Shown here: positions 1-64,000 of the stretch, piece by piece | Layout of the letters: the number at the start of each line of letters is the position of its first letter | Position numbering within the stretch: the first letter of the stretch is position 1 | Source: Nitrospira sp. | Lineage (GTDB): Bacteria; Nitrospirota; Nitrospiria; Nitrospirales; Nitrospiraceae | NCBI GenBank assembly: GCA_024998595.1 | Contig: JACOEK010000010.1 | Coordinates: forward strand, 1 to 64,000 | Reading direction: 5' to 3' | DNA length: 64,000 nt | Notes under the pieces: generated by a model | What the model was told of the DNA's origin: nothing | The model's database searches: none | The model's input: the letters and a program-made list of their open reading frames with translations, nothing else | Program-made: the position numbers and the translations under genes

Positions 1-24
1 AGGACGCTGCCGGGTTACAAAAAG

Positions 25-62
25 AGCCTGCTCGAGAAATCGGGCAGGCTTTTTTTTTTTTT
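25..62 (+). terminator. Rho-independent terminator
   Basis: AGCCTGC (25-31) pairs with GCAGGCT (44-50) around a 12-base loop, and an unbroken run of T follows to position 62. This is a textbook intrinsic terminator reading rightward. It ends a gene that lies before the window. Confidence 0.9.
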
Positions 63-629
63 ATCCAGACCAGAAAATCTGCCTCTCCTCACTAAATTTG
101 AGCGAAGACAGAGTTCGCTGGGCAGCAAACTGCTGACGCGTTTTCTTTCAGATGATAGAGTTCGGCTTCGCACTCGAACACATCGCCCTCCATCGTGGCT
201 ATATGCTATTCAAAGTCGCCTCCTTTAAAGTGATCAGGCCAATTTCTTTTGTCCGGCGTGAACCTTTCCATCGGTTCCTAGGGTCTTCACGGCCTCGTCA
301 GCTGCTAATATCCGTCGTTCGGTCGACGCAGGTCGGTTATCGACGGAATAGCTCCAGCTATCGATGCCCCTGACCAGGTGTGTGATCGATTGGTAGCGGT
401 TCCCTCTTCTGAGGCTCGCCATCGACTTCAGTCCAGTCCATGATTTGCAGTCCTTCCTGAACACCAGAGCAGAGCGACATCTTGATGAGTAACGGATTTC
501 TCTTTAGACTTATCTTTCGCTCGAGTCAGTAGGTTCCGTGCGCTATGGCACAGGTCCATGCGGGGGACTCATCAGTTGAGCGAAACAGGGCTTCCGAGTG
601 GAGGGAATCTACATCGAAAGGAGTCCAGC
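63..629. other. Intergenic stretch without a confident gene
   Basis: No open frame here has a convincing protein. On the minus strand two small candidates have ribosome-binding-like sites: a 27-codon frame starting at 441 behind AGGAAGGA, and a 33-codon frame at 92-193 discussed separately. The rest shows no repeat or RNA fold that I can support. Confidence 0.4.
92..193 (-). pseudogene. Possible small Cys-containing peptide with a displaced start
   Basis: The frame from ATG (191-193) encodes 33 residues beginning MEGDVFECEAELYHLKEN and ending in a stop at 92-94. A perfect AAAGGAGG lies at 219-226 but is correctly spaced for a TTG (211-213) that is in a different frame and stops after four codons. 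One reading is a small gene whose start region has suffered an indel; another is a four-codon leader followed by reinitiation. I do not recognise the peptide. Confidence is low because the frame is short. Confidence 0.2.
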
Positions 630-929
630 ATGATCGGTGTATTTGTCACGTTTCGCTACGCGGACAATTTCGATGAGCAGGCCTTGCGGAAAATTGCTCA
701 AAATGCACGCGCAAGGTTTGACGGCATGCCCGGATTGCGTTCCAAGGCCTTCACGGTCAACTCCGGAAAGCGTGAGGCTACCAATTTTTACGTCTGGGAC
801 TCAGAGGACGCAGCGAAGGCGTTCTTCAACGATGCCCTTCTGGAGCGCGTAACTGGTCTCTACGGAGTATGCCCCAGCGTCGAGTTCGTGCAGATTGCCA
901 CGCTAGTGGAGAATGCTCGAAAGGACTAA
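630..929 (+). CDS. Small dimeric alpha/beta-barrel-like protein (monooxygenase/YdhR-like)
   Basis: This encodes 99 residues. The start ATG at 630 is chosen because AAAGGAG (617-623) sits just upstream, whereas the longer frame from 558 has no such site. The sequence begins MIGVFVTFRYADNFDE and has a central stretch with FYVWDSEDAAKAFF, a pattern typical of ferredoxin-fold dimers such as the YdhR/antibiotic-biosynthesis-monooxygenase group: an N-terminal strand, a helix, and a WDS-x-E-x-A segment before the last helix. The substrate is unknown. The gene stands alone and faces the convergent exonuclease gene. The family call is inference from residue pattern only. Confidence 0.7.
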   Translation: MIGVFVTFRYADNFDEQALRKIAQNARARFDGMPGLRSKAFTVNSGKREATNFYVWDSEDAAKAFFNDALLERVTGLYGVCPSVEFVQIATLVENARKD

Positions 930-1105
930 AGGGTTCGAGAGTCATTTTAGGACAGCCCAGGGAGAAAGAGTGTCAGTCACCATTTCGTGGTTGGGTAAGG
1001 TGTTCGTGCGGAATCAGGACATCGGTAATACCGTAATCCATGGCATAGCAGGGGAAAGGTCGTCCGACCCCAGCGCGGGCTTTCCGTCCGTCCTGTGCCC
1101 CATCA

Positions 1106-1981
1106 TTACTTCCGCAGGCGTGCCGCAATTCGTGACTCTGCCGAGGACCAGCCGGCATCGAACGGGTGGCCTGGGCTATCGATGTCGATGATCACCGGTG
1201 CGTGATCCGAGGGCAAAGGTTTGCCCTTCCGCGCTTCCCGATCGATCTCGGCCCAAACAACACGCTGCTGTAGTGGCTTCGACACGAATAGGTGATCGAT
1301 CCGCATGCCGATGTTTTTATGGAAATTACCGGCCCGGTAGTCCCACCACGTGTACCGCTCAGGTTCCGGGTGATGCAATCGATACGCATCGACGAATCCC
1401 GCCCGTGACAGTTTCCCCAACGCCTGCCGCTCGTGTTCTGACACGTGCGTGCCGCCCTGACAGGCAGCGGGGTCCCACACGTCGATGCCAGCGGGTGCGA
1501 CATTGAAATCACCCCCGATCACCGCTGATGTTGTCGGCGGAATATTCTGGTCGATCCAGCGAACCAGTCTGTCGAACCACGCGAGCTTTGCTTGGTAGAA
1601 GGGGGAGTCAATCTGCCTACCGTTCGGAGCGTAGATGCAGACGACACGGATGCCACCACAGTCGGCCGCGACCATCCTCGCTTCTGCCTGTGGTTGATCG
1701 TCACCGGTGTCCGAGGTCTGCTCAGGGCGTAACGTCTCGCCAAAATTCGTGACAACCCCGCCGATGCCGCACCGGCTCGCAATCGCGACGCCGTTCCATC
1801 GGCCCTCACCATGATGCACCAGTTCGTATCCCGCCTGGTTGAACGCTTCGATAGGGGCACCCGCGTCTGCCAGCTTCGTTTCCTGCATCAGCAACACATC
1901 AGGCTTCGCCCGATCCAACCACCACATGACCTTGTCGAGGCGAGCCTTCAGCGAGTTGACATTCCAGGTAGCGATCCGCAC
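1106..1981 (-). CDS. xth: Exodeoxyribonuclease III
   Basis: The 291-residue protein belongs to the exonuclease III/AP endonuclease (EEP) family, which incises DNA at abasic sites and removes 3' blocking groups. Visible motifs in order are ATWNVNSLKARL near the N-terminus, MQETK (about 32-36, metal-binding Glu), YAPNG (about 117-121), GGDFNVAP (about 156-163), RIDH (about 227-230) and SDHAPV (about 258-263, catalytic Asp-His). GTG at 1981 is preferred because it puts the first strand at residue 2, as in relatives; a GTG at 1996 overlaps the AAGGAG site and adds five residues. About 25 extra residues follow the usual C-terminus. It converges on the preceding small gene. Confidence 0.93.
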   Translation of the reverse strand: MRIATWNVNSLKARLDKVMWWLDRAKPDVLLMQETKLADAGAPIEAFNQAGYELVHHGEGRWNGVAIASRCGIGGVVTNFGETLRPEQTSDTGDDQPQAEARMVAADCGGIRVVCIYAPNGRQIDSPFYQAKLAWFDRLVRWIDQNIPPTTSAVIGGDFNVAPAGIDVWDPAACQGGTHVSEHERQALGKLSRAGFVDAYRLHHPEPERYTWWDYRAGNFHKNIGMRIDHLFVSKPLQQRVVWAEIDREARKGKPLPSDHAPVIIDIDSPGHPFDAGWSSAESRIAARLRK

Positions 1982-2118
1982 GGCTATAGGTACCACTCCT
2001 TCAATGAGTCATCGTAACGGCTGAGTGTAGTTGTGGGCGGTGTCGATGTCGATTTTGATCATTGTGGACGACTATCTGTCAAGGACAGCGGTTCCCATTC
2101 ACATCGGAGGTGCGAAAC

Positions 2119-2481
2119 ATGAAGTATCTACTCCTATGTTGTCACGAGGAGAAGGAGTTCGAGGCCATGTCTAAGAGCGAGTGCGATGCGATGATGCAAA
2201 AGACCATGGCCTATTGCGAGGTGCTGAAAAAGACCGGTCAACTCCTGGCAGTTGAACAACTCGAGCCAGTTCAAACGGCCAGGACCGTGAGAGTTAGAAA
2301 CGGCAAAGCTGCCGTGACCGACGGTCCTTTTGCTGAAACGAAAGAGCATCTCGGCGGGTATTTTCTCATTGAGGCTCGCGATCTGAACGAGGCGATCCAG
2401 GTTGCGTCAAACTTTCCTTCGGTGCAGTTCGGAACCATGGAGGTGCGACCGGTCAGGGACCTTCCCGGCAGTGCCCACTAG
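2119..2481 (+). CDS. YCII-related (DGPF-domain) protein
   Basis: The 120-residue protein has the hallmark of the YCII/DGPF family: an N-terminal MKYLLLCC strand and the segment TDGPFAETKEHLGGYFLIEARDLNEA, in which DGPF-x-E-x-KE and the following GG are diagnostic. Members are small ferredoxin-like proteins, often next to ECF sigma factors or RibD-like proteins, with no settled reaction. The ATG at 2119 follows GGAGG (2106-2110). The next gene, 42 bases downstream, is a DHFR/RibD-fold protein, a pairing common for this family, so the two are probably cotranscribed. Confidence 0.88.
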   Translation: MKYLLLCCHEEKEFEAMSKSECDAMMQKTMAYCEVLKKTGQLLAVEQLEPVQTARTVRVRNGKAAVTDGPFAETKEHLGGYFLIEARDLNEAIQVASNFPSVQFGTMEVRPVRDLPGSAH

Positions 2482-2523
2482 GCGTCGAGGATGTGTCAAC
2501 TGACGGATATAAAGGAGGACTGC

Positions 2524-3168
2524 ATGGGCAAGGTCAAAGTCGCAGCGTTTACAGTGTCTCTCGATGGATTTGCCTCGGGACCTCGACAGGATGTGCAGAA
2601 TCCGCTAGGGGTTCGTGGGGAGGAACTGCATTCCTGGTTTGTGGGCACGGATGTGTTTAAGAAAATGAACGATCAAGGTGAAGGGGCGCACGGTATCGAT
2701 AATGATTTTGCCGCGCAGTCGATGGACAATATCGGCGCCTGGATTTTAGGGCGGAATATGTTCGGGCCCGTGCGCGGTCCCTGGAAAGACGAGTCCTGGA
2801 AGGGATGGTGGGGGGATACTCCGCCATACCACACACCGGTGTTTGTGCTCACGCATCACGCCCGCGCGCCCCTTGCGATGCAAGGCGGCACGACCTTTTA
2901 CTTTGTCACTGATGGCATCGAGTCGGCATTAAACAAGGCAAAAGCAGCAGCCAAAGACAAAGACGTTCGGATTGGCGGCGGCGTTGCGACGATTCGTCAG
3001 TACCTGACCGCCGGCCACATCGATGAGCTCCACCTAGCCATGTCGCCGATCTTCTTGGGAGAAGGAGAGCATCTCTTTGCCGGCCTCAATCTCCACGCTC
3101 TCGGGTTCACATCTATCACAACCGTTGCCAGTGAAAAGGCAATGCATGTTCTGCTGAGAAAAGGATGA
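2524..3168 (+). CDS. Dihydrofolate reductase/RibD C-terminal domain protein
   Basis: The 214-residue protein starts with VKVAAFTVSLDGFASGP, the strand-loop of the RibD C-terminal (DHFR-like) family, and has WILGRNMFGP and the late IGGGVATIRQYLTAG segment, the NADPH-binding glycine loop, followed by IDELHLAMSPIFLGEGEHLF. These are reductases of the riboflavin/DHFR fold; the true substrate in stand-alone members is mostly unknown. ATG 2524 has an ideal AAAGGAGG at 2511-2518. It follows the YCII-like gene in the same direction. Confidence 0.88.
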   Translation: MGKVKVAAFTVSLDGFASGPRQDVQNPLGVRGEELHSWFVGTDVFKKMNDQGEGAHGIDNDFAAQSMDNIGAWILGRNMFGPVRGPWKDESWKGWWGDTPPYHTPVFVLTHHARAPLAMQGGTTFYFVTDGIESALNKAKAAAKDKDVRIGGGVATIRQYLTAGHIDELHLAMSPIFLGEGEHLFAGLNLHALGFTSITTVASEKAMHVLLRKG

Positions 3169-3194
3169 ATCGCGGCTGCCGAGTAATCTCATAC

Positions 3195-4847
3195 TCATTC
3201 TAGCCGTACGACAATTCCTTCATCCGGCCCCATTTGAAACCGCTCGGCGTTCCAGCGTTCTGTCTCCCGTTTCGCATCGGTAGAGAGGGTGACTGTACCG
3301 ACGCGTCCGTGCATCGGAACCGTGGTTGGGATAGAGACCGTCTGCACCTGTGAGCTGAAGTTCACTGCGATGAGCATGGCCTCTGTGCGACTTCCGGCTT
3401 GGAAGATCCGCTGATAGAGTACGCACTCTTTCGGGCCTGCATCCACTGGCTGGTACGTCCCCGCCGTGAGTGCGTTCGACTCCTTTTTTAATCGAATGAG
3501 CCGCTTGTAGAGCGACAGCATCGAGCCGGCATCCCATTGTTCGTGGGCGACGTTCGTTTCCCGCCAATCGCGAGACAAGGGCAGCCATGGTTTGCCGGTC
3601 GTGAAACCGGCCTGCAGTTCGGCGTCCCAAGGCATCGGTGTTCTTGCCGGGTCTCGTCCTTTCTTCCATGGCCAATAGCGAATCGTGTAGGGATCGCGCA
3701 GGTCTGAGCGCCCGAGCGTCCCATCCCGCAAGCCTAATTCCTCTCCATAATAGACAAAAGGCGTCCCCCGGAGCGTGAAGAGGAGCAGGGCCGCGGCCCT
3801 GGCGCGTCGGACCGGATCGCCTCCTTTGCCATAACGATCGATGTGCCGGGACTGATCATGGTTGCTGAAGACGACTGGAGGCCAGCCACCCAGAGGCACG
3901 GCCCGGTCGCTTTCGAGGATCAGGCGGCGAAAGGCGTCCGGTTGCCATGGCGATCGCAGCAAGCGGAAGTCGAACACCTCGTGCAGCTCGTCCGAGCCAG
4001 TCCCGTAAAACGCCGCAGGTCCGCCAGGTGTGTCCGATGACGCTTCGCCGACGAAGACCGTTTCGGGTCGATCTTTGACGAAGGCCCGGAGGGCTCGGAG
4101 TGCCTCATGGGCTTGCGGCTGGTCGCGGTCATAGCGGTGTACCTGGCGATAATAGCTGCGCCAGGCAAGCCGGCGTGGGTTGTTCGGCCAGTTCGTGTCT
4201 TTTCCGAGCCAGTTGATCGCGTCAAGTCGGAAGCCGTCCACGCCGCGCTCGAGCCAGAAGCGAACCACGCCGAAGAGGGCGTCACGCACGGCGGGATTGG
4301 TCCAGTTCAGATCCGGTTGCTCACGAAGAAACGAATGCAGATAGTACTGGCCTGTCTGCCGGTCTTGGGTCCAGGCCGATCCTCCGAAGCGTGCCGCCCA
4401 GTTGTTCGGCGGCCGATGCGCTGACTTGCCGTCAGCCCAGTAATACCAGTCGCGTTTCGCGGACGTGCGGGACGACCGCGATTCGAGGAACCATGGATGC
4501 TGGTCGGACGTGTGATTCAGGACGAGGTCCATGACAATGCGAATGCCGCGGCGGTGCGCTTCAGACGTGAGGCGGTCGAAGTCAGCGAGTGTTCCGAAAC
4601 GCGGATCGATGTCGCAGTAGTCCATGACATCGTAGCCGAAATCATGCATCGGAGAGGGGTAAATAGGGGATAGCCAGATGGCATCGATGCCCAGTGAGTC
4701 TGGTGTTCCCTTGAGATAATCGAGTCGGCTGGTGATGCCCGGGAGGTCGCCGATCCCGTCCCCGTTAGAATCTTGAAACGACCAGGGGTAGATCTGATAG
4801 ATGACGGCAGATTGCCACCAGGGCAGCTCTGAGTGAATCAGAAACAT
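3195..4847 (-). CDS. GH13 alpha-glucosidase-type hydrolase
   Basis: The 550-residue protein is a glycoside hydrolase family 13 enzyme of the oligo-1,6-glucosidase/alpha-glucosidase type. The four family regions are present: [11 protein letters not shown] (about 107-117), GVDGFRLDAINW (nucleophile Asp209), FVGEAS (acid/base Glu268) and FSNHDQ (about 327-332). The N-terminal WQSAVIYQIYPWSFQDSNGD and QPDLNW are typical of alpha-glucosidases rather than amylases. There is no signal peptide, so it should act in the cytoplasm on malto- or isomalto-oligosaccharides or trehalose-like sugars. It lies far from the GlgE island and is not part of that operon. Exact specificity cannot be read from sequence. 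Confidence 0.92.
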   Translation of the reverse strand: MFLIHSELPWWQSAVIYQIYPWSFQDSNGDGIGDLPGITSRLDYLKGTPDSLGIDAIWLSPIYPSPMHDFGYDVMDYCDIDPRFGTLADFDRLTSEAHRRGIRIVMDLVLNHTSDQHPWFLESRSSRTSAKRDWYYWADGKSAHRPPNNWAARFGGSAWTQDRQTGQYYLHSFLREQPDLNWTNPAVRDALFGVVRFWLERGVDGFRLDAINWLGKDTNWPNNPRRLAWRSYYRQVHRYDRDQPQAHEALRALRAFVKDRPETVFVGEASSDTPGGPAAFYGTGSDELHEVFDFRLLRSPWQPDAFRRLILESDRAVPLGGWPPVVFSNHDQSRHIDRYGKGGDPVRRARAAALLLFTLRGTPFVYYGEELGLRDGTLGRSDLRDPYTIRYWPWKKGRDPARTPMPWDAELQAGFTTGKPWLPLSRDWRETNVAHEQWDAGSMLSLYKRLIRLKKESNALTAGTYQPVDAGPKECVLYQRIFQAGSRTEAMLIAVNFSSQVQTVSIPTTVPMHGRVGTVTLSTDAKRETERWNAERFQMGPDEGIVVRLE

Positions 4848-5022
4848 AGTATAGTTCCGACCCTACCGCAGATCTGCCCGTTCCAACAAGCGCCGCATGA
4901 TTTTTTGCCACAGGGAAGGTGGCGGCAGTCGCAGTTGGTTTCACCGGCGGAGGACAACACCGCTAGGCTTTGGTGTCGGCCTATCCAAGCGGAGTGAACA
5001 CTCCATGGACTATGATCTCGCT

Positions 5023-5712
5023 TCAAAATCTTTCAGTGTGGAATACTCCCGTCCGTGAGCCCGTAGGCGACCGCATAACAGATGAAGATTCCTGCTCCTC
5101 CTGCGAGTCCGAGCCAGACCGTATTGAGCAGGCTGCCTGGACCACCCTTTTAGCCAGGATTGCCAACAGGATCGCAATTCCGAATTCTCCTAGAATGATG
5201 TAATAGGGCGTATTGGAGAGCATGCGGCATTTGCTGTATTCCCACCAATTGATTCGTCGCGCCATTTCTTCGTAATAGGGGATATTGATCGCGCCCAACA
5301 GGCCGATCGCGATGAGGCCCCATCTATCGAAGCGCCGCCATAACCACAGCCCCACATACCCGAACTGCACTCCCACGATCTCCCAGGCCAACGGCATCCA
5401 TATCGGTGAGCGCCAGAGCATAGGCCCGTCGCCGATTGAATAGTCCAGCGTCCTGGTGTAATCCACCAACCACGCATCTGCCGCCAGTTCCGCAAAGCCT
5501 ACGGTCAGGCCAAAGAGCAACAGCCGCCTTAGTATGATGTCCCGGTGCCTGAGGACAAATCCGAGGAGGAGGAGATTGTCGAATAAGTTAAGCGCCAGCC
5601 CGGTCCGCCAATCCGACCAGGGCATGAAGGTTAAAAGTGCGACGGCACAGATGTTTATGACGATGGTGGCTAATACAATTGTCATGCGCCCGTGAGCATG
5701 TTGGTCTTTCAC
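5023..5712 (-). CDS. Polytopic membrane protein of unknown function
   Basis: The 229-residue protein has about six hydrophobic segments separated by short loops, including MTIVLATIVINICAVALLTF near the N-terminus, WMPLAWEIVGVQFGYVGLWL, IAIGLLGAINIPYYEEMA and YYIILGEFGIAILLAILA. GTG at 5712 is chosen because GGAGG lies four to five bases upstream; the longer frame opens with TTG and no site. The last 35 residues are polar, Ser/Glu-rich and probably cytoplasmic. I do not recognise a named family, and no catalytic motif is visible. It may be cotranscribed with the glucosidase gene downstream. Confidence 0.75.
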   Translation of the reverse strand: MKDQHAHGRMTIVLATIVINICAVALLTFMPWSDWRTGLALNLFDNLLLLGFVLRHRDIILRRLLLFGLTVGFAELAADAWLVDYTRTLDYSIGDGPMLWRSPIWMPLAWEIVGVQFGYVGLWLWRRFDRWGLIAIGLLGAINIPYYEEMARRINWWEYSKCRMLSNTPYYIILGEFGIAILLAILAKRVVQAACSIRSGSDSQEEQESSSVMRSPTGSRTGVFHTERF

Positions 5713-6031
5713 GTTCCCTCCGAAATGCCCCTTCACTGACTTCAAGTCGGCTGCAGAATCCGCTATATAGTTCTCTTCGTACAGGCTGAGAGAATGGATG
5801 TATCGTCCGCGTCGAGTAGGATGGTGCCCTGTGCAACCAGGATCCGGCCTCCACCTTTCTTCTACATTTCAGAGTGAGCGTTCCAGTATGATTCCCGCTG
5901 GCGGATGTCATGGCCGTGGTACGGTGCTGCACGTACAGTTCCAATAGAGGAGATGTTTGTCCTAGATGCAAAATGGCCAGGGAGTTTCCGCGTTTCATGC
6001 AAAATTTGAGTGAGGAGCAAAGATCCAGTTT

Positions 6032-6712
6032 ATGTTACCTCCTATGCCTTCCGGCTGGAACACGTTGCTCAGAGACGACACCACCCGCAACTCTCTTCGT
6101 GCACTCGACGCATTTCTGGAACAGGAAGCGGCTGACGGGCAGGTGGTCCTTCCGCCGCGTCAGGATATCTTCAGATCCCTGCACATGACTGCCTGTGAGG
6201 ATGTCCGGGTCCTGCTGTTGGGGCAGGATCCCTACCACACTCCCGGGATGGCCCATGGTCTGTGTTTTTCTGTGCGATCGGATATCCGTTCGTTGCCGCC
6301 GTCTCTCAAAAATATATTCAAGGAACTTCGCGATGATGTCGGATGCCGCATCCCCAACAACGGTTGCCTTGAGCCATGGGCCAGGCAGGGAGTACTGATG
6401 TTGAATGCCGTCTTAACGGTACGGGCACATGCGGCCAACTCTCATCGGAAGCATGGCTGGGAAGCGGTGACTGATCGCATCATTGCGGTCTTAAATGAGA
6501 AACGTAGTCGTGTGGTATTCATGCTCTGGGGGGGAGAGGCCAAGAAGAAGCAATCGTTGATCACCAATCGACATCATGTCGTCATCACGAGCGCCCACCC
6601 TTCGCCATTGTCGGCCGGCAAGTTCTTTGGCTCACGCTGTTTCTCCCAGGTCAATCGTGCCCTCTCTGAGACCAATCTCACGCCGATCGATTGGCAGATT
6701 CCGGACATGTGA
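6032..6712 (+). CDS. ung: Uracil-DNA glycosylase (family 1)
   Basis: The 226-residue protein removes uracil from DNA to start base-excision repair. The family 1 water-activating motif GQDPYH is at 64-69 (catalytic Asp66), followed by the GLCFSV/LPPSLKNIF loop, LMLNAVLTV (about 122-130, uracil-binding Asn) and the DNA-intercalation motif HPSPLSA at 189-195. Length is normal for the family. The ATG at 6032 is the only reasonable start in frame; GAGGAG is 14 bases upstream, longer than usual. It stands alone or with the tiny frame that overlaps its stop. Confidence 0.96.
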   Translation: MLPPMPSGWNTLLRDDTTRNSLRALDAFLEQEAADGQVVLPPRQDIFRSLHMTACEDVRVLLLGQDPYHTPGMAHGLCFSVRSDIRSLPPSLKNIFKELRDDVGCRIPNNGCLEPWARQGVLMLNAVLTVRAHAANSHRKHGWEAVTDRIIAVLNEKRSRVVFMLWGGEAKKKQSLITNRHHVVITSAHPSPLSAGKFFGSRCFSQVNRALSETNLTPIDWQIPDM

Positions 6713-6897
6713 AGAAGGGACTCGGGCCTCGCACGCAGGTCTTTCTCTGGCATGGCGAAATGGTTTGTTGCAGGGGCTACTTACTCGCGGAAGATGTGCG
6801 CACCTTGTCAAGGAGCCTCACCGACCTGTGGAGTTCATCACGCGCTGTTGTAAATGGAAAGGAATCGGCGCGGAATATGGTGCAAATCGACCAGTAG
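6709..6897 (+). CDS. Possible 62-residue protein overlapping the ung stop
   Basis: A GTG at 6709 overlaps the ung stop codon (GTGA) and opens a 62-codon frame containing VFLWHGEMVCCRGYLL and a mixed polar C-terminus. Such an overlap would allow translational coupling. The frame has no recognised domain, and the third-position composition gives no strong support. It may equally be a chance frame. Confidence 0.25.
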   Translation: MKKGLGPRTQVFLWHGEMVCCRGYLLAEDVRTLSRSLTDLWSSSRAVVNGKESARNMVQIDQ

Positions 6898-6958
6898 CTG
6901 ATAATAATTATTGCCGCATAGAATCATGCTGTTGCATGGGGATCCGCCCTCCGGTACG

Positions 6959-7105
6959 TTGACACCACTCTCGCAGACCTTTAGGGTAGATCCATGACGT
7001 ACTGAGCCACGCTGGCTTTCTCCTTTCGCGCGCCCCGTCTCTCCTTCCTCCTCACTCCCTGCGCGTGCGAGTCCCAAGTCTTCGCTGCTTCGACGCTACA
7101 GAGCA
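6959..7105 (+). promoter_or_regulatory. Promoter plus conserved leader, copy A
   Basis: TTGACA (6959-6964), a 17-base spacer and TAGGGT (6982-6987) form a sigma-70-like promoter. Six bases later comes ATGACGT (6994-7000), then a pyrimidine-rich stretch with CCTCC, and finally GTCTTCGCTGCTTC (7078-7091) and CAGAG. The same order of elements recurs at 10254 and 14244. This copy precedes two micro-proteins at 7214 and 7376 with a leader of about 220 bases. Promoter activity is inferred from the three-way conservation. Confidence 0.6.
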
Positions 7106-7213
7106 AGAGTCCAATGATGGTAGCCCGCAATGATCGGTCGTTGATCGATCAGTCGATCTACTCGGATGGAATCTTCTGCCCAGGGCGAGATTCGCGCAGT
7201 CAGGGAGGGTGTC

Positions 7214-7300
7214 ATGTATCAAATTTGGACGCTCATCGGAATCATGGTTTTCACATGGGCGGTGGCGATCTGGTCCACTAATTCGGAGGGCAAGGCCTAG
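7214..7300 (+). CDS. 28-residue single-pass membrane micro-protein
   Basis: ATG 7214 opens a 28-codon frame, MYQIWTLIGIMVFTWAVAIW plus a short polar tail, behind GGGAGG (7203-7208). Nearly all of it is one membrane helix. The size and shape resemble accessory subunits of respiratory oxidases (CydX- or CcoQ-like), but no identity can be claimed. It is the first gene after promoter copy A and lies 75 bases before a second micro-protein gene. Confidence 0.6.
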   Translation: MYQIWTLIGIMVFTWAVAIWSTNSEGKA

Positions 7301-7375
7301 GTGGTTCATTCGCGCGACGAGTGGTCTTTGACCTCTTGCCAGCCGGCGGGAATTCGATGACGGATGGAGGAACGC

Positions 7376-7513
7376 ATGATGGCGCAGCCCCTACTATTCT
7401 GGGCCTCACACAATTTGTTCACTGCTGCAGCGATTTGCTTCGGTGGGACCCTGCTGATCGTGATGGTGTACACCTACCTGCATGATTATGTGATGGTGGT
7501 GAAGGGTCGCTAG
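7376..7513 (+). CDS. 45-residue membrane micro-protein
   Basis: ATG 7376 (or the adjacent ATG 7379) follows GGAGGA (7366-7371) and encodes 45 residues with one long hydrophobic segment, ICFGGTLLIVMVYTYLHDYV, and a basic end KGR. It could be a single-pass membrane peptide with its C-terminus in the cytoplasm. It follows the 28-residue peptide and precedes an exported protein in the same direction, so all three may share a transcript. Function is unknown. Confidence 0.6.
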   Translation: MMAQPLLFWASHNLFTAAAICFGGTLLIVMVYTYLHDYVMVVKGR

Positions 7514-7557
7514 TCTATAGCTGTAGTTATTGGTTGCCGATTATGGAGGTTCATCCC

Positions 7558-7845
7558 ATGCGTACTCATCAAATGATTATCACCAGAGGGCTGAGTTTTT
7601 TTCTGGCAACTGCCGGATTGCTTTCCGTCTCATTGCCCATCCATGCGGCGGAACAGAAACCCGTTGTGGCAGTTGCGCCGGTCAAGTCCGTTGCGGTCGC
7701 TTCCGGCGCCGTCGAGGATACATTGCCTACTTGCCTGACGAGAATCCCTCAGGGAGCGACACCGGGGCAGCGGTTGATCGCTGAGCAGAGTTGTCAGCGC
7801 GACGAGGTTGATCGAACATCCATGCGATCTGTGCCTGGGCGATAG
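7558..7845 (+). CDS. Small exported protein
   Basis: The 95-residue product begins with a clear signal peptide: a basic start MRTHQMIITRG, a hydrophobic core LSFFLATAGLLSVSLP and the cleavage-like IHAAEQ. The mature part is about 65 residues with two cysteines (TCLTRIP and SCQRDE) that could form a disulfide. ATG 7558 is chosen because GGAGG lies at 7545-7549; the longer frame from 7534 lacks one. No known domain is recognised. It sits downstream of the two membrane micro-proteins. Confidence 0.7.
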   Translation: MRTHQMIITRGLSFFLATAGLLSVSLPIHAAEQKPVVAVAPVKSVAVASGAVEDTLPTCLTRIPQGATPGQRLIAEQSCQRDEVDRTSMRSVPGR

Positions 7846-7979
7846 CAAGACCATCCCGCACAGTTTTACCTGCCCATGGATTGCGCCGAGTGAGCTGTGC
7901 TGGAAGCGTAGATCGAGTCCATTTTCGTGGCCCGGCGCTAGATGTTGAAGGGTGAGCACTGCAGGAAAAGGACGACTGT

Positions 7980-8276
7980 ATGCGTATGGAACATCGAGTT
8001 CGTTCAAGGACCGCTGGACGGTCTGGGGCTATTCAGGGGCGAATGGTGGCAGGGGTGGAGGAGACGCCTGGAGGTGCCGGTCGAAATGTGTTCCTCGATA
8101 TCAATAGTGCTGAGATTGCACGTCTGAAGTCGCTGACCGGAATCGGCGAACATTACGCAAAGAAGATCGTGGAGGGTCGGCCTTACCATCATCGAGAAGA
8201 GTTGCTGACAAGAGAGATTTTGCCGGAACACATCTACGGCAGGATCATGGATCGACTGGTGGCTCGCCAGTCGTAA
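7980..8276 (+). CDS. Helix-hairpin-helix (ComEA-like) protein
   Basis: The 98-residue protein has a basic N-terminal half and a C-terminal helix-hairpin-helix module: VFLDINSAEIARLKSLTGIG followed by YAKKIVEGRPYHHREEL. The DINSA start, the TGIG hairpin and the I-x-x-GRPY element match the ComEA/HhH-3 family, which binds DNA non-specifically. Here no signal peptide or membrane helix is visible, so a cytoplasmic DNA-associated role is likely. AAAAGGA precedes the ATG. The gene lies between the small exported protein and the MlaC paralogue. Confidence 0.75.
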   Translation: MRMEHRVRSRTAGRSGAIQGRMVAGVEETPGGAGRNVFLDINSAEIARLKSLTGIGEHYAKKIVEGRPYHHREELLTREILPEHIYGRIMDRLVARQS

Positions 8277-8407
8277 GAATTTGCCGGGGAGAGTACCGTG
8301 CCCGGCGTCGGATGCCTCGAGGAGATGGCCGTCCGGTTTTGTCTGAACGAGGTTCTTCTCCTTCATGATTGCGACGGATGGTTGGAATGACCGGAAGGAA
8401 CGACTGC

Positions 8408-9085
8408 ATGATCAACAATAGCCGCACAATAGGGATGGCGCGAAGGTTCGGACTACGTCAGCGATCTTGGCGGGACATGGTCCTGGTAGGAGCCATCAGC
8501 CTGCTGATGAGCCTGGTGCAGGCCACAGCCGCCTGGTCCGAGCAGGGGCCTACAGAAACTGTGAAGGGAACCGTCTCGGAATTGCTGTACATCCTCAAGG
8601 AGCTCAAAGATCCGAGTCGATCCGAGGCACGGCGTTGGGAAATCGAACAGGTCATTCGCCATCACGTGCATTATGAAGACATGGCCAAACGCTCTCTGGG
8701 CGCATCATGGTGGCAGCTCAGCGATGGATCACGGCGGGAGTATGTCGGATTGTTCGTGCAGTTGCTTCGGGACGCGCTTGCGAATCGCATGGTTGAATAC
8801 TCCGACCAACGGATCAGTTACCTCTCGGAGCAGAGGGCGAGTGATTTTGCTCAAGTCAAAACAAGACTGGTCGGGGACAAGGTCGATACCTTCATCGACT
8901 TTCGGCTGGTCAGTCAGGACGGTCGTTGGCTGGTCTACGATGCAGTGATGGACGGGGGAAGCCTGGTGGCCAGCTATCATGCGCAATTCGCGAATATCAT
9001 TCGCGAGGCGTCCTGCGCGCAGTTGATGGAACGAATTAAAGAGAAGACGCTGGTCGTAAAGTTGTTTGAACGAAGCGGGCCCTGA
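8408..9085 (+). CDS. mlaC: MlaC/Ttg2-type periplasmic phospholipid-binding protein (paralogue 1)
   Basis: The 225-residue product has a signal peptide (MVLVGAISLLMSLVQATAAW region) and then the MlaC/toluene-tolerance fold: ELLYILKELK, WEIEQVIRHHVHYEDMAKR, EYVGLFVQLLRDALANR, ISYLSEQ, VDTFIDFRLVSQDGRWLVYD and SYHAQFANIIRE. MlaC carries phospholipids between the outer membrane and the MlaFEDB complex. ATG 8408 follows AAGGAA (8395-8400). The mlaE-F-D genes are far away at 51.7-54.2 kb, and a clear paralogue lies at 37.6 kb. Confidence 0.88.
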   Translation: MINNSRTIGMARRFGLRQRSWRDMVLVGAISLLMSLVQATAAWSEQGPTETVKGTVSELLYILKELKDPSRSEARRWEIEQVIRHHVHYEDMAKRSLGASWWQLSDGSRREYVGLFVQLLRDALANRMVEYSDQRISYLSEQRASDFAQVKTRLVGDKVDTFIDFRLVSQDGRWLVYDAVMDGGSLVASYHAQFANIIREASCAQLMERIKEKTLVVKLFERSGP

Positions 9086-9140
9086 GGCGACGGACGCCAT
9101 GGCACGGTCACGAGCGGTCATATCCCCGGGAGAAAGCGCA

Positions 9141-9329
9141 ATGAGATGTCCGCGTTGTTATGGCCCCATGATGATGATTAAGATGAAGGACATTGTCACC
9201 GGCACACTGGCATATGGCTGGGGTTGCAGGCAATGTGGTGCAGTCATCGATTCACTGATCGATATTCACCGCCAGTGGCACCTGGAGCCCCGTGCGACCT
9301 GGGCCCATTTGGCTGTCGCCGCCTGCTAG
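9141..9329 (+). CDS. Small zinc-ribbon-like protein
   Basis: The 62-residue product starts MRCPRCYGPMMM and has a second pair in WGCRQCGAVID, giving two CxxC knuckles about 26 residues apart, as in a zinc ribbon. The rest is a short helical tail. ATG 9141 is chosen because GGGAGAAA lies upstream and the protein starts right at the first knuckle; a longer frame begins at 9066 inside the previous gene. It follows the MlaC paralogue by 55 bases. No specific function can be given. Confidence 0.65.
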   Translation: MRCPRCYGPMMMIKMKDIVTGTLAYGWGCRQCGAVIDSLIDIHRQWHLEPRATWAHLAVAAC

Positions 9330-9431
9330 GCCGCGTTATCACATCTCCACGGTCGCAGGTGTGGATGACTGGTTGGGGCGCCCGATGAGCGGAATTCGTT
9401 TCAGGTCTTAGGAACAGTGAAGGAGTGTGTC

Positions 9432-9599
9432 ATGTTGCACGCGGCGTTGATTTCTCTGGTGCTTGGACTCGTGGTTTGGGCGCTCAACTGGACAGGGCTG
9501 GCTGAGATGCCGACCCAGGTGTATTGGCTTTTTACCCTGGGAGGCATGCTGTTGATGCTGATCCACGTTGCGACAAGGCGACCGGCCCGCGTGTGGTAA
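9432..9599 (+). CDS. 55-residue two-helix membrane protein
   Basis: ATG 9432 follows AAGGAG (about 9419-9424). The product has two membrane helices, HAALISLVLGLVVWALNW and VYWLFTLGGMLLMLIHVA, with a basic C-terminal tail RRPARVW. This is the shape of small two-helix (lmo0937/DUF-type) stress or envelope proteins. No function is known. It belongs to the run of small genes between the MlaC paralogue and the Fe-S carrier. Confidence 0.6.
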   Translation: MLHAALISLVLGLVVWALNWTGLAEMPTQVYWLFTLGGMLLMLIHVATRRPARVW

Positions 9600-9903
9600 G
9601 CGGGCTCGTCGTCATGCGGCCACTCTGCGCATACCTATGAGCGTCGCGGCCGGAATCCCTGCGCTCTGCCTCAACGATACAGACACGAGTGAGTTCCGGT
9701 TATGAACGGATGATTCGTCAGGTGATCGACGGCAAGCAATACCGGAACGAGTTGGTCATGCGAAAGCGGTCTCAACTGAAGTGAAATCCCTAGCCCGCAC
9801 ATTGCTCTTTAGCAGCGGTTCCTGTGCACAGGGTCAGAATCTATCAACGCAGACAGCTTGATGAGCCGGCAATAACCCTCAGTGAAGGTGGGAGAATCGA
9901 GGA
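9600..9903. other. Short intergenic stretch with a possible mini-frame
   Basis: A 24-codon frame at 9710-9784 on the plus strand (MIRQVIDGKQYRNELVMRKR and four more residues) is the only coding-like signal, without a good ribosome-binding site; it may be a gene remnant. I see no repeat or fold in the remainder. Confidence 0.3.
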
Positions 9904-10092
9904 ATGAGTATGACTCCGGAAGAACGCATCGCGAATATGACAAAGGCGATCAATCAAGCCATCAAGGTGATGGCGGATCGTTTCGGATCGACGGAGGAAG
10001 ATGTGGCGCGAGCCATTCAAGGCTTGAAGACCTCTTTGCAAACGACACCGCAGGACAAGCCGGTTCCAGTCGGGGCTGCCACTCAGGTCTAG
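9904..10092 (+). CDS. Small hypothetical protein
   Basis: The 62-residue product is soluble and mostly helical (MTPEERIANMTKAINQAIKV, then RFGSTEEDVARAIQGLK) with a Pro/Thr/Val-rich tail. ATG 9904 pairs with GTGGGAG about nine bases upstream; ATG 9910 pairs with GAGG and would remove two residues. No family is recognised. A hairpin (10127-10146) follows the gene. Confidence 0.55.
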   Translation: MSMTPEERIANMTKAINQAIKVMADRFGSTEEDVARAIQGLKTSLQTTPQDKPVPVGAATQV

Positions 10093-10126
10093 GGCCTTTG
10101 GTGTAGCCTACTCGGGCAATTTATTT

Positions 10127-10146
10127 CATCGGCGAGGTCGCCGGTG
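10127..10146 (+). terminator. Possible hairpin terminator without a strong T-run
   Basis: CATCGGCG (10127-10134) pairs with CGCCGGTG (10139-10146) around a four-base loop. There is no T-tract after it. Its place between a gene end and the next promoter suggests a transcript end, but this is inference. Confidence 0.35.
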
Positions 10147-10253
10147 ACGAGGCGATTGATCCGATTTCACTCGGCGCTGAGAGCAGCGGTCCGCTCTATA
10201 CTCAGTGGATACCTGTCGGCATCAGTTGACAACGGGCTAGGTCTCAATATCGC

Positions 10254-10395
10254 TTGACTCGGATCGCCAGAGAGCTTAGCGTGAACATATGACGTCTCTA
10301 GCTCCGTCGACTGTTCTCTCCCTCGCGCTTCGAACCTCCATCCCGCGCGACTGATTGTCCGGTCTCCGTCGCTTCTTACGCCAGAGTGCCCTGCA
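10254..10395 (+). promoter_or_regulatory. Promoter plus conserved leader, copy B
   Basis: TTGACT (10254-10259), 17 bases, TAGCGT (10277-10282), six bases, then ATGACGT (10289-10295). The leader continues with CGACTGTTCTCTCCC, CCTCCATCCC and GGTCTCCGTCGCTTCT (10361-10376), ending TACGCCAGAG (10377-10386). Copy C aligns with this over about 110 bases with few gaps. It precedes the A-type Fe-S carrier and the oxidoreductase operon, giving a leader of about 230 bases. Confidence 0.65.
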
Positions 10396-10518
10396 CTGAC
10401 CGATGATGCCGTCTTCGTGAACGGAGCGATTGTCGCTTGCGGTGAAGAACGGTGTTGTGCCCAGTCGTTCCATCCGACACCATTGTCCGTTTCATATAGC
10501 AGTACAAGGGAGCAACCT

Positions 10519-10839
10519 ATGATTACCATTACCGCCACGGCAGAAGAGAAAATTCGCGAATTGATGCTGGAAGAGAAAGACACGCTCGGGTTGCGTGTGT
10601 ACGTGAAAGGCGGGGGTTGCCATGGCTATCAATACGGAATGGCATTCGAGTCAAAGATGAGCGACGACGATACCGTCATTGAAAAGGGCGATGTGAAGGT
10701 GATCATGGATTCGCAAAGCGCTCCTCTATTGAACGGCTGTGAAGTCGATTATGTCGATAGCGTGCAGGGTTCTGGCTTTGCGATCAAGAATCCGCAAGCC
10801 AAGACCACCTGTGGGTGCGGCAGCTCATTCAGTGCCTAA
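10519..10839 (+). CDS. erpA: A-type iron-sulfur carrier (ErpA/IscA family)
   Basis: The 106-residue protein delivers Fe-S clusters to apo-enzymes. The three conserved cysteines are visible in GGGCHGYQYG and the C-terminal TCGCGSSF motif; the fold starts ITITATAEEKIRELML. ATG 10519 follows AAGGGAG (10505-10511). It lies 55 bases before the oxidoreductase alpha subunit and is preceded by promoter copy B, so it may mature the 4Fe-4S clusters of the encoded beta subunits. Assignment to ErpA rather than another A-type carrier is by general likeness. Confidence 0.9.
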   Translation: MITITATAEEKIRELMLEEKDTLGLRVYVKGGGCHGYQYGMAFESKMSDDDTVIEKGDVKVIMDSQSAPLLNGCEVDYVDSVQGSGFAIKNPQAKTTCGCGSSFSA

Positions 10840-10894
10840 TTCCGGCAGCGTCGCTGCCCTGTGCGGTCGTCACTGTGACTGAAGGAGGTCCGCT

Positions 10895-12100
10895 ATGGAA
10901 CCCACATCCGTCATCGGAACCAAAAATAAAAAAGGCCAGGTCTTCACCGACCCCCGCATCATGATGCGGGAGGCGCCTCGTACGCCGTCTTTTTATACCG
11001 GCAGCGAAGTCATTAAGGAAGCCATCCGTCGCGCTAGCATCGACGTGATGATCGCGTATCCGATCACACCGCAAAGCGAGGCCGCTGCATTGATCGGCGA
11101 GCTGTTTGCGGAGGGCTACATCGGAGACTATTTCCGCGGGGAAAGTGAATTTGCCGTGATGTCGCAATGCGCAGGGGCCGCTTTCGGCGGAGCCCGTGTC
11201 TTCACGACGACGGCAGGACCCGGCACGATGCGGGCGATGGAAAATTTCCCCATGTGGGCGGGTGCCCGCCTCCCGATCCAATGTATCGTGACCTGCCGGG
11301 GGATCAATTCCCCGCTGTCGATTCAACCGGACACCATCGAGATTTCCTATTTGATGCAGACAGGCATGCTTGTCTGGCATGCGGAGACGGCGCAAGACTT
11401 CTATGATTGGATTCTCGTGGGCTATATGGTGTCGGAGGAGCCCGAGGTGCATTTGCCATTGGCGCTCTGCTGCGACGGATTCTTTGTGACGCACACCAAA
11501 GACGTTGTCGATCTGACGCCGACAGATATGTGTCTGCCGCCCTACGACCCGTATCGTTCACCGGTGCCTTGCATGGATATGGAATGTCCGCCGGTCCGGA
11601 TGATGCGCGATCCGTTCATCATGAAAAGCAACTACATCAGTTATGCCACGCACGCGAGCTGGCAGCAGGAGGTCTGGGCTGCTGCAGAACGGTCGCGGAA
11701 GCACACGATTGCCTGGTTGAACGGGTTAATCGAAACTGAAGATGTTGAGGCCGACGTGCTCATCGTCACCTCCGGTACCGCCGTGTCTCAGGGGCGTGAA
11801 GCGATTCGTCTTCTGGCCGATGAAGGTATTCGCGTGGGACTGGTGAAGATCAAAACGCTCCGGCCCTGGCCGGAAGAGGAAATTAAGGAAGCCACCAAGC
11901 ACGCCACTCACATCATTGTGCCGGAATTCAATGTCATCGGGTGGATGGCGAAGGAGATCAAGGCGACCATTCCACGAAGTGAGCGTGTCATCGCCGGTCC
12001 GCGAGTGTGTGGCGGGATGACCATGCCGCCAGAGATCATCGTGGAGGAAATTAAGCGCGCGCTTGGGGTGCGTTCCGGCACGCTCGCCGGTCGCGGTTGA
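10895..12100 (+). CDS. porA: 2-oxoacid:ferredoxin oxidoreductase, alpha subunit
   Basis: The 401-residue alpha subunit of a pyruvate- or 2-oxoacid:ferredoxin oxidoreductase provides the substrate and pyrophosphate domains. YPITPQS at 55-61 is the thiamine-contacting motif, RGESEFAVMSQCAGAAFGGAR and TTAGPGTMRAMENF follow, and the C-terminal domain II runs to about 390 with VLIVTSGTAVSQGREAIRLL. In autotrophs such enzymes fix CO2 onto acetyl- or succinyl-CoA in the reductive TCA cycle. ATG 10895 follows AAGGAGG. Whether pyruvate or 2-oxoglutarate is the substrate cannot be read from sequence. Gamma and delta genes are absent here. Confidence 0.9.
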   Translation: MEPTSVIGTKNKKGQVFTDPRIMMREAPRTPSFYTGSEVIKEAIRRASIDVMIAYPITPQSEAAALIGELFAEGYIGDYFRGESEFAVMSQCAGAAFGGARVFTTTAGPGTMRAMENFPMWAGARLPIQCIVTCRGINSPLSIQPDTIEISYLMQTGMLVWHAETAQDFYDWILVGYMVSEEPEVHLPLALCCDGFFVTHTKDVVDLTPTDMCLPPYDPYRSPVPCMDMECPPVRMMRDPFIMKSNYISYATHASWQQEVWAAAERSRKHTIAWLNGLIETEDVEADVLIVTSGTAVSQGREAIRLLADEGIRVGLVKIKTLRPWPEEEIKEATKHATHIIVPEFNVIGWMAKEIKATIPRSERVIAGPRVCGGMTMPPEIIVEEIKRALGVRSGTLAGRG

Positions 12101-12182
12101 CGCGTCGAGCGCCGGAGGACGACAAGAGTTTCTAGACGGTATATCGCACATTGACGCTCAGCAGAGCTGAGAGGAGATAGAG

Positions 12183-13079
12183 ATGAGCAAAGAACGCATC
12201 AAGATTTCGCCGGAACTGTACGACATCATGCCGTCGGACTACCAGGACCTGGTCAGCAGCGCGACCTATGGCAAGGAAGACCGGGGATGGAAAGACATCG
12301 GTACCTCCAAGGAACTCATCGAACAGCACTCACTCTGTGCCGGATGTCCTGAATCCATGGCCTTTCGCTATATTTTAGCGTCGCTTCCCAACCCCGAAGA
12401 TACGGTCATGGTTGGCTCGACCGGCTGTACGAGTCTCGTGTTTCCGATGGTGGCCGTCCACAACATCCACTCCCTGTTCGGCAACCAGAATGCGATCGCG
12501 TCGGGGCTCAAACGTGCGTTGAGTGTCCGCTTTCCTGATCGGATCAAGGATGTGGTCGTGTTGGCGGGGGATGGTGCGACGGTGGACATCGGCCTGGACA
12601 TGACCCTGCAGGCCTGGTTTCGGCAAGAAAAGTTCACAACCATCTGCTTCGATAACGAACTCTACGCCAACACGGGCGGGCAGGAGAGCGGTCTAATGCA
12701 GAAGGGCTTCGTGGCCAAGATGGCGCCGGTCGGAAAACTGTTCGATAAGGTCAGGTTGCCTGAAATTGCCCGGGAGTCCGGCTGTCACTACGTGGTCAAT
12801 TGCACGGTCAGCAAGCCCTCTCTGGTCGAGAAGGTGGTGCGCAACGCCGTACTGATCGCGCGTGAAATCGGGCCGACCTATCTGCAACTCTATACGCCCT
12901 GCATTCTGGAGATCGGCAAGAACAGCATGGAAGGTCTGCAGGAAATGCGGGACTCTGAGAAGCCCACGGAGCGTTTTGCCTTCAAGGAATACATCAGCGA
13001 GCCGGCGAAACAGCTCTTAGCGGAGCGTGATGCCAAAGCCAAAGAAAAGAAAGCCGCTGCCAAGCAACTGGTGTCGTAA
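12183..13079 (+). CDS. porB: 2-oxoacid:ferredoxin oxidoreductase, beta subunit 1
   Basis: The 298-residue beta subunit binds thiamine diphosphate and one 4Fe-4S cluster. Cluster cysteines are C52 and C55 (CAGC), C82 (STGC) and C240 (YTPC). The TPP/Mg motif is AGDGATVDIG (GDG 129-131) with DNELYANTGGQ at 157-167. GAGGAGA lies just before the ATG. The C-terminal 30 residues are Lys/Ala-rich. It lies 82 bases after the alpha gene and 52 bases before a second, homologous beta gene. Confidence 0.9.
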   Translation: MSKERIKISPELYDIMPSDYQDLVSSATYGKEDRGWKDIGTSKELIEQHSLCAGCPESMAFRYILASLPNPEDTVMVGSTGCTSLVFPMVAVHNIHSLFGNQNAIASGLKRALSVRFPDRIKDVVVLAGDGATVDIGLDMTLQAWFRQEKFTTICFDNELYANTGGQESGLMQKGFVAKMAPVGKLFDKVRLPEIARESGCHYVVNCTVSKPSLVEKVVRNAVLIAREIGPTYLQLYTPCILEIGKNSMEGLQEMRDSEKPTERFAFKEYISEPAKQLLAERDAKAKEKKAAAKQLVS

Positions 13080-13131
13080 GCGATAGGATTATCACCGCCG
13101 CTTCCGCGGCAATGAGAGAGCGAGGTTTTAG

Positions 13132-14025
13132 ATGAGTCTTGATTATGTGAAGTTTGCACCGGGTTTCGAGCAGTTTATGCCGAAAGAATATCGGGATATG
13201 GTCGAACATGGACCATTCGGAAAAAAGACTACGGTATCGCAGATGGGCAGCTTCAAGGAAATCCTGGAAGAACACCCGATGTGTGCCGGTTGTGCCATGA
13301 CTCTGTTCATCCGGTTGGCGATTATTGCCTTTCCGAATCCCGAAGATACCATTACCGTCGGAACGGCCGGTTGCGGACGATTGGCGATTTCCCAAGCAGC
13401 AATCCCGTTCGTGTACGGGAACTACGGCGACCAGAACGGTGTCGCGAGCGGTTTATCGCGCGGACTTCGGCTCCGTTTCGGCGACAAGCCGAAAGATGTG
13501 GTGGTGATTGCAGGTGACGGCGGAACCGCCGACATTGGCTTTCAGCAGGTGCTGCATTCCTGGTTCCGGAAGGAACGGTTTACGACCATCATGTTGGATA
13601 ACGAAGTGTACGGCAATACCGGCGGGCAGGAAAGCGGGATGACGACCCGTGGCGCTGTGTTGAAAATGGCTCCGCTCGGCAAGAAGTTCGAAAAAATGGA
13701 CATGGTCACGATGGCCAAAGTCGCCGGCTGTTCCTATATCGCCACGGTCGTGCCAAACAATCCGCGGCGGGTGGAAAGCGTCATCAAAAAGGCCGTATTG
13801 ATCGCCCGGGACATCGGCCCGACCTATATTCAAGCCTATACCTCATGCAACATCGAGTACGCGATTCCGACCGACAAGGTGATGGAAGACGCCAAGACGG
13901 TCGAAGACGATCGGTACAAGTTTACCGAGTACGTCAGTGACGAAGCGAAGGCCTATCTGGCCGAGCGATACGGCTACAAGGAATTTATGCCGAAAGCCGT
14001 GTCTGCTTCAGTTACAACGGCTTGA
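13132..14025 (+). CDS. 2-oxoacid:ferredoxin oxidoreductase, beta subunit 2
   Basis: The 297-residue protein is a full-length paralogue of the preceding beta subunit. It keeps every cofactor ligand at the same spacing: C51, C54, C81 and C239, AGDGGTADIG (GDG 128-130) and DNEVYGNTGGQ (156-166). By eye roughly half the positions are identical to beta 1, with the main differences in the first 50 residues, the segment after the third cysteine (GRLAISQAAIPFVYGNYGD) and the C-terminus. It could give the shared alpha subunit a second substrate range or form a mixed complex. A strong hairpin at 14080-14108 closes the operon. Confidence 0.88.
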   Translation: MSLDYVKFAPGFEQFMPKEYRDMVEHGPFGKKTTVSQMGSFKEILEEHPMCAGCAMTLFIRLAIIAFPNPEDTITVGTAGCGRLAISQAAIPFVYGNYGDQNGVASGLSRGLRLRFGDKPKDVVVIAGDGGTADIGFQQVLHSWFRKERFTTIMLDNEVYGNTGGQESGMTTRGAVLKMAPLGKKFEKMDMVTMAKVAGCSYIATVVPNNPRRVESVIKKAVLIARDIGPTYIQAYTSCNIEYAIPTDKVMEDAKTVEDDRYKFTEYVSDEAKAYLAERYGYKEFMPKAVSASVTTA

Positions 14026-14079
14026 GCTTCGTAAAGTAAGCCAGCTCAACCAAGCGTGCGCGGGCTTCTGAAGGTTTCT

Positions 14080-14108
14080 GACGGGTGGGAGTGAGTCTCC
14101 CGCCCGTC
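14080..14108 (+). terminator. Hairpin terminator after the oxidoreductase operon
   Basis: GACGGGTGGGAG (14080-14091) pairs with CTCCCGCCCGTC (14097-14108) over twelve positions including one G-T pair, with a five-base loop. Only a weak pyrimidine run follows, so efficiency is uncertain. Confidence 0.6.
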
Positions 14109-14243
14109 TAACTCCTCTGGCCGCTACCCTCCTTGTTACTTGGTTGATTTGACTGATGCCTGATTCGACGTGCCCCTTGCCCCTTCAAAATAATTAAGTT
14201 GCATGGAATCAATGGCTTGGTCCTTGGACCGCTGTTGGTTCCG

Positions 14244-14390
14244 TTGACACGGCCAGTAATGCCCTGTAGTGTGGGGCATGACGTGTTGAGCCACGCCGAC
14301 TGTCCCATCTTGCGCGCCTCCTTCCATCCTACGCGCGTCTGATTCCCCGGTCTTCGCCGCTTCTACGCCAGAGTTCCCATCTTAGACCAC
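14244..14390 (+). promoter_or_regulatory. Promoter plus conserved leader, copy C
   Basis: TTGACA (14244-14249), 17 bases, TAGTGT (14267-14272), five bases, ATGACGT (14278-14284). The leader continues GAGCCACGCCGACTGTCCC, CCTCCTTCCATCC, then GGTCTTCGCCGCTTCT (14349-14364) and ACGCCAGAG (14365-14373). It leads to the CsbD-like gene at 14473 with an untranslated stretch of about 190 bases. Confidence 0.65.
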
Positions 14391-14472
14391 CGGGTCTCGG
14401 CATGCGTCCGCGCGTGTCAGCCCTCACAACGGTGTGGCGCGGTACTCGCCACGGATACATAAAGGAGACGAT

Positions 14473-14715
14473 ATGACACAGGAACAATTCCAACAGTTCT
14501 GGCTGCAACTCAAAGCTCCCCTCAAGGCCAACTGGGAGAAGATCACTGAAAGCGATCTTGGTGAAATCCAAGGGAGTCTCGTGAAGTTTGGTGATGTGAT
14601 CCAGAAGCGTTATGGTGAGGGGCACAAGGACGAAGTCAGTCTGTGGGCGGATCGCCGCCATGCCCATTGGAGCGGAAATTACCTCGGATACCAAGATCCG
14701 AAGCCAACCGCCTAA
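14473..14715 (+). CDS. CsbD-like stress protein
   Basis: The 80-residue soluble helical protein resembles the CsbD family (general stress response in Bacillus): FWLQLKAPLKANWEKITESD followed by LGEIQGSLVKFGDVIQKRYG. The W-x-K-x-T-x-x-D-L-x-E-I-x-G pattern is diagnostic. The C-terminal 25 residues (WADRRHAHWSGNYLGYQD) are an extension. AAAGGAG sits at 14461-14467. Function in the family is unknown beyond stress induction. It is the first gene after promoter copy C. Confidence 0.78.
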   Translation: MTQEQFQQFWLQLKAPLKANWEKITESDLGEIQGSLVKFGDVIQKRYGEGHKDEVSLWADRRHAHWSGNYLGYQDPKPTA

Positions 14716-14797
14716 TTCGGCACATTGATTCAGAACGTATGGCTATCAGTGGGGCGCGCGCCTCCTTTGCGATAGAACCAGAAAGAGAGCATGTGTC

Positions 14798-15142
14798 ATG
14801 CGAAAAATCGTGATCAACAAAAGTTATGATCAGTTTTGCCTGAGCTACAAAGCGTTCCTGCGTCTGCGTGAGTTGGGGCAGCCGGATGCACTCAAGGAGA
14901 CCGATCTGGGAGCCTACTGGCCCTCAGCGGCAGGCCCACAGGAGCCGAGTCTCAATCAATGCGGCATGTTGGTCCCGCGCGACGACAAGCGGCTGGTTCA
15001 AGTGGTGGAAGAGTTGCAGAGAGAGGCCAATGGCCATTGTGCCGAGCTGAAGGTGGTCTCGATTCCGGACGATGTGTCGTGGGTCATTGCGAAGACGAAC
15101 GGTAGCGAGCATGTCAGCGAACAACATCGCACGTGGGCGTGA
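14798..15142 (+). CDS. Conserved hypothetical protein, 114 residues
   Basis: The product starts MRKIVINKSYDQFCLSYKAF and continues with LRLRELGQPDALKE, PSLNQCGMLVPRDDKRLVQV, NGHCAELKVVSIPDD and ends EHRTW-like (EQHRTWA). This architecture, an N-terminal strand plus a C-terminal SIPDDVSW-x-I block, is one I associate with a widespread uncharacterised family of small cytoplasmic proteins. It has no membrane segment. It follows the CsbD-like gene by 82 bases in the same direction. Function is unknown. Confidence 0.75.
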   Translation: MRKIVINKSYDQFCLSYKAFLRLRELGQPDALKETDLGAYWPSAAGPQEPSLNQCGMLVPRDDKRLVQVVEELQREANGHCAELKVVSIPDDVSWVIAKTNGSEHVSEQHRTWA

Positions 15143-15223
15143 GGTTGTGACGACCGTAGCGCAGGCATTCACCCCGGCAGGGTGAGCCTGCCTCGTGTGT
15201 CTGAGTTCTGACCACTGATTTAC

Positions 15224-15261
15224 GAGCAGGGTCTGTCGTCTGTCTCGAGACGGCCCTGCTC
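15224..15261 (+). terminator. Possible stem-loop terminator
   Basis: GAGCAGGG (15224-15231) pairs perfectly with CCCTGCTC (15254-15261) across a 22-base loop that itself contains a GTCTCGAGAC-like palindrome. It lies between convergent genes. The T-run after it is short, so the terminator role is tentative. Confidence 0.45.
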
Positions 15262-15372
15262 GCATCATTTCCTGCAAGTGCTTTCCCCCGATGGGTACTT
15301 ATCCGCCAATGCACTCTGTATCATCCATCCAATTATGTTTGTGCCGGTTGACCGGTCCGATACAACGTTTAG

Positions 15373-15789
15373 TTAGAAGGACCGGCAGGCCTGTGAACGA
15401 ATCCTCATAACCGCCTCCTGCTGGAATCGCTTCTTGTAGCTCTCGATAATCCGACGCACGGCCCGGTCTTTTTCCTGATCTTCCTCGTGCGCCAATTGGA
15501 GCACATAGGTCTGTTCCTGTTCCAACAAACCTGAGGAGGTCTTCCACTGACCTGAAGCAACCCAGGATGTCAGCCCTTCAGGCGAAGTCGGTGTGATCGT
15601 ATCGTTGAGAAAGGCTGCCCATTCCTCGGTAGTGACGACACCGTGTGGTTTAGCCGTGCCAAAATAGAGTGTATCCAGCACTACTGAATGTTCATCGGGT
15701 GAGCAGCCCGGTGGTTGTATGGAGGTACAGCCTGCGAGGAAGGAAAGAAGGAGTGCAGCTGAAAGAAGTGCCGTCAATCTCATCGCCAT
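15373..15789 (-). CDS. DUF3574-type lipoprotein
   Basis: The 138-residue product has a lipoprotein signal: MAMRLTALLSAALLLSFLAG followed by Cys in the LAGC lipobox. The mature part contains LDTLYFGTAKPHGVVTTEEW and FLNDTITPTSPEGLTSWVAS, then GQWKTSSG, which match the DUF3574 family, and a helix ending in RRIIESYKKRFQQEAVMRI. The protein should be anchored in the envelope facing the periplasm. Function is unknown. ATG 15789 and ATG 15783 are both possible starts. It precedes nothing obvious in an operon. Confidence 0.82.
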   Translation of the reverse strand: MAMRLTALLSAALLLSFLAGCTSIQPPGCSPDEHSVVLDTLYFGTAKPHGVVTTEEWAAFLNDTITPTSPEGLTSWVASGQWKTSSGLLEQEQTYVLQLAHEEDQEKDRAVRRIIESYKKRFQQEAVMRIRSQACRSF

Positions 15790-15840
15790 CGGAGAGTGAA
15801 TTTTACCCTAAGTGGGAAGTGAGCAGGGCGGGCCGTGCCG

Positions 15841-16134
15841 CTATTTTTTCGACTTAGTCGAGTTCGGAGACGGGGAAGGTTTGGAGGATTTGCCCGCTTC
15901 CTTATCGCTGCCGGTCACTTGCTTGAAGGTTTTGCCGATGGCGGGGCCGATTTTCGGAATTTCCTCCTCGATGTTTTTCGCAGCACTCTTCAAACCTCGA
16001 CCGATTTCGTCGAGTGTCACGCCCTGGTTGGATCCGGCCTTACCGCTGCCGGAAGCTTCCGATGCGGCGTTCGCCGTCAGTATTTGACCGTCAAGCCATA
16101 AGAACAGAGAGAGGAGGACGACTATCATTTGCAT
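15841..16134 (-). CDS. Small exported Ser/Lys-rich protein
   Basis: The 97-residue product has a signal peptide (MIVVLLSLFLWLDGQILTANAA) and a mature region of about 75 residues with GVTLDEIGRGLKSAAKNIEE and IGPAIGKTFKQVTG, ending in a Ser/Pro/Lys-rich tail. ATG 16134 is preferred because GAGG lies seven bases upstream; ATG 16146 would add four residues. No domain is recognised; the amphipathic repeats might contact membranes or peptidoglycan. It is divergent from the helicase gene. Confidence 0.65.
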   Translation of the reverse strand: MQMIVVLLSLFLWLDGQILTANAASEASGSGKAGSNQGVTLDEIGRGLKSAAKNIEEEIPKIGPAIGKTFKQVTGSDKEAGKSSKPSPSPNSTKSKK

Positions 16135-16242
16135 CGTGGGCCTCATTTGCTAGATTCCAGTATAGGCTATTCGGGCGCTGCGGAAAACCCTTCCCAACAG
16201 GCCAATCGGTCAGCAGGGAGTCGGCCGGAACACGCGGACTAG

Positions 16243-16272
16243 TTGACCGATAGGGGCGCCGTGCGGTAGAGT
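16243..16272 (+). promoter_or_regulatory. Putative promoter of the DEAD-box helicase gene
   Basis: TTGACC (16243-16248), 18 bases and TAGAGT (16267-16272) match the TAGNGT type of -10 seen in the three leader modules. It would give an untranslated leader of about 165 bases, also rich in pyrimidines with several CCTCC-like stretches. Confidence 0.5.
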
Positions 16273-16441
16273 GATGTTCTACTGCAGCATTGTATCGGTC
16301 CACCAATGCTGTACCTCCTCAACGTGGACCGCGCGATCGCATCGCGACCAGGTCCAGTTTGGAGCTGACTCCTTCCGGATTCACCCTCCCCTCGGTTCTC
16401 TGATCCCGTCTCAATGCGATCCACAACGAAAGGATAGCTGC

Positions 16442-17737
16442 GTGCAGACGACTGCGTTTACGAGTTTTGACTCCCTTGGTGTGTCTCCCACCCTATTACG
16501 TAATTTAACCAAAGCCGGTTTTACTGAACCGACGGCCATTCAGGCTCAGGCCATACCCCATGCCTTGTCCGGACGGGATGTGTTGGGTTGCGCGCAGACA
16601 GGAACGGGCAAGACCGCGGCCTTTGTGATTCCGATGCTGGAGCGTTTGAGCGGTACACCAAAAGGGCAGCCACGCGCGCTCATTTTGGCTCCGACCCGTG
16701 AGTTGGCAATACAAATTCAAGCGACCATCGATACATTGGGCCGCGACCTGCAGTTGTTTGCCACCACGGTTGTGGGCGGGGCGGACATGCAGGCTCAGGT
16801 GAGGGGATTGCGGCAACGTCCGGATATCATCGTTGCCACTCCCGGCCGGCTTCTCGATCATATGTGGAACGGAACGATCAGCCTACTGGCGATGAGCATC
16901 CTAGTCCTCGATGAGGCCGATCGCATGTTGGACATGGGCTTTGCCCAGCAGATCAATCAGATTCTCGATGCGATGCCGGAAGAGCGGCAGACGTTGCTGT
17001 TCTCGGCCACGATGCCCATGGATCTGGCGCGGTTGGCGCAGGCTAGCGTAAAAGATCCGGTGCGAGTCATGGTGACGAAGTCCGCGACGACAGCTGACGG
17101 AGTTTCACAGGCCGTGCATCACACCACGCATGATCGGAAAAATGCGCTCCTGATGTCCCTTCTGCAGTCCGAGTCCGATACCGTGCTGGTGTTTGCCAGG
17201 ACGAAGCATCGGGCGGATCGACTTGGCAATCTGTTGGATACGGCCGGTCATCGCGTGGCGGTGCTGCACGGTGGACGTACCCTGCCGCAACGGCGGGCGG
17301 CTCTGGAAGGATTCCGGCGAGGGACGTATCGCGTATTGGTTGCAACGGATATTGCCGCACGAGGCATCGATGTGGCAAATATTGCGCATGTGATCAATTA
17401 TGATGTGCCCAATTGCCCGGAAGATTATGTACACCGGATCGGGCGTACGGCTCGGATGAGAACCACCGGCCGTGCTACGACATTTGTGACGGCGGAAGAC
17501 CAGGAACAGCTGCGCGCCATCGAGCGATTGCTCGGTCAAGCGGTGCCTCGCGCAGAAGGAAGCCCGGCTTCACTGGCGCCTTCATCACGACCGGATGGAC
17601 ACGGGCCACGGAGTGAGTCGGAACGGCGCCGGCGGCGTGGCGGGTCCGCCCAGGGATGGCGCCAGACAGTCGATGGGGCACCCCGGGAGACCAATGGGGG
17701 AATCAAGAACGGAAGCGATCTCGGGCCAGTCTCTTAA
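16442..17737 (+). CDS. rhlE: DEAD-box ATP-dependent RNA helicase (RhlE-like)
   Basis: The 431-residue protein unwinds RNA duplexes, probably in ribosome assembly or RNA decay. Motifs in order: FTEPTAIQAQAIPHALSGRD (Q motif), AQTGTGKT 51-58, PTREL 84-88, TPGR 133-136, DEAD 157-160, SAT 188-190, ATDIAARGIDV and HRIGRTAR in the second RecA domain. The C-terminal 60 residues are basic and Arg/Gly/Ser-rich, as in RhlE proteins. GTG at 16442 follows AAAGGA; no ATG in frame gives the expected N-terminus. A small gene follows 34 bases downstream. Confidence 0.93.
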   Translation: MQTTAFTSFDSLGVSPTLLRNLTKAGFTEPTAIQAQAIPHALSGRDVLGCAQTGTGKTAAFVIPMLERLSGTPKGQPRALILAPTRELAIQIQATIDTLGRDLQLFATTVVGGADMQAQVRGLRQRPDIIVATPGRLLDHMWNGTISLLAMSILVLDEADRMLDMGFAQQINQILDAMPEERQTLLFSATMPMDLARLAQASVKDPVRVMVTKSATTADGVSQAVHHTTHDRKNALLMSLLQSESDTVLVFARTKHRADRLGNLLDTAGHRVAVLHGGRTLPQRRAALEGFRRGTYRVLVATDIAARGIDVANIAHVINYDVPNCPEDYVHRIGRTARMRTTGRATTFVTAEDQEQLRAIERLLGQAVPRAEGSPASLAPSSRPDGHGPRSESERRRRRGGSAQGWRQTVDGAPRETNGGIKNGSDLGPVS

Positions 17738-17771
17738 TTAAGCGAGCATACGTTGCAAGGGAGGAATGAAG

Positions 17772-18113
17772 GTGAGTGATCAGAACCAGGATGCACCGCG
17801 AGCAGCGAGTCAGTGGGTCCGAATTCCGGACGGGACGATGGTGCAGCATCGTTTGGATGGGCAAAAAGGACATATTGACGGATTGACGGAAATCGTCACC
17901 GGTCCAAGCCGGAATCCCGATGGACGGACACAGTACCGGATTAACGTCGGGAAGGGTGATCGAGTGCTGATTGCAGAAGAAGATCTGCTCATTCTGACCG
18001 ATGCCGAGGGAATGGTACGAATGGCAAAAGAGAAGGGTGAATATCGCTCACTCGTGAGCAAGCAATTGCGCGGAGTGTTTGGAGAAGACCGCTTTATCGT
18101 GAAGGCATCCTAA
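17772..18113 (+). CDS. Hypothetical soluble protein downstream of the helicase
   Basis: The 113-residue product has WVRIPDGTMVQHRLDGQKGH near the N-terminus, then TQYRINVGKGDRVLIAEEDL and a helical end. The small beta-rich pattern with DG turns suggests an SH3-like or KOW-like fold, which would suit an RNA partner, but this is speculative. GTG 17772 is chosen because AAGGGAGG (17757-17764) is well spaced; ATG 17766 lies too close. The gene ends before a perfect palindrome at 18136-18168. Confidence 0.7.
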   Translation: MSDQNQDAPRAASQWVRIPDGTMVQHRLDGQKGHIDGLTEIVTGPSRNPDGRTQYRINVGKGDRVLIAEEDLLILTDAEGMVRMAKEKGEYRSLVSKQLRGVFGEDRFIVKAS

Positions 18114-18135
18114 CGCCACCGCATTCGAGGCAGAT

Positions 18136-18168
18136 CCAGGAACCTCTGTTTAGTACAGAGGTTCCTGG
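18136..18168. terminator. Perfect 14-base-pair palindrome between convergent genes
   Basis: CCAGGAACCTCTGT (18136-18149) pairs exactly with ACAGAGGTTCCTGG (18155-18168), loop TTAGT. It lies where the plus-strand gene ending at 18113 and the minus-strand gene ending at 18150 meet, so it may act as a bidirectional terminator, although no T-run follows on either strand. The stop codon of the minus-strand gene lies inside its loop. Confidence 0.55.
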
Positions 18169-18338
18169 GGTCCCCACCGTAACCCTTCCAGATCGGGATC
18201 TTCTCCCTCCGATGTCACGGGCCGGTCTGGCTTCTCGGTTTTACGTTGTACGCGACGGGCTTCCTTTTCCCGCTGTTTCACTTGCCTGGCTTTTTCTCGA
18301 TCGCGTTTCGCGATAGTGGTCTTGCCTGCTCGTGCGAT
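18150..18338 (-). CDS. Small highly charged protein with an apparent ATC start
   Basis: A 62-codon frame reads IARAGKTTIAKRDREKARQV, then a Lys/Arg/Glu-rich coil (KQREKEARRVQRKTEKPDRP) and an acidic end with DPDLEGLRWG. The first codon is ATC (18336-18338), five bases after a perfect AAGGAGG (18344-18350), while an in-frame TAG lies just before that site, so no upstream ATG, GTG or TTG exists. The first in-frame alternative is GTG at residue 20, which has no such site. Reading the first codon as Met gives MARAGK, a natural protein start. A sequencing or real mutation from ATG to ATC is the alternative. Confidence 0.6.
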   Translation of the reverse strand: MARAGKTTIAKRDREKARQVKQREKEARRVQRKTEKPDRPVTSEGEDPDLEGLRWGPQEPLY

Positions 18339-18392
18339 GGTTCCCTCCTTCTATTCGTCTTCCCCGACCGGGGAGCAAATAGGTCTGTCTCG

Positions 18393-18674
18393 TTATGATC
18401 CGGCTGGTCGACGGACCGAGCGAGTTGCGCTCGTCCGAGCATGCGTCCGTGCCGGGCGCGCCTGCGTTTGTTCTGAGCGGGCGCGGGTCTCTGCTCCAAA
18501 TCCTGAACTGGCCAGTGCCGTGACTTCACGACGAATCTGATCCATCGGTGTCTCGTGCGAATCCACAGAGGGATCAACCAGACCGAGTTCGGTCCACCGT
18601 ATTCTCAGTTTGGGAACCGTCCGCTTCTTCTTATGATTGGGCTTGTTGCCACGCCAGACAGACGTTATTTTCAT
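18393..18674 (-). CDS. Small basic hypothetical protein
   Basis: The 93-residue product begins MKITSVWRGNKPNHKKKRTV, followed by PKLRIRWTELGLVDPSVDSH and METPMDQ-like residues; the last 35 residues are Arg/Thr/Ala-rich and low in complexity. AAAGGAG lies six bases before the ATG. The basic N-terminus suggests nucleic-acid contact. The C-terminal tail may be a frame continuing past an ancestral end. It lies 54 bases upstream of the ATC-start gene in the same direction and may share its transcript. No family is recognised. Confidence 0.6.
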   Translation of the reverse strand: MKITSVWRGNKPNHKKKRTVPKLRIRWTELGLVDPSVDSHETPMDQIRREVTALASSGFGAETRARSEQTQARPARTHARTSATRSVRRPAGS

Positions 18675-19036
18675 CGTACACTCCTTTCGGCGAACAACAG
18701 GATGGCGATGTCCAGGCCATCAAACTGGGTGCAGGAGGGCAGTATACTCTCGCCCCCTGCTTTGCCCATTTCCTGGTTAGGATGTGGGAAATGGGCCGTA
18801 GGAGGAGCGTAACTAGAGGAAGCGATCGCGCGGCAATGACGAAACGCGAAGCGTGGGACACTCGCTCGTAACTCGTACGGTTTAGCAACTTATCATGCTA
18901 GTGACAGTCTGGTCAAATGAGCGAGCCGTTGTTCAGAAATGCTCAGCCGTTGAGCCGAGACCTTCTCCCCGCTGGACCCACCAGAACCTGTTATGCGAGG
19001 CGTCAAAAAAAGGATGACCTCAGTATTGTGAACAGG
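18675..19036. other. Intergenic stretch with one stem-loop
   Basis: No gene is evident. GCCCATTTCC (18765-18774) pairs with GGAAATGGGC (18788-18797), a ten-base-pair stem with a 13-base loop and no T-run on either side. It lies between the divergent-facing upstream end of the small basic gene and the end of the sigma-54 activator gene. Confidence 0.4.
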
Positions 19037-20590
19037 TTAGGACAGGGGAGTGGTTTCCGGTGATCTTGGGACAGGCCGTCGGATGCCCAGCTTCCGTAAG
19101 CGACTTCGCAGCGTTTCCGGATTGAGTCCTAACAGAGTGGCCGCCCCCTGGTCGCCGTAGATTCGCCATTTGGTCCGTTCCAGCATCAAAATAATATGGT
19201 GCCGTTCGAGTTCTTGGAGGCTGTCGGTCTGATTCATCGAGGCGGCGCGACCGGCCTGTAGGATTGGAAGCAACATTTCATCTACGGTGACCTGGCATGA
19301 GCTGGAGAGGATCACTGCTCGTTCAATCACATTTTGAAGCTCGCGGACGTTTCCGGGCCAGTTGTAGGAAAGGAGCCGTGCCAGCGATTGCGGGTCAAAG
19401 GTCAGATGTGGTCGCTTATGTTTGGCGCCGAACTGCGCGAGGAAATGTTGCGCGAGGAGTTGAATATCCTCACGGCGTTCCCGGAGGGGAGGGACGGCTA
19501 TTGGAAAGATGTGGAGCCGGTAGTACAGGTCGGCTCGAAAAGTCCCCTGTTGAATCGCCGCGGAAAGGTTGGCATTGGTGGCGGCAATTAGACGAACATT
19601 CACGGAGACCGGCTGAGTTCCGCCAATTCTATCCACCATGCCATCCTGGAGTACACGCAGCAGCTTGGCCTGGGTCTCTAACGGCATGTCGCCGACCTCG
19701 TCTAAAAACAAGGTGCCTGTATGGGCCAATTCGAAACGTCCGGCTCTTCGGAGTTGGGCTCCGGTGAAGGCACCGCGTTCATGACCGAATAATTCACTCT
19801 CGATCAGGCCTGAAGGAAGGGCTGCGCAATTGACGCGAATAAATGGCTTTTGACTGCGCGTGCTTAAGTCATGCAGAGCCTGGGCCAACACTTCCTTGCC
19901 CGTCCCGGTTTCCCCGAGAAGGAGGACGGTTGTATCGGTCGGAGCGACGGCTTTCACAAGCTCGACCACCTTGCTGAATGAGGAAGATGCGCCGACCAGC
20001 AGGCGTTGATTTCGGCTTGCCTTGACCTCCTCTGCAAGATACTCATTCTCGCGTCGCAAACGCTCGCTCAATTGTTTGATCTGCTGATAGGCGAGTACGT
20101 GATCGATGGCATAGGCGATCTGAGTGGCGACCTGCTGCAAAAATTTGCAGTCGTCCGGATCCGGATGGCCCTCTCGCACACTGCCGATGTTTAATGTTCC
20201 GAGACAATGTTCTCGGACCAGCAACGGCAGGTTGATCATGCGTCCTAACCCTTCTTGGGTATAAAAACGGTCCTCCAGGAAGACTTGCTCCTTCTGAAGG
20301 TTGGCACGAATGTGCAGGCGACGGTTGTCATGCACCCATCCTACCGCGCTGCCTTCACGGGGGATTACGCTGTCATGCGCCAGAGCCGGAGTGGCCATAT
20401 TGGTGATGACGGCATAGAACCGAAAGGAATCGGTATCGGATTCGTACAAGGTAATGCCCGCACGATCCCACGGAATAACTTTTTGGATCTGGTCGGCGAT
20501 GACCCGCCAGAGACTCTCGATGTCTCGCTGCGAGTTCAGGGCATTCGTGACTTCGAGGAGCGTCTCAAAATTCAAGGTTGCGCGTTGCAT
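19037..20590 (-). CDS. Sigma-54-dependent activator with GAF sensor
   Basis: The 517-residue protein has three parts: a GAF sensor domain (about 1-165), an AAA+ sigma-54 interaction domain (about 197-425) and a Fis-type helix-turn-helix (about 480-507, GAATLLGLNPETLRSRLRKL). GETGTGKE is at 226-233, the sigma-54-contacting GAFTGA at 273-278 and the Walker B FLDEVG at 295-300. This is the FhlA/NorR-like arrangement, regulated by a ligand bound at the GAF domain rather than by phosphorylation. It starts six bases after the stop of the porin gene, so the two form an operon. I found no clear -24/-12 site nearby. Confidence 0.93.
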   Translation of the reverse strand: MQRATLNFETLLEVTNALNSQRDIESLWRVIADQIQKVIPWDRAGITLYESDTDSFRFYAVITNMATPALAHDSVIPREGSAVGWVHDNRRLHIRANLQKEQVFLEDRFYTQEGLGRMINLPLLVREHCLGTLNIGSVREGHPDPDDCKFLQQVATQIAYAIDHVLAYQQIKQLSERLRRENEYLAEEVKASRNQRLLVGASSSFSKVVELVKAVAPTDTTVLLLGETGTGKEVLAQALHDLSTRSQKPFIRVNCAALPSGLIESELFGHERGAFTGAQLRRAGRFELAHTGTLFLDEVGDMPLETQAKLLRVLQDGMVDRIGGTQPVSVNVRLIAATNANLSAAIQQGTFRADLYYRLHIFPIAVPPLRERREDIQLLAQHFLAQFGAKHKRPHLTFDPQSLARLLSYNWPGNVRELQNVIERAVILSSSCQVTVDEMLLPILQAGRAASMNQTDSLQELERHHIILMLERTKWRIYGDQGAATLLGLNPETLRSRLRKLGIRRPVPRSPETTPLS

Positions 20591-20596
20591 GGCGAC

Positions 20597-22282
20597 TCAA
20601 AAATTTGTCCACAGTTGTACGATGCCCCAGTCTTGATCCGCGGATGTGCCGAGCTGCTGGCGGATGTAGGGGCCCGAAAAGAAATGGCCGTAGATGACGG
20701 CCAACGAAACTTTCCCGTCTGCGAATATGTGGCTCCATGCGAGATCGAGTTCGTCGCCCACATGGGTCGTCTGATTGTCGGATCGGGAAAAAATAAGCGG
20801 CGCCTGCGATCCACGGTACCAGTTGTCGCGCGCGCTTGCCAAGTACTTGCGCAGCGCCCAGATCTCGATGTGATCTCGGCTGGTCGGCCTGGCCTGCAGG
20901 TTCATCTGCGGCTGAACCGTATTGCGCCAGGCGCCGTTCAGCATGTACCCGACGTGGAGGAAATTAGTCGGAAAAAAGTTTTCGAAGGTGTTGGCATTGC
21001 CGCCGCAACTGCGTGCGAGGTTTCCGCCGGGGGTGACGCAGTTGCTATCCCCGTCTCCGGAGGCATAGTCGAATCCGATCGCCAGCCGGGGTTTCCAGGG
21101 ATACGTGTACCAGGTGTGGCCAATCCAGGTTCCCGACGCCCAGGCATTGATCCTCAAGTTGCGCTGGTTATCGAAGCCGAATCCATCAGCCGTCCGGCCG
21201 AATTGGTAGGCTGATTCATGCACAACATCCCAGTTGCCGTCGCGCAGTTCGAGGCGGAGGCCGGCCATATGTCGCAGTTGAGACGCTGATTTAGGGAGAT
21301 ACTGACCTGGATTGGCCCGTTCTGGAAGGCGGTTGGAGTAGATGACGTAATAGGGCTCGACAATCATCCGAGGGAAGGTCCGGATTTGATTGTAGAACAC
21401 GACCATGTCGACGTCGCTCCCAGCGTCGGTCGCGTGCTGCGCGAGGACCGGATTGCAGACGGACTGCGAGGCCACATCCTGGTTGCAGGTTAACAGATTC
21501 GGGGTCAGGCTTCCGCCGGGATGCCCTTGATCCAGGTCGGTTTCAGCATTGCGAAACCAGCCGAGCTTTACGTCAAAATCGGTTCGCGTGTAACTCAACA
21601 TGACGCCGTCGTGGGAGTAGCCGGTATTCGCCCAATCGAAGTGTCCGAACAATCGTTGATTGCCGAACACGACATATTGGCGGCCGAACTTCGCACTGAG
21701 CCCTTCGACACCGGCGAGATTGCGGATGAGCGCGTAGCCCGCGCGGATCCCGAGGCGACATTGTCCTGGTCGTTGGGTCGCGCATTGATGGTTGGATGCG
21801 TCTGCCCCCTGGCTTCCGTCCGTCGGATTGCCGCTGCCTCCCCAAGTGGCCGAATCCTGGAGCTCAAGATAAAAGTTGAGATTGGGTGAAGGATCATATC
21901 CGAGGCCTACCCGCGCCCATTGCTGGACGAAGAAGTCGCTAGCCTTGGAACCATTATGGGCGGTAGTGCCGGATCCGGAGAGGTTGAGGCTGTTGCAGGC
22001 CCCATTGATCGGAGGCCCTCCTCCGAAGCACACCCCGTTACGCCATTCCGGTCTGGCACGAAGGTCAGCGCGCATCCAGAAATTCCGGATGTCGAAGGCC
22101 GGAGGGAGGGGCCGCATCGCGACAGGGTCGGTTTCCATCACGGGGCTGTCGATCGGAGAGAAGAGTGCAGGCGAGGTCGGCCCATAGCCGATCTGCCCAG
22201 CTTCTGCCCTGAGAGAGGTCGGCATGAGGACAGCCTCCGATCCGATCGTGAGAGCAGAACACAGCAAGAGGAATCTCCACAT
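20597..22282 (-). CDS. Alginate-export-type outer-membrane porin
   Basis: The 561-residue product has a signal peptide (MWRFLLLCSALTIGSEAVLM region) and then a series of alternating aromatic beta strands typical of an 18-strand AlgE/alginate export family barrel, for example FDIRNFWMRADLRARPEW, LNFYLELQDSATWG, FGRQYVVFGNQRLFG and WKPRLAIGFDYASGDGD, ending in IVQLWTNF with a terminal Phe. Cys pairs occur in extracellular-loop-like segments. Proteins of this type are common in Nitrospira-like genomes. Substrate is unknown. It heads a two-gene operon with the sigma-54 activator. Confidence 0.85.
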   Translation of the reverse strand: MWRFLLLCSALTIGSEAVLMPTSLRAEAGQIGYGPTSPALFSPIDSPVMETDPVAMRPLPPAFDIRNFWMRADLRARPEWRNGVCFGGGPPINGACNSLNLSGSGTTAHNGSKASDFFVQQWARVGLGYDPSPNLNFYLELQDSATWGGSGNPTDGSQGADASNHQCATQRPGQCRLGIRAGYALIRNLAGVEGLSAKFGRQYVVFGNQRLFGHFDWANTGYSHDGVMLSYTRTDFDVKLGWFRNAETDLDQGHPGGSLTPNLLTCNQDVASQSVCNPVLAQHATDAGSDVDMVVFYNQIRTFPRMIVEPYYVIYSNRLPERANPGQYLPKSASQLRHMAGLRLELRDGNWDVVHESAYQFGRTADGFGFDNQRNLRINAWASGTWIGHTWYTYPWKPRLAIGFDYASGDGDSNCVTPGGNLARSCGGNANTFENFFPTNFLHVGYMLNGAWRNTVQPQMNLQARPTSRDHIEIWALRKYLASARDNWYRGSQAPLIFSRSDNQTTHVGDELDLAWSHIFADGKVSLAVIYGHFFSGPYIRQQLGTSADQDWGIVQLWTNF

Positions 22283-22330
22283 GGCGATGAAGCAGTGGTT
22301 GGACGGTCATGGAACATAGAATCTTCCATT

Positions 22331-22343
22331 CCCCAATTTGGGG
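22331..22343. promoter_or_regulatory. 13-base palindrome upstream of the porin gene
   Basis: CCCCAATTTGGGG is a perfect inverted repeat 49 bases upstream of the porin start. A second inverted pair, TGGAA (22310-22314) and TTCCA (22324-22328), lies between it and the gene. Either could be an operator; binding is inferred, not shown. Confidence 0.35.
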
Positions 22344-22351
22344 CGAGTAGC

Positions 22352-22379
22352 CGGGGGCCGTTCGATAAACAAGCCCCCG
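22352..22379 (-). terminator. Hairpin between the exported-protein gene and the porin gene
   Basis: CGGGGGC (22352-22358) pairs with GCCCCCG (22373-22379) around a 14-base loop. It lies 41 bases downstream of the gene that ends at 22420. No T-run follows, so it may attenuate rather than stop transcription. Confidence 0.45.
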
Positions 22380-22419
22380 ACCCGGTGTCAGATTCGCTGT
22401 TCAATGAAACAAGTGACGA

Positions 22420-22911
22420 CTAAAAACTCATTCCTGCCCGTTCTTCCATGTTGCGCATGAATTCTTCGTGCTCTTTTACCGTGTCTGCCCCTTTCGCGCG
22501 GATGTGTCGATCACGTGCGTGGAATTCATCGGGAGTAACCCGATAGCAAAAATCCCACAAGGCCTCAGCGCTGTGCTCATCAATACCACCAACCCGCGCC
22601 TCGAGCATGACCATCAACGCATTGACGCCGTCGTATGTCGCACGTCGATTGCCGGACCGGTGCAACTCCCGAATCTTGCTCGTCTGCTCGACATACGGTT
22701 GAAAACTTCCTGGAATCAGGTTTTTTTCGGCCATGGTTTGGTATGTCACCACCTGACCGAGCAATTCTTCCGCCCAAGCGGAGGATTTCTGCTGATTGTT
22801 CCATACGACTGGTTCGAGGCCATTGGACAATGCCTGCGAGGGGCTGAAACCCAGCAGAGTCCAGGCTCCGATCACGAATGCTGTCGAATACAGGGCGATG
22901 GTTCTCTTCAT
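22420..22911 (-). CDS. Small exported helical protein
   Basis: The 163-residue product has a signal peptide (MKRTIALYSTAFVIGAWTLL and GFSPSQALS) and a mature helical part: WAEELLGQVVTYQTMAEKNL, VEQTSKIRELHRSGNRRATY, DGVNALMVMLEARVGGIDEH and YRVTPDEFHARDRHIR. ATG 22911 is chosen because GAGGAGG lies six bases upstream; the longer frame from 22959 has none. No family is recognised. It precedes the porin gene in the same direction and may be cotranscribed with it. Confidence 0.7.
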   Translation of the reverse strand: MKRTIALYSTAFVIGAWTLLGFSPSQALSNGLEPVVWNNQQKSSAWAEELLGQVVTYQTMAEKNLIPGSFQPYVEQTSKIRELHRSGNRRATYDGVNALMVMLEARVGGIDEHSAEALWDFCYRVTPDEFHARDRHIRAKGADTVKEHEEFMRNMEERAGMSF

Positions 22912-23149
22912 GTTGTCCTCCTCGATTGGTCCGACCTGTAGGCCGGAGCGATGTGGCATAAATGGGATGCGGGTCTACGCTTGCTGTTCCCATGCATCAG
23001 CAACACCCATGCCCAGGAGAAAGCCCGGATTGACGGCTACAAACGTTTGATTTTCTGTAAGAACAGGAGGGAGAAGCGGTTTGATGTTTATGCGAGTCGT
23101 GAATGGCAACGGTGGGCTGTGAAATACAACGGTCAAGTCACGAGGAAAC

Positions 23150-23168
23150 CCGCAGGCCGGACCTGCGG
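23150..23168 (-). terminator. Terminator after glgB
   Basis: CCGCAGG (23150-23156) and CCTGCGG (23162-23168) form a tight stem with a five-base loop, 29 bases past the glgB stop on the minus strand, followed there by TTTCC. It probably ends the whole GlgE-island transcript. Confidence 0.6.
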
Positions 23169-23196
23169 GGAATCTCCGCTTATTGTTTCGAAGAGT

Positions 23197-25140
23197 TTAC
23201 GATCGCGACGGAGAATATTTGAAGAAGATGACAGCAAGCGCAGGCAATGTGCAGGTCACCGAATGAGTTCGTCCATGCAGCGGAATGGGAGTCGCTTCCA
23301 CGCCTCCGCCATTGCCCCAGTCATGTCCCCCATAGATGGCGGCATCGCTATTCAAGAGTTCTTTCCAGTAGCCGCCTCGTGGCGCCCCGATTCGATAATT
23401 GGGACGGGGAACCGGAGTGAAGTTACACACCACGAGAATGATGTCGTCAGTTGCACGCCCTTTTCTTATCAAGCTGATGACACTCGATTCGGCATCCTGA
23501 CAGTCGATCCATTCGATGCCGGAAGGGTCGACATCTCCCTCATGAAGCGAAGATTCCCGGCGATAGGTGTGATTGAGATCGGTGACCCACCGGTGCATGC
23601 CTTGATGGAGCGGAAGGTCCAGTGCAGTCCACTCCAACTGACCGTCGTGGGACCATTCAGTCGGCTGACCGAATTCGCCTCCCATGAACATGAGTTTCTT
23701 GGCGGCTTGCGAATACATATGCCCGAACAGCAGGCGGAGGTTGGCAAATTTCTGCCATTCATCCCCCGGCATTTTTCCCAGTAGCGAACCTTTCCCGTAC
23801 ACTACCTCGTCATGAGAGAGTGGAAGGACGAAGTTCTCGTGGAAGGCATAAAGCATCCGAAACGTGAGATTGTGATGGTGATATTTCCGATCGATTGGGT
23901 CCCGTTGCATGTAGGTCAACGTGTCATGCATCCAGCCCATGTCCCACTTTAATCCGAATCCCAAGCCACCGAGATATGTCGGTCTCGACACCAGCGGCCA
24001 GGCGGTGGATTCTTCGGCAATGGTCTGGACATCCGGGAAGTGCCGGTACACTTCTTCGTTCAATCGCTTCAAGAGTGTAATGGCTTCTAGATTTTCACGG
24101 CCCCCGTACCGATTGGGAATCCATTCGCCCTCCTTGCGCGAATAGTCCAAATACAGCATGGACGCGACGGCGTCCAATCGGAGGCCGTCGAAATGATATT
24201 TCTCGAGCCAAAACAATGCGCTACTGATGAGGAAACTGCGCACCTCATTACGGCCAAAATTGAAGATAAAGGTATTCCAATCCGGCTGGAATCCCTGCTG
24301 AGGATTGGCATGTTCATACAGATGCGTGCCGTCGAAAAATCCCAGCCCATGTTCATCCGTCGGAAAATGGGACGGCACCCAATCTAGCAAAACACCGATT
24401 CCGTGGTTGTGCAACGTATCGATCAGATACATCAGGTCTTGCGGCGTGCCGTAATTGCCAGTGGGCGCAAAATAGCCGGTCGTCTGATAGCCCCAAGAGC
24501 CAAAGAACGGATGATCGGTCAACGGCAGAAATTCCACATGTGTGAATCCGGTCTGCTTCAAATATTCAGCCAGGGGGAGTGCCAGTTCTCGATAACTGAG
24601 CGATCGATTCTGCTCGGAAGCGATGCGTTTCCATGACCCGATATGCATCTCGTAAATGGCCATCGGCGCATGCAATGCATTGGTCTGCCCGCGTGTGCGC
24701 AGCCATTCGTTGTCCGTCCATTCGTAATCGAGGTCCCAGACAATCGACGCCGACTTCGGCGGAATTTCATTGAAGAATGAAAGCGGGTCGCTTTTATCGA
24801 CTTGATAGCCCGAGTGGCGCGAGTGGATATGGTATTTGTATAACGTCCCCTTCACAGCCTCCGGGACGAAGCCTTCCCAAATGCCAGAGTATCCTCGCGG
24901 ATGGAGGAGGTCTCTGTCTTGGTTCCAGTCATTGAACGCACCAATAACGGAGACCTGCTTTGCATTTGGCGCCCACACCGCAAAGTATGTTCCCTCTTGT
25001 CCGTCACGCACCATGGGGTGTGCGCCAAGTTTGTCGTAGAGTTTGAAGTGTGTTCCCTCATTCAAGAGATAGACATCGTCGTCCGTCAGTCTGGTGGTTG
25101 CCTCAGGACTGAGATTTTTCGCAGATCTTTGCTGGCTCAC
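23197..25140 (-). CDS. glgB: 1,4-alpha-glucan branching enzyme
   Basis: The 647-residue enzyme introduces alpha-1,6 branches into glucan. It has an N-terminal CBM48 domain (about 45-140, [20 protein letters not shown]), a GH13 barrel with DWVPSHFP (about 253-260), [12 protein letters not shown] (nucleophile Asp323), IAEEST (acid/base Glu376) and [14 protein letters not shown], and a C-terminal beta domain. The start is GTG at 25140, which overlaps the maltokinase stop (GTGA). In the GlgE pathway GlgB branches the chains that GlgE extends. It is the last gene of the island. Confidence 0.96.
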
Positions 25141-26852
25141 TGATTCACCTCAGCTTTCGCCTGTCCTGCTGGGCTTGGAACCGGCTTGTGTGCGACGGTT
25201 CCTCCGCCATCCGTATCATCAGTGACCAGAGAGGTATCAGCCGGTTGTAGGAGGCCGGTCAGAGGAAGTCCGACCCAGTCCGGTCTGTTATTCAATTCAT
25301 AGGTCAGTTCGTAAAACGCCTTATCGAGAACATGCACGTCCAGCAGAAGATCGAACTCTTGATGAGACTGAGGCAAGAATTTCGCCTCCCCGGCAGTTGT
25401 CCGATAGCCTCTGAGAAATGCGGTGCGGGCGTTTCGATACCACTGTTCGATCCACGGACCCAAATCGGGCGAGGTCGACGGGAGAGAGCGGCGACTCGGT
25501 AATGTGCGTAGCGCCACGTGCGCGGCATAGTGAAATGAACGAACCATGCCGGCCAGATCCACAATGGGAAGACGTTTAGTTCTGCGTTCGGCCAAAGGTT
25601 TTGCCGGTTCTCCCTCAAAATCTATGATGACAAAGTCGCTGCCCGTGTAGAGAACCTGTCCCAGGTGATAGTCGCCATGGCATCGAATGCGCAGGGCGCT
25701 CAAGGGCTGGCTGCACAGTGTCCCCAATCGATCGAGGAGGGCGGGCTCCTGTTCCATGACCGCTTGAGCCAGTTCTTGATCTGTTTCAGAAAGGACGGTC
25801 AATCGGCGTCGTAGCAACGTCAAGGCCTTAGTGGCGGACGCCTGCATGGCATGGACCCTGGACTGCACATACGATGAAGAGCAGGCCTCTGGCGCAAAGG
25901 CGGCTACCTCGCTGGGTTGTCCGAGCGCCATGTGCAACTCCCCCGTTCGCCGTCCCAATAAATTTGCCGAATCACGGTACCCAAACAGGAAATCACTGGT
26001 AGTGGCTTCCTGATTGGACCCTTCAAGCGGCCCCTGTCCAGGTTCTCCGCCCTTGTGATCGAGCGCGAGAATTCGATCGAGATAGTGTGAGAGCTGCGTC
26101 AGCGTATAGTCCCAGGCATTCCCTTGATTCGCGACAAAGGTTTGTGCAAGCGCGAGAGTCGTGGGCTCGGTGCCCTCCTGAATATATTCAAGCGCGCCTA
26201 CGAGGGAAGGAGAATGGGGAAAGCGTCGTTCCGTGAGGGCGCGCCCCACTTCCAATTCGGGGTTCATCCCAGGTTCGACTCGGCGGTACATCTTCATGAT
26301 GAGGCAGTCATCGAATTTCACCGAGGTATTGCTCTGTTCACCTTTCAGAACGGAACTGGACGCCGCGTACGCGCAGATTGCCGCCTCGTCAAACAAATCA
26401 GTTGCCGATCCGGCCAATGAACCGGTGGATCCCTGGAATTGCGTACCTCGACCCATGCTGGTCAGGAGCGAATAGGCGCAGGCGTCATTCCACAAGGCAT
26501 CGTACAGAATTCCAGGAAGTTCCTTCTGGAGATGAATGACCGTCAATGCCACGATGATTGCCTGCGGATGGTCGTGGGTCATCCGGTCTGCTTCTTTACC
26601 GAAGACGGCTGTCATGGGGAGCGTGTACGTGTCTACCCCTCCTTCATCGTAAGTCACCTCGATCAAGCCCAAGACCATGGGGCCATCCCCGCTGTTTTCC
26701 CGCAAAACATCCGCAAACTTCGTGGAACGAATGGTCTTCGCTTTGCCGCCGAACCATCGAGATGCCGTGAGAAAGGCCGGCAGCACCTTCTCAATTTCAG
26801 CGCGCGGCGGACCTTCGAAGACCGCCTTCCAGTTGTTGTGCACTCTGATCAT
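25137..26852 (-). CDS. mak: Maltokinase (Mak/Pep2)
   Basis: The 571-residue enzyme phosphorylates maltose to maltose-1-phosphate with ATP. It has the N-terminal lid [10 protein letters not shown] (31-40), the EQSNTSVKF nucleotide loop (172-180), and the aminoglycoside-phosphotransferase-like catalytic residues HGDYHLGQ (392-399, catalytic Asp394) and IDFEGEP (410-416, metal-binding). It is a stand-alone protein; in many bacteria it is fused to TreS. The C-terminal 40 residues are a low-complexity extension. It lies 24 bases after glgE and overlaps glgB. Confidence 0.94.
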
Positions 26853-26876
26853 TACGTCGATCGCCTTCGCGACGGT

Positions 26877-28952
26877 CTAGAGAAAATAATCGAAATCCTG
26901 TTCGCGTCGCAGGTTCCGGCGCACAGCAAAAATTTGTACCGGAACTGAATGCGGATCGAGCTGGACATAATTTCGAGACCCCTGCCACACATAATAGGCG
27001 TGCGTGAGGAGGTCATGGACTTGAAATGGGCGGTTCGCGTGAATCCCGAGGGCTGAGAGATCCAATTCCAGCCAGCCGGCATGGACGTGGTGCGGACTGA
27101 GGTTCACCACGACGAGAATGACGTTCGAACCGTCAGGCGATTGTTTGCTATAGGCCATGAGGTAGTCGTTGTCGATGGGATGAAACTGCAGATGAGCATC
27201 GCTTTGCAGAGCAGGATTCTCACGGCGGATACGGTTGATCAGGCCGATGAACTCTTTCAGGCTATCCGGTCGAGTGATATCCCAGCGCCGCACTTCATAT
27301 TTCTCAGAATCCAGGTATTCCTCGCTGCCTGGTTTCTGCGGGCGGTTTTCATAGAGTTCAAAGGCCGGCCCATAAATACCGTAACTCGATCCCAAAGTTG
27401 CAGCTAACGCCAGCCGGACCATGAACACCGGACGGCCGCCGTGCTGTAAGTGTTCAGTGAGAATGTCGGGTGTATTCGTCCACAGGTTGGGGCGAAAGAA
27501 TTCCCGTACTGGAGACGTGGTGAGCTCAGTGAAATAGTCGGTGAGCTCCGGCTTGCTGTTGCGCCAGGCAAAGTAGGTATACGACTGCGTGAACCCCACC
27601 TTTGCCAAATGGTACATCACCTTGGGCCTGGTAAAGGCTTCGGCGAGGAAGATGGTCTCCGGATACGCGGCTTTCACATCGCCGATAAGCCATTTCCAAA
27701 AGAGAAATGGCTTCGTATGGGGATTGTCTACGCGAAAGATCCGGATGCCATGATCGATCCAGTACTGGACAACGCCTCGAAGCTCTTTCCAGAGTTCGGG
27801 GAACGCGTCGGTCTCGAAATTCAATGGAAAGATATCCTGGTACTGTTTGGGCGGATTTTCCGCGAATTGGATGGTGCCGTCAGGGCGTGTCATAAACCAT
27901 TCCGGATGTTCTTGGACGTAAGGATGGTCGGGGGAGCATTGGAAGGCCAGATCGAGGGCAATCTCGATGCCCTTCTCGCGGGCGACAGCCAGGAGCTGCT
28001 TGAAATCCTCGAGGCTACCCAATTGGGAATGGATAGCCCTGTGCCCGCCGTTGCGGGATCCGATGGCCCAGGGGCTGCCTACAGAAGCCGAGTCGCCACG
28101 TGGATTATTGTTTGGCCCCTTCCTATGGGTTTCGCCAATAGGATGAATCGGGGGGAGATAGAGTACGTCAAACCCCATCTCCGCGATATACGAGAGCCGT
28201 GATTCGCAATCCTTGAATGTGCCGTGGGGCTGATCTTCATCGGTCGTAGAACGTGGAAACATTTCATACCAGGCGCTGAATCTAGCTTTGGGGCGATCTA
28301 CCACGACGAGGAGTTCCCGATCGTAAGAACTGCTCAGGCGGTGGTCGACGCAGTCTGCCATCACTTCCGCCGCTTCCTCTCCTAGCAGCAGGTCCAGTTC
28401 AGCTTGAGAGCGGGGATCACAGCGAGACACCGCCGCCTGGATATCTTTCAGGCGGCGCCGTGATGTGTCGGATGCGTGACCGTACGCTTTTTCGATCAGC
28501 TGTGTGCCGATCAAGATGTCCACGGTAACATCTTGCTGTGCGATCAACCGCTTGCGCATGTCGCGCTGCCACGTGGCAAAATGATCCACCCATCCGATGA
28601 TGCTATATCGATAGTGGCCTAGTTCACGCACTTCGAACGAGGCCTGCCACCGATCATTTCCTGAAAAACTCAACGGCGTTTCAAGCCATTCATCTTGATG
28701 CTCATGACGGGAGCGGAGGAGGCCTCGTATCACATCGTGTCCGTCCGCAAAAAGGTCTGCTTGCACAACAATCGTATCTCCAAGCTCTCGCTTGATCGGA
28801 TACCGGCCCCCATCGACTTCCGGTTCGACATGTTCAATCGCCACTCGGAGACGTCCCTCGCTCGTCAAAGCGGAAGATGGCACCTGGTTTCCCCGGCTCA
28901 TTTGCTCTGCCCGCCTCTTCTGCGGTGCATCTGTGCGTGTGGTTCGCTTCAT
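26877..28952 (-). CDS. glgE: Alpha-1,4-glucan:maltose-1-phosphate maltosyltransferase
   Basis: The 691-residue enzyme (GH13_3) transfers maltosyl units from maltose-1-phosphate to glucan. Visible features: an N-terminal beta domain with ELGDTIVVQADLFADGHD, the helical insert region to about 215, FSAWYEMFPRS and LYLPPIHPIGETHRKGPNN, catalytic nucleophile Asp409 (IFRVDNPHTKP) and acid/base Glu438 (FLAEAFTRP). The NPHTKP and RKG segments are specific to GlgE. The ATG overlaps the stop of the membrane channel-like gene by four bases. It is part of a full GlgE pathway. Confidence 0.95.
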   Translation of the reverse strand: MKRTTRTDAPQKRRAEQMSRGNQVPSSALTSEGRLRVAIEHVEPEVDGGRYPIKRELGDTIVVQADLFADGHDVIRGLLRSRHEHQDEWLETPLSFSGNDRWQASFEVRELGHYRYSIIGWVDHFATWQRDMRKRLIAQQDVTVDILIGTQLIEKAYGHASDTSRRRLKDIQAAVSRCDPRSQAELDLLLGEEAAEVMADCVDHRLSSSYDRELLVVVDRPKARFSAWYEMFPRSTTDEDQPHGTFKDCESRLSYIAEMGFDVLYLPPIHPIGETHRKGPNNNPRGDSASVGSPWAIGSRNGGHRAIHSQLGSLEDFKQLLAVAREKGIEIALDLAFQCSPDHPYVQEHPEWFMTRPDGTIQFAENPPKQYQDIFPLNFETDAFPELWKELRGVVQYWIDHGIRIFRVDNPHTKPFLFWKWLIGDVKAAYPETIFLAEAFTRPKVMYHLAKVGFTQSYTYFAWRNSKPELTDYFTELTTSPVREFFRPNLWTNTPDILTEHLQHGGRPVFMVRLALAATLGSSYGIYGPAFELYENRPQKPGSEEYLDSEKYEVRRWDITRPDSLKEFIGLINRIRRENPALQSDAHLQFHPIDNDYLMAYSKQSPDGSNVILVVVNLSPHHVHAGWLELDLSALGIHANRPFQVHDLLTHAYYVWQGSRNYVQLDPHSVPVQIFAVRRNLRREQDFDYFL

Positions 28953-29650
28953 AAATGTGACAACTGATCGGCCTTGTGTTCATGCCGGCTGAAACGTCGT
29001 TCGAGGATCTCTCTCATAAGATGTCGCCCGCCCAAGCCCACGGCCAGGGCAAGCGCGAGTACCACGCCGCCGAACGTGATGGAGAAGGCCGCGATGACAA
29101 TCTCCTTCGCAATCCCCAACTGGGTCAGCACCATCGCGCAGGTGAACAATAGGAGGCCCCATCGCACCAACCCCGCGACGACCCGGGCTTCTTCGACCTG
29201 GGCGTTCACGGCAGCAATCAAGGAGGCCTCGGCAAAGAAATTGGCGCACAGCACCCCCACCAGGAGAACGAGGGACGCGGCCAGCACGTTAGGCAAGAAG
29301 GCGACGATCTGACTGATCAAATTGGCCGTTGCCGGGAGGTTCATGGCATCGACGCCCATGAAGGCAAATAATAAAAAGACAATCCAGAACAGGACCCCGC
29401 TGACGACTAGGGAAACTGGGCGTCGGACTCCCGCTTGTGAGAGCGGCTGGGCAATGCCCAATCGTTCGCAGAACGAATCGAATCCGAAGGTCCGGAGAAC
29501 CCGCAGGGTGAGCACCTTCACCGACCAGGCAGCCAACAGCCCCAGTGTGAGAAAGGTGAGCAAGGCGAGGAGCCGCGGTAACACGAGCACGATTTGCATC
29601 ACGGTGTCACGAAAGCCGGCGACCATCGTATCTCTCCACAGGTCACTCAT
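28949..29650 (-). CDS. TM-helix-repeat membrane protein (mechanosensitive-channel-like)
   Basis: The 233-residue protein has about five hydrophobic segments (VMQIVLVLPRLLALLTFLTL, VSLVVSGVLFWIVFLLFAFM, VAFLPNVLAASLVLLVGVLC, WGLLLFTCAMVLTQL, AFSITFGGVVLALALAVGLG). The paired VLP...LTF...L pattern and the closing GLGGRHLMREILERR are typical of the conserved TM-helix family related to MscS channels, here lacking the MscS beta domain. ATG 29650 has GGAGG seven bases upstream; it overlaps the upstream glycosyltransferase stop by eight bases. Its place in the trehalose/glucan operon suggests a role under osmotic change. Confidence 0.82.
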   Translation of the reverse strand: MSDLWRDTMVAGFRDTVMQIVLVLPRLLALLTFLTLGLLAAWSVKVLTLRVLRTFGFDSFCERLGIAQPLSQAGVRRPVSLVVSGVLFWIVFLLFAFMGVDAMNLPATANLISQIVAFLPNVLAASLVLLVGVLCANFFAEASLIAAVNAQVEEARVVAGLVRWGLLLFTCAMVLTQLGIAKEIVIAAFSITFGGVVLALALAVGLGGRHLMREILERRFSRHEHKADQLSHL

Positions 29651-30962
29651 CGCGCCACCTCCATTGTTCCACGAGATACGACTTCGACAACTCGAACTCG
29701 CGGCATAGCCTCTCCACCGTTCGATCGACCTCCGCGGAATCCCCATGCTGAGTTTCCAGGACGAAAGAAGCCGTCCGCCCCAAGTACAGAGGAGTCAGCG
29801 CCTTCAACATATGTTCCCGGTGCAATGTCTGGTTGTGATACGCCAGGGAAAAGTCGTAGACGGTTTGCACCCAGAGTGAGGGTGGAAACCGGAACTCTTC
29901 CGGGTCTTGGATGTCGAGTGCGATGATTTGTCCCAGGGTGTCTCGAGACAGAATCAATTCCCAGAGCGGAAGCAAATCGCGCAATCCCTGCTTGAATCCG
30001 CTCACCATTCGACCGGTGTGCAAGGGCCCGGGATCGGGTGCGGACTCCGGATCGCCATAGACCGGTACCTCGCTCGACTCCTTAACCTTCTCCCACGATG
30101 ATTCATACTCTTCCATCGAGTGAAAGATGCCTCCGACGGTTTGTGCGAGCAGCACCGACAGATCAACTGTTCCGAGTGTAGGTTCCTGATCCCTGGTGCC
30201 GAGATACGTGTGGCACACGCGATAGCCGCCAGCGAGCGCAGCCGTGGCGAGCCGGCTATCCACACTGTATTTGGCCGCGGTTCCTGTCCAGGTCGACCGG
30301 GTGATCAAATCACCGGCGAATTTCCCGGACAAACCATAAGCGCCGCCGCTCGGATACCGTAATCGTTTGCCATACAGCGCACGGGTCAGGGGATACAGCA
30401 GGTTGGTCGCGAGTGTGCCCTCATACCGGTGGCGACGATAGAGTGGGACGACATAATCCTCGCCTTGTTCATAGACTGGTCTGCCGAGATGATCGATCCA
30501 GGCGGGGCTGAGTGACCGCAGCTGTCCTTCCACGATCAGGCATATCTTGGGTTGTAAGCGCCGTGCCGTCAGACAGAAGTTGTGGATGCTTTCATCTCGA
30601 CCGGGGAAGCCCTGTTCTCTGGTGAGATTTGCATAGGTTCCTGCCGCATTGGACACAGTCCGGACGGGAAGTATGCCGGCCGCCAGCCGAGTGATGATGC
30701 CGGATGTCCCGTCTTGTGAGCCCGCGTCGCAATTCAGGAGCAGTGCAGACGCGGTCGGGAAGAACTGCCGCAATCCTTCCAGGATTGATTTCAGGACGGC
30801 CTCGATGGATCCGGCATTGTTGAGGGTCATCAAGCCTATCATGATATCAATCGTGTCAACCGGCCACTCGCGGTCAGCACCTGACGCGGAAAGTTCCGGG
30901 TTGGTGGGCAGCATTTCTGTATCACTGTTTCCGCCTTGCGGCATTGAAATGACCGTCGCCAT
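29643..30962 (-). CDS. GT2-like glycosyltransferase without a classical DXD
   Basis: The 439-residue protein has a GT-A-like start, IDIMIGLMTLNNAGSIEAVL and LLLNCDAGSQDGTSGI, then ICLIVEGQLRSLSPAWIDHL where a DXD would normally stand, and a distal YPSGGAYGLSGKFAGDLITR and AGGYRVCHTYLGTRDQEP. The layout recalls GT2/GT81-type enzymes such as glucosylglycerate or mannosylglycerate synthases, which make compatible solutes, but the donor motif reads VEGQ instead of DXD. Activity is therefore uncertain. It lies 17 bases after TreT. Product could be a further solute or glycosylated lipid; this is inference. Confidence 0.7.
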   Translation of the reverse strand: MATVISMPQGGNSDTEMLPTNPELSASGADREWPVDTIDIMIGLMTLNNAGSIEAVLKSILEGLRQFFPTASALLLNCDAGSQDGTSGIITRLAAGILPVRTVSNAAGTYANLTREQGFPGRDESIHNFCLTARRLQPKICLIVEGQLRSLSPAWIDHLGRPVYEQGEDYVVPLYRRHRYEGTLATNLLYPLTRALYGKRLRYPSGGAYGLSGKFAGDLITRSTWTGTAAKYSVDSRLATAALAGGYRVCHTYLGTRDQEPTLGTVDLSVLLAQTVGGIFHSMEEYESSWEKVKESSEVPVYGDPESAPDPGPLHTGRMVSGFKQGLRDLLPLWELILSRDTLGQIIALDIQDPEEFRFPPSLWVQTVYDFSLAYHNQTLHREHMLKALTPLYLGRTASFVLETQHGDSAEVDRTVERLCREFELSKSYLVEQWRWRDE

Positions 30963-30979
30963 CTGTCACCACATCACGC

Positions 30980-32179
30980 TCAGGTTGCCGGCAGGAGTTT
31001 CAGCAAGGTCAGGTAATCCCCCAGCTGCCGGGTAATGAGAAAATTACGCCGGACATGTTCGCGCGCCATGGCGCCCATTCTGTTCATCAGTCCTGGGTTG
31101 TTGAGCAAATGCCGAATGCGGAAGGCCGCCCCCTCCACGGAATGGACCACATAGCCGGTGACTCCATCGACGACCTGCGCGGCAATGCCTCCGGCCGTGC
31201 TCCCGACGACCGGTTTCCCTTTCCACATCGCTTCCGACACGGTCAACCCAAACCCTTCCTTCACTGATTTTTGGAGGACGACGGTGGCACTCCGCTGCAG
31301 CGCGTTGATTTCCAGATCCGCCTCCGGAGGAAGTTGAATGACATGGATGTCGGGATCGCGAGCCTCGGCCTCCCGGAGTTCCATAAGCACCGCTTCGCCT
31401 TCGGGATCGTGCATGACCCCGGCTCCGGCCAAGACCAGTTGGCAATCATGGTGTCGCTTGACGAGCCGATAGGTTTGAATGGCGCCCAACGGATCTTTAA
31501 AACGATCGAAGCGGGCGACCTGCAACAGCATCGGCTTTACCCTGTGAATACCGAGCCGATCGAGCACCTGCGTGATCTCGGAACGGCTCATGTCGCGATT
31601 TTTCGGGCTGAGCGGATCGATCGATGGATAGATCAAAAACTTGGGAATCGGCAGGCGCTGAGCGAAGCCGGACAGCGAGAAAATGGCGGCGTCATATTTG
31701 AGGATGTAACGGCGAAGAAAGGCCCAGGCCGGACGTTGAGGCTGGGCCAGGTCCAAGTGGCAGCGCCAGAGCCAGCAACCATTGGTGCGATAGTCCACCA
31801 GTCCTGCCGGTTGATGGTCATGAACCATCACCATGTCAGCCTCGAGTTTCAGCGCCTTGGCATTCCGCTCGATGACGCTGGCATACGTCTGATACATGTC
31901 GTCGGTGAGCTTGTCGTCACGACCCTGCAAGGCGTTCAGCATACGTGTCACCACCACGAAATACTCTTGTGAGCCGGCTAGCACTTCCCACCGGGCTTCG
32001 ACACCTAACGACACCATCATCGGAACGAGACGCCGCAAGACTTCCGACATCCCGCCCCCATATCTGACGGCGTTCAGGTGAAGGAAACTTTTTCCCTGCA
32101 CGAGATCACTCAAGCGGTACAGGAAATCGACCGTACCCTTCGGTGACACTTCGCGATATTCATCCAATGCCGAATTCAC
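30980..32179 (-). CDS. treT: Trehalose synthase, glycosyl-transferring (TreT)
   Basis: The 399-residue GT4 enzyme makes trehalose from an NDP-glucose and glucose in one step. It has the N-terminal FLHLNAVRYGGGMSEVLRRL (the GGVAE-like loop), MVHDHQPAG (about 118-126), the LVLAGAG Rossmann segment and the retaining EX7E motif KEGFGLTVSEAMWKGKPVVG, then GGIAAQVVDGVTGY. GTG 32179 follows GAGGAG by nine bases. It sits 48 bases after treS and provides trehalose to it. Confidence 0.92.
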   Translation of the reverse strand: MNSALDEYREVSPKGTVDFLYRLSDLVQGKSFLHLNAVRYGGGMSEVLRRLVPMMVSLGVEARWEVLAGSQEYFVVVTRMLNALQGRDDKLTDDMYQTYASVIERNAKALKLEADMVMVHDHQPAGLVDYRTNGCWLWRCHLDLAQPQRPAWAFLRRYILKYDAAIFSLSGFAQRLPIPKFLIYPSIDPLSPKNRDMSRSEITQVLDRLGIHRVKPMLLQVARFDRFKDPLGAIQTYRLVKRHHDCQLVLAGAGVMHDPEGEAVLMELREAEARDPDIHVIQLPPEADLEINALQRSATVVLQKSVKEGFGLTVSEAMWKGKPVVGSTAGGIAAQVVDGVTGYVVHSVEGAAFRIRHLLNNPGLMNRMGAMAREHVRRNFLITRQLGDYLTLLKLLPAT

Positions 32180-32227
32180 CAGGTAATTCTCCTCACCAGG
32201 AGCGAACCATGAATAGGATCTCGCTCC

Positions 32228-33907
32228 TCAGATCGCGCTCCATTCCATGCTGTAGGCGCTGGTACCGGACCGGACAGCCGGCAGATGCAACCAATACGAA
32301 CTGTAGGGCCCTAACGTCAGCACGTAGGGTTGTTCGTGAATGGTGGGAAAGCGTGACTCTCCGAGTAATTCTTCGGGCACAACGTCTTTGTAGCGACCGA
32401 GGTCGAGTTCGACGGCCTGGGACGACCCCGCCAGGTTGTGCACGAGCAGTAACGTCTCCTGTTCATAAGCACGGATGTAGGCGAGGATTTTTTCATTCGC
32501 CGGACTCAGGAACTGCAACGTTCCACGACCAAACACCTTGTGCTTCTTCCGGATCGCGATCATTCGCCGCATCCAATTCAACAATGAATGTGTCGCCTGC
32601 TTTTGAGCATCGATGTTGACGGACTGATATCCGTAGACAGCATCGGCCACGACGGGAAGGAACAACTGGGACGGGTCGGCCTTGGAAAAGCCGGCGTTGC
32701 GGTCGGCGGTCCACGGCATCGGAGTGCGCACGCCGTTCCTGTCGCCAAGGTGAATGTTGTCGCCCATGCCGATTTCATCTCCGTAATAGATGATTGGACT
32801 GCCGGGAAGGGTGAAGACGATACTGTTCAAGAGCTCGACCTTTCGACGATCGTTATCCAGGAGCGGAGCCAATCGACGGGCAATGCCGATATTGCGCCGC
32901 ATCTGAGGATCGCGCGCATAAGCGTAATACATGTAATCGCGCTCCTCGCCGGTACACATTTCCAGCGTCAGTTCATCATGGTTCCTCAAGAAGAGGCACC
33001 ACTGGCAGGCTGCAGGGATGTCCGGAGTATGTTTGAACATGTCCACAATCGGTTGGCGATCCTCACTTCTGACGCCCATGAACAATCGCGGCATGAGCGG
33101 AAAATGAAAGGCCATGTGGAACTCGTCGCCGTCCCCGAAGTAGGGACGCACGTCGCTGGGCCATTGGTTGGCCTCAGCCAACAGCACCCGGCCTTTGTAG
33201 CGCTGGTCGATGCTGCTCCGGATCTCTTTCAGATAGCGATGGGTTTCCGGCAGGTTCTCGCAAATGGTGCCTTCGCGTTCGAACAGGTAGGGCACTGCAT
33301 CACATCGAAACCCGTCGAGCCCCTGGTCGAGCCAATACTCCATGACTTGAATCATGGCGCGGCGGACTTCGGGATTGTCGTAGTTGAGGTCGGGTTGATG
33401 GCTGAAAAATCGATGCCAGAAATACGCCTGCGCCTCATGATCCCAGGTCCAATTGGATTTCTCCGTGTCGACAAAAATAATCCGAGCGCGGGGATATTTC
33501 TGATCCGTGTCGCTCCAGACGTAATAGTGCCGGGTCGGTGCGTCAGGGGAGGCTTTTGCCGCCTGAAACCATGCATGTTGGTCGGAGGTATGATTGAGAA
33601 TCAGGTCGACGATCACCCGCATGCCGCGGCGATGTGCCTCCTCCAGCAGGCGCCGGAAGTCATCTGTTGTGCCATACGACGCAGCGATGTTGCGAAAATC
33701 CGCCACATCGTACCCATCGTCCCTTAACGGCGAGGGATAAAAGGGGAGGAGCCAGAGGCAATCCACGCCGAGCCATTCGAGATAATCCAGTTTCTGAATC
33801 AGGCCGGCAAAGTCTCCCACGCCATCGTCGTTGCCGTCGTAAAAGGCGCGGACGTGAAGTTCATAAAACACGGCGTCTTTGTACCAAAGTGGATCTTGAT
33901 TCAGCAT
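32228..33907 (-). CDS. treS: Trehalose synthase/maltose alpha-D-glucosyltransferase (TreS)
   Basis: The 559-residue GH13 enzyme interconverts trehalose and maltose. Motifs: [34 protein letters not shown] (about 101-114), [13 protein letters not shown] with nucleophile Asp203, LLAEANQWP with Glu245, and [12 protein letters not shown] (about 308-319). The [12 protein letters not shown] and NHDELTLEM segments separate TreS from glucosidases. It lacks the maltokinase fusion seen in other species; a separate maltokinase gene lies downstream. It begins three bases after the DUF5752 gene stop. Confidence 0.95.
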
Positions 33908-33910
33908 CGA

Positions 33911-34585
33911 TCAGGCCTTCACCGAGTCACCGGTCAAGAATTCATCACAGGCGGTAATGAGCTTAGAGCGGAGTCGCTCCAGGCTGCCCTGGTAGGGGTT
34001 GATCGAGCGGATGCGATCAGCCAGGTTCGTGAGGCCCAGACTCGTGCGAATCCAAGCCGAGAAATCGTTCTCTGCGCGCCGCAGACGAAAATGCGCTTCG
34101 AACATATGGAAGTAGATGGTGCTCACGTCGATGTCGGCCACCATATCGCGAAAATCCTGCAGCGTGTGTGCCTTCAGCCCGATGGGCACTTCGAGAATCC
34201 TGGAGCGTTTAAAATGGAATGGCTGGCCAAAAACGACCCTCGGGATAATGGGGCTCCGGGAGAGATGGTCGTCGATGATAGAGATCAGTTCCTCTCGCAG
34301 GTTCTCCAGGTCCGGGTAGTCGAAGGGGTCAAGTACGGCGAGGCGTTCTCCCAGGACATGATCCCCGATTTGCATCACGACCCATTGCGCAAAGTCGTTG
34401 GGGTAGGTTCCTTCGATCAATCCATGGCGGAGGAAATAGCTGTGGGTGTGAAAATGAATGGAATCCAAGGGCACTTCTTCGATCAGCTCCGCGAGTTCTT
34501 TTTCGTCATCCGCCTGATGGGCGATACTTTCTTGCAGTTCGCTGCAACCGATGAATGCAAATGGGGCCTCCGCAATGAGCGCCAC
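33911..34585 (-). CDS. DUF5752 family protein
   Basis: The 224-residue protein opens VALIAEAPFAFIGCSELQES and continues with IHFHTHSYFLRHGLIEGTYP, NDFAQWVVMQIGDHVLGERL, a family pattern of two similar halves: the second half has FHMFEAHFRLRRAENDFSAW. GTG 34585 is preferred because AGAAGGGAG lies nine bases upstream; the longer frame from 34666 adds 27 residues without a site. DUF5752 genes are found beside TreT and related trehalose genes. The repeated H-x-H...NDF-x-W pattern suggests two ligand sites. Function is unknown. Confidence 0.8.
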   Translation of the reverse strand: MALIAEAPFAFIGCSELQESIAHQADDEKELAELIEEVPLDSIHFHTHSYFLRHGLIEGTYPNDFAQWVVMQIGDHVLGERLAVLDPFDYPDLENLREELISIIDDHLSRSPIIPRVVFGQPFHFKRSRILEVPIGLKAHTLQDFRDMVADIDVSTIYFHMFEAHFRLRRAENDFSAWIRTSLGLTNLADRIRSINPYQGSLERLRSKLITACDEFLTGDSVKA

Positions 34586-35254
34586 GTATCTCGACTCCCT
34601 TCTGCGTTCAGCGACAAGTAACACAGATCCTCTGTCCACCGGCTCGATCGAATCGAACGATGCCACCGATGTACGAGTTCACTATAAATCGTTCGGAGCG
34701 GGATCCTTACTAGTGAAACACCTAGATGGCCGGGAAGCGATGTCGTCACATAGTAACCGTATCGCGTAGTGGGGGAAGTTGGGGAAGATGGCGATGGAGC
34801 GATGATTCGGCTATGGCGTTACACACACCATGCCTGGTGCCGATTGACGGCCTACTGAGGGAACGATGCGGCAAGAATTCCCTGGGCCGTCGAGTCGCGA
34901 AGTATACACATGACGGCCAGGCACTGTGTCATTTCGAATGCGATGCAGGACATGTGTTCCACTCCGATGATACCTGCCGATACTATTTCGAATGTGATTG
35001 TCGGCCCCGTTACGCGCAGTCGGATCAATCCCGGTCCCAGCCCGACCCGTAAATCAATCGCTCTTCCAAGATCACAACTTTGAGTAGTCCTTCAGCCTGG
35101 AACGGTATCAGGGCAATTCATTTCCGTTTGATAGACTCGAATTTCTTCACAAAATTGCCGGTGTCGTGTACCGTACAGAAACCGGCTCCGAACATGGTGT
35201 TTGGAGGATGGCGCGGTTCATTGCATTCTTGCCTGACCCCGGGCTGGCCGCCAG
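34586..35254. other. Long intergenic stretch upstream of the trehalose island
   Basis: No convincing gene lies here. It must hold the promoter for the minus-strand island and the start region of the desaturase-like gene. Two copies of ATTTCGAATGYGAT stand at 34931-34944 and 34985-34998, 54 bases apart, each centred on TTCGAA. I see no clear -10/-35 pair. Confidence 0.4.
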
Positions 35255-35971
35255 ATGCTCAATCCTTATCTTCTGTTCTGGAGTATCGGCCTGCTATTTT
35301 TTGCCGCCGAGTGGCTCCATCCGGCGCGCTCGATTCCTTATCGTTCAGTCTTCTGGCGCGACCTCTTGGCGCTGGGGGTCTACAACCTGTCGTTCCTATT
35401 GGTCGTGCAGGTTACCGATCGAATACCGATCCCACAGTATCTTCCTGCTGCCTTGTACAATCTCCCCACCGCCGGCAAACTGATTTTGTTTTATATCGTC
35501 GAAGACTTTGGCCTCTATTGGGTGCACCGGCTTATGCATACCAGCCCGGTCTGGCCTATCCACCGATGGCATCACTCACCAACGTCCCTGTACTGGTTGG
35601 CCGGGATACGTGCGACGATCCCCCACATTGCGCTCTTCAATCTGACCTATGTCGCGGCGCTTCCGCTCCTCCACGATGCCTCCGGCTGGGCGTTCCAGGT
35701 GATCATGGTTGAACATATTGTGCGCAACAACTGGATGCACCTCAATGTGACCTGGAAATCGTCCTGGCTGGAGTGGGTGGTTGTTACTCCCCGCTATCAC
35801 CACATCCACCATAGCAGCGACCCGGCGCATCAAATGAAAAACCTGGGCGCGTTGTTGACGGTGTGGGATCGATTATTCGGGACCTACTACAATCCCGATG
35901 ATCTCACCGGTGAATTAAGGTTTGGGCTGAGCGAGCGAGTGAATCCGGTACGACTCGTCATCGGCGTCTGA
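35255..35971 (+). CDS. Sterol desaturase/fatty acid hydroxylase family protein
   Basis: The 238-residue integral membrane di-iron protein has four hydrophobic segments and the three histidine boxes of the family: HRLMH (about 92-96), HRWHH (about 103-107) and HHIHH (about 182-186), plus an EHIVRNNWMH segment. Such enzymes hydroxylate or desaturate lipids, using O2. The substrate is unknown. It is transcribed alone, away from the trehalose island. The start ATG lies without a strong ribosome-binding site; an internal alternative is not obvious. Confidence 0.9.
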   Translation: MLNPYLLFWSIGLLFFAAEWLHPARSIPYRSVFWRDLLALGVYNLSFLLVVQVTDRIPIPQYLPAALYNLPTAGKLILFYIVEDFGLYWVHRLMHTSPVWPIHRWHHSPTSLYWLAGIRATIPHIALFNLTYVAALPLLHDASGWAFQVIMVEHIVRNNWMHLNVTWKSSWLEWVVVTPRYHHIHHSSDPAHQMKNLGALLTVWDRLFGTYYNPDDLTGELRFGLSERVNPVRLVIGV

Positions 35972-36160
35972 CACCAGCCTTCTATCGTGAAGCAAGCTTC
36001 CGCACCTGTATGCCGTGATGCATGCGGTCTTCACTACGCCACAGTCTTGGTCACGATCTATGGAGTCTCGGGTACGATCCGTTGCCCGACTTGTTGTCGG
36101 CAGGCGGCGGTAAGGGCAAGAATCCGAGTTCTGCCGGAGGTTGCTGGAAGCGGTATGTGG

Positions 36161-37411
36161 TTATCGAGCGCCGTTCTCGCCGACGGTGACGAACTGCTTG
36201 CGAAATCCGACAACCTTTCCAAGGTAGTCGCGTGTTTCCTGATAGGGGAGTCCGCTGCGAAGACGGTCGTAGAGAGTGGCCGGCTGAAGGCCGTTAATCT
36301 GCTGCAAAGCGGTGCGCTGGTCTTTTGAGAAGGTTTTAAACACGTTGCCGGCGCCGGTGTTATAGGCCGAGATGACGCAGTATTCTCGCGAGACCAGGTC
36401 CGTGACGTCGTCGAGTTGAGAATAGGTCAACACGTTGAGATAGGCCGTGCCCAATTCAATGTTATTGTCCGGATCGAAGAGATAATCCCGCGAAGGGGCT
36501 TTGTCCTCGCCTTTCGCTTTGCGATACGCATCCCGTCCTCCGCTGGTGGGGACCAATTGCATCAACCCGTAAGCCGGGGCGGAGCTGACCGCGAAGGGAT
36601 TGAAATTGCTCTCCGTGCGGATGATGGCAAATACGAGACTCGGACTGATCTGGTACCGCTCCGCAAACTGGCCGACCACGGCGCGATATTTTTCGGCCTG
36701 CTTGTGTGAGAAGTTGGTCACCATGGGAATGTTGACGAGGTGTGCGGTCTTGGGGCCGTTCTCCTGCTCGACGGTGCGGGTCGTAATGTCTTTGGCCAGG
36801 AGCGACTCCGCGAATTGTTCTGCATCCGTCGGCGTACGAACCGGCTTGCCGGCCTGATTCATCACCAGTCCCAGGAGGTACGGCTCTTTATCGCCGGTCA
36901 GGGTGATTTCTTTATCCGAAAACAGGTCGACGCTGCGCGGATCGTTGGGAGTCAAGAGCGTGGTGACGACGGCATTTTTCAGGCTCGCACGAGGGTCCTT
37001 GTCGTCGAGCGTTTCGATCAGGATGTTTCCCGCGTCGAAGTCCACGATCGCCCGGCTGCGATAGTTCTGAGTATATTTCACGTACTTCTTTTGCTCGGGT
37101 AATTTGACCTCCTTGGTACCCCATTTCTTGCCGACCTCGCCGGTCAGGGCTGCCATCAACGCCTGGAAGTCTCGTTGAATCGCCCGCAAGTCTCTCAGCA
37201 GCGCCTGAGGGTCGCGCCCGTAGCTCTCCACACGTTGCCGTGCGATTTCAGCCGGATCCTTCCCGCCGACGATGCCGAGGACCGTTCTGCCCGTGGAGCT
37301 GCCGACAGCCCGTTCGGCGGCACCAAGCATCTTGTCAGTGGTTTCACAACCGGAAAACAGTGCCGGGATGGAGAGACTCAGCAGCAGGAGGGACACACGT
37401 CGAGTGAGCAT
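36161..37411 (-). CDS. mltC: Membrane-bound lytic transglycosylase (MltC-like)
   Basis: The 416-residue lipoprotein cleaves peptidoglycan between MurNAc and GlcNAc. The lipobox is FSGC after MLTRRVSLLLLSLSIPAL. The N-terminal half is the DUF3393-type MltC domain (WGTKEVKLPEQKKYVKYTQN), and the C-terminal SLT domain has SLVFAIIRTESNFNPFAVSS with the catalytic Glu in RTESNF, YGLMQLVPTSGG and ISAYNTGAGNVFKTF. ATG 37411 is chosen because it puts the signal at the N-terminus; a longer frame reaches 37528. It converges on the desaturase-like gene. Confidence 0.92.
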   Translation of the reverse strand: MLTRRVSLLLLSLSIPALFSGCETTDKMLGAAERAVGSSTGRTVLGIVGGKDPAEIARQRVESYGRDPQALLRDLRAIQRDFQALMAALTGEVGKKWGTKEVKLPEQKKYVKYTQNYRSRAIVDFDAGNILIETLDDKDPRASLKNAVVTTLLTPNDPRSVDLFSDKEITLTGDKEPYLLGLVMNQAGKPVRTPTDAEQFAESLLAKDITTRTVEQENGPKTAHLVNIPMVTNFSHKQAEKYRAVVGQFAERYQISPSLVFAIIRTESNFNPFAVSSAPAYGLMQLVPTSGGRDAYRKAKGEDKAPSRDYLFDPDNNIELGTAYLNVLTYSQLDDVTDLVSREYCVISAYNTGAGNVFKTFSKDQRTALQQINGLQPATLYDRLRSGLPYQETRDYLGKVVGFRKQFVTVGENGAR

Positions 37412-37600
37412 GGCGGGAGTATACCGAAGGTGTGGCCGCGAGGAAAAGATAATTTCCGAAAACGTCATGGTCCGCATGCGGAGAGGGTTTTGTCCTGGCA
37501 GCAGGGGGGCGAATGCCAGTAAATCCACGTGCTTGACGCCTGGTTTTGAGGGTCAGTACCATATCACACGGATGGCATCCCGGCATGGAAAGGCGGAGGT

Positions 37601-38227
37601 ATGGAGAACGGACATGTGGGTGTAATGCAGAGGCGCTTGTCAGTCGTGGTCGGGTGCTGGGCATTCTGTCTTGTGATGATGCTGGCGCCAAGGCCGGGTC
37701 TGGCGGCCCAGACGCCCACCGAGGCGGTGCAGGTCACGATGAAGGATCTGCTCTACCTGCTAACCGAACTCAAGGAGACGAGTCGATCCGCGCAGCGGCA
37801 GTGGGAAATCGAGCAGGTGGTGCGGCGCTCATTCAATTACGAAGAAATGGCTGAACGTGCATTAGGTGAGGGTGGCGAGAAGACAACCATCGCCGACCGC
37901 AGGCAGTTCACCCGGCTCTTTGTGCAGATCTTGCGTGATGATTTGGCCGATAAGCTCCGCGACTATGCTGTCCCCCAGATGGCCTATCTCTCAGAAGAAG
38001 GCAATGACACGGCGGCGCAGGTGGTGGTTGCGCCGGCCGGCCGGGAGGTCGATACCAGGATTGAGTTTCACGTGATGCAGCGGTCAGGACGATGGCTGGT
38101 CAATGATGTGAGCATCGACGGGACTAGTATCGTCGCGACCTATCACGCACAGTTCTCCCGTATCCTTCGCGAAGGCTCCTTCTCAGATCTGATGGAATTC
38201 CTCAAACAGAAAGCCCTCGTTGCCTGA
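37601..38227 (+). CDS. mlaC: MlaC/Ttg2-type periplasmic phospholipid-binding protein (paralogue 2)
   Basis: The 208-residue product is a clear paralogue of the protein at 8408: LLYLLTELKETSRSAQRQWE, IEQVVRRSFNYEEMAERALG, FTRLFVQILRDDLADKL, MAYLSEEG, VDTRIEFHVMQRSGRWLVND and ATYHAQFSRILREGSF. A signal peptide is visible (VVVGCWAFCLVMMLAPRPGL). GGAGG lies one base before the first ATG, which is too close, so ATG 37625 may be the true start. A TTGACG, 18 bases, TACCAT pair (from about 37534) may be its promoter. It is not beside mlaEFD. Confidence 0.88.
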   Translation: MENGHVGVMQRRLSVVVGCWAFCLVMMLAPRPGLAAQTPTEAVQVTMKDLLYLLTELKETSRSAQRQWEIEQVVRRSFNYEEMAERALGEGGEKTTIADRRQFTRLFVQILRDDLADKLRDYAVPQMAYLSEEGNDTAAQVVVAPAGREVDTRIEFHVMQRSGRWLVNDVSIDGTSIVATYHAQFSRILREGSFSDLMEFLKQKALVA

Positions 38228-38393
38228 TTCTTCCGGGAGACCTCATGGGTCTCTCTGTGATAGTCCTGCCGCACCCCACGTTCGTCATCGCTTAACCAGC
38301 GTCCTGCTTCTGACTCCGTCATTCACGGAAGTCTTCCGCAACCCTGACAGTTCACCAACAGACGTAGTTCCCTGATCGCTGTGTCTGCGAGGG

Positions 38394-39098
38394 TTAGTGC
38401 TGCGTTCCGAGTTTGAGGAAACCGTACTCATAGGCCCGCAATAGAAGCTGCTGGCGGTTATGCACGTCCAACTTTCCGAAGATGCTGGTGAGGTGATGGC
38501 GCACGGTGATACTGGAAATGCATAGACGTTCGGCAATGTCCTTGTTGGAGAGCGCTTGGCCGATCAAGAGGATGATCTCCTCTTCGCGACCCGTCAGGAA
38601 CGCACCAGAGAATTGTGCCGACACACATTGAGGAGGATCGCCTCCGCTGGTCTCTGCTGCTCCTCCCGGTCGGCGTTGAGCGCTGTGTTGGTATACGGTC
38701 GTTGTTGCCGGGAGGCCGCAGACGTGGCTGATGGTTGCGAGCAATACCACCGCCGGCTGAATAGTCAGAACGATGCCGTCTATTCCGCATGATACTGATC
38801 CTCCACTATGACTGTTATCTTCGGCGCTGGTAAGAAGAATGATGCGTGTTGCCGGGACAGATGTCTTCACCGTTCGAATGAGGGCTCTGACATCGAAATT
38901 GGTCTCCCTCTCGACGATGAGCACATGAGGCTGCTCTCGTACCACGAGGGTCATCGCTTCACGGGCGCTGGCGGCTTCTCCTATCAGCCGCATCTGCTGT
39001 TGCCCGATAAGCGCGGCCTCAAGGCCGATGCGTACGAGGTGGTTGGTGCTGACAATCGCCACCGTCATCTGGGCAGAGTTGTGGTGTAGGCCGCTCAT
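38394..39098 (-). CDS. LuxR-type regulator with a degenerate receiver
   Basis: The 234-residue protein has a response-regulator-like N-terminal domain and a LuxR/NarL helix-turn-helix (ALSNKDIAERLCISSITVRH, then HLTSIFGKLDVHNRQQLLLR). The receiver lacks the phospho-acceptor: where VLLLD is expected the sequence is HVLIVERETNFD, and the first acidic pair is STN in MTVAIVSTNHLVRIG. It is probably regulated by something other than phosphorylation. ATG 39098 is chosen because longer starts fall inside the next gene; the site is weak. Its neighbours are small genes of unknown function. Confidence 0.85.
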   Translation of the reverse strand: MSGLHHNSAQMTVAIVSTNHLVRIGLEAALIGQQQMRLIGEAASAREAMTLVVREQPHVLIVERETNFDVRALIRTVKTSVPATRIILLTSAEDNSHSGGSVSCGIDGIVLTIQPAVVLLATISHVCGLPATTTVYQHSAQRRPGGAAETSGGDPPQCVSAQFSGAFLTGREEEIILLIGQALSNKDIAERLCISSITVRHHLTSIFGKLDVHNRQQLLLRAYEYGFLKLGTQH

Positions 39099-39123
39099 GG
39101 ATGAGTCCGTCCGACTTACGGAC

Positions 39124-39531
39124 TTATCGCGAGGAAACGGCTGGGCTTCTGGTCGCTTCGCGTCGACAATATTCATAACAGCTTGAAAGGACGAGATCGC
39201 CTGAGAAACGCACCGTGCCACAGACCTGGCCCATAAGCAGTGCCCAGTCAGCAACATGGGCAGCCAGTTGGGTCGGAGGCATCCCTTGGGTTCGAAACAG
39301 ATTGATCGCGATCGTCGAGAGGACCACTTTGAGATGAGATAGGGAAGGGCCATAGCTGAACACGTATTCATGTTGTCCCGTGAAGAGCAGTTGCACTCCC
39401 TCCCGGGCTTTCATGCCACGATGTCCGCAGCGAGGACAATGCAGGCATTCAAGACCGCTGCGTGCGTCATATCCGGCACGAATGTCAGCTTCCATCAGAT
39501 GGCCGCAGTGAGTCGCTGGACACAGCATCAT
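39124..39531 (-). CDS. Small protein with a zinc-ribbon-like region
   Basis: The 135-residue product has a cysteine-rich start: MLCPATHCGHLMEAD, then LECLHCPRCGHRGMKAREGV with CLHCPRC, and a helical part with HLKVVLSTIAINLFRTQG, WALLMGQVCGTVRFSGDL. GGGAGA lies before ATG 39531. The CxxC pairs could bind one zinc. The middle part has no recognised domain. It sits 25 bases upstream of the LuxR-type regulator in the same direction and is likely cotranscribed. Confidence 0.68.
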   Translation of the reverse strand: MMLCPATHCGHLMEADIRAGYDARSGLECLHCPRCGHRGMKAREGVQLLFTGQHEYVFSYGPSLSHLKVVLSTIAINLFRTQGMPPTQLAAHVADWALLMGQVCGTVRFSGDLVLSSCYEYCRREATRSPAVSSR

Positions 39532-39576
39532 AATGATCTCCCTGAAGAATAGTCGGTGCATTGCGCGGCTGCCGTC

Positions 39577-39891
39577 TCAGGCGCTATGAAGCGACGGAGC
39601 TCCGGAGCGGCCGGAGCCTTTTCGGCTTTGAGGGATGGATGCTGCCTGGACCATCCGTTCGGCCTCCAGCCAGTCTTCGCAGTCGTATCCGGCCTGTTGT
39701 CCTCGTTGCTGATAGAGCGCATAGGCCAGTTGCTCAATCCGCGCTCTAACATCCTCGGGTGTTCCTAAAGGCTCGATCGCCGGGGTTGATAGCACCCGAT
39801 TCTTTCGTTTTGATATCGATCGGCTTGTTCCCCCCCGGGAGTTTCGTGTGGGTTCGTCAGCCGCAGATGCCTGTGCATTACGTTCTGTCAT
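39577..39891 (-). CDS. DUF2934 protein
   Basis: The 104-residue product has a Lys/Arg/Ser-rich N-terminal half and the DUF2934 core near its end: DVRARIEQLAYALYQQRGQQ, then AGYDCEDWLEAERMV. The I-x-x-A-Y-x-x-Y-x-x-R-G and DW-x-x-AE pattern is diagnostic. The family is small and without a known function. AAGGAGTG lies before ATG 39891. It is part of the small-gene run between the LuxR-type regulator and the CheY-like gene. Confidence 0.82.
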   Translation of the reverse strand: MTERNAQASAADEPTRNSRGGTSRSISKRKNRVLSTPAIEPLGTPEDVRARIEQLAYALYQQRGQQAGYDCEDWLEAERMVQAASIPQSRKGSGRSGAPSLHSA

Positions 39892-39950
39892 GATGAGCAC
39901 TCCTTGCTGAATAAAGGCCGTCTGGTGATGGGTTGCAAGCCAATGTTGCG

Positions 39951-40379
39951 TTACTGAAGTCGGATGCAGGGGATGCCGAGTGTCGCCAGCAGCACCTCTT
40001 CTACGGGGTGCTCCAGCGGTGGACTGGTGGATCCTGCGGGGAAGCTGTCGATGGAACGAACGAGGCGGCTCATGACTCGATGGGCCGGTTGAGTGAGCGC
40101 CAGCACGGGCGCCTGCGGGCAGAGAGCATTGACGGTACGGAGGGCATCAATGCCTGGGGAGTCTTGATGGGAACCTCCACAATCCTGACTGAGAAGGATG
40201 GCCTCGGGCTGGATTTCGCCGAGTTGTGCCAGTGTGGACTCAAGGTCTCGTACGAGAACCGCATGGTACCCGCTCGTCGCCAGACAATCGGCAAGTTTGA
40301 GCCCGAATTGCAGCTCGGAATCGACGATCATGACACGCGATCTCCCCGGTTGTTTAGCATGGTGCATCGTGGGACTCAT
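39951..40379 (-). CDS. Stand-alone receiver domain lacking the phospho-acceptor
   Basis: The 142-residue protein has a CheY-like layout: VMIVDSELQFGLKLADCLAT at the N-terminus, VLVRDLESTLAQLGEIQPEA, then ILLSQDCGG where ILLLD is expected, and PVLALTQPAHRVMSRLV. The phospho-acceptor Asp appears replaced by Ser. GGAGGG lies six bases before ATG 40379. With the next two genes it forms a group of odd signalling proteins; a protein-protein role is likely. Confidence 0.65.
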   Translation of the reverse strand: MSPTMHHAKQPGRSRVMIVDSELQFGLKLADCLATSGYHAVLVRDLESTLAQLGEIQPEAILLSQDCGGSHQDSPGIDALRTVNALCPQAPVLALTQPAHRVMSRLVRSIDSFPAGSTSPPLEHPVEEVLLATLGIPCIRLQ

Positions 40380-40406
40380 CGGCGGCCCTCCTTCTTCATC
40401 ACCTGG

Positions 40407-40682
40407 TCAATTGCAGCCGTCCCCAAGTAATCCTTCCGCAGCCGTGACGGTGGCGACATGGCGGAAGAGATTCGATTCCGTACTCGCGAGGGACACCATA
40501 TACTGGAAGCGTGGCAGGGGGCGGAGGATGATCGCTCCTCTCCGTGAAAGGATGTCGACCGCCATGAATACCTGATTCCAGGTACAGGTCTGAAGCCGCT
40601 GCGCCAACAGTTCCAGCGTGCAAGTTCCGCGTCGTGTGAGCTCTCTGGTGATCAGTCCCTCAATGTCGGTGAGCGTGGTCAT
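40407..40682 (-). CDS. Small winged-helix-like protein
   Basis: The 91-residue product is mostly helical with a strand pair at the end of its core: MTTLTDIEGLITRELTRRGT, CTLELLAQRLQTCTWNQVFM, AVDILSRRGAIILRPLPRFQ and YMVSL. This looks like a winged helix (helix, helix-turn-helix, wing), so DNA binding or a regulatory role is possible. GAGGAG lies before ATG 40682. It is upstream of the degenerate receiver gene and probably cotranscribed. No family assignment is secure. Confidence 0.6.
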   Translation of the reverse strand: MTTLTDIEGLITRELTRRGTCTLELLAQRLQTCTWNQVFMAVDILSRRGAIILRPLPRFQYMVSLASTESNLFRHVATVTAAEGLLGDGCN

Positions 40683-40852
40683 GTGAAAGCTCCTCTGTGG
40701 TTACTGCATTGCCCTCAAGAAGAGTCAGCTGGTTGAGATGCACCGTTTCTGACGCTTCAGTCTTCGTGGCGACTCAGGGGACTCAAGAGACGCGACAGTG
40801 CTAGGTGTACCCCTTGGGAGGGATGCATACCATCGCCCTTTGCGCAAAATGC

Positions 40853-40888
40853 GCGTCGCCGTTTTAGACGGAGTGCGTGTCGCCGTTT
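40853..40888. repeat. Two 12-base direct repeats, 24 bases apart
   Basis: GCGTCGCCGTTT (40853-40864) and GTGTCGCCGTTT (40877-40888) differ at one base and lie exactly 24 bases apart, the spacing of two helical turns and a half. The first is followed by a CCGTTTTAGACGG inverted pair. They lie between two minus-strand signalling genes and may be a regulator site. Confidence 0.4.
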
Positions 40889-40932
40889 ATGCTACGAATT
40901 CGCGAGGGGGCAGGAGCTACAGCCGAATGGAG

Positions 40933-41577
40933 TCATGAGCCGAGACGGTTTACGAGACGATTTTCGATGGCGTAATGCGTTAATTCGGTATTGTTCTTGA
41001 GTTGCATTTTTTCGAGGATACGCGCCCGGTAGGTATTGATGGTGCTGATTCCAACGCAGAGATCATCCGCGATCTCTTTGAGGCTTTTGCCGACCGCGAT
41101 TAAACACATGACCTGATATTCGCGGTCGGAGAGCAGCTCGTGCAGGGGTCTTTCGTCCTGCTCATTGAGGTTGGCGACGAGTAATTCCGCCATGGATGCG
41201 CTCACAAATTTTCCGCCTCCCAGAATCTTTCGGAGGGCTTGGACTAAGTCGTTCGGCGCGCTGTCTTTGGTGAGGTACCCGGCAGCCCCCGCTTTGAGCA
41301 TTCTCCGGGCCAGTTGATCTTCGGGGTAGGCGCTGAGCACCAGGACTGGAAGTTTCGGACAGACCTGCTTGAGGTCCTTCAAGGCATCGAGACCGCTCTT
41401 GCCCGGCATGCCGACATCGAGGACCACGATGTCCCATGTGAATTTCCGGATCCTGTCGATCATTTCCTCCGCGTTTTGCGCTTCACCGATAACGGCGCCC
41501 TGAAACTGCTCGTTGAGAATTTGTTTGACGCCTTGTCGAACGACCGCATGATCATCCACGACCAGAATTTTTGTCAC
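40933..41577 (-). CDS. NarL/LuxR-type response regulator
   Basis: The 214-residue protein has a normal receiver (KILVVDDHAVVRQGVKQIL, phospho-acceptor in DIVVLDVGMPGKSG, Thr/Lys in LSAYPEDQ and YLTKDSAPND) and a C-terminal helix-turn-helix (VGKSLKEIADDLCVGISTIN, then TYRARILEKMQLKNNTELTH). GTG 41577 is chosen because CGGAG lies seven bases upstream; an upstream TTG has no site. It lies 66 bases after the histidine kinase gene and is its likely partner. Confidence 0.92.
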   Translation of the reverse strand: MTKILVVDDHAVVRQGVKQILNEQFQGAVIGEAQNAEEMIDRIRKFTWDIVVLDVGMPGKSGLDALKDLKQVCPKLPVLVLSAYPEDQLARRMLKAGAAGYLTKDSAPNDLVQALRKILGGGKFVSASMAELLVANLNEQDERPLHELLSDREYQVMCLIAVGKSLKEIADDLCVGISTINTYRARILEKMQLKNNTELTHYAIENRLVNRLGS

Positions 41578-41643
41578 GATATACTCCGTCTGTTGCGCCT
41601 GGCTCAAGGGGCCGGTCAGTGCGGCACAAATCTGCTCCCGTGT

Positions 41644-43887
41644 TCACCCCTGGGGCGGCTGTTCAAGAGGAATCCTCACACGCACGATGGTTCCGGATTC
41701 GGCATTGCCTATGAAGGTGATGTTCCCGCCGAGCAGGAGGGCGCGTTCTCGCATTCCGACCAAGCCCAGGGACTGAGGATCGGCTTGCTCCGATTCGGTG
41801 ATGCCGCGCCCATTGTCTTGTACTTCAAGGACCAGCCCGCCGGCCTGCTCCTGGAGAGTGATCTTGACGAGTGAGGCCTTCGCATGGCGAACCACATTGG
41901 TCAGGATTTCCTGGAAAATTCTAAACATGGCGGTCGATGCGGTCTGGGACAGGGGCGCGGACCGTAGATAGATGTCTAGCCGGCATTGAATGGCGGTGCG
42001 TGATTGAAACTCTGAAGTTTGCCATTCAATCGCAGGAATCAGGCCGAGCTGATCCAGCACGATGGGGCGCAGATCCGTGGCAATTCTTCGAACGGACTGG
42101 ATCGTGGCGTCGACAAGCCCCGAAATCGATTCCAGCCGGTTCTGCAGAGCCGGCGCCATATCGGCGAGCTGGTCACGCAACAAGGAGAGTTCCAGTTTCA
42201 CGCCGGTCAACGCCTGGCCTAGTTCGTCGTGGATCTCGCGCGCGATGAGGATCCGTTCCTCTTCCCGCACCGATTCCAGACGGGCGGTCAGCTTTCTCAG
42301 CTGATCGTGCGAGGCGGTCAGTTGCTGCTCAGCTCGCTTGCGGTCAGTATTGTCAAGAAAGACGACCACGGCTCCGGTGACGAGTCCCTGTTCCACGACA
42401 GGGAAGGACGAGTATTCGACCGGAAATGACGTCCCATCCCTGCGCCAATACACCTCATCATCGACCTTGCGGCCTTGTCCGTCCGCCAGCGTTTCGTGGA
42501 TATGGCAGCGTGTACGGGGATATAGGGCACCGTCGCGTGATGAATGATGGATCTGCTCATGCATGTCGAGGCCGAGGAGTGCATCTGGCGGGTATCCTAA
42601 AATGCGTGATGCCGATGAATTGATAAACGTGCACCGACCCTGTCGATCGATGCCGTAAATGCCTTCCCCCGTGGATTCCAGCAGCAGGAGGCGATCCTTG
42701 GCGAGTTGCTGCCGGGCTTCTTCCGCCCGTTGTTTATCAGTAATGTCGGTGGCGATTCCGCAGAGTGCATAACAGCGGCCCTCAGCATTGCGCAGGGGGA
42801 ATTTCACGACAATGCTGGTGTGGGTGCCGTCGTCGTGTACAGCCGATTCTTCGAATCGCATCGGGGCGTCGGCTTCCAGCACCTTCCGGTCATTCTCGCG
42901 GAATGCCGTGGCCTGGGCGGGCGGAAAGATTTCGTCGTCGGTTTTGCCGACGAGATCTTTCTGGGTCAGATGGGACACGGTTTCAAATTGCCGGTTCGCC
43001 TGGAGGTATCGCCCTTCCAGGTCCTTGAGAAAAATCAGGGCGGGACTGTTGTCCATGATCGCTCGAAAGCGGTCCTCGCTGTCCCGCAGCGCTTCATCCG
43101 TGCGTCTGGATTCGGTGATGTCGCGAAAGACTATCACTCCGCCTTTGACCAGTCCCATCTCATCCCGCAAGGGCCTGGCGGATACATCAAGCCACAGGTC
43201 GTCACCCTGACTCCGGCGTTTGAGAAACAGCGTCGCGCCGGTCACGGATTCTCCCTGAATGGCCCGTGCCAGAGGGATGGCCTCAGGCGGGTAGGCTGTC
43301 ACCCTGTCAGGGAGACATATGGTGAAGTCGTCGGACCATTGACCGACTGTCCGTTTGGCCGGACCGCTCCCTAAGATATGTTCTGCGGCGGGATTCCAGA
43401 CGCGAAATGTGCCTGTTTCATCAGCCATGACGACGCCGTCGGCCATGCTATTGAGGACCGATTGGAGAAAGCGTGTCTGTTCGCGCAGTTCTTCTTCCAG
43501 CCGCTTGCGTCCGACGGCATACCTCAATGCGCGCGAGAGCAGGGGCGCCGACGTCTGTCCCTTGATCAGATAGTCTTGCGCTCCCGCCTGGATGAGGTGC
43601 AGGCCTAACTCTTCGTCCTCCAGACCGGTCATCAGCACGATCGGAATCCCACGCGCCGCGGCATGCATCCTGATCAGGGTTTCAACACCCTGACTGTCGG
43701 GCAACGACAGATCCAGGAGAATGACATCAATCGTGGCCTCGTTCAGACATCGGATCCCAGCATCGAGACGGCCGACTTGCGTGAGAGGGAACTGCCCATA
43801 CCGGGTTTCCCCCAGGAGCTCACGCACCAGGCGAATGTCGCCAGGATTGTCCTCGATCAAGAGGACATGGATGGGACGGCTATTCAT
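41644..43887 (-). CDS. Receiver-PAS-PAS-PAS-histidine kinase
   Basis: The 747-residue hybrid protein starts with a receiver domain ([19 protein letters not shown], phospho-acceptor in [14 protein letters not shown]), followed by three PAS domains (about 130-500) and a HisKA_3 kinase ([20 protein letters not shown], phosphorylated His) with an HATPase domain ([40 protein letters not shown]). It has no membrane segment, so it senses inside the cell. ATG 43887 overlaps the stop of the Rcp-like regulator gene. Its likely output is the LuxR-type regulator at 40933. Confidence 0.93.
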
Positions 43888-44348
43888 ACGGTTCCATGCT
43901 GGTTCGGTGCCGGTAACACGACGATCCCCAGCCAAAAGTCCTCGATCGATCGCACCACCCGGACGAACTGATCGAGGTCGACCGGCTTCGTGATGTAGCA
44001 GTTGGCATGGAGGTTATAACTTTTCAGCACGTCCTGTTCATCTTGCGAGGTGGTCAGGACGACCACGGGGATACGCTTCAAGCTGTCATCTGCCTTGATG
44101 TCGGCGAGGACCTCGCGGCCGTCCTTTCTTGGCAGATTCAGATCCAGCACGATGAGGTGCGGCCGGGGCGCTGCGGTATACGCTCCCTGCCTCCGGAGAA
44201 AGGCCAATGCCTCGACGCCGTCCTTGAGGACCGTGAGATGATTGATCACCTTGGCTTCCTTCAAGGCTTCAATGGTCAGACGAACATCTCCGGGATTGTC
44301 TTCCACCAGGAGAATTTCAATCGGCTTTACCAGCTCTGGAACGACCAT
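43884..44348 (-). CDS. Rcp1-type single-domain response regulator
   Basis: The 154-residue protein is a lone receiver of the cyanobacterial Rcp1 kind: [38 protein letters not shown], phospho-acceptor in [20 protein letters not shown] and [32 protein letters not shown] precedes ATG 44348. It lies between the phytochrome-style kinase upstream and the hybrid kinase downstream, and probably relays phosphate between them. Confidence 0.93.
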
Positions 44349-44379
44349 CGCGATTGCTCCTTTGGACTGTGGAGGTGCA

Positions 44380-46143
44380 TCATTCAGCCTCCGTTGTAAC
44401 ACCTTCCGAACGGGGTATGGAGGTCTTCTGGGAAGGGTTGGGTAGGCTGAACCAGAAGGTGGCGCCTTTCCCCGCCTCGGATTCCACCCACATGCGCCCT
44501 CCATGACGTTCGACGATCTTTTTGCAGATTGCCAGGCCAATGCCCGTGCCCGGATATTCCGCCCTCGTATGGAGTCTTTGGAAAATGACAAAAATCCGAC
44601 CGGCATATTGCGGGTCGATTCCGATTCCCCGATCGCGAACCGAAAAGAGCCACTCGCCGTTTTTCCGTTGGGCGGATATGTGAATGATCGGTGGCTGGTC
44701 CCCGCGAAACTTGATGGCGTTGCTCAGAAGATTCTGAAAGACCTGCGCCAACTGTTTGGCATCGCCTCGAACCGTCGGCAACCGGTCGTGCGTGATGACC
44801 GCCTGGCTTTCCTTGATGGCGCTCAGCAGATTGTCCATCGCATAGGAGAGCACCGCTCCCATGGGAGTGGGCTCGAACGTCTGCCGTCCCGTGCTGACTC
44901 GGGAATAGGCGAGCAGGTCCTGAATCAGTTTCTGCATGCGGGTAGCTCCATCGACGGCAAAGGCGATGAATTCGTCCGCATCGGCATCCAATCGCCCTCG
45001 ATAGCGCTTCGCCAAAAGTTGGGTGTAGCTGCTGACCATACGCAGCGGCTCCTGGAGATCGTGCGACGCTACATAGGCGAATTGTTGGAGATCGGCATTG
45101 GAGCGTCCAAGCTCCGCCACGGATTGTTCCAGGTCCTGTCGCGTTTTAATCAGTTCGGTTCGCTCGCGTCCCAACTTCCACGAAACCAGGATGCCGAATC
45201 CCGTCAGGGGCAGTATGACGAGGATGCCGATGCCTCCCACCGTCCACAACAATCGATCGACAGGCGCATAGACTTGGTCATGGGTCTGCCGGAACAGGAT
45301 AATCCAATCGAACCCGGGAAAGTCGCGATAGCCCCTGGTCGAGGCATAGCCCGTGACGACCGAATATCCGCGACGATGATGGACTTCTTCGATGAATCCC
45401 GAATGATTCCGGTCGGAGGCCGCCCTGGCTGTGGAGGGAATCTCTAAGAGCGCCGGTCCGTTCGCGTTGTCTGTTGAGGCATGCTTTTCGCTGATGACGG
45501 CCCCTCCCTGAGTGAGCAGCAACCAGTCATAGGTGTCCTGTCCGTATCGCAGTCTTCCTTCTTGTTCGAAAATCGAGCGGAGGTTCTCAATAGGGACGAG
45601 ACTGGCCACTACTCCACGAAACTCTCCTCTTGGTCCGTACATCGGCGCCATGAACCCGACCGCTTTCTGCTGTTGCGACTCGACAGAAGACGACACCGGT
45701 TCCAAGTGAATGGTTCCTGACCGCCGAACCGCATCGAAGGCTGCCGGGTTGATCGCTGGTGTGCCAGGCGCAGAGCGTGCGCTCGTGGCGGCAATGATCG
45801 TTCCCTCGGCGTCGGTCACTCCAAGCCATGAGTAATACCAGTAGAGCCGGGTGTAGTGGAGGAGCCGAGCCGTCCTCTCTTTGGACGTGCCTTCCCTGAT
45901 CACGCCGTCGTTGGCGAACAATTGGATATCACCGTAACGCTCGAACAGGACACGATCCACGCTGTCTGCGACGGCCGCGGCGTTCAACGCGAGTTCGTTC
46001 CCCCGTTCTGCCACCAGCATGGCGCGTAAAAAGAAAATGGCGTACAGCCCCAGCGCAGTGGCGATGAAGAAGCAAAGAACCAGCAGGATCGGCAATATTC
46101 GTTCCGTCCACCTGCTGTTGGTCTTAAATGTTGCGGTCTGCAC
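44380..46143 (-). CDS. Membrane sensor histidine kinase (dCache-HisKA)
   Basis: The 587-residue protein has a first membrane helix ([20 protein letters not shown]), a periplasmic dCache-like sensor to about 295, a second helix ([20 protein letters not shown]), then a phytochrome-style kinase: [20 protein letters not shown] with the phosphorylated His, and [52 protein letters not shown]. The start is GTG at 46143. It heads a four-gene relay on the minus strand. The periplasmic ligand is unknown. Confidence 0.93.
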
Positions 46144-46323
46144 GATAGCTCTCGGGAGCGCAAAGATGTCGGATGACCGGGGGGTAAAGCCTTAATATTT
46201 TAACCTGTTCCGGTAGGCAGATGCACGAGAGGCCAGGATGGCCTTGGATTCAGGCGGGGGCGATCGATTGACTCCCGCGCCGGCATCCGGGTACGTTCGT
46301 GCCAATCCGCGTGGTTAGCCAGT

Positions 46324-46740
46324 ATGGTATTCATTTCAACACATGTTTCGATTCCCGATGAGGAGGTCGAGTTGACGGCTGTCCGGGCGCAAGGCGCCGG
46401 CGGGCAACATGTCAACAAGGTTTCGTCCGCGATTCACCTCCGGTTCGATATACGTGCTTCGTCTCTGCCTCCGTTTTACAAAGAGCGGTTATTGGAGCTG
46501 CGTGATCATCGAGTGTCACGTGAAGGTGTCATCATCATCAAGGCGCAGGACTCGCGGAGCCAGGAGCGGAACCGTGCCCTGGCCTTGGAGCGTCTCGTGG
46601 AATTGATTCAACAGGCGGCAGTTCCGCGGGTACCGCGTCGACCCACCAAGCCGACGAAAGGATCGAAAAAGAGACGGCTTGAGGATAAATCCAAACGGGG
46701 ACAGCTCAAGACGCTCCGAAGCCGGCCTGATCATCAGTGA
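46324..46740 (+). CDS. arfB: Peptidyl-tRNA hydrolase ArfB (ribosome rescue)
   Basis: The 138-residue protein frees stalled ribosomes by hydrolysing peptidyl-tRNA. It has the GGQ loop in [20 protein letters not shown], the [20 protein letters not shown] segment and a basic C-terminal tail rich in Lys/Arg ([17 protein letters not shown]) that reaches into the mRNA channel. Size and layout match ArfB/YaeJ and not the longer release factors. It faces the divergent kinase gene. A terminator for the opposite gene lies just after it. Confidence 0.94.
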
Positions 46741-46756
46741 GATGACCGCAGGACAC

Positions 46757-46787
46757 AAAAAAAGGGACGCTTCAGATGAAGCGTCCC
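46757..46787 (-). terminator. Intrinsic terminator of the RRM protein gene
   Basis: GGGACGCTTC (46764-46773) pairs perfectly with GAAGCGTCCC (46778-46787) around a four-base loop, and seven A's on the plus strand (46757-46763) give a T-run on the minus strand. It may also end arfB from the other side. Confidence 0.9.
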
Positions 46788-46819
46788 TTCGAAGGCAAGA
46801 CGTATCTCGCCGATCCTAC

Positions 46820-47143
46820 TTAGAAGCGGTTGCGTCCGCCGCGGTTTTCGCCGCCGCCGAAACGTCCACCCCCGCCGCCACCACCGGAGCGAGCTTCTTG
46901 GGGCTTCGCTTCATTGACGGTGAGTTGTCGGCCATCCATGTCCGAGCCGTTTAATGCCGTGATGGCTGCCTTCGCTTCTTCCGCTGTGGACATTTCCACG
47001 AAGCCGAAGCCGCGTGACTGTCCCGTGAACTTGTCCGTGATCACGCGCGCCGATTCAACGGTGCCGTGAGCCGAAAACAAGTTGCTCAGTTGCGATTCAG
47101 TGGCAGCATACGGCAGTCCGCCGACATACAATTTGTTACCCAT
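46820..47143 (-). CDS. RRM-type RNA-binding protein
   Basis: The 107-residue protein has one RNA-recognition motif: KLYVGGLPYAATESQLSNLF (RNP2), then SRGFGFVEMSTAEEAKAAIT (RNP1 GFGFVEM), and a glycine-rich tail with GGGGGGGRFGGGENRGGRN. This is the cyanobacterial/bacterial Rbp type, often cold-inducible. AAAGGAG precedes ATG 47143. The tail suggests self-association. A pyrimidine-rich leader of unknown length lies upstream (to about 47330). Confidence 0.93.
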   Translation of the reverse strand: MGNKLYVGGLPYAATESQLSNLFSAHGTVESARVITDKFTGQSRGFGFVEMSTAEEAKAAITALNGSDMDGRQLTVNEAKPQEARSGGGGGGGRFGGGENRGGRNRF

Positions 47144-47453
47144 GGGGGTCTCTCCTTTTGAAATGTGACATTGTCGGCGACGCGAGAACAGGGATATGAG
47201 GGGAATGAGCGGGCCGAAGGCGCAGTTAGTAGGAGCGACTTGGGTCTGACTTCCGATCAACTTCTCGGTAACAAACAATATCGGTAATGAGCCATTCGAA
47301 ACCGTGATTCCTATGCGGCCCGTCATAAGATCACTTTGTATCCTAACAGATGAAAGAGGGGATTGCTATCAGTTTAAGCGGCGCAGGAAAAATAATTCTC
47401 TGGTAGGAATCGATGGGTCAGAACGTCTTCCGCTCAGATCTACCGTGTGGAGC

Positions 47454-48323
47454 TCAATTGCCCGGTGAAGCTGTCCGGAGCGACGAGGCCAGTCCTAACT
47501 TCGACAAGGCATAGATCAGCCACTTCGACGGATCAAAATTGTACCAGAGGGGCCCGTTGCGATAATCACTCGGGTAGGTGTGATGATAGTTGTGATAGCC
47601 CTCCCCGAAGGTCAGCAAGGAGACCAGCCAGGAATTGCGGCTTGAATCGGAGGTGCCATAGGGTTGTTCTCCCCATATGTGGCAGACCGAATTGATGCAG
47701 AAGGTGGAATTCAGCACAGCAAAGGTCCGTCCGACGCCGGCCAGCATGAACCCTCCGATCCCACCCTGCCAGCCGTTGTGGAGGAAACCCACAACAAAGG
47801 GGAGAGCAAGGCCGACGAGGACGATTGCCGCGTAATTGCGGTGTTGCCACATCGCCACCGGATCCTGCATGACGCGGGAGCCGAATCGTTCATCGTGGCA
47901 CGGCACAGGATTCAGGAGCCAGCCGCAATGGCTGTACCAGAACCCCCGCTTGGCATTGTACGGATCAGCCGGGTCATCACAATGCGCGTGGTGACGCAAA
48001 TGATCAGCCGTCCATTTCGCACCGGAATTCTGCAGGGCCCACCCACCGGCGACCAGGAGGCAGGCTTTTACCCAATCGGGACATTCGAAGCTGCGATGCG
48101 TCAAAAGCCGATGGTATCCCACGGTAATACCCAGGCCGGTGACAAGGTACAGGACGACAAACATCGTCCAATCCAGCCAGGAATATCCATAGAGCAAGCC
48201 ATAGCCTGGGACGCAAATCACAGAGCCTGCGACAATCGACCAGAACAGGAGGTAGGTCCAGAACTTATGATGAACGCGGTGGACAACATCCACCGGAACG
48301 GGGCTCGGGGAAACTTGTTGCAT
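47454..48323 (-). CDS. Acyl-lipid/acyl-CoA delta-9-type desaturase
   Basis: The 289-residue membrane di-iron desaturase has four hydrophobic segments and the histidine boxes HRLLTH (about 71-76), HLRHHAHCD (about 108-116) and HNYHH (about 244-248), with the GVGRTFAVLNSTFCINSVCH segment. It introduces a double bond into fatty-acyl chains, likely to adjust membrane fluidity. The RRM protein gene next to it, often cold-induced, fits a temperature theme, but cotranscription is not shown. Confidence 0.93.
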   Translation of the reverse strand: MQQVSPSPVPVDVVHRVHHKFWTYLLFWSIVAGSVICVPGYGLLYGYSWLDWTMFVVLYLVTGLGITVGYHRLLTHRSFECPDWVKACLLVAGGWALQNSGAKWTADHLRHHAHCDDPADPYNAKRGFWYSHCGWLLNPVPCHDERFGSRVMQDPVAMWQHRNYAAIVLVGLALPFVVGFLHNGWQGGIGGFMLAGVGRTFAVLNSTFCINSVCHIWGEQPYGTSDSSRNSWLVSLLTFGEGYHNYHHTYPSDYRNGPLWYNFDPSKWLIYALSKLGLASSLRTASPGN

Positions 48324-48540
48324 CTCGCTACAATAGTGAAGCGGAAGGGTTTTCGCAAGGGGCTAGCCAATTCCTGCCGAGAGTATGAACCGGGCCCTAG
48401 GGGTCAAATACGTCCAGCACCGTCGTCAACCGCCCACCGAAGACAGCGTTGAATCCAGTGTGTCGGAGAAAACTCCACGTCATGGCGCCACCCATTGTCC
48501 CGATGTGGAGACCGTGGCATCAACAGAAGAGGGGGTATGT

Positions 48541-48900
48541 ATGCTGACTGCGCGCGATTGTCGACGAAAGGCGTTAGCGATAGTGTTCTGGAGCTGTTTC
48601 GTGATCGGTCTGTCGGGGCCGTGTGAACCGGCGAGGGCTGCCTCGGATCCGCCCGCTTCGCCAAGTCAGGAACAGCCGGCAATGTCTGCCGATCCATCCG
48701 GCAGCACCGGGAAGGGGGCGGAAGGGAAAGGACGTGGGCTTCGGCCAGGAAGGAAGGCTTGCGCCGAAGATGTGAAGAAATTGTGTGCGGGGGTAAAAGC
48801 GGGAGAAGGACGGATTATGCAGTGCCTGAGAGAGCATACGCAGGAGCTATCCCCAGGGTGTAACGACATGATGCAGCAACGAGGAACGCATCGGCCGTGA
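48541..48900 (+). CDS. Exported Cys-rich-repeat protein
   Basis: The 119-residue product has a signal peptide (KALAIVFWSCFVIGLSG) and a mature part with one cysteine-rich repeat of the GLG1 type: ACAEDVKKLCAGVKAGEGRI, then MQCLREHTQELSPGCNDMM. The spacing C-x8-C-x12-C-x12-C is characteristic. ATG 48541 follows GAGGGGG. Such repeats in bacteria are periplasmic and of unknown role. It is divergent from the desaturase gene. Confidence 0.78.
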   Translation: MLTARDCRRKALAIVFWSCFVIGLSGPCEPARAASDPPASPSQEQPAMSADPSGSTGKGAEGKGRGLRPGRKACAEDVKKLCAGVKAGEGRIMQCLREHTQELSPGCNDMMQQRGTHRP

Positions 48901-49064
48901 CGCCTGCGCGGCATGGTCGCCGGGCGGAGACATTTTCCGCCCGGTTGGCGGTCCCCAGAGTTCACGCCCATTCCGCGGCATTGCTGTCGGTTGATTTCGA
49001 TATTTTATTTTTCGAAGTGTCGCGAGTGAGATACAGTGGCCGTGATACATACGGGAGGGTACGT

Positions 49065-49445
49065 ATGAGCGGCACTACGGGACAGGAACAGTTTTCAGTC
49101 GACTTGCGTCAGCATCCGCGATTGCGAGTGCCGGCGCCGTTCGTCTGTTCGTTTTCTCGATTGGGTTTGGCCAAGTGGCTCGGGCGAGGCGGTGATGGGA
49201 TCGGGGTCGTCTTTGATGTGTCCATGCGAGGCGCGAAGGTGATGAGCGAGGCCGGGATCCAGCGTGGCGATCGCGTGTCCGTCAGCCTTTCCCTGCCTAA
49301 TCAGGTCTCGCCGATGACGGTCGAGGAAGCCACGGTCCGGTGGGAGCGAGAGCAAGTGTACGGGTTGGAATTTGTCGATCTGTCACCGGTCGCTGAAATG
49401 CGGTTGCGAAAGTTCATCACGCTGGCCACGAAACCGGCATCCTGA
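49065..49445 (+). CDS. PilZ domain protein 1
   Basis: The 126-residue product has the cyclic-di-GMP motif RQHPR (RxxxR) and DVSMRG (DxSxxG), with a WEREQVYGLEFVDLS end. GGAGGG lies before ATG 49065. It is one of three PilZ genes around a lipid A acyltransferase. By motif it should bind c-di-GMP. The partner is unknown; its overlap in strand with the acyltransferase suggests control of the envelope. Confidence 0.88.
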   Translation: MSGTTGQEQFSVDLRQHPRLRVPAPFVCSFSRLGLAKWLGRGGDGIGVVFDVSMRGAKVMSEAGIQRGDRVSVSLSLPNQVSPMTVEEATVRWEREQVYGLEFVDLSPVAEMRLRKFITLATKPAS

Positions 49446-49623
49446 CGAGCCGTTGCGGAGCGGTCCTGCTCCCGATCGATGGATCCCGAAAAGGAGCAGT
49501 GCCTCCATTGCCGGGCCCGCTCTCCTCAAGACGCGATTGCCTGCTCGCCCTCGTTTCTTTCTTCGTGTCCTTCGAGATTGCGCTCCTCGCTCCGTTTCCC
49601 TACAATGGCTGACCCGTTTGGCC

Positions 49624-50562
49624 ATGTCCAGTACCCAGGCAAAACATACGCGGCGCCAGCCGCCTAGCATCTATCATCCGATGTATTGGCCCACCTGGGT
49701 GGGCATCGCATTGTTTCGGCTGCTGTCCTGGCTTCCCTATCGTTCGCAGCTCGCATTCGGACGTCAGTGCGGGCGCATTCTACACGGGCTTCTGACCAAG
49801 CGACGCGACATCGTGCGTGTGAATCTGGCCCTGTGTTTCCCGGAGCAGACGCCGGAGGAGCGCAATCAGGTCGCCCTGCACTCGTTCGAGTCTATGGGCA
49901 TGGGCGTGTTGGAAATCGCGATGGCCTGGTGGGCGAAAGATCCGCGGGCGCATTGCGAGTGTACGATCAAGGGGTTGGAGCATATCCGCGAGGCGCTCCG
50001 TCAAGGGCGAGGTGTGCTGCTCTGCGGGGCGCATTTGCATGCGGCGGAGCTGGCCGGCCGGTTCATGGCGTTGGAGCAGCCGGTGGCCATCGTATATCGA
50101 CCGCAGAATGACGTTGTGGCGGATACGGTCGCGAACCGGTGTCGAAGTCGATACTATTCGGAGTTGATCCAGCATCGGGATATGCGGGGCATCCTCCGCG
50201 CGTTGGGCAGAAACCAGGTGGTCTGGTACGCTCCCGACATCGATGCGGGATCAAAGCGCAGTGTCTTTGCCCCGTTTTTCGGCGTGCCGGCGTCATCTTT
50301 GACCGCGACCTCTCGCCTGGCGAAAGTCAGCGGCGCAGCGGTCGTTCCTTGCTTTTACTACCGCAGAGCGGATGGATCCGGTTATGACATCGAAGTAGGG
50401 GAAGCCCTTGATCATTTTCCATCCGGCGAAATGATGGAGGATGCCACCCGCATCAATCGGTTGATCGAAGGGGCGGTCCGTCGCGTGCCGGAACAGTATT
50501 TCTGGCAACATCGCCGGTTCAAAAGTCGTCCTCCAGGCGAGCCGCCGATTTATCGGCGATAG
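49624..50562 (+). CDS. lpxL: Lipid A acyltransferase (LpxL/HtrB family)
   Basis: The 312-residue protein adds a secondary acyl chain to lipid A. The HX4E motif is in LLCGAHLHAAELAGRFM, the VAIVYRPQNDVVADTVAN and FAPFFGVPASSLTATSRLAK segments follow, and VPCFYYRRADGSGYDIEVGE and YFWQHRRFKSRPPGE are typical. A short membrane segment near WVGIALFRLLSWLPYRS anchors it. ATG 49624 lacks a clear ribosome-binding site; longer starts run into the PilZ gene. It lies between two PilZ genes. Confidence 0.9.
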   Translation: MSSTQAKHTRRQPPSIYHPMYWPTWVGIALFRLLSWLPYRSQLAFGRQCGRILHGLLTKRRDIVRVNLALCFPEQTPEERNQVALHSFESMGMGVLEIAMAWWAKDPRAHCECTIKGLEHIREALRQGRGVLLCGAHLHAAELAGRFMALEQPVAIVYRPQNDVVADTVANRCRSRYYSELIQHRDMRGILRALGRNQVVWYAPDIDAGSKRSVFAPFFGVPASSLTATSRLAKVSGAAVVPCFYYRRADGSGYDIEVGEALDHFPSGEMMEDATRINRLIEGAVRRVPEQYFWQHRRFKSRPPGEPPIYRR

Positions 50563-50706
50563 CACGCATCGTCGAGCGCCAGGCTACCTCCTCAATCCTC
50601 AGGCGCAGTGGCCGGCGAAATCATGAGAAGTATTCGGCGTCTCCCGCCCCCTGCGGTATACTGATTTTGGCTAGCTCCAGAAGACGACCGCATCATCCGC
50701 TCCGCC

Positions 50707-51084
50707 ATGGATCAAGACAATCAGGTCTCTCCCGTTCGCATTGAGCTCAGGCAGCACCGTCGCTGCCTGGTGTCCAAGACCTGCCTCCTGTCCTTTGCCC
50801 CCTTCGCTCCGACCCTCAGTTTCGCTGGCGATGTGGAGGGTGAGGGGGTTGTGCTCAATCTGTCTCCTGGTGGATGCAAGATCGGCAGCGAGGCCGGGGT
50901 GAAGGTCGGGGATGCTATGTCGCTCATCATCCTCCTTCCCGGAGAAACCTGTCCCACAGCGGTCGACCTGGCATTGGTGCGGTGGGGGAAGGGGCTGTAT
51001 TTCGGTGTGGAGTTCGTGTCGATGGGCAACGTCGAACAGGATCGACTGCGCCAATTTCTCGCCTCCGCCCCTGCAGTCGAATAG
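50707..51084 (+). CDS. PilZ domain protein 2
   Basis: The 125-residue product has RQHRR (RxxxR) and NLSPGG (NxSxxG), then LVRWGKGLYFGVEFVSM. Both halves of the c-di-GMP motif are intact. It starts 144 bases after the acyltransferase gene, in the same direction, and 55 bases before a third PilZ gene. I infer that it senses c-di-GMP; the effector is unknown. Confidence 0.88.
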   Translation: MDQDNQVSPVRIELRQHRRCLVSKTCLLSFAPFAPTLSFAGDVEGEGVVLNLSPGGCKIGSEAGVKVGDAMSLIILLPGETCPTAVDLALVRWGKGLYFGVEFVSMGNVEQDRLRQFLASAPAVE

Positions 51085-51139
51085 GGCGAATGCCGCTCAT
51101 GCGAGGGCGGTCCGGTGCCGGTGACGAAGAGGAGGTCAG

Positions 51140-51472
51140 GTGGAAGAAGCGAAAACATTGCGTAAATCGCGCCGTGTGGCGACTGACTGCCGTCTCGAGT
51201 TCACCGGGGAAGATGAGATGGATGGAGAGGCGGAGTTGCTGGATCTCTCGTCCACCGGATGCATGGCGAAATCCGAACAGGTGATGCCGCCGGGACTTCG
51301 CATGAAGGTCTCATTGTTTTTGTCCGACGGACATGAGTGGCCTGTGCGCGTGGAAGAGGCCGTCGTCCGGTGGGCGCGGGGCGGGGAGTTCGGGGTCGAG
51401 TTCCTGGTGATGCGTCCTCCGCAACTCCAGCGCATCCAGCAGTTCGTAATTAAGCACAGGCCACACGCATAA
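51140..51472 (+). CDS. PilZ domain protein 3
   Basis: The 110-residue product has RKSRR (RxxxR) and DLSSTG (DxSxxG), with VVRWARGGEFGVEFLVM at its end. GTG 51140 follows GAGGAGG by six bases. It lies before the mla operon with a 196-base gap. The three PilZ genes probably arose by duplication. Confidence 0.87.
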   Translation: MEEAKTLRKSRRVATDCRLEFTGEDEMDGEAELLDLSSTGCMAKSEQVMPPGLRMKVSLFLSDGHEWPVRVEEAVVRWARGGEFGVEFLVMRPPQLQRIQQFVIKHRPHA

Positions 51473-51668
51473 GTCGCGATTGAAACCGTTCCCTGCCTCT
51501 CCCTCGTGGCTTTCCGCCCTCCTGTTCTACGACGCCCATGTCGCGCGATGCGTGCCTGCTCACACCACGACTCGTTGCTTTACGATTGATGGTTCCCTAC
51601 AATTTCGCCGTCGCTCGTGCCTTCAGGCGCCCTGATATGCCTGCTGAAAGGAAGGCGGTTCAGAACGA

Positions 51669-52448
51669 ATGATCACGTGGGTAGGACGCAAGGCCATTGC
51701 AGGATACGCCTATCTAGCGGCACTGGCCACGCTGATCGCGCAAGCCGTGCTCGATCTGATCATTCCTCCACGGCAGGGGCGTGGGGAAACCTTTCGTGTG
51801 TTGCTCAGACAAATCCTCTTTACTGGCGTCGATGCGCTGCCGGTTACCACGGTCATCGCGCTCTTGCTGGGCATTATCATTGTGACGCAGGCCGGCACCC
51901 AGCTTCCCAGGCTCGGGGCAGGAGGTCTTGTGGGGAGCATCATCGTCGTGACGGTGATTCGCGAACTCGGTCCTTTGGTCACGGCGTGTATTGTCGTGGG
52001 ACGCTCCGGATCGGCCATTGCGACAGAGCTCGGCAACATGTCGGTGACGCGCGAGGTCGTCGCGCTGCGGCTCATGGGCATTCCCATCAGCCGGTTTGTC
52101 ATCATGCCTCGCATGGTCGGCATGGTGCTCTCGATGTTGTGCCTCACGCTGTATTTCGATGTGGTGGCGGTATTCGGCGGCTACCTCGTTGCCGATGCGC
52201 AATTAACCATCCCTCTCGATGCGTTCGCGGAGAGTGTAATCAGGGCCTTGTCCACGACGGATGTCTTCATGACGGCGATCAAGGGCCTGGGCTTTGGGTC
52301 CGCAGTCGCGGCGGTCTGTTGTTATCATGGCCTAGCCGTCCGATCGTCCTCTACCGAAGTGCCGCAACAGACGACCCGAGCGATGATCAACTCTTTCGTC
52401 CTGTGTCTGCTGATTGATGTCGTCGTGACCGTGCCCTTGTATCTATGA
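51669..52448 (+). CDS. mlaE: MlaE-type phospholipid ABC permease
   Basis: The 259-residue membrane protein is the permease of the Mla phospholipid transporter: ILFTGVDALPVTTVIALLLG, IIVVTVIRELGPLVTACIVV, GRSGSAIATELGNMSVTREV and ALRLMGIPISRFVIMPRMVG, with about five membrane segments. Its stop overlaps the start of the ATPase gene (ATGA), so the two are coupled. It moves phospholipids to or from the outer membrane with MlaF and MlaD. Confidence 0.94.
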   Translation: MITWVGRKAIAGYAYLAALATLIAQAVLDLIIPPRQGRGETFRVLLRQILFTGVDALPVTTVIALLLGIIIVTQAGTQLPRLGAGGLVGSIIVVTVIRELGPLVTACIVVGRSGSAIATELGNMSVTREVVALRLMGIPISRFVIMPRMVGMVLSMLCLTLYFDVVAVFGGYLVADAQLTIPLDAFAESVIRALSTTDVFMTAIKGLGFGSAVAAVCCYHGLAVRSSSTEVPQQTTRAMINSFVLCLLIDVVVTVPLYL

Positions 52449-53176
52449 GCGAGGCGGCCATCATCTTTGAGAAAGTCCGCGCGCCCATGGGGGACGGGGA
52501 CCTGTGCTTGGAGATGGATCTCCGGATCACCTCGGGAGAGTTTGTCGCCTGCGTCGGCCCGAGTCGCGCCGGGAAAAGTTTGATGGTCGAGCTTGCCGCT
52601 GGACTAGTCACTCCGCAAGCGGGACGGGTGCTTGTCTTAGGGCAGGATTGGAGCGCAGTCCCTGACGATGACCTGAGGTCCGTCCGGCTGCGGGTGGGTG
52701 TGGTGCTGCAACAACCGGGGTTGTTGAGCAATATGACGCTGTTCAACAATGTGCTCCTGCCGCTTCGCTATCATCGCGGAGCGATGTCGGATCGTCACCG
52801 TGAGCAAGCAGTCATGGGCCAGTTGGAGCGGTTAGGATTAGCCTCTCTGCGGGATCGTTTTCCGGCTGAGCTCAATCAGGGTGAAGCGCGGCGGGGAGCC
52901 ATTGCGCGGGCCTTGATGTTGGAGCCGGAGGTCCTGCTCCTCGATGATCCCGTGGCTGGATTGGACGCCGACATGGTGTTGGGACTGAAGGCATACGTCG
53001 AAGATTGGCGAGCTCACCATTCCTTGACCGTGCTTGCGGCGTTGCGTGCCAGTTCACCCTTCATCGAAGCAGTCGATCGGCTGGTGGTCCTTCGCGAGGG
53101 GCGTGTGGAGGCGGATGGAACCCGTAATTCGATAAGGGAAATCATCCCGTCAGCGCTGAACCGGTATATAGAATAG
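52445..53176 (+). CDS. mlaF: MlaF-like ABC ATPase with altered catalytic motifs
   Basis: The 243-residue protein occupies the MlaF position. Walker A is GPSRAGKS (38-45) and the Q-loop is present near VVLQQPG (about 87-93). The ABC signature reads LNQGEARR (143-150) in place of LSGGQ, Walker B is LLLDD (164-168) with Asp in place of the catalytic Glu, and the H-loop region LTVLAALRAS (194-203) has no His. ATP may be bound but hydrolysis is likely weak. It overlaps mlaE and lies 36 bases before mlaD. The changed motifs were read directly from sequence. Confidence 0.88.
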   Translation: MSEAAIIFEKVRAPMGDGDLCLEMDLRITSGEFVACVGPSRAGKSLMVELAAGLVTPQAGRVLVLGQDWSAVPDDDLRSVRLRVGVVLQQPGLLSNMTLFNNVLLPLRYHRGAMSDRHREQAVMGQLERLGLASLRDRFPAELNQGEARRGAIARALMLEPEVLLLDDPVAGLDADMVLGLKAYVEDWRAHHSLTVLAALRASSPFIEAVDRLVVLREGRVEADGTRNSIREIIPSALNRYIE

Positions 53177-53212
53177 CCGGTGCGGTATTGTTGGATTGAG
53201 AGGTGATCGATC

Positions 53213-54202
53213 ATGCACTATTCTCATCGTCTGTCCAGCGGACGGCTGGCGCAGATCGTGGGCACGTTCGTTCTGATCCCCGCACTGATTCTTGCCGTGG
53301 CAGGCTTTTGGATGTCGAGGACGGAACATCTCTTCGAAACCAAATATCAGCTCAAGGCCAGCCTCAGTAAATCGTATGGCCTCGAGCCTGGAGCGCCCAT
53401 CGTCGTATCGGGGATTCGGATCGGGCGGGTCAAGCAGGTAGATCTCAATGATCGGGGGACGGTCGATCTGACGCTTCAACTCTTGGCGCGCTATCAGGAT
53501 ATGGTGAAAGATAATTCCGAACTCCATATCACCAAGAGCGGGGTGGTGGTCGGCCAAACACAAGTCGATATTGCCATGGGCACCGCCAGCAGTCCGGTGT
53601 TGCCCGAAGGTGCCACCATTCGTGCCGTTGAACCGAGAGACATCGGAGATCTGCTCAATGAGGTCGAGCCGGTGCTGATGGCCGTGAAGCAGACGCTGCT
53701 GCGCGTGGAGACCATCACGCAGGATATGCAGGGCGGTTTGAAGGCCGGCGGGAAGGCGCTTGAGCAGGTCGCGTTGGCCACGCAGGATCTCCCGGCCGTT
53801 GTCGCTTCTGTGCAGCGCACGATTGCGTCGGTGGAACAGACGGCCACCGCGCTCCCGGCTATGACCGGTTCCATCAAGCGGACGCTGAGTATGGTTGATC
53901 GTGTAACGGCTGACGTTCAGCAGACCACAGGCCGGCTGCCGGCCATTCTCGACAGCGCGCAATCTACGCTCACCAGTGTCAAGCGACTCTCCGATTCTGT
54001 GAGCGAAGTGAGCCAGGAACTGGGTCCCATCATTCACACGGCCGAGACCACGCTGACCGACATGTCGATTTTGGTGCGCGGGGCCAAACAGACGTTTCCC
54101 TTCAGCCGATTCGTGCAGAACGCCGGGCCGGCGCCGAAAGAACAGCTTGCGCCAGCTCGGGAGGGAACGCAGAGTTTGAGAGGAGATCAGCTGCGTCGAT
54201 GA
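53213..54202 (+). CDS. mlaD: MlaD-type MCE protein
   Basis: The 329-residue protein has one N-terminal membrane segment (IVGTFVLIPALILAVAGFWM), an MCE domain (about 40-145) and a long helical part (about 150-290) with repeats such as VASVQRTIASVEQTATALPA. MCE domains ring the membrane channel that carries lipids. The downstream helices could form a tunnel toward the outer membrane. It follows the ATPase and overlaps the TPR lipoprotein gene by four bases. Confidence 0.93.
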   Translation: MHYSHRLSSGRLAQIVGTFVLIPALILAVAGFWMSRTEHLFETKYQLKASLSKSYGLEPGAPIVVSGIRIGRVKQVDLNDRGTVDLTLQLLARYQDMVKDNSELHITKSGVVVGQTQVDIAMGTASSPVLPEGATIRAVEPRDIGDLLNEVEPVLMAVKQTLLRVETITQDMQGGLKAGGKALEQVALATQDLPAVVASVQRTIASVEQTATALPAMTGSIKRTLSMVDRVTADVQQTTGRLPAILDSAQSTLTSVKRLSDSVSEVSQELGPIIHTAETTLTDMSILVRGAKQTFPFSRFVQNAGPAPKEQLAPAREGTQSLRGDQLRR

Positions 54203-55158
54203 GAACGGCCATACAAGGTTCAGTGGCGGGATTGTGCGCCATGGCGTGGTGTCTGTTGTCTGGATGTGCGAATCCCCCGCCGCCTGCCCCTCCCGTGCCA
54301 CAGTCAGCGCCATTGGCCGGGCAGGGTGAGTCGCTGCGGCGTCAGGGTGATCGATTGATGGTGCGAGGAGATCTGGCGCGCGCCGGTGAAGAGTACGATG
54401 CGGCACGCCGGATGGCGGAAAGCCTCGATGACACGAAAGGTCTTATCGGCGCACTCAATGATGTCGGACGCGTCGCCCTCAGGCGCGGGGATGTTTCTCA
54501 GGCGATCAGTTCGCATGAGCGAGCCGTGACCTTGGGACAACAACTGGGAGAGCCGGATCTCCTGATCGACAGTCTGACCGCCTTGGCCACCGCTGAGCAT
54601 CAAGCGGGGAGCCTGCATGAAGCTGAACGGGGATATGCGGAGGCTCTGGCGCTGGCTCAGCAGAGAGACGATCGATCAGCCGAAGCGACGCTCCGGAACA
54701 ATCTTGGATTGGTGCGGCAGGCTCAGGGAGAAGTCGAGCAGGCCGCGCAATTATTCCGTCAGGCCATGGCCCTGAATCAGGAGATGGGACATCTGGCATC
54801 CGAGGCCAGCAATCATGTGAACCTCGGCATGATTGCCGAAGCACGACATGACTATGACGCGGCCGAACGGGAATATGAACGAGCTCTGGAGTTGGACAAG
54901 ACGGTGGAACAGCGAATGGACATTGCGGCTGATTTATTGCGGCTGGGTCGGATTGCGGACCGGCGGGGGGTTCCCGATCGAGGGTTGATCTATTCGGAGC
55001 GGGCCTATCGAAGCTACCTGGCACAAGGAGCGTTCGAGCAGGCAAGGTCGGCGTTGAGTCAGGCTGTGGCCTGCGCAAAGAAAGTGGAACGAGCCGGAGA
55101 CATTGCGCGTCTGGAGATGGAGTTGAGCCGGCTGACCTCGCTGCATCCCGTGCGGTAG
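54199..55158 (+). CDS. TPR lipoprotein of the mla operon
   Basis: The 319-residue product has a lipobox (LLSGC after MRTAIQGSVAGLCAMAWC) and a Pro-rich linker, then about six TPR units such as LRRQGDRLMVRGDLARAGEE, GALNDVGRVALRRGDVSQAI, ATLRNNLGLVRQAQGEVEQA and ASNHVNLGMIAEARHDYDAA. ATG overlaps the mlaD stop (ATGA). It would be anchored in the outer membrane and may be the partner in the place of MlaA/MlaC. It is the last gene of the operon. Confidence 0.88.
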   Translation: MRTAIQGSVAGLCAMAWCLLSGCANPPPPAPPVPQSAPLAGQGESLRRQGDRLMVRGDLARAGEEYDAARRMAESLDDTKGLIGALNDVGRVALRRGDVSQAISSHERAVTLGQQLGEPDLLIDSLTALATAEHQAGSLHEAERGYAEALALAQQRDDRSAEATLRNNLGLVRQAQGEVEQAAQLFRQAMALNQEMGHLASEASNHVNLGMIAEARHDYDAAEREYERALELDKTVEQRMDIAADLLRLGRIADRRGVPDRGLIYSERAYRSYLAQGAFEQARSALSQAVACAKKVERAGDIARLEMELSRLTSLHPVR

Positions 55159-55186
55159 CCGGTTCCGATGATGTGCCGACGGCTGC

Positions 55187-57496
55187 TTACTTGATGGCGA
55201 CGGCTTTGACTTCTTTATACGTCGTGTGTCCCTGCAGGACTTTCTGAATGCCGTCCTGGACCAGGGTGGTCATCCCCTCTTCCATGCCGGCCTTCAGCAT
55301 CTCATCGGTCTTCGCTTTGTTCTGAATCAACTTCTTCATCTTGTCGGTGCCCAGCAGCAGCTCGTGCAGCGCCACGCGGCCTTTCAGGCCAGTGCGATTG
55401 CACGTGTCGCATCCTTTGCCTCGATACAGGCGGAAGTTGGCGTCGAACGGGACGTTGAGCGTGTCCCAATATTCAGCGCCGTACCCCAAACGCAGTTCCT
55501 CGTATTCTTCCTTCGAAGGCTGATACGCCTCCTTGCAGTCCTTGCAGATTCGTCGGGCCAACCGTTGGGCCAGCACTCCCAACATGGCATCGGCGAAACT
55601 GAATGAGTCACAGCCCATGTCCAGCAACCGAGTGATGGTTTCCACAGCGCTATTGGTGTGCAACGTGCTGAGCACCAAGTGCCCGGTCAAGGAGGCTTCA
55701 ATGCCGGTGTCCGCCGTTTCTTTATCCCGCATTTCGCCGACCATGATCACGTCCGGGTCGGCCCGGAGGAAGGCGCGCATGGCTGCCGCAAACGTGAATC
55801 CGATTTTGGAATGCACCTGGACCTGGCGCAGTCCGTACTGTGTGATTTCGACCGGATCCTCAGCCGTCCAGATTTTGATGTCCGGGGTGTTGATGTAGCC
55901 CAGTACCGAGTGCAGGGTGGTCGTTTTTCCGGAGCCGGTCGGTCCCACGCAGAGAATGATGCCGTAAGGTTTTTCCGCGATGCTTTTGATTTCGCGCAGA
56001 TTGCGGTCCGAAAAACCCATCTTATCGACCGGCAGCGGCTCGCTGGCGGCCAGAATACGCATGACGACGTCTTCGTTATACCCGGCGGTCGGGATGGTGG
56101 CGACGCGCAGCTCGATTTCCTTGTTCTCGCCAATCTTGAATTTGATTTTTCCGTCTTGCGGCTTGCGTCGCTCCGCGATGTCGAGGCTGGCCATGATCTT
56201 CAGGCGCGAGACGATGGCGCGGCGATAACTCGGCGGAATTTTCATGTACTCGAAACAGTCGCCGTCGACTCGGAACCGGACGAGGGTATCGCGTTTTTCA
56301 CCGTAGGGTTCGATATGAATGTCGGAGGTGCCTTGCCGGAATGCGTCGGCGATGATTTGGTTCGCCAGACGTACGATGGCATTGTCGTTTTCGTCGAGTC
56401 CCGCGGCGGAGGCTTCTTCCTGGGCTTCGAGCTGGGATTCGTTGACCAGTTCGCCGAGAATGTCGGACACATTCTCGTTCATCTTGTTGCTGACGTCGGG
56501 GGTTCCGGTCGTGCTTGCCAGGAACAGAGAAATGTCGCGGCGAAGACTGACGGCAAAGCGAATGTTGAGGCCGGGGAAGGTGCGCTTGATGTCCTGGACG
56601 CGGTCGAGGTCCCCGGGATCGTCCGTCAGAATTTCAATCGCCGCACGATCCCGCTTCAGCGGCATCCAATGATTCTTCTTCAGGTAATCGACATTGAGGT
56701 TCTTGAGCAACTCGATGTCGACGATCGTGCGTTCGTTGTATTCGATATAGGGGCACTTGTGGAAATTGGCGAGCGATTTGCCGATCTCGGATTTTGGAAT
56801 CTTATATTTTTCGATGAGCAGCGATTCGATATCCGTCGTGCCTTTTTTGGCTTCAGCAAGCGCCACCTCGAGATCGTGCTGCGAAATCTTGCCGTTGGTC
56901 AGCAGGTAGTCGAATTTAGACGGCGGCTTTTTCGACGTCTTTCGAAGCGTGTAGAAGGCGGTGCCTAACGACTTGGCGATCTCCGCGACGCACTCTTCGT
57001 CTTTGCGCGTGAACCGCCCGCCGCTTTTCTTGTTGAGGAGTTGAATCACTCCCATGAGATATTTGTTTTCGGCGACGACGGGGTAGGTGAGCACCTGTTT
57101 CGTTTTGAAACCCGTGTTCTTGTCGTAGGTGGCATCGTGAGTGAGCGCGGGGTGAATCGCGCTGAGTTCTACGAGGCTGTACGCATCGCCGACATTGACC
57201 GGACGGAGGTATTTGGCGCAAAACCCCGCTAGGCTTTGTTCGGTAATCGGTGTACGCACTTCCTGGACGGTGTCGAGATGGGGGATCTTGGAGAAGATTT
57301 CTTTCTTTTCTGAATCCACCACGAACAGCGTGAGATCTTCCGCGTCGAAGCAGCCTAAGATTTCATGGCGCAGATCCAGCAGGATCTGGTCGATGTCGGC
57401 GGCGGCAAGAATTTGTCCGCTGATCCGCTTGACCTGTTCGGCGTTCCCGGATTTGAGCGCGGCATCGGTACCAGGCAGCGGAGCTTTGGGCTGCAT
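55187..57496 (-). CDS. pilB: GAF-MshEN-PilB-type ATPase
   Basis: The 769-residue protein has a GAF domain (about 25-190), an MshEN c-di-GMP-binding-type domain (KFDYLLTNGKISQHDLEVAL) and a PilB/GspE ATPase core: FRQGTSDIHIEPYGEKRDTL, GPTGSGKTTTLHSVLGYINT (Walker A), VGEMRDKETADTGIEASLTG (Walker B region) and a four-Cys zinc site CKDCKEAY and CDTCNRTG. It powers extension of a type IV pilus or secretion apparatus. No other pil genes are near. ATG 57496 follows GGAG; the extra upstream TTG is not used. The GAF domain is an unusual addition. Confidence 0.93.
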   Translation of the reverse strand: MQPKAPLPGTDAALKSGNAEQVKRISGQILAAADIDQILLDLRHEILGCFDAEDLTLFVVDSEKKEIFSKIPHLDTVQEVRTPITEQSLAGFCAKYLRPVNVGDAYSLVELSAIHPALTHDATYDKNTGFKTKQVLTYPVVAENKYLMGVIQLLNKKSGGRFTRKDEECVAEIAKSLGTAFYTLRKTSKKPPSKFDYLLTNGKISQHDLEVALAEAKKGTTDIESLLIEKYKIPKSEIGKSLANFHKCPYIEYNERTIVDIELLKNLNVDYLKKNHWMPLKRDRAAIEILTDDPGDLDRVQDIKRTFPGLNIRFAVSLRRDISLFLASTTGTPDVSNKMNENVSDILGELVNESQLEAQEEASAAGLDENDNAIVRLANQIIADAFRQGTSDIHIEPYGEKRDTLVRFRVDGDCFEYMKIPPSYRRAIVSRLKIMASLDIAERRKPQDGKIKFKIGENKEIELRVATIPTAGYNEDVVMRILAASEPLPVDKMGFSDRNLREIKSIAEKPYGIILCVGPTGSGKTTTLHSVLGYINTPDIKIWTAEDPVEITQYGLRQVQVHSKIGFTFAAAMRAFLRADPDVIMVGEMRDKETADTGIEASLTGHLVLSTLHTNSAVETITRLLDMGCDSFSFADAMLGVLAQRLARRICKDCKEAYQPSKEEYEELRLGYGAEYWDTLNVPFDANFRLYRGKGCDTCNRTGLKGRVALHELLLGTDKMKKLIQNKAKTDEMLKAGMEEGMTTLVQDGIQKVLQGHTTYKEVKAVAIK

Positions 57497-57748
57497 CAAC
57501 GTGTCTCCAAGCGGGCTGAACGGGGAATGGAGCGCAGGGTCGGAAACGCGATGTCGGGCTGAAAACCGTTGCCCTCAAGGAGTTTCGGACGGTGCTTCTT
57601 CCGTGTGAGTCAGTGTATCGCAACGCGTAGTCAAGGCAAGCAAAAGGCACTTTCTCAAACCCGCTCTGATGCTCGGCATCGTGCCTGCATGCGGAGACCT
57701 GAGGCGCCTTGATGATGGTCGTGAACGAGTGTTGGAGAGAGAGACGGG

Positions 57749-59455
57749 TTAGGATGCGGCTTGGAGCAGGGCGGTCAGTGTCGTGATCACCTGATCCGGA
57801 GCGATTTTCTTGGTCTCGCCGGTCTGACGCAGTTTGAGCTCGACCTGTCCCTGCGCCAATCCTTTTTCCCCGATGACCAGGTGAAAAGGAGCGCCGATGA
57901 GGTCGGCATCGTTGAATTTCACGCCTGCCCGCTCGTCGCGATCGTCCCACAGGACTTCGATACCGGCTTGTTCCATCGTCCGATACAAGGACTCGGCGAG
58001 TTGGGTCACCGGCTCAGACTGACTCAGCGGCAACAGTGTGACATGAAAAGGAGCAATAGGAATGGGCCACTTGATGCCCTTGGCGTCGTGATTCTGTTCG
58101 ACTGACGCGGCGGAAACCCGGCTCACGCCGATTCCGTAACAACCCATGACGGCCAGTTGTTCCTGTCCTTGCGCATCCAGGAAAGTGGCTTTCATCGCCT
58201 GGCTGTATTTGGTCCCCAACATAAAGACATGGCCGACTTCGATGCCCTTGGCTGTCTTCAGCGTGCCATCTTTACGCGGTGAAGGATCGCCGGCTTGCGC
58301 ATTACGAAGATCGGCAAATTGCTCGACGTTGAAATCGCGCTCCCAGTTGGCATCGATGAAGTGAGTATCGGCCTGGTTAGCTCCGACGACAAAGTTCGCT
58401 GAGGCCTTCACCGCCCAATCGGCCAGAACCCGGACCTTTTTCAAGCCGACTGGTCCTGCGAAACCGACGGGTGCCCCGGTCAAGCCGGGAATCAGCTCCG
58501 GTGCAACGAGTTCGATATCGGTCACACCGAGCAAGCGTTTCACCTTGATTTCGTTGACCTCATGATCGCCACGAACCAGCACGGCGACGGTTTCTTTGCC
58601 GGTGCTGTAGAGCAGTGTCTTGACGAGTTGAGAGGGCGTAATATTCAGGAACTTGGTGACTTCTTCAACCGTCCGTCGCCCCGGCGTCGAGACGGCGGTG
58701 AGCGGGCGAGACGCCGGCAATGTTGGGGGATCGGGGGGAAGAACCTCGGCGCGTTCGACGTTGGCGGCGTAGGTGCCGTCCTCGGCATACACGATGGTCT
58801 CCTCACCGGTTTCGGCCAGCACCATAAATTCGTGTGATGAGCTTCCTCCGATCAATCCGGTGTCCGCTTCAACGGGACGGAAGGTCAATCCGCAGCGAGC
58901 GAAGATGCGGTTATAGGCGTCATACATTTTTTGATAGTTCAGCCTGGCTCCGGCTTCATCCCGATCGAAGCTGTACGCATCCTTCATGATGAACTCGCGG
59001 CCGCGCATCAGTCCGAATCGCGGGCGGATTTCGTCACGGAACTTCGTTTGAATCTGATAGAAGTTCAGCGGCATTTGTCGATAGGAGCGGACCTCCCGGC
59101 GGAAGAGATCGGTAATCACTTCCTCATGCGTCGGCCCCAGGCAGAAATCACGCTCGTGCCGGTCTTTGAACCGGAGCAATTCTTTGCCATAAAAGTCCCA
59201 CCGCCCGGTTTCACGCCACAGTTCGGCGGGGGAAGCGACCGGCATAAGCACTTCCTGTGCGCCGGCCCGGTTCATTTCCTCGCGGACGATGCACTCAATC
59301 TTACGGAGGACGCGCAGTCCAAGTGGAAGGTAGGTGTAGATGCCTGCGGCGACCTTCCGGATCAGGCCCGCGCGCAGCATGAGGCGATGGCTGACCGTTT
59401 CAGCCTCGCCCGGATCTTCGCGTAATGTTGGAATAAGAGTTTCGGAGACGCGCAT
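57749..59455 (-). CDS. proS: Prolyl-tRNA synthetase (bacterial type)
   Basis: The 568-residue class II synthetase charges tRNA-Pro. It has the motif 2 region ([20 protein letters not shown], then [12 protein letters not shown]), the YbaK-type editing insertion (about 240-385, [20 protein letters not shown]), motif 3 ([20 protein letters not shown]) and an anticodon-binding domain ([20 protein letters not shown]). Length is normal for the bacterial type. It starts six bases after the rseP stop and is last in the operon. Confidence 0.96.
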
Positions 59456-59461
59456 GTGGGG

Positions 59462-60853
59462 TTACGGGGAAATCAATCGCTCGATGTCGTTCCAGAAGGC
59501 GAAAATCATGATGCCGACCAGCAGCACCAACCCCACCTGTTGTGCCAGTTCTCGCTGCCGATCTTCAAGTGGTTTTCGACGAATGGCTTCAATAAAGAAA
59601 AATAAAAGATGGCCGCCGTCCAAGATGGGAATTGGTAGTAGGTTCAAAACCCCCAGATTGATGCTCAACATCGCCATCAGAAAGACGAGGCTGGAGGTGC
59701 CTTGTTCGGCCGCGTCTCCAGCAGTCTTTGCGATGGTGAGCGGGCCACCGATATTTTTTCGGGAGATATCTCCGGTGATGATCTTGTAAATCCCGACCAC
59801 CGTGAGTTCGGTCCAGCCCCAGGTTGCCTGCGCGCCTAACCAAGGCGCTTTGAGCGGGTCGTTGGTTTGCAAGATGGTCTGGTTCTGGGCGGAGATCCCG
59901 ATTTTTCCGACCTCGGCTGGTTTTCCGTCTATCGTGGCCTTTTCACCCATGGGAGTCACGGAGATGGACTGCGCGCCCCCGGCCCGTTGAATGTCGAATT
60001 GCAGGGCATGATTGGGATTTTCCCGCACGAGAGCCGTCATCTGCGACCAGGTGAAGATGTCATGCCCGTCGATGCGGACGACACGGTCTCCGGCAGAGAG
60101 GCCTGCGGCCTGAGCGCGGGACCCGGGAATCACAGCCGTAATGACCGGCGCCCGCTCTTCAATACCAAGTTGATAGAGCGTCGTCGCCTTGCCGTTGTCT
60201 TGGATGGTGGTCTTGTTGGGGGTGACGAGGACCGTCTTGATCTGCTCCCCGCGGGTGAGGTCCAATGTGAGTTGTTTCCCGTTGCTCTGAGAAATGTACT
60301 TCAGCAGTTCCGCGTTGGTGGAGATTTCTTTCTCATTGACCCGGATGACCCGATCGCCAGGCTTCAAACCAGCTTGATCGGCCGGTGATCCTGGAAGCAC
60401 GGCTTCAATTTCAGGAATGATGTCCTTGAAGCTTGGGACGGGCAGCGTGTAACCGAGCCCGATATAGGCTGTGTAGATCAAATAGGCGAGGATAAAATTG
60501 AAAATCGGTCCGGCCGCCACAATGAGCGTCTTGCCCCAAAGTGATTGATGGACAAACGCCCGTTTCTTGTCCTCTGGCGTCAGGGGTTCATGCTCGTCCT
60601 CCCCGAACAGCTTGACGTAGCCTCCCAGTGGGACGATCGACAAGAGATATTCGGTTTCCCCGATTTGCCGGCCGAAGATTTTTGGCCCGAAGCCGAGCGA
60701 GAATTTCAAGACCTTTACCCCGACCCAGCGTGCGGCGAGGAAATGTCCCGCCTCATGGAAGGCGACGAGGACGCCCAACACCACCAGGAACGGAAGGGCC
60801 CAGTGGGTCAGCATCGACACCACGTCAGGGGACCAGGCAAAGGTTGTTCCCAC
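59462..60853 (-). CDS. rseP: RseP site-2 protease
   Basis: The 463-residue intramembrane zinc protease cleaves anti-sigma factors. HEAGH (33-37, HExxH) is in the first helix, LLPIPILDGGHLLFFFIEAI (LDG zinc ligand) in the third, with two PDZ domains between them (EIEAVLPGSPADQAGLKPGD and VITAVIPGSRAQAAGLSAGD). GTG 60853 follows AAGGAG by eight bases. It lies between dxr and proS, in the common uppS-cdsA-dxr-rseP order. Confidence 0.96.
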   Translation of the reverse strand: MGTTFAWSPDVVSMLTHWALPFLVVLGVLVAFHEAGHFLAARWVGVKVLKFSLGFGPKIFGRQIGETEYLLSIVPLGGYVKLFGEDEHEPLTPEDKKRAFVHQSLWGKTLIVAAGPIFNFILAYLIYTAYIGLGYTLPVPSFKDIIPEIEAVLPGSPADQAGLKPGDRVIRVNEKEISTNAELLKYISQSNGKQLTLDLTRGEQIKTVLVTPNKTTIQDNGKATTLYQLGIEERAPVITAVIPGSRAQAAGLSAGDRVVRIDGHDIFTWSQMTALVRENPNHALQFDIQRAGGAQSISVTPMGEKATIDGKPAEVGKIGISAQNQTILQTNDPLKAPWLGAQATWGWTELTVVGIYKIITGDISRKNIGGPLTIAKTAGDAAEQGTSSLVFLMAMLSINLGVLNLLPIPILDGGHLLFFFIEAIRRKPLEDRQRELAQQVGLVLLVGIMIFAFWNDIERLISP

Positions 60854-60878
60854 AACAGCACTCCTTGGGTTCAGGGTA

Positions 60879-62039
60879 TTACCGCGTCAAGGCATGCACA
60901 AGGGACTCGGCTTTTTCACGAGCCCAGCGGTCAGCCTCCAGAGCATCATCCAAACCGTCGATCGGTCGCGGCGTGTGAGCTTCCATTGTACTCCGAATAA
61001 TCTCCGGAATATCGAGAAAACGAATTCCGTTCTGGAGGAAGGCTTCCACGGCCACCTCATTGGCGGCGTTCATCGTGGCCGGCATGGTTCCGCCGATTCG
61101 CAAGGCGTCATAGCCGAGCTGTAAACAGGGAAAGCGATCATGGTCGGGTTTGAAAAAGGTCAAGGTGCTGATTTCAGTTAAATCCAGCGATGGAAGATCC
61201 AATGGCATGCGTTCAGGATACCGCATGGCATAGGAAATGGGTGTCCGCATGTCCGGAAGGCCCAATTGGGCGATCACGGACCGGTCTCTGTATTCTACCA
61301 GAGAATGGATGATGCTCTCCCGGTGCACCAAGACTTCGATCTGGTTCTCAGGAATATCGAAGAGCCAACGCGCTTCGATGACTTCCAACCCTTTATTCAT
61401 CAACGTGGCTGAGTCGATGGTGATTTTCGAGCCCATTTTCCAGTTCGGATGTTGCAAGGCCCGCTCAGGGCTGACGTCCTGCAGTTGCTCGCGGGAGAAG
61501 CCCCACAGCGGTCCGCCGGAGGCGGTGAGGATGATGCGCTTGACGTCTTCGCGCCGGTGCCCTTCGAGGGATTGGAAAATGGCGCTGTGTTCACTATCGA
61601 TGGGGAAAATGCGAACCTGATGTTTGTGGGCTTCCGCCTGCATTAACGCGCCAGCCATGACCATCGGCTCTTTATTAGCCAGCGCGATTTGTTTGCCGGC
61701 TCTAATCGCGGCCAGCGTAGGAAGCAACCCTGCTCCGCCCACGATGGCCGAAATCACCAATTCAGCTTCATGGGATTGCGCCACCTGGGCTACCCCTTCA
61801 TTGCCCGAAAGAATTTTCACCGGGAGGTCGGCGCAACGCTGCCGCAATTTTTCTGCAGCGGATTCGTTAGCCAGCGCCGCGAATGCCGGGCGGAAACGGC
61901 GGATTTGCGCTTCGAGTTTGTCGTCATTCGAGCCGGCGGTGAGGCCGATGACGCGAAATTCCTGCGGAAACCGATCCACGATATCGAGCGTGTTCGTGCC
62001 GATCGAGCCGGTCGAACCCAGAATGACAATGTTCTTCAT
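60879..62039 (-). CDS. dxr: 1-deoxy-D-xylulose-5-phosphate reductoisomerase
   Basis: The 386-residue NADPH enzyme of the MEP pathway converts DXP to MEP. The GSTGSIGTNTLDIVDR NADPH loop is at the N-terminus, LANKEPMVMAGALM and FPIDSEHSAIFQSL follow, then ITIDSATLMNKGLEVIEARW and ELPIRV-free MPATMNAANEVAVEAFL. GGAG lies seven bases before the ATG. It is between cdsA and rseP. Product feeds UppS-dependent carrier lipid synthesis. Confidence 0.96.
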   Translation of the reverse strand: MKNIVILGSTGSIGTNTLDIVDRFPQEFRVIGLTAGSNDDKLEAQIRRFRPAFAALANESAAEKLRQRCADLPVKILSGNEGVAQVAQSHEAELVISAIVGGAGLLPTLAAIRAGKQIALANKEPMVMAGALMQAEAHKHQVRIFPIDSEHSAIFQSLEGHRREDVKRIILTASGGPLWGFSREQLQDVSPERALQHPNWKMGSKITIDSATLMNKGLEVIEARWLFDIPENQIEVLVHRESIIHSLVEYRDRSVIAQLGLPDMRTPISYAMRYPERMPLDLPSLDLTEISTLTFFKPDHDRFPCLQLGYDALRIGGTMPATMNAANEVAVEAFLQNGIRFLDIPEIIRSTMEAHTPRPIDGLDDALEADRWAREKAESLVHALTR

Positions 62040-62072
62040 GGCATGCTCCAGAGCAGGCGAACAATCACCCGG

Positions 62073-62918
62073 TTATATAGTGACGATCGCGACATAGTAG
62101 TAAAAGGCCGGTCCAGTGAACAAGAGGCTATCCAAGCGATCCAACATTCCGCCATGGCCGGGAATCAAGGCGCCGGAGTCTTTGAATCCTGTGCTTCGTT
62201 TCATGGCTGATTCCGCCAGGTCGCCAATGAGGCCGGCTAGGGTAAGGAGCACTCCGAGTACCAGGCAATCGACCAGCGAGAACGCGGGAAGAAACCAGCT
62301 ACGCGCCATGACCGCTCCCAAGCAGGCAAGGAGAATTCCTCCCGCCAGCCCCTCATACGTTTTTTTCGGGCTCACCACCGGCGCCAGCGGGTGTCGCCCC
62401 ACGGACTTTCCAGCGATATAGGCGCCGGTATCAGCCGCCCAGGTCACCAGGACGACAAAGAAAATCAGCAAGGCTCCGTCGGGCAATGCTCTGATGAGCA
62501 GGAGATAGCTGAGCGAAAGTCCGATATACAGGACGCCCATGACCAGCACCATGCCGTCCGTGAGCGAATCGCGCAGCGGTTTGCCGGAGAGGAGCGGCAT
62601 GCAGAGCGCCATCACGACGGTTCCTAACAACACCGTGCGATCTGCGATGACGGTCGGCCATTGTATGCTGCTCAATAGCAACCCGGTCGAGGCGACTCCC
62701 ATCCAGCTCCACCAAGGCCAGGGAGCGTGAGCCAACTGAAGCCGGTAGAACTCTGTCGCCGCCAGCATGCCGGAGATGACGACCAACCCGAAGAAGGCGA
62801 TCGGCCCGAGGTCGTGCACCAGGACATAGAAAATCGGCAGAAAGACGACCGCAGCCATCACCCGGCGGATGGTTTCCGATGCGGAACGTGGTCGAGCCTT
62901 GTCCACCGTGGGCGACAT
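62073..62918 (-). CDS. cdsA: Phosphatidate cytidylyltransferase
   Basis: The 281-residue membrane enzyme makes CDP-diacylglycerol for phospholipid synthesis. It has about seven hydrophobic segments and the family signature AMKRSTGFKDSGALIPGHGG followed by MLDRLDSLLFTGP. VTWAADTGAYIAGKSVGRHP and SPKKTYEGLAGGI are also diagnostic. ATG 62918 follows GAGGAG; a longer frame reaches 63020 inside uppS. It lies between uppS and dxr. Confidence 0.95.
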   Translation of the reverse strand: MSPTVDKARPRSASETIRRVMAAVVFLPIFYVLVHDLGPIAFFGLVVISGMLAATEFYRLQLAHAPWPWWSWMGVASTGLLLSSIQWPTVIADRTVLLGTVVMALCMPLLSGKPLRDSLTDGMVLVMGVLYIGLSLSYLLLIRALPDGALLIFFVVLVTWAADTGAYIAGKSVGRHPLAPVVSPKKTYEGLAGGILLACLGAVMARSWFLPAFSLVDCLVLGVLLTLAGLIGDLAESAMKRSTGFKDSGALIPGHGGMLDRLDSLLFTGPAFYYYVAIVTI

Positions 62919-62961
62919 CGTCTCCTCGCACTGGCATGCTCCCGGTTTCACCACGCGGAGA

Positions 62962-63747
62962 CTAGGAGGAGACGCCACTGAACACTCGGCCGAAACGGCG
63001 CTCACGCCGCTGGTATTCAATCAACGCGACCAAGGTTTCGCGCCGACGGAAATCCGGCCAGAGAGTCGGGGTGAAGTAGAGTTCCGTATAGGCCAGTTGC
63101 CATAACAGAAAATTGCTGATGCGGGTTTCGCCGCTCGTGCGGATCAACAGATCCGGGTCGGGGAGGTCGTGGGTGTACAGGGCCTGCTGCATCGCGCGTT
63201 CATCGACTTGGTCGAGGGATAGACGCCCCTCTTGCACCGCTCGCGCGAGGTCCTTCGCCGCATCGACCAGTTCTGCCCGGCCGCCGTAGCTCAGGGCAAC
63301 GTTCAGGATCAACTTGTCCAGATGCGCCGTCTCCTGCTCGGTCGTGCGGACCCAGCGTAGCGCCGACGGTGGCAGCGAGGTGACGCGGCCGATGGTCTGG
63401 AAACGCACACCCTTTTCCACCAGGCTGGAACGTTCGGTTGAAAGATAATGTTCCAACAGGCCCATCAGCGCGGTAATTTCCTGGGCCGGCCGGTTCCAAT
63501 TTTCCTGAGAAAACGCATAGATGGTCAGCACTTTGATCCCGAGGTCGAGCGAAAGCGAGATCAGTTCCCGGACGGACTTAATGCCTTCCTGGTGTCCGGC
63601 AATCCGGGGCAGCCCACGCAATTCGGCCCATCGGCCGTTGCCGTCCATAATGACGGCCAGATGTTTCGGCAGCAGGTCAGGGTCGAGTTGCGAGAGCAGA
63701 TCGGAGTCGGGTGCAGGCTCGATATCGCGGGATCGAGAATCGTTCAT
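62962..63747 (-). CDS. uppS: Isoprenyl (undecaprenyl) diphosphate synthase
   Basis: The 261-residue cis-prenyltransferase makes the carrier lipid for peptidoglycan and LPS. MDGNGRW at 34-40 with catalytic Asp35, GHQEGIKSVRELI, FSQENWNRPAQEI and LLIRTSGETRISNFLLWQLA, then ELYFTPTLWPDF, are the family regions. The N-terminal 25 residues are an acidic extension. It is first in the uppS-cdsA-dxr-rseP-proS operon. Confidence 0.96.
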   Translation of the reverse strand: MNDSRSRDIEPAPDSDLLSQLDPDLLPKHLAVIMDGNGRWAELRGLPRIAGHQEGIKSVRELISLSLDLGIKVLTIYAFSQENWNRPAQEITALMGLLEHYLSTERSSLVEKGVRFQTIGRVTSLPPSALRWVRTTEQETAHLDKLILNVALSYGGRAELVDAAKDLARAVQEGRLSLDQVDERAMQQALYTHDLPDPDLLIRTSGETRISNFLLWQLAYTELYFTPTLWPDFRRRETLVALIEYQRRERRFGRVFSGVSS

Positions 63748-63882
63748 GGAACGGCGTGAGCACCTTTTCTTGTACGACGTGAATCCTGAGACAAGTACCG
63801 CGAGTCTAGCGGTGGGGTCCTAGAATGTCAAACAAAATTTCCTAATTTCGCTGTATTTGCAGGTGGTTCGAGTGTGTTTACA

Positions 63883-63912
63883 TTGCGCCCTCCGAAAAGA
63901 GTACGTTATACT
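63883..63912 (+). promoter_or_regulatory. Putative promoter of the last gene
   Basis: TTGCGC (63883-63888), 18 bases and TATACT (63907-63912) resemble a sigma-70 promoter with a good -10 and a weak -35. The transcript would begin about 20 bases before the ATG at 63940. Confidence 0.55.
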
Positions 63913-63939
63913 CATCCACCGTACGAGAGGAGTTCATCC

Positions 63940-64000
63940 ATGTCTAAGGACGAGTCCGGCGCGCTGGCGCGTTTCGGTGTTACAGATCGAGAGATTGAGC
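63940..64000 (+). CDS. Start of an unidentified gene, cut by the window end
   Basis: ATG 63940 follows GAGAGGA (63925-63931) by eight bases. The first 20 residues read MSKDESGALARFGVTDREIE, a soluble charged start. Too little is present to name a family. It is divergent from the uppS operon. Confidence 0.75.
   Translation, partial: MSKDESGALARFGVTDREIE

Follow-up and report, generated by a model that had tools for sequence, protein, structure and literature searches.

Genes at the locus

The window analysed here, a single stretch of 64,000 nucleotides from a Nitrospira genome, contains a cluster of genes for subunits of 2-oxoacid:ferredoxin oxidoreductase (OFOR) together with an iron-sulfur carrier, hereafter the cassette (Table 1). 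The first-pass annotation had read one alpha gene followed by two full-length beta genes, and the profile matches on the forward strand bear this out; it missed, however, the start of the cluster, which is opened by erpA3, 55 bp upstream of alpha3. The product of erpA3 is 85% identical to that of the housekeeping erpA and is thus a second ErpA copy. Both betas have the cluster cysteines that had been listed (52/55/82/240 in beta3, 51/54/81/239 in beta'3) and the thiamine pyrophosphate (TPP) motif, a GDG at residues 129 and 128, respectively; positions 51, 54, 81, 239 and also 200 do not vary among the 129 betas compared. The two proteins are 43% identical, with 33, 35, 59, 57, 47 and 31% identity over six equal segments, so that the minima lie at both ends and not, as had been supposed, mainly near the substrate side.

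Table 1. Features of the cassette, of the upstream element and of related loci in the same genome (C numbers denote contigs, other positions are those of the window; POR and OGOR are putative names by annotation)
Feature	Position	Strand	Description
Element, third copy	6990-7107	+	upstream of the 7534-9085 gene group (exported protein, HHH, MlaC)
Element, cassette copy	10285-10392	+	imperfect palindrome of about 105 bp; putative regulatory leader or promoter element
erpA3	10519 (ATG)-10839 (stop)	+	A-type [Fe-S] carrier; NCBIfam ErpA equivalog, score above cut-off
alpha3	10895-12100	+	401 aa; POR_N and PFOR_II; extra copy of complex 2 alpha (POR type)
beta3	12183-13079	+	298 aa; TPP_enzyme_C; extra copy of complex 2 beta (POR type)
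beta'3	13132-14025	+	297 aa; TPP_enzyme_C; extra copy of complex 1 beta (OGOR type)
Hairpin 3' of beta'3	14078-14111	+	strong; read from the sequence; possible terminator
Element, second copy	14274-14379	+	before the YjbJ/CsbD-like gene
YjbJ/CsbD-like gene	14434-14715		
Sigma-54 activator gene	19037-20590	-	GAF type; named from sequence, not from a profile
Element, further copies	C2:570701-570808; C14:157317-157423		
Complex 1	C6:612074-616229		order beta1, gamma1, epsilon1, delta1, alpha1 (alpha1 at C6:614880-616229)
Complex 2	C6:769456-773377	-	order delta2, alpha2, beta2, gamma2, epsilon2
POR-gamma genes	C6:613033; C6:769935		
Housekeeping erpA	C9:14678-14995		

No gene for a gamma, delta or epsilon subunit or for a ferredoxin lies within the cluster, in keeping with the first reading for gamma, delta and ferredoxin, and tblastn searches of 34 loci with the gamma, delta and epsilon1 sequences of the same genome found no trace of these subunits. 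As for the terminator that had been placed at 14080, a strong hairpin can indeed be read there, but it has no T-run and is absent from the list produced by a terminator scan of the window. A gene for a GAF-type sigma-54 activator lies near the cassette, as it does in several other loci of the genus.

Paralogy to two five-subunit complexes

The genome (4.23 Mb in 15 contigs) encodes three POR_N alphas above the cut-off and two POR-gammas, both of which sit in complete five-gene sets outside the cassette; the delta and epsilon genes of these sets were assigned from their position, size and cysteine pattern rather than by profile. The gamma and delta genes whose presence elsewhere was to be checked are found on contig C6. 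alpha3 shares 86.5% of its residues with alpha2 and 49.5% with alpha1, beta3 is 95.0% identical to beta2, and beta'3 is 88.6% identical to beta1. Three Nitrospira marina peptides have been published as POR alpha (PMC8115632, in the part consulted) and are nearer to alpha2 and alpha3 than to alpha1 (10-11 of 12 residues against 7 of 12 for the best peptide); complex 2 is thus putatively called POR and complex 1 OGOR, names based on annotation. Given this paralogy to two different complexes, the cluster consists of a POR-type alpha, a POR-type beta and an OGOR-type beta, all of them extra copies. The notion of a shared alpha serving both betas is not supported, since the betas are of the types of two different complexes, each with its own alpha. 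Indeed, the first-pass annotation had itself conceded that another alpha, adjacent to oxidoreductase genes and suited to the second beta, would speak against it, and alpha1 is such a gene.

Two other classifications were rejected. A tandem duplication of one beta is at odds with the 43% identity and with the beta tree, in which beta3 and beta'3 fall into separate clades with different canonical betas. In the two-subunit KorAB-type layout a gamma domain is fused to alpha, giving a long alpha; alpha3, with 401 residues, has no PF01558 domain. The cassette does have the alpha (POR_N and PFOR_II) and the beta (TPP domain and four conserved cysteines) of a five-subunit OFOR, but not its gamma, delta and epsilon genes in the same operon, the only gammas being those of complexes 1 and 2.

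Distribution, modularity and decay

Among 29 genomes of the genus, 17 have erpA3 (94-100% identical), always beside cassette genes, and 12 lack it. The beta3 sequence is present in 15 of these 17 genomes, one copy being interrupted; in the other two the contigs stop inside alpha3 directly 3' of erpA3. None of the 12 genus genomes without erpA3 has beta3. Two beta1-type copies occur in 39 of 147 family genomes, and a second such copy was found in none of the 46 phylum genomes outside the family that have a beta1-type match. In another genus of the family, two loci (L122 in G072 and L123 in G075) carry a lone extra POR-type beta without erpA or beta'. Contigs C111 and C34 of G014, a genome with 5% contamination, hold a duplicated canonical POR alpha-beta pair (L071 and L072), which is not a cassette.

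In total, 36 cassette loci were compared, of which three are cut by contig ends. The 33 complete loci all have erpA3; beta' is present in 32, a count partly selected because loci beyond the genus were picked via a beta' or second-beta match (which does not affect the erpA3 count), and intact alpha3 and beta3 are present in 20 and 19, respectively. Alpha and beta3 have been lost independently: both betas occur without an intact alpha3 in 11 loci, whereas 13 loci of other genera have alpha3 and beta' but lack beta3. In G001, G003, G012 and G018 alpha3 is reduced to codons 356-401, and the gene is absent from G020, G022, G024, G025, G026 and four genomes of other genera. G024 has also lost beta'. 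In Ca. N. defluvii (G001), where alpha3 is the 46-codon remnant, beta3 is split by an istA/istB insertion (L048, 8890-11116), which we take to be IS21-like, and erpA3 and beta'3 are intact. One locus (L121 in G031) is rearranged to alpha-beta-erpA-beta', with alpha first and the element described below placed before it.

Age and selection

An alpha tree of 96 rows places alpha2 in a clade, supported at 100/100, that is separate from alpha3 and includes several genera; likewise, a quick beta tree of 131 rows sets beta1 apart from beta'3 in a clade with support 100, again with several genera inside. The beta2/beta3 split is poorly resolved in the latter tree, since these sequences are so alike. 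Judging from the tree topologies, the alpha2/alpha3 and beta1/beta'3 duplications are older than the genera. Synonymous divergence between each cassette gene and its own paralog is saturated or nearly so (pS of 0.767 for alpha, 0.859 for beta, 0.775 for beta' and 0.687 for erpA), and the corresponding dN values are 0.105, 0.040, 0.074 and 0.123. Within the genus, dN/dS over finite pairs is 0.0149 for alpha3, 0.0131 for beta3, 0.0099 for beta'3 and 0.0114 for erpA3, and 0.0040-0.0134 for the canonical subunits. Purifying selection acts on the cassette copies, which are old; within the genus, dN in their betas is about twice that of the canonical betas (0.010 and 0.0095 against 0.0054 and 0.0050). 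This faster change and the visible decay (the alpha remnants of four genomes, the N. defluvii insertion and the loss of beta' in G024) indicate that the cassette is dispensable.

At a threshold of 90%, near-fixed differences across the family number two between beta3 and beta2 (residues 286 and 289, C-terminal), eight between beta'3 and beta1, and sixteen between alpha3 and alpha2, and no change in active-site chemistry is apparent among them. The 16 changes from alpha2 to alpha3, like the 23 between the alpha3 of full loci and that of alpha-beta' loci, are mostly conservative, and the former reveal no clear shift toward residues of alpha1, the OGOR-type alpha with which beta'3 would have to pair.

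The quick tree places the canonical beta protein of G015 with beta3. Gene conversion by beta3, which would have demonstrated direct interchange of betas, was considered and dropped, the nucleotide identity to beta3 being about 80% with saturated synonymous sites. In ten genomes of other genera (the L108-L120 group of loci), pS is 0.33 for alpha3 and 0.64 for alpha2; this lower synonymous divergence of cassette than of canonical copies may be due to transfer between species or to codon constraint.

An upstream palindromic element

The window contains three copies of the imperfect palindrome that precedes the cassette, and the genome at least five (150 of 2353 candidates scored). An nhmmer search places the element ahead of erpA3, at 119-137 bp from its start, in 30 of the 35 erpA3 loci; as for the other five, G127 is too near a contig end, G031 has the element before alpha3, and in G107, G130 and G137 it lies about 750 bp upstream. 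It was found at none of 77 canonical operons (41 of complex 2 and 36 of complex 1). The lone extra POR beta of G072 and of G075 has an element about 260 bp upstream.

With 150 candidates scored in each of 16 genomes, 11 gave matches. Cassette-bearing genomes have at least two (G001), six (G020), four (G023), seven (G093), seven (G107) and ten (G130). For genus genomes without the cassette, there is at least one in each of G004 and G005, and none among the 150 candidates of G006, G010, G016 and G021; for other genomes, there is at least one in G029 and in G040, at least two in G033, and none among the 150 candidates of G059. The element is conserved across Nitrospiraceae genera, and small exported-protein genes are also found downstream of it.

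Six of ten proteins encoded downstream of the element have Pfam matches (CsbD twice, BON, HSP20, DUF1328 and CBS) and four have no family; BON and PepSY genes also follow it in the genome studied here. The YjbJ/CsbD-like reading frame of the window has no Pfam match and a weak match to PRK10428 below the cut-off. Gene sets with CsbD/YjbJ, OsmY (BON) and DUF1328 have a general-stress role. Thus, a cis element common to stress-type genes, as expected of a general-stress regulon, is present, and the families downstream suggest that the cassette may belong to such a regulon; the vagueness of the CsbD, BON and DUF1328 functions themselves counts against this link.

The element has no match in Rfam, whether judged by gathering score across the window or, for 10250-10540, by E-value. 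Its alignment folds into a long imperfect hairpin of 24 pairs, with 97.5% of cells paired and five pairs with compensatory change; such changes occur in 17 cells, against 5.3 in shuffles, for a structure derived from the same alignment. The erpA3 copy folds on both strands, with a z of only -1.33 on the forward strand and of -2.69 on the reverse strand. The element is a putative, undescribed regulatory sequence that may act as DNA or RNA.

Proposed replacement subunits and other readings

On balance, and with some reserve, we favour the interpretation that erpA3-alpha3-beta3-beta'3 is a cassette linked to stress, which encodes replacement catalytic subunits and an Fe-S carrier of its own. The targets would be POR and OGOR, which fix CO2 in the reductive TCA cycle and are oxygen-labile. 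The extra betas, which would bring TPP and the adjacent [4Fe-4S] cluster, may join gamma, delta and epsilon from the canonical operons, beta'3 in each case using the canonical alpha as well. ErpA3 would be dedicated to the cluster loading of the extra subunits, the palindromic leader would place the cassette in a general-stress-type regulon, and spare subunits would be made when existing ones are damaged or short of clusters. Persistence of the betas where alpha3 has been deleted implies that alpha3 is not required for their action, which would presumably take place within the canonical complexes. The exchange of catalytic subunits was a sound idea in the first-pass annotation. More tentatively, the whole may be a subunit-replacement system for two CO2-fixing enzymes, in which interchangeable subunits, a private A-type carrier and the undescribed element of about 105 bp sustain an oxygen-labile reductive TCA cycle under stress in an aerobic autotroph. 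Several observations count against replacement subunits: alpha3, for which pure spare betas would have no need, is kept in 20 of 33 loci, the cassette is dispensable, as the raised dN of its betas and its visible decay indicate, and 12 of 29 genus genomes manage without it.

One alternative is a heteromeric or hybrid enzyme, in which alpha3 with beta'3, or with both betas, would form a third oxidoreductase with a substrate range of its own. The POR-type alpha3 does stand directly with the OGOR-type beta'3 in the 13 loci of other genera that have no beta3, and the full set persists in seven of the 33 complete loci. For the alpha2-beta-beta' enzyme first envisaged, however, alpha, beta and beta' would be expected side by side in every locus. 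In 11 loci both betas remain with alpha gone or reduced to a remnant, and in a twelfth, that of N. defluvii, only beta' is intact. Moreover, alpha3 has not clearly moved toward alpha1 residues, the two betas, with 43% identity, come from different complexes, and there is no private gamma. A new heteromeric enzyme is thus unlikely, and replacement subunits fit better because extra subunits of both enzymes, a co-inherited carrier, separate losses of alpha and of beta, and an element common to stress-type genes occur together.

We consider it equally unlikely that the extra copies act by gene dosage, raising the amounts of POR and OGOR betas whatever the conditions and without a particular role in stress. 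This would suit the near identity of beta3 and beta2 (95%, with two diagnostic residues family-wide), but the distinct upstream element, missing from canonical operons, and the co-inherited second erpA both point to separate control. Still less probable is that a third OFOR operon lost gamma, delta and epsilon and that the cassette is its decaying relic. The alpha remnants, the insertion in beta3, the missing beta' of some genomes and a dN above that of canonical betas are what decay would leave; a dN/dS near 0.01 for all four genes, the retention of erpA3 and beta' across several genera, and the lack of any tblastn trace of gamma, delta or epsilon in the 34 loci argue otherwise.

POR and OGOR have oxygen-sensitive clusters, yet both drive CO2 fixation in aerobic nitrifiers. 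The explanation offered in the portions of the literature consulted is that the five-subunit forms are O2-tolerant. If replacement does take place, a supply of fresh betas along with a cluster carrier, controlled by a stress-type element, would answer the oxygen problem in a second way. The naturally deleted versions of the cassette across species provide ready-made comparisons.

Comparison with known systems

Publications on Nitrospirales describe five-subunit POR and OGOR, a four-subunit POR and KorAB (PMC8115632, PMC10579370, PMC10052474, PMC3578206, PMC12542776, PMC6606698), and the portions consulted of these six do not mention erpA-linked extra subunits. Searches for Nitrospira literature with erpA, or with CsbD and general stress, found nothing, and the consulted parts of the literature on Nitrospira paralogs and additional copies, a scope outside which the N. 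defluvii genome paper falls, contain no description of the cassette.

Five-subunit POR and OGOR are known, from the sections available, in Hydrogenobacter, Aquifex and Nitrospira (PMC10052474, PMC8115632). The cassette resembles them in the type of its alpha and betas, the TPP motif and the four cluster cysteines; unlike them, it has no gamma, delta or epsilon, mixes two complexes, and comes with an erpA and an upstream element of its own. N. marina has a four-subunit POR induced at low O2, consisting of alpha, beta, gamma and a ferredoxin-like protein and described, in the part of the source seen, as Pyrococcus/Thermotoga-like (PMC8115632). On that description it is likewise an additional Nitrospira POR gene set, the different expression being a property of the N. 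marina set, whereas the genes of the window are paralogs of the five-subunit enzymes. With the general-stress gene sets of CsbD/YjbJ, OsmY (BON) and DUF1328 the cassette shares the element, which lies upstream of the same families in several relatives; in contrast to known sets of this kind, the element and its regulator are undescribed here and no sigma factor is linked.

A functional parallel is offered by YfiD/GrcA, a separate polypeptide that, in the part of the source consulted, takes the place of a part of pyruvate formate-lyase that oxygen has damaged (PMC8683613). As far as that account goes, the likeness is one of analogy only, that of a spare part for an oxygen-damaged pyruvate enzyme. 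YfiD/GrcA is not known to be homologous to the cassette subunits. Whereas YfiD/GrcA is a glycyl-radical domain, the cassette would supply whole Fe-S/TPP subunits for two enzymes.

Follow-up and report, generated by a model that had tools for sequence, protein, structure and literature searches.

The window analysed here, a stretch of 64,000 nucleotides from a Nitrospira sp. contig (JACOEK010000010.1), carries on its minus strand a small gene whose reading frame appears to begin with ATC. The features of this locus are as follows.

18150..18338, minus strand: gene for a small basic protein of 62 amino acids with an ATC start; stop codon TAA at 18152-18150
18338-18336, minus strand: the ATC start codon, shared by 110 of the 131 distinct homologues
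18350-18344, minus strand: Shine-Dalgarno sequence AAGGAGG, with a spacer GAACC of 5 nt to the ATC
18353-18351, minus strand: TAG in the same frame, 5 codons before the ATC, closing the frame on its upstream side
18281-18279, minus strand: GTG, the first in-frame canonical codon downstream (codon 20), rejected as start
18393..18674, minus strand: upstream neighbour gene, 93 amino acids, ATG start with AAAGGAG
18136..18168, minus strand: 14-bp hairpin across the stop codon, between convergent genes

On the minus strand of the window the frame reads TAG AAG GAG GGA ACC ATC GCA CGA GCA GGC and so on, with 62 codons from the ATC and no usable start codon between it and the TAG. The preliminary description had placed here a 62-codon frame opening with ATC 5 nt after a perfect AAGGAGG, a TAG directly before that site which excludes an upstream start, and a first in-frame GTG at codon 20, and these placements are all borne out. 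At this locus the standard list of open reading frames holds only a 43-amino-acid frame from the GTG at 18281. The hairpin has a perfect stem of 14 bp with the TAA stop in its loop and no run of T; the stem is preserved by paired changes across genomes of the same genus, and it is possible that it marks the 3′ end of an mRNA. Elsewhere in the window (10895-14025, plus strand) lie consecutive genes for pyruvate/2-oxoacid:ferredoxin oxidoreductase subunits, the first of which matches POR_N and PFOR_II.

A protein search found the small gene in 49 of 60 related genomes besides the source genome, including Candidatus Nitrospira defluvii and N. moscoviensis, both of which keep the ATC. ATC occupies this codon in each of the same-genus orthologues retrieved (L003 to L028), and likewise in 80 of the 80 loci found by scanning a species-level genome collection. 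The full set, from which identical sequences were removed, comprises 131 homologues, with ATC in 110, ATG in 15, GTG in three and ATT in one; the other two are paralogues with an ATG start of their own a few codons further in, and shorter ATG-start paralogues of this kind are present in some genomes. Three further sequences from family f4, counted separately, start with ATA, and family f2 has ATC or ATT. Other lineages have a canonical codon here: ATG or GTG stands precisely at the ATC position in genomes G034 and G186, in the second copy of G236 and in genus g20, the small gene of family f3 has ATG there, and in families f5 and f9 an ATG lies at that position or one codon away. Canonical codons exactly at the ATC position mark this codon as the start, whatever one assumes about how initiation takes place. 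The frame is closed upstream, its N-terminal part is conserved as protein ahead of the next canonical codon, the start and Shine-Dalgarno sequence are conserved in orthologues and a canonical start takes the same position elsewhere, all of which belongs to a genuine AUH start. Judged from this comparison, AUC is the genuine start of the small gene. In many orthologues (L106, L108, L109, L133 and others) AAGGAGG is followed by ATC ATC GGA, and either ATC could be the P-site codon.

The same orthologues bear on the ways in which the ATC could mislead. That it is a sequencing or assembly error for ATG, as the preliminary description proposed to check, is suggested by the rarity of ATC starts and by nothing else; since 110 distinct sequences, drawn from independent assemblies that include complete genomes, agree on the codon, the error is excluded for practical purposes. 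Translation from the downstream GTG, giving a 43-amino-acid product, is what a standard ORF caller reports, but the codon is GTG in just 12 of the 110 orthologues, the protein sequence of codons 2-19 is conserved although their silent sites vary, and the AAGGAGG sits at the ATC. The GTG at 18281-18279 is thereby refuted as the start and has next to no chance of being correct, and the earlier concern that orthologues might all begin there is answered by those with ATG or GTG, which start at the ATC position. One could also suppose that the frame starts further upstream, or is entered from the upstream gene through readthrough or a frameshift, leaving Ile1 an internal residue, since in some relatives the frame is open for tens of codons upstream. 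Many species, however, have an in-frame TAG or TGA just upstream, no common upstream peptide is found and the ATG orthologues begin exactly at this codon, so that we regard an upstream origin as extremely unlikely. Of the 110 orthologues, 39 have an in-frame stop within 10 codons upstream, reached ahead of any canonical codon, and only five have a canonical codon within that distance.

The upstream neighbour provides a useful control. A homologue of the 18393-18674 gene, whose 93-amino-acid product is basic and conserved, precedes the small gene on its own strand in 109 loci, and the two genes are probably in one operon. In the alignable cases the neighbour starts with ATG (87/92) or GTG (3/92), and the canonical starts of this co-directional gene imply that the ATC is special to the small gene rather than an artefact of assembly or lineage.

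The pattern of change around the start also speaks for selection. The Shine-Dalgarno columns from -12 to -6 are nearly invariant among the 110 sequences with ATC, with G at -10 and -7 in every one (110/110), while the silent sites of invariant residues are free to change, as in Thr8 (ACC 52, ACG 25, ACA 19, ACT 14). In the phylogeny of the gene the start codon changes at its third base five times, against a median of 29 and a minimum of eight changes for the third bases of codons 2 to 36. Codons 2 to 4 have low third-base change counts as well and mostly end in A, which suggests that the initiation region is constrained as a whole. On these counts, the AUC start is conserved and kept by selection, paired with a near-perfect Shine-Dalgarno sequence at 5 nt. 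A special initiator tRNA that reads AUC and starts the small gene and a few others would explain why the third base is nearly always C, even though AUU and AUA might serve equally. AUU and AUA are nevertheless present at this codon in relatives, and infC-type AUH starts elsewhere work with the ordinary initiator tRNA; we consider such a tRNA very unlikely. An RNA thermometer or riboswitch is likewise unsupported, given that the leader hairpin adjacent to the Shine-Dalgarno sequence folds no better than shuffled sequences in N. moscoviensis and is not general.

The 62-amino-acid protein has invariant positions that include K6, T8, K11, R12, R14, E15, K25 and R32, and a conserved tail, DPDL-G---GPQ-P. 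AlphaFold2 models a single basic helix over residues 9-35 with moderate confidence (mean pLDDT 69, pTM 0.34), and the model is too weak to give a basis for a fold search. Searches of Pfam, NCBIfam, PHROGs and PDB sequences returned no credible family, and a plasmid search gave no match. The protein is not IF3 itself, as it has no IF3 domains (no Pfam or NCBIfam match) and infC lies elsewhere in the genome. It perhaps binds RNA or ribosomes, and would be needed in small, tuned amounts.

How, then, might such a start be used? In the mechanism that we propose, the initiator fMet-tRNA would mispair with the third base of the AUC, and the near-perfect AAGGAGG, at its fixed distance, would hold the 30S subunit in place. 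Because IF3 rejects non-AUG codons in the P site, output from the AUC would be low, and it would rise when there is little IF3 for the number of 30S subunits, by the same logic as the feedback on infC. IF3 excludes weak third-base pairs in a reconstituted system (PMC10158994), and in Staphylococcus aureus infC (AUA), cvfC1 (AUU) and ccpN (AUA) combine an extended Shine-Dalgarno sequence with weak codons, the non-canonical starts giving about 10% of the output of AUG in poor medium, a share that for ccpN reaches as much as 30% in rich medium (PMC13009471). In Streptomyces, sigR has a GTC start that is repressed by IF3 (PMC5472188), and the AUU start of Escherichia coli pcnB limits translation according to Binns and Masters (2002), as cited in PMC13009471. 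We therefore read the preliminary description in two parts: its claim of a genuine ATC start is supported by the orthologues, whereas we infer the low output and IF3 dependence of the small gene by analogy, and the same sequence pattern would also be expected from a start that is weak at all times and not regulated through IF3.

That alternative, in which the AUC is genuine but acts as a fixed brake holding the protein at low abundance, with no physiologically meaningful response to IF3, is the main rival, and we hold it to be possible but doubtful. The ATG or GTG starts in G034, G186, g20 and one G236 copy show that the brake can be dropped, and no function or partner ties the 62-amino-acid protein to IF3. 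Against this, the AUC persists in many species together with an optimal Shine-Dalgarno sequence, where a weak Shine-Dalgarno sequence with AUG would presumably be the simpler route to low output. Translation from the AUC with a strong Shine-Dalgarno sequence and low, IF3-sensitive output is accordingly the reading that we judge most likely, and we consider it highly probable.

The start of infC itself offers a reference for this reading, and in the source genome it is found at a locus separate from that of the small gene.

G000:C6:204488-204985: infC in the source genome

In all relatives read from families f1, f2, f4, f5 and f9 infC starts with ATC, whereas in family f3 it starts with ATG (L052, L054, L056, L064, L081 and L191), so that the usual start-codon feedback of IF3 seems to have been lost in that family. 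The small gene, infC and the MFS gene described below are all canonical in family f3 where the start is readable. It is the more likely course that infC lost its AUC in f3. For the small gene, ATG in the outgroup families f5 and f9 points to an AUH start that was probably acquired once f3 had branched off and that probably gave way later to ATG or GTG on three or more occasions. The IF3 tree fits this order but is weak, being poorly resolved and with one row (G060) taken from the wrong frame, and the order of gains and losses therefore rests mainly on the family labels. In G034, G186 and genus g20 infC has AUC, yet the small gene has ATG or GTG, and non-AUG control of the small gene thus appears dispensable in some relatives.

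The rarity of such starts can be gauged from a strict census that covered 1.6 Mb, with 1132 predicted genes, of the closed genome of the congener G007. Three ATH starts were convincing, namely those of the small gene, of infC (the positive control) and of an MFS-acyltransferase fusion gene. Only one frame in this census, the small-gene orthologue, had its ATH codon 5 nt behind a 7-nt Shine-Dalgarno match while also scoring positively for coding, lying clear of other genes and lacking a canonical start further upstream. When G007 was compared with 0.4 Mb of N. defluvii (G023), 99 ortholog pairs had a conserved canonical start and Shine-Dalgarno sequence in both, and the credible ATC starts were those of the small gene and the MFS gene; the other ATH cases listed had a better canonical start available or were unconvincing.

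G007:C1:1858799-1862236, plus strand: gene for an MFS-acyltransferase-AMP-binding fusion (L324)
G000:C6:995997-996266, minus strand: locus of the MFS-acyltransferase-AMP-binding fusion gene in the source genome (L328)

By eye, the 1145-amino-acid translation of this gene appears to join an MFS transporter to an acyltransferase and an AMP-binding domain. It starts with ATC in 19 of the 19 same-genus genomes searched, usually behind AGGAGG, counting G010, where the alignment is one codon off and ATC GAT is present, and G004, where the Shine-Dalgarno sequence is weaker. In other genera of the family nearly all copies with a readable start have ATG, which implies that this AUC arose within the genus, independently of that in the small gene. 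By the same comparative measure, the MFS gene is a second, independent conserved AUC start in the same genus. It is tempting to combine these genes into a small IF3-sensing regulon in Nitrospira, consisting of infC, the basic 62-amino-acid protein as a ribosome- or RNA-binding factor and, in the genus of the window, the MFS-acyltransferase as a membrane-lipid protein, all with AUC and a Shine-Dalgarno sequence; we put this forward tentatively, as a somewhat unlikely proposal. If it were true, a fall in free IF3 would raise all these outputs at once, and the supply of ribosomes would thereby be coupled to the turnover of envelope lipids in these slow-growing nitrifiers.

The small gene shares with infC an AUH start conserved over large distances, and infC has AUC in the same Nitrospira genomes. 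The small protein is not IF3, however, so no autoregulatory loop is claimed for it, and the Shine-Dalgarno sequence of Nitrospira infC is weaker (GAGGTG) than the full AAGGAGG of the small gene. The S. aureus genes cvfC1 (AUU, 61 amino acids) and ccpN (AUA) are similar in having a conserved non-canonical start outside infC and a very strong Shine-Dalgarno sequence, and cvfC1 also encodes a protein of about 60 amino acids; they belong to other protein families and another phylum, and ribosome arrest and reporters were measured there, whereas the small gene is known by comparison alone. With sigR it has in common a non-canonical start conserved within a genus and an extended Shine-Dalgarno sequence, but sigR uses GTC, encodes a sigma factor with a regulatory partner and has been shown experimentally to be repressed by IF3. 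Like pcnB, it is a non-infC gene with an AUH start, limiting for translation in pcnB, which encodes a different protein, poly(A) polymerase.

To our knowledge, few bacterial genes besides infC are confirmed to have conserved non-canonical starts, and standard annotation cannot call them. In the literature searched we found no earlier report of such a start in Nitrospirota and no paper on Nitrospira start codons. On the evidence of its orthologues, the small gene is an addition to this small class that comes from a new phylum, one with many uncultured members, and is conserved to an unusual depth, its AUH start persisting in many species and three families. The second, independent example in the genus suggests that comparative scans could reveal IF3-tuned gene sets in any phylum, and the replacements by ATG, GTG, ATT and ATA amount to a natural experiment in how start codons are chosen. 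In some genomes of genus g6 the small gene has two or three copies, such as L218 and L219 (G236) or L220, L221 and L222 (G303), and in G236 one copy starts with ATC and another with ATG, which makes them a natural test pair.
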